NCBI GenBank assembly: GCA_000991805.1
Contig: LBSF01000014.1
Location: forward strand, 1 to 10,495
Length of the DNA: 10,495 nucleotides
Origin: a candidate division WS6 bacterium GW2011_GWC2_36_7
GTDB taxonomy: Bacteria > Patescibacteriota > Dojkabacteria > SC72
Direction of reading: 5' to 3'
A program made the position numbers and the translations under genes. Under the pieces are notes generated by a model. The model was not told the origin of the DNA. It saw nothing but the letters and a program-made list of their open reading frames with translations, and did not search any database. Position 1 is the stretch's first letter, and every line of letters starts with the position of its first letter. Shown piece by piece: positions 1 to 10,495 of the stretch.

Positions 1-633
1 CCAATATTAAAGAAATTTAAAGATTGGTATGTTCAACACAAAGAGGAGTATGAGAAAATCGTCATAGTGACAGGTGGTGGTGCACTTTCAAGAGATTTAC
101 AGAAAAGAATTGGAAACAATATTACTAAAAAAGAATATCTACATAATATTGCTATGTCGGTAACTCAAACGAACGCTGCTATAATCCAAGGCTATTTAGA
201 AGATTTTGATTCATATATTCCTAAAAGAATAGGTGATGCATACGAATTTTTGACGGAGGAAAAGAATAGGACTTTGATTAGTGGAGGATTAAAGGTGGGT
301 TGGAGTTCAGATATGGATGCTGCAATCTTTGCAGATATGTTAGATGCAGATACTGTTTACAAGATTTCAGATATTGATTATGTATATGACTCAGATCCAA
401 AGATAAACGCCAATGCAAAACCTTTTACAGATTTAACATGGACCGAATATTCAGGGCTATTCAATATCACAGATGGTGCGGTTCAAGAAGCTAACAAAAA
501 TATTCCAATTGATGTTACTTGTGCACAGTTTTGTTTGAAAAAGGGTATATCCTTCTTCATATGTGGTGGGGAAGCATTAAAAGACAAAGCAACTGTAGAA
601 GAAATTATTAAATCAGGAACACTAATTCATTAA
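1..633 (+). CDS. pyrH: UMP kinase, archaeal-type (amino-acid-kinase family), 5'-truncated by the window
   Basis: The frame is open from base 1, so the true start lies outside the window; a GTG at 67 is internal to the fold and is not the likely start. The visible product runs from a strand ending in VTGGG, the glycine-rich nucleotide site of the amino-acid-kinase fold, through a GWSSDMDAA segment to VYDSDPK, which matches the VYDKDPK type of motif near the phosphate-binding loop. It ends in SGTLIH, close to the usual GTLI end of UMP kinases. UMP kinases phosphorylate UMP to UDP in the cytoplasm. The lack of the usual bacterial DGVYDKDPKK spacing and the short loops suggest the archaeal-type branch. 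The family is clear; UMP specificity is inferred, and another kinase of the family is possible. The TAA stop shares the bases TTAA (630-633) with the stop of the convergent gre gene. Confidence 0.78.
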   Translation, partial: PILKKFKDWYVQHKEEYEKIVIVTGGGALSRDLQKRIGNNITKKEYLHNIAMSVTQTNAAIIQGYLEDFDSYIPKRIGDAYEFLTEEKNRTLISGGLKVGWSSDMDAAIFADMLDADTVYKISDIDYVYDSDPKINANAKPFTDLTWTEYSGLFNITDGAVQEANKNIPIDVTCAQFCLKKGISFFICGGEALKDKATVEEIIKSGTLIH

Positions 634-1088
634 GCAATAGCTTCGATTGTATACTCGGTATTTCCAGCTGGTGTAGATATGATAATCTTTGCATTTAATT
701 TCTTACCCATGATAGCTTTACCGATAGGGGAAAGATATGAGATTTTACCTTCTAATGGATTAGCATCATCTTCTCCTGTAATTTCATATTTTACAGTTTT
801 ACCATTTTTGAGTGTAACAATATCTCCAACACCAACAATGTCTTTTCTTTTGTCTTTAACAATCTTAGTAGTCTTTATCTTTTCCTTTAGTTCTAAAATT
901 CTCTCTTCATTAACATATTGGCTTTCCAAGGCCATAGCGTAGCCATCATTCTCCTTTAAGTCTCCTTGATTACGCATTTCGTTGATAGTGTCTGCAATTT
1001 TGGAACGTAACTCTGTCTCTCTCTTTACCAACTCATCTTTTAATTTTTTAAAACCGGACAGTGTTGTTTGATATATGTTTTGTGTCAT
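630..1088 (-). CDS. greA: Transcription elongation factor GreA/GreB family, canonical catalytic tip
   Basis: At 152 residues the product is the normal size for a GreA protein. Residues 1-75 form the N-terminal antiparallel coiled coil that enters the RNA polymerase secondary channel; residues 80-152 form the globular FKBP-like domain, with SYLSPIGKAIMGKK being the typical SPLGKALLGK element. The coiled-coil tip reads GDLKEN (residues 42-47), so both acidic residues that coordinate the catalytic magnesium (D41 and E44 in E. coli) are present as D43 and E46. This predicts an active cleavage factor that rescues backtracked polymerase. The ATG at 1088 sits about 25 nt downstream of a predicted start site for a near-consensus promoter. 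There is no good Shine-Dalgarno site before it. A second, altered Gre paralogue lies at 2016-2480. Confidence 0.9.
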   Translation of the reverse strand: MTQNIYQTTLSGFKKLKDELVKRETELRSKIADTINEMRNQGDLKENDGYAMALESQYVNEERILELKEKIKTTKIVKDKRKDIVGVGDIVTLKNGKTVKYEITGEDDANPLEGKISYLSPIGKAIMGKKLNAKIIISTPAGNTEYTIEAIA

Positions 1089-1119
1089 ATATTCCCGGTG
1101 TTTAATTTAGTAACGGAAT

Positions 1120-1148
1120 ATATTATTCTTATGGCGCAATAATGTCAA
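1120..1148 (-). promoter_or_regulatory. Sigma-70-type promoter of the greA-like gene
   Basis: On the minus strand TTGACA (1143-1148) is followed after 17 bases by TAATAT (1120-1125). A start near 1113 would give a leader of about 25 nt before the ATG at 1088. The -35 box is a perfect match to consensus. Confidence 0.72.
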
Positions 1149-1151
1149 TAG

Positions 1152-1181
1152 TTACAAAATGTACCCATTTTATGATAGAAT
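1152..1181 (+). promoter_or_regulatory. Extended -10 promoter for tRNA-Glu and trmD
   Basis: TAGAAT (1176-1181) carries an upstream TGA (1173-1175), an extended -10, with a weak TTACAA (1152-1157) 18 bases upstream. A start near 1188 would lie about 6 nt before the mature tRNA. It is back-to-back with the greA promoter and only three bases separate the two -35 regions. Confidence 0.45.
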
Positions 1182-1193
1182 TACAGCCGTAAA

Positions 1194-1268
1194 GCCGCTA
1201 TCGTCTAACGGTTAGGACATATGATTCTCAATCATATAACCGGGGTCCGATTCCCCGTAGCGGTACCA
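1194..1268 (+). tRNA. tRNA-Glu (anticodon CUC)
   Basis: A full cloverleaf is present. Acceptor strands are 1194-1200 and 1258-1264. The D-arm is GTCT/GGAC with a GG-containing loop. The anticodon arm is 1220-1236 with loop TTCTCAA, giving anticodon CTC at 1227-1229. The variable loop is four bases. The T-arm is CGGGG/CCCCG. Discriminator A1265 is followed by an encoded CCA (1266-1268). Two departures from usual: the first acceptor pair is G1-U72, and the T-loop reads TCCGATT, so position 55 is C instead of the uridine that becomes pseudouridine. It lies 19 nt upstream of trmD and is probably co-transcribed with it. Confidence 0.9.
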
Positions 1269-1287
1269 TACATTATTAGAGCCTCAA

Positions 1288-1938
1288 ATGAAATTCGATA
1301 TCCTAACAATCTTCCCTGAAATAATAGAAGAATATATAAACAAAGGAATAGTCAGTATAGCCAAAGAAAAAGGATTGGTAGAAATAAATGTACACAACTT
1401 AAGAAATTGGACAGAAGATAATCATAAGACAGTAGACGATACCCCATGTGGAGGAGGACCAGGCATGGTATTAAAGGTAGAACCCATATACAGAGCAATA
1501 CAAGATTTAAAAAAAGAAAACACAATAGTAGCCATAACCACTCCAAAGGGAGAGAAGTTAGTACAAAGTAAGTTAAAAGATTTTTCAACAAAATCCGATC
1601 TCCATATGATAATCCTATGTGGAAGATATGAAGGCTTTGATCAAAGAATACATGACAACCTAGTAGACTATGAATTCTCGATAGGAGACTATGTACTTTC
1701 AGGAGGGGAATTGGCATCATTAGTCCTAGTAGACGGAATTACAAGATTACTTCCGGGAGTCTTGGGTAACGAAGAATCCTTAAGTGATGAGTCTTTCAAT
1801 GATGGAGAAACATTCGATTATCCTCAATATACCAGGCCAATTGAGTTTAATGGCTGGAAAGTGCCTGAAATTCTGCTCTCTGGAGATCATGAAAAAATAC
1901 GACAATGGAGAGAGTCGCAGAAAGCCTCTAATAGGTAA
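1288..1938 (+). CDS. trmD: tRNA (guanine37-N1)-methyltransferase
   Basis: TrmD methylates N1 of G37 in tRNAs that read CNN codons and so prevents +1 frameshifting; it is a SPOUT methyltransferase with a deep-trefoil knot that binds S-adenosylmethionine. Family motifs appear in order: CGGGPGM (54-60), CGRYEGFDQR (111-120), SIGDYVLSGGE (131-141), DYPQYTRP (177-184), then a VPEILLSGDH segment and IRQWR. The product is 216 residues, somewhat shorter than the usual 230-250, because the C-terminal helix that normally carries the RRPDL-type end is missing; the catalytic part is complete. The ATG at 1288 begins the conserved MKFDILTIFPE start. It follows tRNA-Glu by 19 bases, which fits a joint transcript. 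No clear terminator is visible after it. Confidence 0.95.
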   Translation: MKFDILTIFPEIIEEYINKGIVSIAKEKGLVEINVHNLRNWTEDNHKTVDDTPCGGGPGMVLKVEPIYRAIQDLKKENTIVAITTPKGEKLVQSKLKDFSTKSDLHMIILCGRYEGFDQRIHDNLVDYEFSIGDYVLSGGELASLVLVDGITRLLPGVLGNEESLSDESFNDGETFDYPQYTRPIEFNGWKVPEILLSGDHEKIRQWRESQKASNR

Positions 1939-1975
1939 GAATTTACACTATATTACATAATGCTTGTAAGAGCTA

Positions 1976-1981
1976 TATAAT
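1976..1981 (+). promoter_or_regulatory. Possible -10 box for the Gfh1-like gene
   Basis: A perfect TATAAT lies 34 bases before the ATG at 2016; the -35 at the right distance (TTACAT, 1953-1958) is poor. It would give a leader of about 28 nt containing the AAGGA ribosome site. Read-through from trmD is the alternative. Confidence 0.35.
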
Positions 1982-2001
1982 AGACTATAGAGTTCTAATT
2001 T

Positions 2002-2006
2002 AAGGA
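2002..2006 (+). promoter_or_regulatory. Ribosome binding site of the Gfh1-like gene
   Basis: AAGGA ends 9 bases before the ATG at 2016. It is one of the few recognisable Shine-Dalgarno sites in the window and supports that start. Confidence 0.55.
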
Positions 2007-2015
2007 CCAAATATA

Positions 2016-2480
2016 ATGAAAGAAAAAATATTACTAACTAAGGAAAAGAAAGTTGCCTTAGAGTTGGAATTGAAAAATTTAATTGAAGTTAAAAAACCTG
2101 AGATCTCAGCAGCCTTAGCGTTAGCAAGACAAAATGATCTAAGTGATGATACCGATGATCTAAGTATAATGCTGGTAGACAAGGAACTAATAGAAGATAG
2201 GATAAAAGAATTGAAAGAGCTTTTAGCAAATTCAAAGGTTATAGATAAAAAATCTTGTAATCCTAACTTTGTTGGAGTTGGAACTGAAATCAAAGTTGAA
2301 TTCAATGGAAAAAAACAGGACCTAAAACTTGTAACTACATTGGAATCCGATCCGATGAAAGGATATATCTCTGAAGGTTCTCCTTTAGGAAAAGCTTTGT
2401 TAAAAGCTCAAGTTGGAAAAACTGTATCCTACAAGGTAAAAGAAAAGAAATTTGAATACAAGATTTTAGAGATTTGTTAA
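2016..2480 (+). CDS. Gre-family secondary-channel factor with altered acidic tip, Gfh1-like
   Basis: The 154-residue product has the whole Gre architecture: a coiled coil (about 1-76, with the PEISAALALAR and IEDRIKELKELL helices typical of GreA) and the C-terminal domain with EGSPLGKALLKAQVG (120-134). The loop at the coiled-coil tip differs from the catalytic GDLxEN. It reads NDLSDDTDD (40-48), with five aspartates and no glutamate. In an ungapped alignment with E. coli GreA the catalytic D41 falls on a leucine and E44 on an aspartate. Gfh1 of Thermus, which inhibits RNA polymerase through the secondary channel, has a similar aspartate cluster at its tip. I therefore infer an inhibitor or modulator, not a transcript-cleavage factor. 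A canonical Gre lies 0.9 kb upstream on the other strand. The last 15 bases overlap the end of glyS. Confidence 0.85.
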   Translation: MKEKILLTKEKKVALELELKNLIEVKKPEISAALALARQNDLSDDTDDLSIMLVDKELIEDRIKELKELLANSKVIDKKSCNPNFVGVGTEIKVEFNGKKQDLKLVTTLESDPMKGYISEGSPLGKALLKAQVGKTVSYKVKEKKFEYKILEIC

Positions 2481-3749
2481 ATCTTCAATCTTAACTCTTT
2501 CTTGCTTCATTGTATCTCTGTCTCTAACTGTTACAGTATTATCCTCTAAGGTTTGATAATCTATAGTTATACAGTATGGTGTACCAATCTCATCTTGATA
2601 TCGATATCTCTTACCAATATTTCCCCTAGCATCCCAAAGGACCTTTTTGGTATCTGTAAGTTTTTCAAATATTTCTCTAGCTTTGTTAACAATTTCTGGT
2701 TTATTCGATACCAATGGAAATACTGCTGCCTTGTATGCCGCGATCTCAGGATTAATCTTTAACACTGTTCTAATTTCTCCATTCTCTAATGTTTCTTCTT
2801 CGTATGAATCTAAGAGTAGGAATAAGAATGTTCTATCTACACCTCCTGAAGTTTCAACGATATTTGGCATATATTTCTCACCAGTCTGAGGATCGGTATA
2901 TGACAGATCCTTTCCAGAAAATTGACTATGCTGTGTGAGATCATAATCACCTCTCCAATGTATACCTTCATTTTCTGCCCATCCCCATGGTGCTAAATAT
3001 TCAACATCAAAAGCTTTTTTAGCATAGAAAACTAATTTCTCCTTAGGATGTTCGTAGAATCTCAAATTTTCATGCTTTCGATACAATTTTTTGTAGAAGT
3101 TCATTCTTTCTTCCTTCCAATATTCAAAGGATTTTTCCATTTCATTTGGATGGACGAAATATTGCATATCCCATTGCTCAAATTCTCTAGTTCTAAAGGT
3201 AAACTTGTTTGGAGTTATTTCATTTCTAAAAGCTTTACCAATCTGTGCAATACCAAAAGGGATTTGCTGCCTTGTTGAATCAACAACATTCTTGAAATCA
3301 AGATATATTGTCTGACATGCTTCACCTCTTAGATATGCTGTTGCTTTTTCACCTTCGATTACACCGACTTCAGTTTTGAAGAGCATGTTGTATGTCCTTG
3401 GTTCTGTAAACTCAGTACCACCACACTTTGGACATTTTCCATCTATATCTTCTGGTCTAAATCTTGCATGACACTTCTTACATTCAACAGCTTCGTCGCC
3501 AAATCCCTTAATATGGCCAGATGCTTCCCAAACTTTTGGATGAGTGATGATTGTTCCATCGATACCAACAACATTCTCTCGTTTATCTACCATATTCTTC
3601 CACCAATACCTTTTGAGATTGTTTTTCATCTCAACACCTACAGGACCGTAATCATAGAATCCTCCTATACCACCATATATTTCAGAATTTTGAAATATGA
3701 TTCCTCTTCTTTTACAGAGGGATGTGACTTTTTGTAGAAGATCTTCCAT
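2466..3749 (-). CDS. glyS: Glycyl-tRNA synthetase, single-chain class II
   Basis: This enzyme charges tRNA-Gly; this is the homodimeric type of archaea, eukaryotes and many bacteria, not the alpha/beta heterotetramer. At 427 residues it is slightly short for the family (about 450). Residues 1-50 hold the start KRRGIIFQNSEIYGGIGG and motif 1. A zinc-ribbon insertion follows with C90, C93, C106 and C109. Motif 2 is FRNE (174-177) with FRTREFEQ (185-192). Motif 3 is ETSGGVDRTFLFLL (299-312). The anticodon-binding domain runs from about 335 to the end. The ATG at 3749 starts the family N-terminus and has no Shine-Dalgarno site. The promoter core and a palindromic repeat lie directly upstream, shared with the divergent lysS. 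The 3' end overlaps the Gfh1-like gene by 15 bases. Confidence 0.95.
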   Translation of the reverse strand: MEDLLQKVTSLCKRRGIIFQNSEIYGGIGGFYDYGPVGVEMKNNLKRYWWKNMVDKRENVVGIDGTIITHPKVWEASGHIKGFGDEAVECKKCHARFRPEDIDGKCPKCGGTEFTEPRTYNMLFKTEVGVIEGEKATAYLRGEACQTIYLDFKNVVDSTRQQIPFGIAQIGKAFRNEITPNKFTFRTREFEQWDMQYFVHPNEMEKSFEYWKEERMNFYKKLYRKHENLRFYEHPKEKLVFYAKKAFDVEYLAPWGWAENEGIHWRGDYDLTQHSQFSGKDLSYTDPQTGEKYMPNIVETSGGVDRTFLFLLLDSYEEETLENGEIRTVLKINPEIAAYKAAVFPLVSNKPEIVNKAREIFEKLTDTKKVLWDARGNIGKRYRYQDEIGTPYCITIDYQTLEDNTVTVRDRDTMKQERVKIEDLTNL

Positions 3750-3777
3750 AGGTCGAAAGATGAAATTAATATTTTTG

Positions 3778-3786
3778 ATTATATCA
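3778..3786 (-). promoter_or_regulatory. Extended -10 promoter of glyS
   Basis: On the minus strand TGA plus TATAAT form a perfect extended -10 (hexamer 3778-3783). It is part of a 12-base core, TGTGATATAATC, that is identical in the lysS promoter. The -35 position falls inside the palindromic repeat 3795-3816. A start near 3771 gives a leader of about 22 nt. Confidence 0.65.
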
Positions 3787-3794
3787 CAACGGAA

Positions 3795-3816
3795 AGGACT
3801 GACCTAGGTCAGTCCT
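3795..3816 (+). repeat. Perfect 22-bp palindrome, left copy
   Basis: The half-site AGGACTGACCT is followed directly by its exact reverse complement. The repeat covers the -35 region of the glyS promoter, so it could be an operator for a dimeric regulator. It is also the left arm of the element 3790-4042. It is not followed by a T-run on either strand, so it is not an ordinary terminator. Confidence 0.8.
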
Positions 3817-4016
3817 CCCAAAGAATATGAACGAGCCAAGACCTTAGCTTCATTCGCAATTCTTAGAGTTTTGTATGCCAAAGACCTATGTAGAAAGTTA
3901 CAGGTAGTGAATGCAAAAACATGGAGCTTCAGCCTAAAACCTTGATTCCGCAAATTTATATCGTTGGTAGCGAATATCGTTTTCAGCCAATGGTTTTGGT
4001 AGAAAGTTGAGGGAAA

Positions 4017-4038
4017 AGGATAGACCTAGGTCAGTCCT
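4017..4038 (+). repeat. 22-bp imperfect palindrome, right copy
   Basis: It is identical to the left copy in the 16 bases GACCTAGGTCAGTCCT and differs only at two positions in its first half (TA instead of CT). It lies 30 bases upstream of the lysS -10 box. Confidence 0.75.
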
Positions 4039-4045
4039 TCCGAGG

Positions 4046-4074
4046 CTGATAATGTGTGGAAGCTGTGATATAAT
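4046..4074 (+). promoter_or_regulatory. Promoter of lysS
   Basis: CTGATA (4046-4051), 17 bases, then TATAAT (4069-4074) with an upstream TGA, an extended -10. The 12 bases TGTGATATAATC (4064-4075) are the same as in the glyS promoter. A start near 4081 gives a 25-nt leader. A second TATGAT (4092-4097) sits 8 bases before the ATG at 4106 and could make a leaderless transcript. Confidence 0.65.
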
Positions 4075-4105
4075 CCTACTATCTTAAATTATATGATTCG
4101 TTCCC

Positions 4106-5650
4106 ATGGAGGATACACAAAGGAGTGATATGCTCGGACAAAGACAAGTAAGATTAGAGAAAATCGAAGCACTCAAGAAGTTAGGTGTGGAGATATATCC
4201 TGCGAAGTCATATAAACAATTTCACAATGGAGAGATATTAAACAACTTTGAAAAATTTGAAGGACAAGAAGTATGTCTTGCTGGAAGAGTTGTAGCTTGG
4301 AGAGAACATGGACAATTACTTTTTGGAAATATAATGGATCAAACTGGAACTCTCCAGATTATGATCAGAGAAAGCGAACTTGTTGAGGATCTAACAAAAG
4401 GATATCTAGGTTTTGATAAACTAACACTTTTGGATTTAGCAGATTTTGTTGAGGTATATGGAACTATTGGTAAAACCAAAACAGGTGAAATCTCAATCAT
4501 GGTTAAGAATATTAGGTTACTTTCTAAAGCATTAAGACCAATTCCTCGAAAATTAGAAAACAAAGAACAGATATTTAGAAGAAGATATCTAGATTTAACC
4601 GTTGAACCTGAGAGAATAAAGTTGTTTGAAAGAAAAGCAAAATTCTGGCAAGTTCAGAGAGATTTGCTCCGAGATGAAGGATTTCTGGAAGTTGAAGTTC
4701 CAGTATTGGAAGCTGTAACTGGTGGAGCTGATGCTGCACCTTTCATTACACATCATAATGCCTTAAACCAAGATTTCTACCTTAGAATTTCTACAGAATT
4801 GTACCAAAAGAGATTAATAGGTGGGGGCTTTGAGAAGGTATATACATTAGGCCCTAACTTCAGAAATGAAGGTATGGATGATGAGCATCTTCAAGAGTAC
4901 TACCAGTTGGAATGGTATTGGGGATATGCAAACTACAGAGACAATATGGATTTAGTAAGAAGGTTGTTCTTAGAAATTGCTAACAAGGTATATGGAAAGA
5001 CTCAATTTACAACCAGAGGTCATACATTTGATTTAGCTGATGAGTGGAAAGAGATTGATTATACAACTGTGATTAAAGAAAGATTTGATATTGATATATT
5101 TAATGATTCGGATGAGAAGATAATGAAAGCTATTAAGGACAACCATATTGAGATGGGTGGGGATGTGAATAGAAATAGAATGATTGATACTCTTTGGAAA
5201 GCTATTCGAGCAACAATTTCTGGTCCTGCATATTTGGTTAACCAACCTAAGATTATTTCTCCTTTAGCAAAATCACATAAGGATAATCCTGAATTAACAG
5301 AGAGATTCCAAGTAGTTATTGCTGGAAGTGAATTGGGTAATGGATATTCTGAGATTAATGATCCTCAAGATCAGTTAGATAGATTCTTGGAGCAGCAAGC
5401 TCTTAGAGAGGGTGGGGATGATGAAGCTCAGATGCTAGATATTGATTTTGTAGAGATGTTGGAATATGGTATGCCTCCTGTAAGTGGATGGGGTCATAGT
5501 GAAAGAGTATTCTGGTTCATGGAAGATATTTCTGGTAGAGAGGGTACTTTTTTCCCACAGATGAGAATAGAGGTTGAGAATACAACAAAGGAAATATACA
5601 AGGACAAAGTCAAATTCAAGGAAACGGTTAAGAAAGAGGAGAGGAAGTAA
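4106..5650 (+). CDS. lysS: Lysyl-tRNA synthetase, class II, divergent motif 3
   Basis: This enzyme charges tRNA-Lys. An N-terminal OB-fold anticodon domain (about 50-140) is followed by the class II catalytic core: RRRYLDL (158-164), ITHHNAL (214-220), motif 2 with FRNEG (252-256), GNGYSEINDPQDQ (411-423) and motif 3 near 455-470. Residues that bind lysine in E. coli LysRS appear conserved (E231, E269, Y271, N412, E416). Departures: GGADAAPF has Ala where most have Arg; the usual RHNPEF is EHLQEY; and motif 3 reads GWGHSER instead of GLGIGIDR, one residue shorter. A basic tail of 27 residues follows FFPQMR. The ATG at 4106 gives 514 residues. An AAGGAG ending 4 bases before the in-frame ATG at 4130 makes a 506-residue product equally plausible. 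A hairpin terminator follows. Confidence 0.93.
   Translation: MEDTQRSDMLGQRQVRLEKIEALKKLGVEIYPAKSYKQFHNGEILNNFEKFEGQEVCLAGRVVAWREHGQLLFGNIMDQTGTLQIMIRESELVEDLTKGYLGFDKLTLLDLADFVEVYGTIGKTKTGEISIMVKNIRLLSKALRPIPRKLENKEQIFRRRYLDLTVEPERIKLFERKAKFWQVQRDLLRDEGFLEVEVPVLEAVTGGADAAPFITHHNALNQDFYLRISTELYQKRLIGGGFEKVYTLGPNFRNEGMDDEHLQEYYQLEWYWGYANYRDNMDLVRRLFLEIANKVYGKTQFTTRGHTFDLADEWKEIDYTTVIKERFDIDIFNDSDEKIMKAIKDNHIEMGGDVNRNRMIDTLWKAIRATISGPAYLVNQPKIISPLAKSHKDNPELTERFQVVIAGSELGNGYSEINDPQDQLDRFLEQQALREGGDDEAQMLDIDFVEMLEYGMPPVSGWGHSERVFWFMEDISGREGTFFPQMRIEVENTTKEIYKDKVKFKETVKKEERK
4120..4125 (+). promoter_or_regulatory. Shine-Dalgarno site that may set the lysS start at 4130
   Basis: AAGGAG lies 4 bases before an in-frame ATG (codon 9 of the longer frame). 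There is no such site before the ATG at 4106. The eight residues in question are not conserved in the family. Confidence 0.45.
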
Positions 5651-5694
5651 AAGGCCAATTCTCGTAAAGCAGTGAAAGATAAGAATTGGCCTTT
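5650..5694. terminator. Hairpin terminator after lysS, possibly bidirectional
   Basis: A perfect 13-bp stem (5650-5662 with 5682-5694) encloses a 19-nt loop, directly at the lysS stop. On the plus strand it runs into TTTATTACT; on the minus strand into TTTTACTT. It could thus end both lysS and the minus-strand tRNA-like transcript. The long loop and weak T-run make it less than ideal. Confidence 0.6.
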
Positions 5695-5754
5695 ATTACT
5701 GGGCTAGAAAAACTCAACCAAGACAAGTGCTCGTTTTCCTAGTTATCCAGTAAT
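5695..5754 (-). other. Closed hairpin element in the tRNA-like cluster
   Basis: ATTACTGG (5695-5702) pairs with CCAGTAAT (5747-5754). Inside, CTAGAAAA (5704-5711) pairs with TTTTCCTAG (5734-5742) with one bulge, leaving a loop of about 22 nt. It abuts the terminator on one side and the tRNA-Thr-like element on the other. No known RNA family is recognised. The minus strand is assumed because of the promoter at 6279-6307. Confidence 0.35.
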
Positions 5755-5759
5755 CTTGA

Positions 5760-5833
5760 TCTATCTTCATGGGAATCGAACCCACATATTCTGAGGACGA
5801 GTCAGATACTTTTCCATTAAGTTATTTGATAGA
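5760..5833 (-). tRNA. tRNA-like element, anticodon CGU (Thr), with disrupted acceptor stem
   Basis: On the minus strand the D-arm (ACTT/AAGT, loop AATGGAA with GG), position 26 A, a perfect 5-bp anticodon stem (TCTGA/TCAGA), a 4-base variable loop and a T-arm with the standard loop TTCGATT are all present. U8 and A9 are in place. The anticodon loop CTCGTCC would give CGU, but positions 37 and 38 are both C, where a purine is normal at 37. The acceptor pairs only in its outer part (TCTATC with GATAGA, one pair beyond the normal end); the three inner positions are AAA opposite GAA. No CCA is encoded. It may be a decaying tRNA gene or a tRNA-derived RNA with another role. Confidence 0.5.
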
Positions 5834-5932
5834 AAAAGACAAAAAGTATTGTTAGTACTAGGGGAATTATATTATCAAAGTTACTATGAGTCAATAAAAA
5901 ATGGGAAATAATGGGGAATAGAAATTTGTTAA

Positions 5933-5994
5933 CCAACCTTTCTTCTCTTTTATACTCCTACGAGTATGCACATAATGGCAAGAAAAAAGGTTGG
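5933..5994 (-). other. Three-way-junction element in the tRNA-like cluster
   Basis: A 13-bp closing stem (5933-5945 with 5982-5994, one U-G pair in the minus-strand RNA) encloses two small hairpins: ATACTC/GAGTAT (5952-5967, loop of four) and a TGC/GCA hairpin (5968-5980). No T-run follows on either strand, so it is not a simple terminator. The shape is the same as at 6181-6238. Confidence 0.4.
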
Positions 5995-6005
5995 GCTATA
6001 TTCGA

Positions 6006-6077
6006 TGGGCACGATAGGGTTTACACCTACATCACAACGAGTATCAGTCGTCTGCTCCGTGATTGAGCTACGTGCCC
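6006..6077 (-). tRNA. tRNA-Ile-like (anticodon GAU) with non-canonical elbow
   Basis: The acceptor stem is perfect (GGGCACG/CGTGCCC) and U8-A9 are TA. The D-stem is GCTC/GAGC, the anticodon stem GACGA/TCGTT, and the loop CTGATAC gives anticodon GAU, as in normal tRNA-Ile. The T-stem is GTAGG/CCTAT and the discriminator is A; CCA is not encoded. The D-loop (AATCACG) has no GG pair, and the T-loop is TGTAAAC instead of TTCRANY. These changes may compensate one another: C18-G55 and A19-U56 would replace G18-pseudoU55 and G19-C56. In addition, five D-loop bases (ATCAC) are exactly complementary to the variable loop (GTGAT). It could be a true but aberrant tRNA-Ile or a tRNA-derived RNA not used by the ribosome. 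Confidence 0.55.
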
Positions 6078-6089
6078 GCGAACAAAAAA

Positions 6090-6176
6090 GTGGTGCATGT
6101 GTTATGGGATTATAACCCTACCGTCTCCATGTCGGCTTGAGAGCGATGCCTCTTTCGAAGCTACACATTGCACCAC
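6090..6176 (-). other. Cloverleaf-like structured RNA element with a 13-bp closing stem
   Basis: GTGGTGCA...TGCACCAC (8 bp) is continued by TGTGT/ACACA (5 bp) across one bulged A. Inside are three hairpins in tRNA order. The first is GCTT/AAGC (6158-6161 with 6135-6138), with AGAG/CTCT inside it. The second is CCG/CGG over the loop ACATGGAGA (6121-6135). The third is GGG/CCC over the loop TTATAAT (6106-6118). Positions that would be 8-11 read TAGC, as in many tRNAs. A33 in place of U33, a 3-bp T-arm and the 87-nt size argue against an ordinary tRNA. It lies 12 nt upstream of the tRNA-Ile-like element on the same strand. Confidence 0.4.
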
Positions 6177-6180
6177 AAAA

Positions 6181-6238
6181 GTGATATCTACTTGATCTAA
6201 AACGCAGACCACGCTCATATTGAGCTGGGTAGATATAC
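6181..6238 (-). other. Truncated tRNA-like element lacking a T-arm
   Basis: On the minus strand ATATCTAC pairs with GTAGATAT (8 bp), extended by two pairs across a bulged base. Inside are a D-arm-like hairpin AGCTCAATATGAGC (stem GCTC/GAGC, loop AATAT), which resembles the start of a normal D-arm but without GG, and a 6-bp hairpin TGGTCT/AGATCA over the loop GCGTTTT. There is no third arm. It is the first element after the promoter at 6279-6307 and only 4 nt from the next one. Confidence 0.4.
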
Positions 6239-6278
6239 TACAGAATTTAAAAGAACAAATTTCATTAATAACAAAGAA

Positions 6279-6307
6279 ATTATAATATAACAATTTCTAT
6301 CGGTCAA
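6279..6307 (-). promoter_or_regulatory. Near-consensus promoter for the minus-strand tRNA-like cluster
   Basis: On the minus strand TTGACC (6302-6307), exactly 17 bases, then a perfect TATAAT (6279-6284). A start near 6272 lies about 34 nt upstream of the first structured element. No gene follows on this strand before lysS, so its product should be RNA. Confidence 0.65.
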
Positions 6308-6329
6308 TCTAAAACAATATATCTATTTC

Positions 6330-6338
6330 TGATATTAT
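6330..6338 (+). promoter_or_regulatory. Extended -10 promoter giving a leaderless mRNA
   Basis: TGA plus TATTAT (hexamer 6333-6338) ends 6 bases before the ATG at 6345, so transcription would begin at the start codon itself. There is no Shine-Dalgarno site. The same arrangement recurs at 10063-10071. Confidence 0.5.
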
Positions 6339-6344
6339 TAATAC

Positions 6345-6716
6345 ATGGAATCAATCAAAGATCTCTTACAACAAATCAAACAAGGAGCTGAAGAAAAAGC
6401 TGATGAAACTACTACACCACAGAGTACACTCTTTGATACAAAGAAATTAGCAACTAATCCTAACAAGCTATTTGATAACAAACATAAGTACATATCTACT
6501 GAATACCAAATGTATGGATTACGATTGGCAGGCAAATTAGATGACAAAAAACGAGCTACAATGTATATCAAATGGGCCAAAGAAAAACCAAGAGCAATAC
6601 TAGAAATGGCATACAGCTTCTGTATAGACTATCCAAGTGCAAGAGATAAAAGTAAGATATTTATGTGGAAAGTAAAAGAACTAGAAGATGAAAGAAAAAA
6701 TAAACCAAAAGAGTAA
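6345..6716 (+). CDS. Small conserved-looking protein of unknown function
   Basis: I do not recognise a named family. The 123-residue product has no signal peptide or membrane segment. Residues 1-45 are polar and low in complexity (a KADETTTPQST stretch) and probably flexible. Residues 50-115 are rich in helix-forming and aromatic residues (YISTEYQMYGLRLAGKL, then TMYIKWAKEKPRAILEMAYSF, then a FMWKVKELEDE helix) and look like a compact helical domain. The tail is basic. The gene likely has its own leaderless promoter. It overlaps the next gene by 29 bases if that gene starts at 6688, so the two are probably translated from one mRNA. It occupies the place where an ABC ATPase gene is often found before permeases of this type, but has no P-loop. 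Confidence 0.75.
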   Translation: MESIKDLLQQIKQGAEEKADETTTPQSTLFDTKKLATNPNKLFDNKHKYISTEYQMYGLRLAGKLDDKKRATMYIKWAKEKPRAILEMAYSFCIDYPSARDKSKIFMWKVKELEDERKNKPKE

Positions 6717-7512
6717 TTTCAAAAATATTCTTAAGAGAATAACAAAGATGTTCTTTGCTCAAGAATTTATGCACAAAGAACAGTTAATTGTTTGGATTAT
6801 TGCGGATATTGTAAAAATGGCTGGGCTCTGTTTTGTATGGAGTGCATCTGCAAAGATCACGGGGAACATGGATCAGGGCTATGTAATTACATACTATGTC
6901 TTGATGATATTAGTGAGCAAACTTATGCAGGACATAACACCGGCCAATGGGGTACAGCAAATCTTGAATGGAAAATTCTCCAACTCGTTACTCAAACCAA
7001 TGTCATATTTAACAGAATATCTTGGAAGCAATTTAGGTTCTAACCTTTTCAGACTAATTGTATCCGTACCTGCATTTGTTCTAGGAATGTATATCACGAG
7101 TAGATTGGGATTCTGGATTGTAGATTTTAATCCATACCTTATTTTCTTAGGATTGATAGCTGTCGCTATTGGTTTCCTGATTAATTTCCTTTTAGGAAAT
7201 ATCTTTGCATTGATAGCCTTTTACAACAAAAATATGGAAGGGATGAGAATCTTCTACAATAACATTGCAGCAACATTCTCAGGAGAATATATCCCGTTTG
7301 TGGCCTTACCACTGCTAGCTTTGTTTACGGTACAAGTACTACCATTTAGATATACACTCTCTTTCCCAATTGAAATTCTGCTCGGAAGAATGACTAACTA
7401 TGATCTTGGTGTCGGATTTATAATTGGAACAATCTGGTTGATTGCCTTGTATGTCCTTTATCTAGTTCTCTTTAAAATATCCATAAAAAAATATGCTGCA
7501 GAGGGAATATAA
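6688..7512 (+). CDS. ABC-2 type transporter permease, first of a pair
   Basis: The 274-residue membrane protein has about six hydrophobic segments after a basic N-terminal stretch. It carries the signature of the ABC-2 family often annotated as DUF990 or ABC2_membrane_6: LLKPMSYLTEYLG in the cytoplasmic part, LPFRYTLSFPIEILLGR (about 217-234), and a C-terminal KKYAAEGI. Such permeases form heterodimers that move an unknown substrate across the inner membrane when coupled to an ATPase; none is encoded in this window. The start at 6688 overlaps the upstream gene by 29 bases. An ATG at 6748 (M21) would leave a gap of 31 bases; neither has a good ribosome site. The 3' end overlaps the second permease by 20 bases. 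Confidence 0.85.
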   Translation: MKEKINQKSNFKNILKRITKMFFAQEFMHKEQLIVWIIADIVKMAGLCFVWSASAKITGNMDQGYVITYYVLMILVSKLMQDITPANGVQQILNGKFSNSLLKPMSYLTEYLGSNLGSNLFRLIVSVPAFVLGMYITSRLGFWIVDFNPYLIFLGLIAVAIGFLINFLLGNIFALIAFYNKNMEGMRIFYNNIAATFSGEYIPFVALPLLALFTVQVLPFRYTLSFPIEILLGRMTNYDLGVGFIIGTIWLIALYVLYLVLFKISIKKYAAEGI

Positions 7513-8305
7513 AACAACAATATGGAGATATGTAAGAATATGGTTTTTAAACCTTAGAGCAAGTATTAAAAAAAGTAATACATATAAAGGGGAGATATTC
7601 GTACGATTTTTTAGGACATTCTTTATTCTAGGTATACAGGTTTTGCTTTTAACATTAGTATTTGGAAATAGCGAAGTTTATGTAGGTTGGACCAAAGCAG
7701 AGACATATCTTGTAATGGGTATTTGGAATCTTTTGAACTATTTTGGTTGGGCGTTTTTTGGAATTAATCTCGAACGATTAGAGAGTAGGGTATTGAGTGG
7801 AGAATTTGATTTTACGCTCTTAAAGCCATTATCTTCAGCATGGTTTTCCTCCTTCTATGATTTTTCTGTATACAGTGTAATCTCATCATTGTCGGGTTTT
7901 GTATTGGTAGGATATTATTTCTTCATTACATGGGGGACTCTATCCTTAACAAATGTCTTATTGGGAGTTGCAGGAATAATTGTTGGACTACTGTTTTGGT
8001 ATGCCTTTTACCTTTTACTCTCTAGCTTTACCCTCGCAAATCCTAGGAATGGATTCTTGGCTTTGGTAAAAGAGATATTAGGATTAGCAAAATATCCTGT
8101 AAATATCTATTCGAGTTCTATACAGATGGTATTTTTTACAATATTGCCAATTGCTTTTGTGACTACTGTCCCAGCTAGTTTGATTATTGGAAGAATGGGG
8201 TATGCGTTTCTGATAATTGGAACGGGATTAGCAATATTGTTTGTTCGTTTGAGTTATTGGGTATGGAAACAAAATGTTAAGAAATATGTAAGTGCGGGAG
8301 GGTAA
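7493..8305 (+). CDS. ABC-2 type transporter permease, second of a pair
   Basis: The 270-residue membrane protein belongs to the same family as the preceding one, with the same order of elements: LSGEFDFTLLKPLSSAW in the cytoplasmic part, a long hydrophobic core, KYPVNIYSSSIQMVFFTILPIAFVTT..PASLIIGR near 197-233 and a C-terminal KKYVSAGG. The two genes overlap by 20 bases in different frames, so they are translationally linked and presumably form a heterodimer. The ATG at 7493 has no Shine-Dalgarno site. Substrate is unknown; relatives have been linked to export, but that cannot be read from the sequence. Confidence 0.85.
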   Translation: MLQREYKTTIWRYVRIWFLNLRASIKKSNTYKGEIFVRFFRTFFILGIQVLLLTLVFGNSEVYVGWTKAETYLVMGIWNLLNYFGWAFFGINLERLESRVLSGEFDFTLLKPLSSAWFSSFYDFSVYSVISSLSGFVLVGYYFFITWGTLSLTNVLLGVAGIIVGLLFWYAFYLLLSSFTLANPRNGFLALVKEILGLAKYPVNIYSSSIQMVFFTILPIAFVTTVPASLIIGRMGYAFLIIGTGLAILFVRLSYWVWKQNVKKYVSAGG

Positions 8306-8335
8306 AAGGTAGTAATTTAATTCAAAAAACTTTAA

Positions 8336-8341
8336 TATAAT
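8336..8341 (+). promoter_or_regulatory. Possible -10 box just before the lycopene-cyclase-like gene
   Basis: A perfect TATAAT ends only 3 bases before the ATG at 8345. This is slightly too close for a normal leaderless start and the -35 is poor. The sequence is AT-rich, so chance is a real alternative; read-through from the permease genes is possible. Confidence 0.25.
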
Positions 8342-8344
8342 TGC

Positions 8345-9046
8345 ATGGATTTTCTTAATCAACTGACATGGCAGAATACATCTTACCTTTGGGGAATAAC
8401 ATTATTGCTACCACTCTGGTTATATGGATTTATTAAATACAAAGGCTCGAGAAATGAGATGCTAAGAAGTGGTCTTATCTTTGGAGTGGGATCTATTTTA
8501 ATTGGATATTTTTACGCTACAAAAGATTACTGGAATCCACCATATATATTCAACAATGTTCTGCATTTTGAAGATTTTCTTTATGGCTTTTTCTTTGGTG
8601 GTCTAGCATCTGAAATATTTGAAATCATCCTTGGAAAGAAAAGTATTAAAAGAGCAAAGAAACCACATAAAAAGTTTGTAATAATTGCCTTGATAATTAC
8701 AATTGCAACATTTGTAATATGTGTAAATATCTTAAAATTAAACTCAATTGTAGCTCATATTCTTCCTCCAATGATTATTGGATTGATATGCATAGTTTAT
8801 AGACGAGATTTCATTGTCCCAGCGTTATTATCCGGTCTATTTCTAGTGATCATTACATTCGCATGGCAAAGCCTAATTATGTTATTTTACCCCGAAGTAA
8901 TTTCAAATATCTGGTATGTACAAAATCTAAGTGGAGTTTTAATAAGTGGAATTCCATTAGAAGAATTAATATTTGGATTTAGTCTTGGTTTTGGAGCTTC
9001 TTGTTTCTATGAACTTTTGATGGGATACGAATACACGAAAAAGTAG
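8345..9046 (+). CDS. Integral membrane protein with two lycopene-cyclase (CrtYc/CrtYd-like) domains
   Basis: The 233-residue protein has about seven membrane segments arranged as two related halves. Each half ends in a matching signature: HFEDFLYGFFFGGLASEIFE (74-93) and PLEELIFGFSLGFGASCFYE (204-223). The acidic pairs E76-D77 and E206-E207 correspond to the conserved PxEE-type motif of heterodimeric carotenoid cyclases, which in actinobacteria are separate proteins (CrtYc and CrtYd) and in archaea are fused as here. YWNPPYIF (62-69) is also typical. The known reaction is cyclisation of lycopene end groups. No phytoene synthase or desaturase gene is in the window, so a carotenoid substrate cannot be assumed; the family name is used as a domain label only. 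The gene follows the permeases by 39 bases and converges on the DHH gene with a 7-base gap. Confidence 0.75.
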   Translation: MDFLNQLTWQNTSYLWGITLLLPLWLYGFIKYKGSRNEMLRSGLIFGVGSILIGYFYATKDYWNPPYIFNNVLHFEDFLYGFFFGGLASEIFEIILGKKSIKRAKKPHKKFVIIALIITIATFVICVNILKLNSIVAHILPPMIIGLICIVYRRDFIVPALLSGLFLVIITFAWQSLIMLFYPEVISNIWYVQNLSGVLISGIPLEELIFGFSLGFGASCFYELLMGYEYTKK

Positions 9047-9053
9047 AATTGTT

Positions 9054-10055
9054 CTATATTACTATCTTATGAACTGCCTCTAATACCTTTTCTAATGCCT
9101 CTTCGCCAGTTTTCGCTTTCAATGGAGCAGCTGCCGCATATTCATGGCCACCACCACCTAATTCTTTAGCTATAATACCTACATCTTGATAACCCTTTGT
9201 ACTCCTAAAGGATACAAACCAAGAATCGGGATAATTAAAATCTGGTTTAAGAACAAAACCCCAATGTACACCCTGTATAAACCGAATATATTTGTCTCTT
9301 AAAAATGCTTGTGCTTCATTAACACCTTGTTTGGTTAACCCATTTTTAACAATCATTTCCTCATTTATATATACATATGCCATATCTTTTTCAATTTGAA
9401 GAGTTTTCAGGTATGAAACTACAGCGGGAATAGATTCTCTCGGGAATTTCCCAAACTTGTAAGACATTTCCTCAATATCAATATCCATAACTTGCTTTGC
9501 ATCTGCATAGACACGAAGGGTATCTGGAGTTGTACTGTCATACATAAATCTTCCTGTATCAGCAACGATTCCATATTGTGTTAATTGAGCTATATCTGGT
9601 GTGATTCTGAAATTCTTACCATAGATATCCTTAAATGTGGCAAACACCTGTTCTGTAGCCGAGCTTCTTATCTCATTAATAACCAGGTCTCCCTTGCTAT
9701 TTGTTGTCTCTGTATGATGATCTATAACCACAATAGGTTTTGAAGTATCCTGTAAATTATCCTTCGCATAATCTAAACACTGAGCCATGCTTCCTGCATC
9801 AACGATAATGATTAAGTCTTCATCTCCTTCTTTAATCTCCTTCGCAACATGAATCTCCTTCATACATGGGATATTAATAGTAGGGGTCTGTCTTGCCTTC
9901 ATGACTACATTCATCTTTGGGTATCCTAACTCAATGAATTTCTTAGTCATAATCATGCTGCAAAACGCATCCATATCTGGACTCTTGTGAGTAATGATTA
10001 AAATATTCTTTGATTTTTCAATTAACTGTTTAAATTCTTTGTTGTACTGTAACAT
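9054..10055 (-). CDS. DHH/DHHA1 phosphoesterase, NrnA-like (nanoRNase / pAp phosphatase family)
   Basis: The 333-residue soluble protein has the DHH catalytic domain: THKSPDMDA (22-30, metal ligands H23, D27 and D29), VDAGS (85-89), IDHH (111-114) and ADTGRF (165-170). The C-terminal DHHA1 domain has the substrate-binding GGGGH (300-304). Members degrade very short RNAs or linear dinucleotides, or dephosphorylate 3'-phosphoadenosine 5'-phosphate, using manganese. Domain order and length fit NrnA; there are no membrane or CBS/PAS domains, so it is not GdpP or a tRNA nucleotidyltransferase fusion. In motif I a Cys (C32) stands where Gly is common. The ATG at 10055 lies 7 bases after an extended -10 box, so the mRNA is probably leaderless. 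The gene diverges from serS. Confidence 0.85.
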   Translation of the reverse strand: MLQYNKEFKQLIEKSKNILIITHKSPDMDAFCSMIMTKKFIELGYPKMNVVMKARQTPTINIPCMKEIHVAKEIKEGDEDLIIIVDAGSMAQCLDYAKDNLQDTSKPIVVIDHHTETTNSKGDLVINEIRSSATEQVFATFKDIYGKNFRITPDIAQLTQYGIVADTGRFMYDSTTPDTLRVYADAKQVMDIDIEEMSYKFGKFPRESIPAVVSYLKTLQIEKDMAYVYINEEMIVKNGLTKQGVNEAQAFLRDKYIRFIQGVHWGFVLKPDFNYPDSWFVSFRSTKGYQDVGIIAKELGGGGHEYAAAAPLKAKTGEEALEKVLEAVHKIVI

Positions 10056-10059
10056 AATC

Positions 10060-10088
10060 TTGATAATACCAAGTTTGGAGAATATAAT
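10060..10088 (+). promoter_or_regulatory. Promoter of serS
   Basis: TTGATA (10060-10065), exactly 17 bases, then a perfect TATAAT (10083-10088). A start near 10095 gives a leader of about 55 nt. It contains an AAGGAG at 10102-10107 that is too far from the ATG at 10150 to serve it. The -35 box overlaps the -10 box of the divergent DHH gene. Confidence 0.6.
10063..10071 (-). promoter_or_regulatory. Extended -10 promoter giving a leaderless DHH mRNA
   Basis: On the minus strand TGG plus TATTAT (hexamer 10063-10068) ends 7 bases before the ATG at 10055. The layout matches 6330-6338. No -35 of quality and no Shine-Dalgarno site are visible. Confidence 0.5.
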
Positions 10089-10149
10089 AAACAGAGTATT
10101 GAAGGAGATTTTTCATAAATTCTTTGAATTAAATTAAGAAAACAGTTAG

Positions 10150-10495
10150 ATGATAGATATTAAAAAAATAGTAGAAGAAACAGATGTAGTTAAACAAGGA
10201 TTACTCAAGAGAATGGATGAAGACAAGCTAGACTTAAATGGAATCATAGCCTTGTATAAAAAACGAAAGCAGATACAAACTCAGTATGATAATAAACGAG
10301 GTGAACAAAATGGTTTCAATGAACAGATGTCCAAGGTAGAGAAGGGTAGTGATGAATTTAAAAAACTCATTGCAGATCTTAAGGCGAAATCAGAAGAAGT
10401 AAAAGCATTGGAAGTTGAGTTAAAGAATGCAGAAGCAGAACTCAAAGCAAAGATGGAAGTGTTGCCAAATATTCCTGAAGAGGATGTTGTAGCTG
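10150..10495 (+). CDS. serS: Seryl-tRNA synthetase, N-terminal part (cut by the window end)
   Basis: The frame from the ATG at 10150 is open to the end of the window (115 codons). A TAG directly upstream in the same frame fixes this ATG as the first possible start. The product begins MIDIKKIVEETDVVKQGLLKR, continues as a long charged coiled coil (about 25-105) and reaches LPNIPEEDV. This is the N-terminal tRNA-binding arm of SerRS, which contacts the long variable arm of tRNA-Ser; the LPNIP turn marks the passage to the class II catalytic domain, which lies beyond the window. It has its own predicted promoter with a 55-nt leader. No good ribosome site is present near the ATG. Confidence 0.92.
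   Translation, partial: MIDIKKIVEETDVVKQGLLKRMDEDKLDLNGIIALYKKRKQIQTQYDNKRGEQNGFNEQMSKVEKGSDEFKKLIADLKAKSEEVKALEVELKNAEAELKAKMEVLPNIPEEDVVA

Follow-up and report, generated by a model that had tools for sequence, protein, structure and literature searches.

What is encoded in some 600 bases of a small bacterial genome that separate two protein genes and hold none themselves? The question is raised by a locus in the MAG of an uncultured bacterium of the Dojkabacteria (CPR/Patescibacteria), here called G000 (568 kb, 73% complete). The window, i.e. the whole stretch of DNA analysed (10,495 nucleotides, contig C14), carries lysS, encoding a lysine-tRNA-synthetase (4106–5650, plus strand), and a 123-aa gene (6345–6716, plus strand) for which a Pfam search gave no family. 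Seven relatives of this lysS lie at 74–89% identity, and five of them bear the name Candidatus Dojkabacteria (CPR/Patescibacteria). The two genes flank an array of predicted RNA elements lying on the minus strand. A first-pass annotation had described ∼600 bases of this region as devoid of a credible ORF, and this holds: the longest ORF has 63 aa, a length equalled in 51 of 200 shuffles.

Predicted RNA elements and promoters beside lysS

Six closed folds had been proposed for the minus strand, and five of them are more stable than dinucleotide shuffles folded in the same way. E1 (6181–6238, minus) is a 58-nt RNA with a long closing stem, a D-arm-like hairpin (GCTC/GAGC) and a further 5-bp hairpin with a 7-nt loop, without a T-arm (fold z −3.7). 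E2 (6090–6176, minus; 87 nt) has four arms and a closing stem of 13 bp with one bulge (z −4.4); it encodes a minus-strand ACCA at 6094–6091, and a U6 run comes next at 6089–6084. E4 (5933–5994, minus; 62 nt) combines a 15-bp closing stem with inner hairpins (z −6.1), and Z (5695–5754, minus) is a 60-nt closed hairpin RNA (z −3.8) whose plus strand folds equally (z −3.7). The remaining two are tRNA-like: X (6006–6077, minus; z −2.3, with 4 of 200 shuffles as stable) and Y (5760–5833, minus), which has a slipped acceptor stem and the anticodon loop CTCGTCC. The fold of Y is no better than shuffles (z −0.7, 49 of 200 as stable), but Rfam recognizes it as a tRNA. E1, E2, X and E4 have a lower fold z as minus than as plus strand; for Y and Z the strands are alike.

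In an Rfam scan of the window, tRNA is the sole family above gathering, with X (6006–6077, 52.7 bits) and Y (5761–5831, 41.2 bits) both on the minus strand; these are the two near-complete cloverleaves with defects that had been noticed by eye. Laxer scans gave weak matches only, far below gathering, and E2 has no Rfam family. GOLLD, ROOL, OLE and other Rfam RNAs are rejected, only tRNA being above gathering and the array units being small and separate. The tRNA-like start of a D-arm reported for E1 and E2 is present, yet the tRNA covariance model matches neither of them, nor E4 or Z. The tRNA similarity of E2 lies slightly above that of shuffled controls (57.5 versus 47). For E1, E4 and Z it is no higher than in shuffled controls, by sequence or by model. 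Common tRNA ancestry of all units is therefore unproven. One tandem repeat occurs in the region, with a 10-nt unit in 2.5 copies at 5896–5920.

The array occupies a place that is closed in 10 other lysS loci, where there is no space for it: the next ORF begins at most ∼40 nt past the lysS stop, or the frame continues. In five of them (L010, L012, L020, L021 and L022), the gene right after lysS is a relative of the 123-aa gene (50–67% identity); in two (L009 and L011) such a relative lies farther downstream, and in the other three (L013, L015 and L016) none was found within 2.5 kb. Eight of the loci were scanned with ARAGORN and Rfam, and neither gave a tRNA past lysS in any. Since these lysS loci leave no room for the array, gave no tRNA there where scanned and often have the 123-aa relative adjoining lysS, the array is probably an insertion between two old neighbour genes, opposite to their direction.

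A near-consensus minus-strand promoter, TTGACC-17-TATAAT, had been placed at 6279–6307. It is present there (P1), with 11 of 12 consensus matches, and would open transcription at ∼6272, leaving a 5′ leader (6239–6272, minus) ahead of E1. The first-pass annotation had assumed a single promoter and unit; it had missed a second site, TTGACT-17-TATAAT (P2, read from 5894 to 5866 on the minus strand), which precedes Y and also has 11 of 12 matches. The stretch 5650–6344 contains two sites that match at 11 or more of 12 positions, against a shuffle mean of 0.038, and two were reached in 1 of 500 shuffles; at a looser threshold of 9/12, the six promoter-like sites are no excess over the shuffle mean of 4.4. 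Lying before E1 and before Y, the two strong sites are read as heading two transcription units, so that there are probably two units, not one: P1 with E1-E2-X-E4, and P2 with Y-Z and then a hairpin. That hairpin (5650–5694), formerly taken as a possible transcript end, is a 13-nt perfect inverted repeat with just 3–4 T; as a terminator scan gave no call, its reading as an intrinsic terminator is rejected, and it is kept as a possible bidirectional terminator. The −10 box of P1 sits inside a palindrome, ATTATAAT (window 6279–6286), which might serve promoters both ways, P1 and one for the 123-aa gene.

Conservation in a sister species

The conservation in close relatives that the first-pass annotation had asked about was found in G002 (locus L008; rated 99% complete), the one other species of the genus with the region covered. 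In a third species, G001, the contig ends inside lysS (L007, taken as G001), and the 123-aa gene is absent from its assembly. In L008, P1, the leader, E1, E2, a tRNA-like RNA and E4 follow in the same order, with 78% identity to the G000 array over 425 bases. Both hexamers of P1 and their 17-nt spacing are identical, and the leader is nearly so. Y, Z, P2 and the hairpin are absent; lysS passes directly into the sequence preceding E4. This absence, together with P2, disfavours the earlier idea of one ornate RNA of ∼620 nt.

The structures of E1, E2 and E4 are conserved between the two species. Together, the three RNAs differ at 11 of 122 paired positions versus 30 of 85 unpaired ones. At 4-fold degenerate sites of ten neighbouring genes, 326 of 753 differ (43%; 0.25–0.68 per gene), so the conservation of the RNAs is not due to a short divergence time. 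A single pair of 61 is broken, the outermost of E2, and three are changed on both sides, in counts that are favoured by the derivation of the structures from the same two sequences folded as minus strand. E1 keeps 18 of 18 pairs, one of them changed on both sides. E2 keeps 27 of 28, none changed on both sides, with changed loops. In E4 all 15 closing pairs survive, two of them with both bases changed, in a score that covers the closing stem only. When the same number of changes was placed at random, as few pairs were broken in 3 (E1), 12 (E2) and 25 (E4) of 20,000 trials. Among the 122 positions read as minus strand, G-U cells outnumber A-C cells by 8 to 1, an argument that the same derivation favours. 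This excess, with the lower minus-strand fold z of E1, E2, X and E4, fits a minus-strand RNA and agrees with P1; the RNAs are probably read from that strand. The whole comparison rests on two genomes, with no deep covariation. The loops at the anticodon position of E1 and E2 differ between the two species, that of E2 having 11 nt. Loop change faster than neutral is not claimed, unpaired positions differing at 35% versus 43% at 4-fold sites. A pairing between the anticodon-position loop and the T-loop of E2 (TTGG/CCAA), possible by eye in L008 only, was dropped.

Upstream of lysS, the glyS–lysS gap (window 3793–4041) contains a stretch of ∼250 bp flanked by two palindrome copies, GGACTGACCTAGGTCAGTCC and a near copy. 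It is missing from the L008 gap and has a 90% match in G001 (contig C68). Further copies of the palindrome occur in G000, G001 and G002, in some places paired ∼525 bp apart; the bracketed stretch is perhaps a small mobile element.

The array has a narrow distribution. When the G002 array was searched as DNA against the class, with at most eight candidates scored per genome, 74 of 85 genomes gave matches; among the matches listed, those covering the whole array are in G000 and G002 only. Almost all others listed fall on the canonical-like tRNA unit of G002 and are ordinary tRNAs, besides a few short AT-rich pieces of the promoter end. Searches with models of E2 (R1) and E1 (R2) used the stricter filters of Infernal, by which weak matches are lost. 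R1 matched 2 of 85 class genomes and 2 of 286 phylum genomes, and E2 was found in no other genus. R2 matched 2 of 85 class genomes and, weakly, G008 (E 0.118, 20.2 bits), which is taken as chance. The Y/Z region was found in its own genome only, besides two short matches taken as chance, one of 50 bases in G036 (E 2.9e-4) and one of 30 bases in G061 (E 4.6e-4). Phages and plasmids gave no array match, and viral contigs gave none for three exact patterns.

How many RNAs the P1 unit yields bears on what it is. The 348-nt stretch 5925–6272 folds with z −5.8 (0 of 100 shuffles as stable), its units are spaced by 4–12 nt, and its two ends are joined by four predicted pairs, which would suit a single structured non-coding RNA of several domains, ∼340 nt long and running from P1 to E4, with tRNA modules as unreleased building blocks. 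The tRNA-Other of Bacillus cereus is likewise reported inside longer transcripts (PMC3399842). Against a single RNA, every unit otherwise stays local in the predicted fold, a U-run follows E2, and slot X, with alignable neighbours on both sides, is filled by a different RNA in each species. This reading is possible, if somewhat unlikely.

tRNA ancestry of X, X′ and Y

X and the tRNALys(CTT) of its host are identical in the first 16 bases and throughout the acceptor stem and D-stem. The nine changes in the anticodon and T stems leave 21 of 21 pairs intact, four of them through changes on both sides; with random placement of the changes in X, all pairs survive in 19 of 100,000 trials. Over the full length, tRNALys is the best match (69.0) and tRNAAsn a close second (65.5). 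In canonical tRNAs, GG of the D-loop and TTC of the T-loop form the elbow contact, and the anticodon loop has 7 nt with U33 and a purine at position 37. The D-loop of X (AATCACG) has no GG and its T-loop (TGTAAAC) no TTC; the anticodon position reads GAT, in a 7-nt loop with U33 and A37. ARAGORN called neither X nor Y as a tRNA. Being tRNA-derived, with stems kept and decoding or elbow features changed, X fits the description of a non-translational pseudo-tRNA. Judged by sequence, at least one unit, X, is thus rebuilt from a tRNA gene, with the shape retained and the elbow and decoding loops lost.

In L008, the slot of X is occupied by a different tRNA-like RNA, X′. It scores 38.9 bits with the Rfam tRNA model, above gathering, and is called by ARAGORN without an isotype; it encodes CCA, its anticodon loop is 6 nt long, and its T-stem carries a bulge. 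Its parent is uncertain: the acceptor is nearest to tRNAAsn by eye, and full-length similarity is about equal to the Arg(TCT), Thr(TGT), Asn and Lys tRNAs. Y has four of seven acceptor pairs by the tRNA model, three being mismatched, and C37 in the anticodon loop. Both X′ and Y keep the D-loop GG and the T-loop TTC, and they are the lowest-scoring tRNA matches of their respective genomes.

Such defects in X, X′ and Y, the broken acceptor and shuffle-like fold of Y and the confinement of Y and Z to one genome are what a tRNA graveyard would leave, i.e. functionless tRNA gene copies decaying at the site where they landed. For Y and Z this part of the first-pass annotation is possible, and both may be decaying. 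For E1, E2, E4 and X it is disfavoured by stems conserved where 4-fold sites differ at 43%, by the four pairs of X repaired on both sides and by P1 hexamers intact in both species, which makes a graveyard improbable for the array as a whole.

Rather improbable, too, is a cassette array, in which E1, E2 and E4 would be a fixed scaffold and the slot between E2 and E4 would take up exchangeable, remodelled copies of host tRNAs. Such copies would keep their stems, lose decoding features and serve either as decoys that divert tRNA-cutting toxins or phage factors, or as sponges that take up tRNA-binding proteins. That X and X′ are working atypical tRNAs in translation, within a tRNA operon with spacer structures, is very unlikely: both are above the Rfam gathering score, X has U33 and A37 in its 7-nt loop and X′ has its encoded CCA, GG and TTC, but X lacks GG and TTC, X′ is one nucleotide short in the anticodon loop (6 nt) and bulged in the T-stem, the slot holds different RNAs in the two species, and canonical tRNAs of the likely parents are present elsewhere (Lys(CTT) and Ile(GAT) in G000, Asn and Thr(TGT) in G002).

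Degenerate tRNAs as a general trait of these bacteria were considered and rejected: in G051, G054 and G064, 116 of 121 tRNA matches, assessed by score and not by individual inspection, pass the cut-off (lowest 48.4 bits). Three of the five below it are tmRNA ends, and two (15.8 bits) match neither tRNA nor tmRNA. The tmRNA genes of three relatives (L130 1563–1972, L131 1602–2013 and L132 1525–1934, minus strand) surfaced in this way, their 3′ ends giving the weak tRNA matches.

Two further observations concern the ordinary tRNA sets. Beside a bacterial-type tRNATyr, G000 has a second tRNATyr (GTA) with a C1–G72 acceptor end and an encoded CCA (L096; G000, contig C37, 1409–1490), and a single tRNATyr was recovered from G002; archaeal-type tyrosine identity is reported from CPR bacteria (PMC5370408). 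No tRNAMet was called in the stretches fetched from G000 and G002, despite the 99% completeness rating of the latter; missing contigs, introns, a search gap or parsing are possible reasons.

Proposed role and known relatives in kind

Of the three readings left by the first-pass annotation, the one of tRNA-derived RNAs with non-translational roles is best supported, by the structure conservation in G002 and by X with its stems kept and its loops changed. We propose, with a probability of roughly 0.55, that the array is a cluster, specific to this lineage, of structured non-coding RNAs that are in part tRNA-derived and stand outside decoding, likely as tRNA mimics. The promoter sequence is conserved, the minus strand fits better, and X is tRNALys-like with its elbow loops lost. 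Insertion of the array, in minus-strand orientation, would have separated lysS from the gene that formerly adjoined it; P1, of sigma-70 type, would drive a transcript of ∼340 nt with E1-E2-X-E4, and the second unit, P2-Y-Z-hairpin, would have been added in G000. The RNAs would be retained because of their shape, with its closing stems, D-like arm and cloverleaf, rather than for a part in decoding. Their likeliest fate would be cutting by tRNA-processing enzymes, or else they would remain joined; transcription, processing and a role outside translation are all predicted from sequence. Their likeliest mode of action would be mimicry of tRNA toward a protein that processes or binds it, the RNAs being its sponge or regulator and the partner a guess; neither neighbouring proteins nor a binding partner gave a functional pointer. 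The GG and TTC loops retained in X′ and Y weigh against the proposal, elbow loss not being found in every unit.

Partial parallels exist. The staphylococcal tRNAGly used for cell-wall synthesis has lost the contacts between D- and T-loops and is out of translation, with the cloverleaf and the charging role kept. X may likewise have lost these contacts and left translation, but no charging role is indicated for the array, and E1, E4 and Z are not cloverleaves. Closest in kind, by likeness and not by homology, is tRNA-Other of B. cereus. It is reported as part of a larger regulatory RNA, tRNA-like in form, without use in translation, with poor lysine charging in vitro and a narrow species range; it is a single element beside a genomic island, and RACE showed its longer transcript (PMC3399842). 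The array would share a tRNA-like RNA apart from translation and the narrow range, its own longer transcript being deduced from sequence; it differs from that account in having several units in a row, a species-variable slot and a CPR host.

Non-canonical tRNAs offer other likenesses: 9/3 allo-tRNAs (PMC7590224) and T-armless mitochondrial tRNAs (PMC7609411) recall the lengthened closing stem and short T-like arm of E2, and the D- and anticodon-like arms of E1 without a T-arm. Unlike the tRNAs so described, E1 and E2 fail the tRNA model and their anticodon-position loops are unconserved between the two species. With GOLLD and ROOL, ornate structured bacterial RNAs (PMC12286853), the array would share structure without a protein product. 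TIGR arrays, reported also from CPR bacteria (PMC12045711), are likewise RNA arrays known from Patescibacteria; a TIGR array is rejected here, with no direct repeat families and no Nop-domain (Tas) protein in the seven window proteins searched. Among the literature matches listed, mainly non-subscription papers, no such array is reported in these bacteria.

Single pseudo-tRNAs with non-translational jobs are already known. The papers listed show no counterpart to several of them lined up behind a conserved promoter, where one slot holds different tRNA derivatives in two sister species. The comparison of these species yields definite, testable structures, and in genomes of ∼0.6–0.8 Mb the retention of such RNAs suggests a real use.
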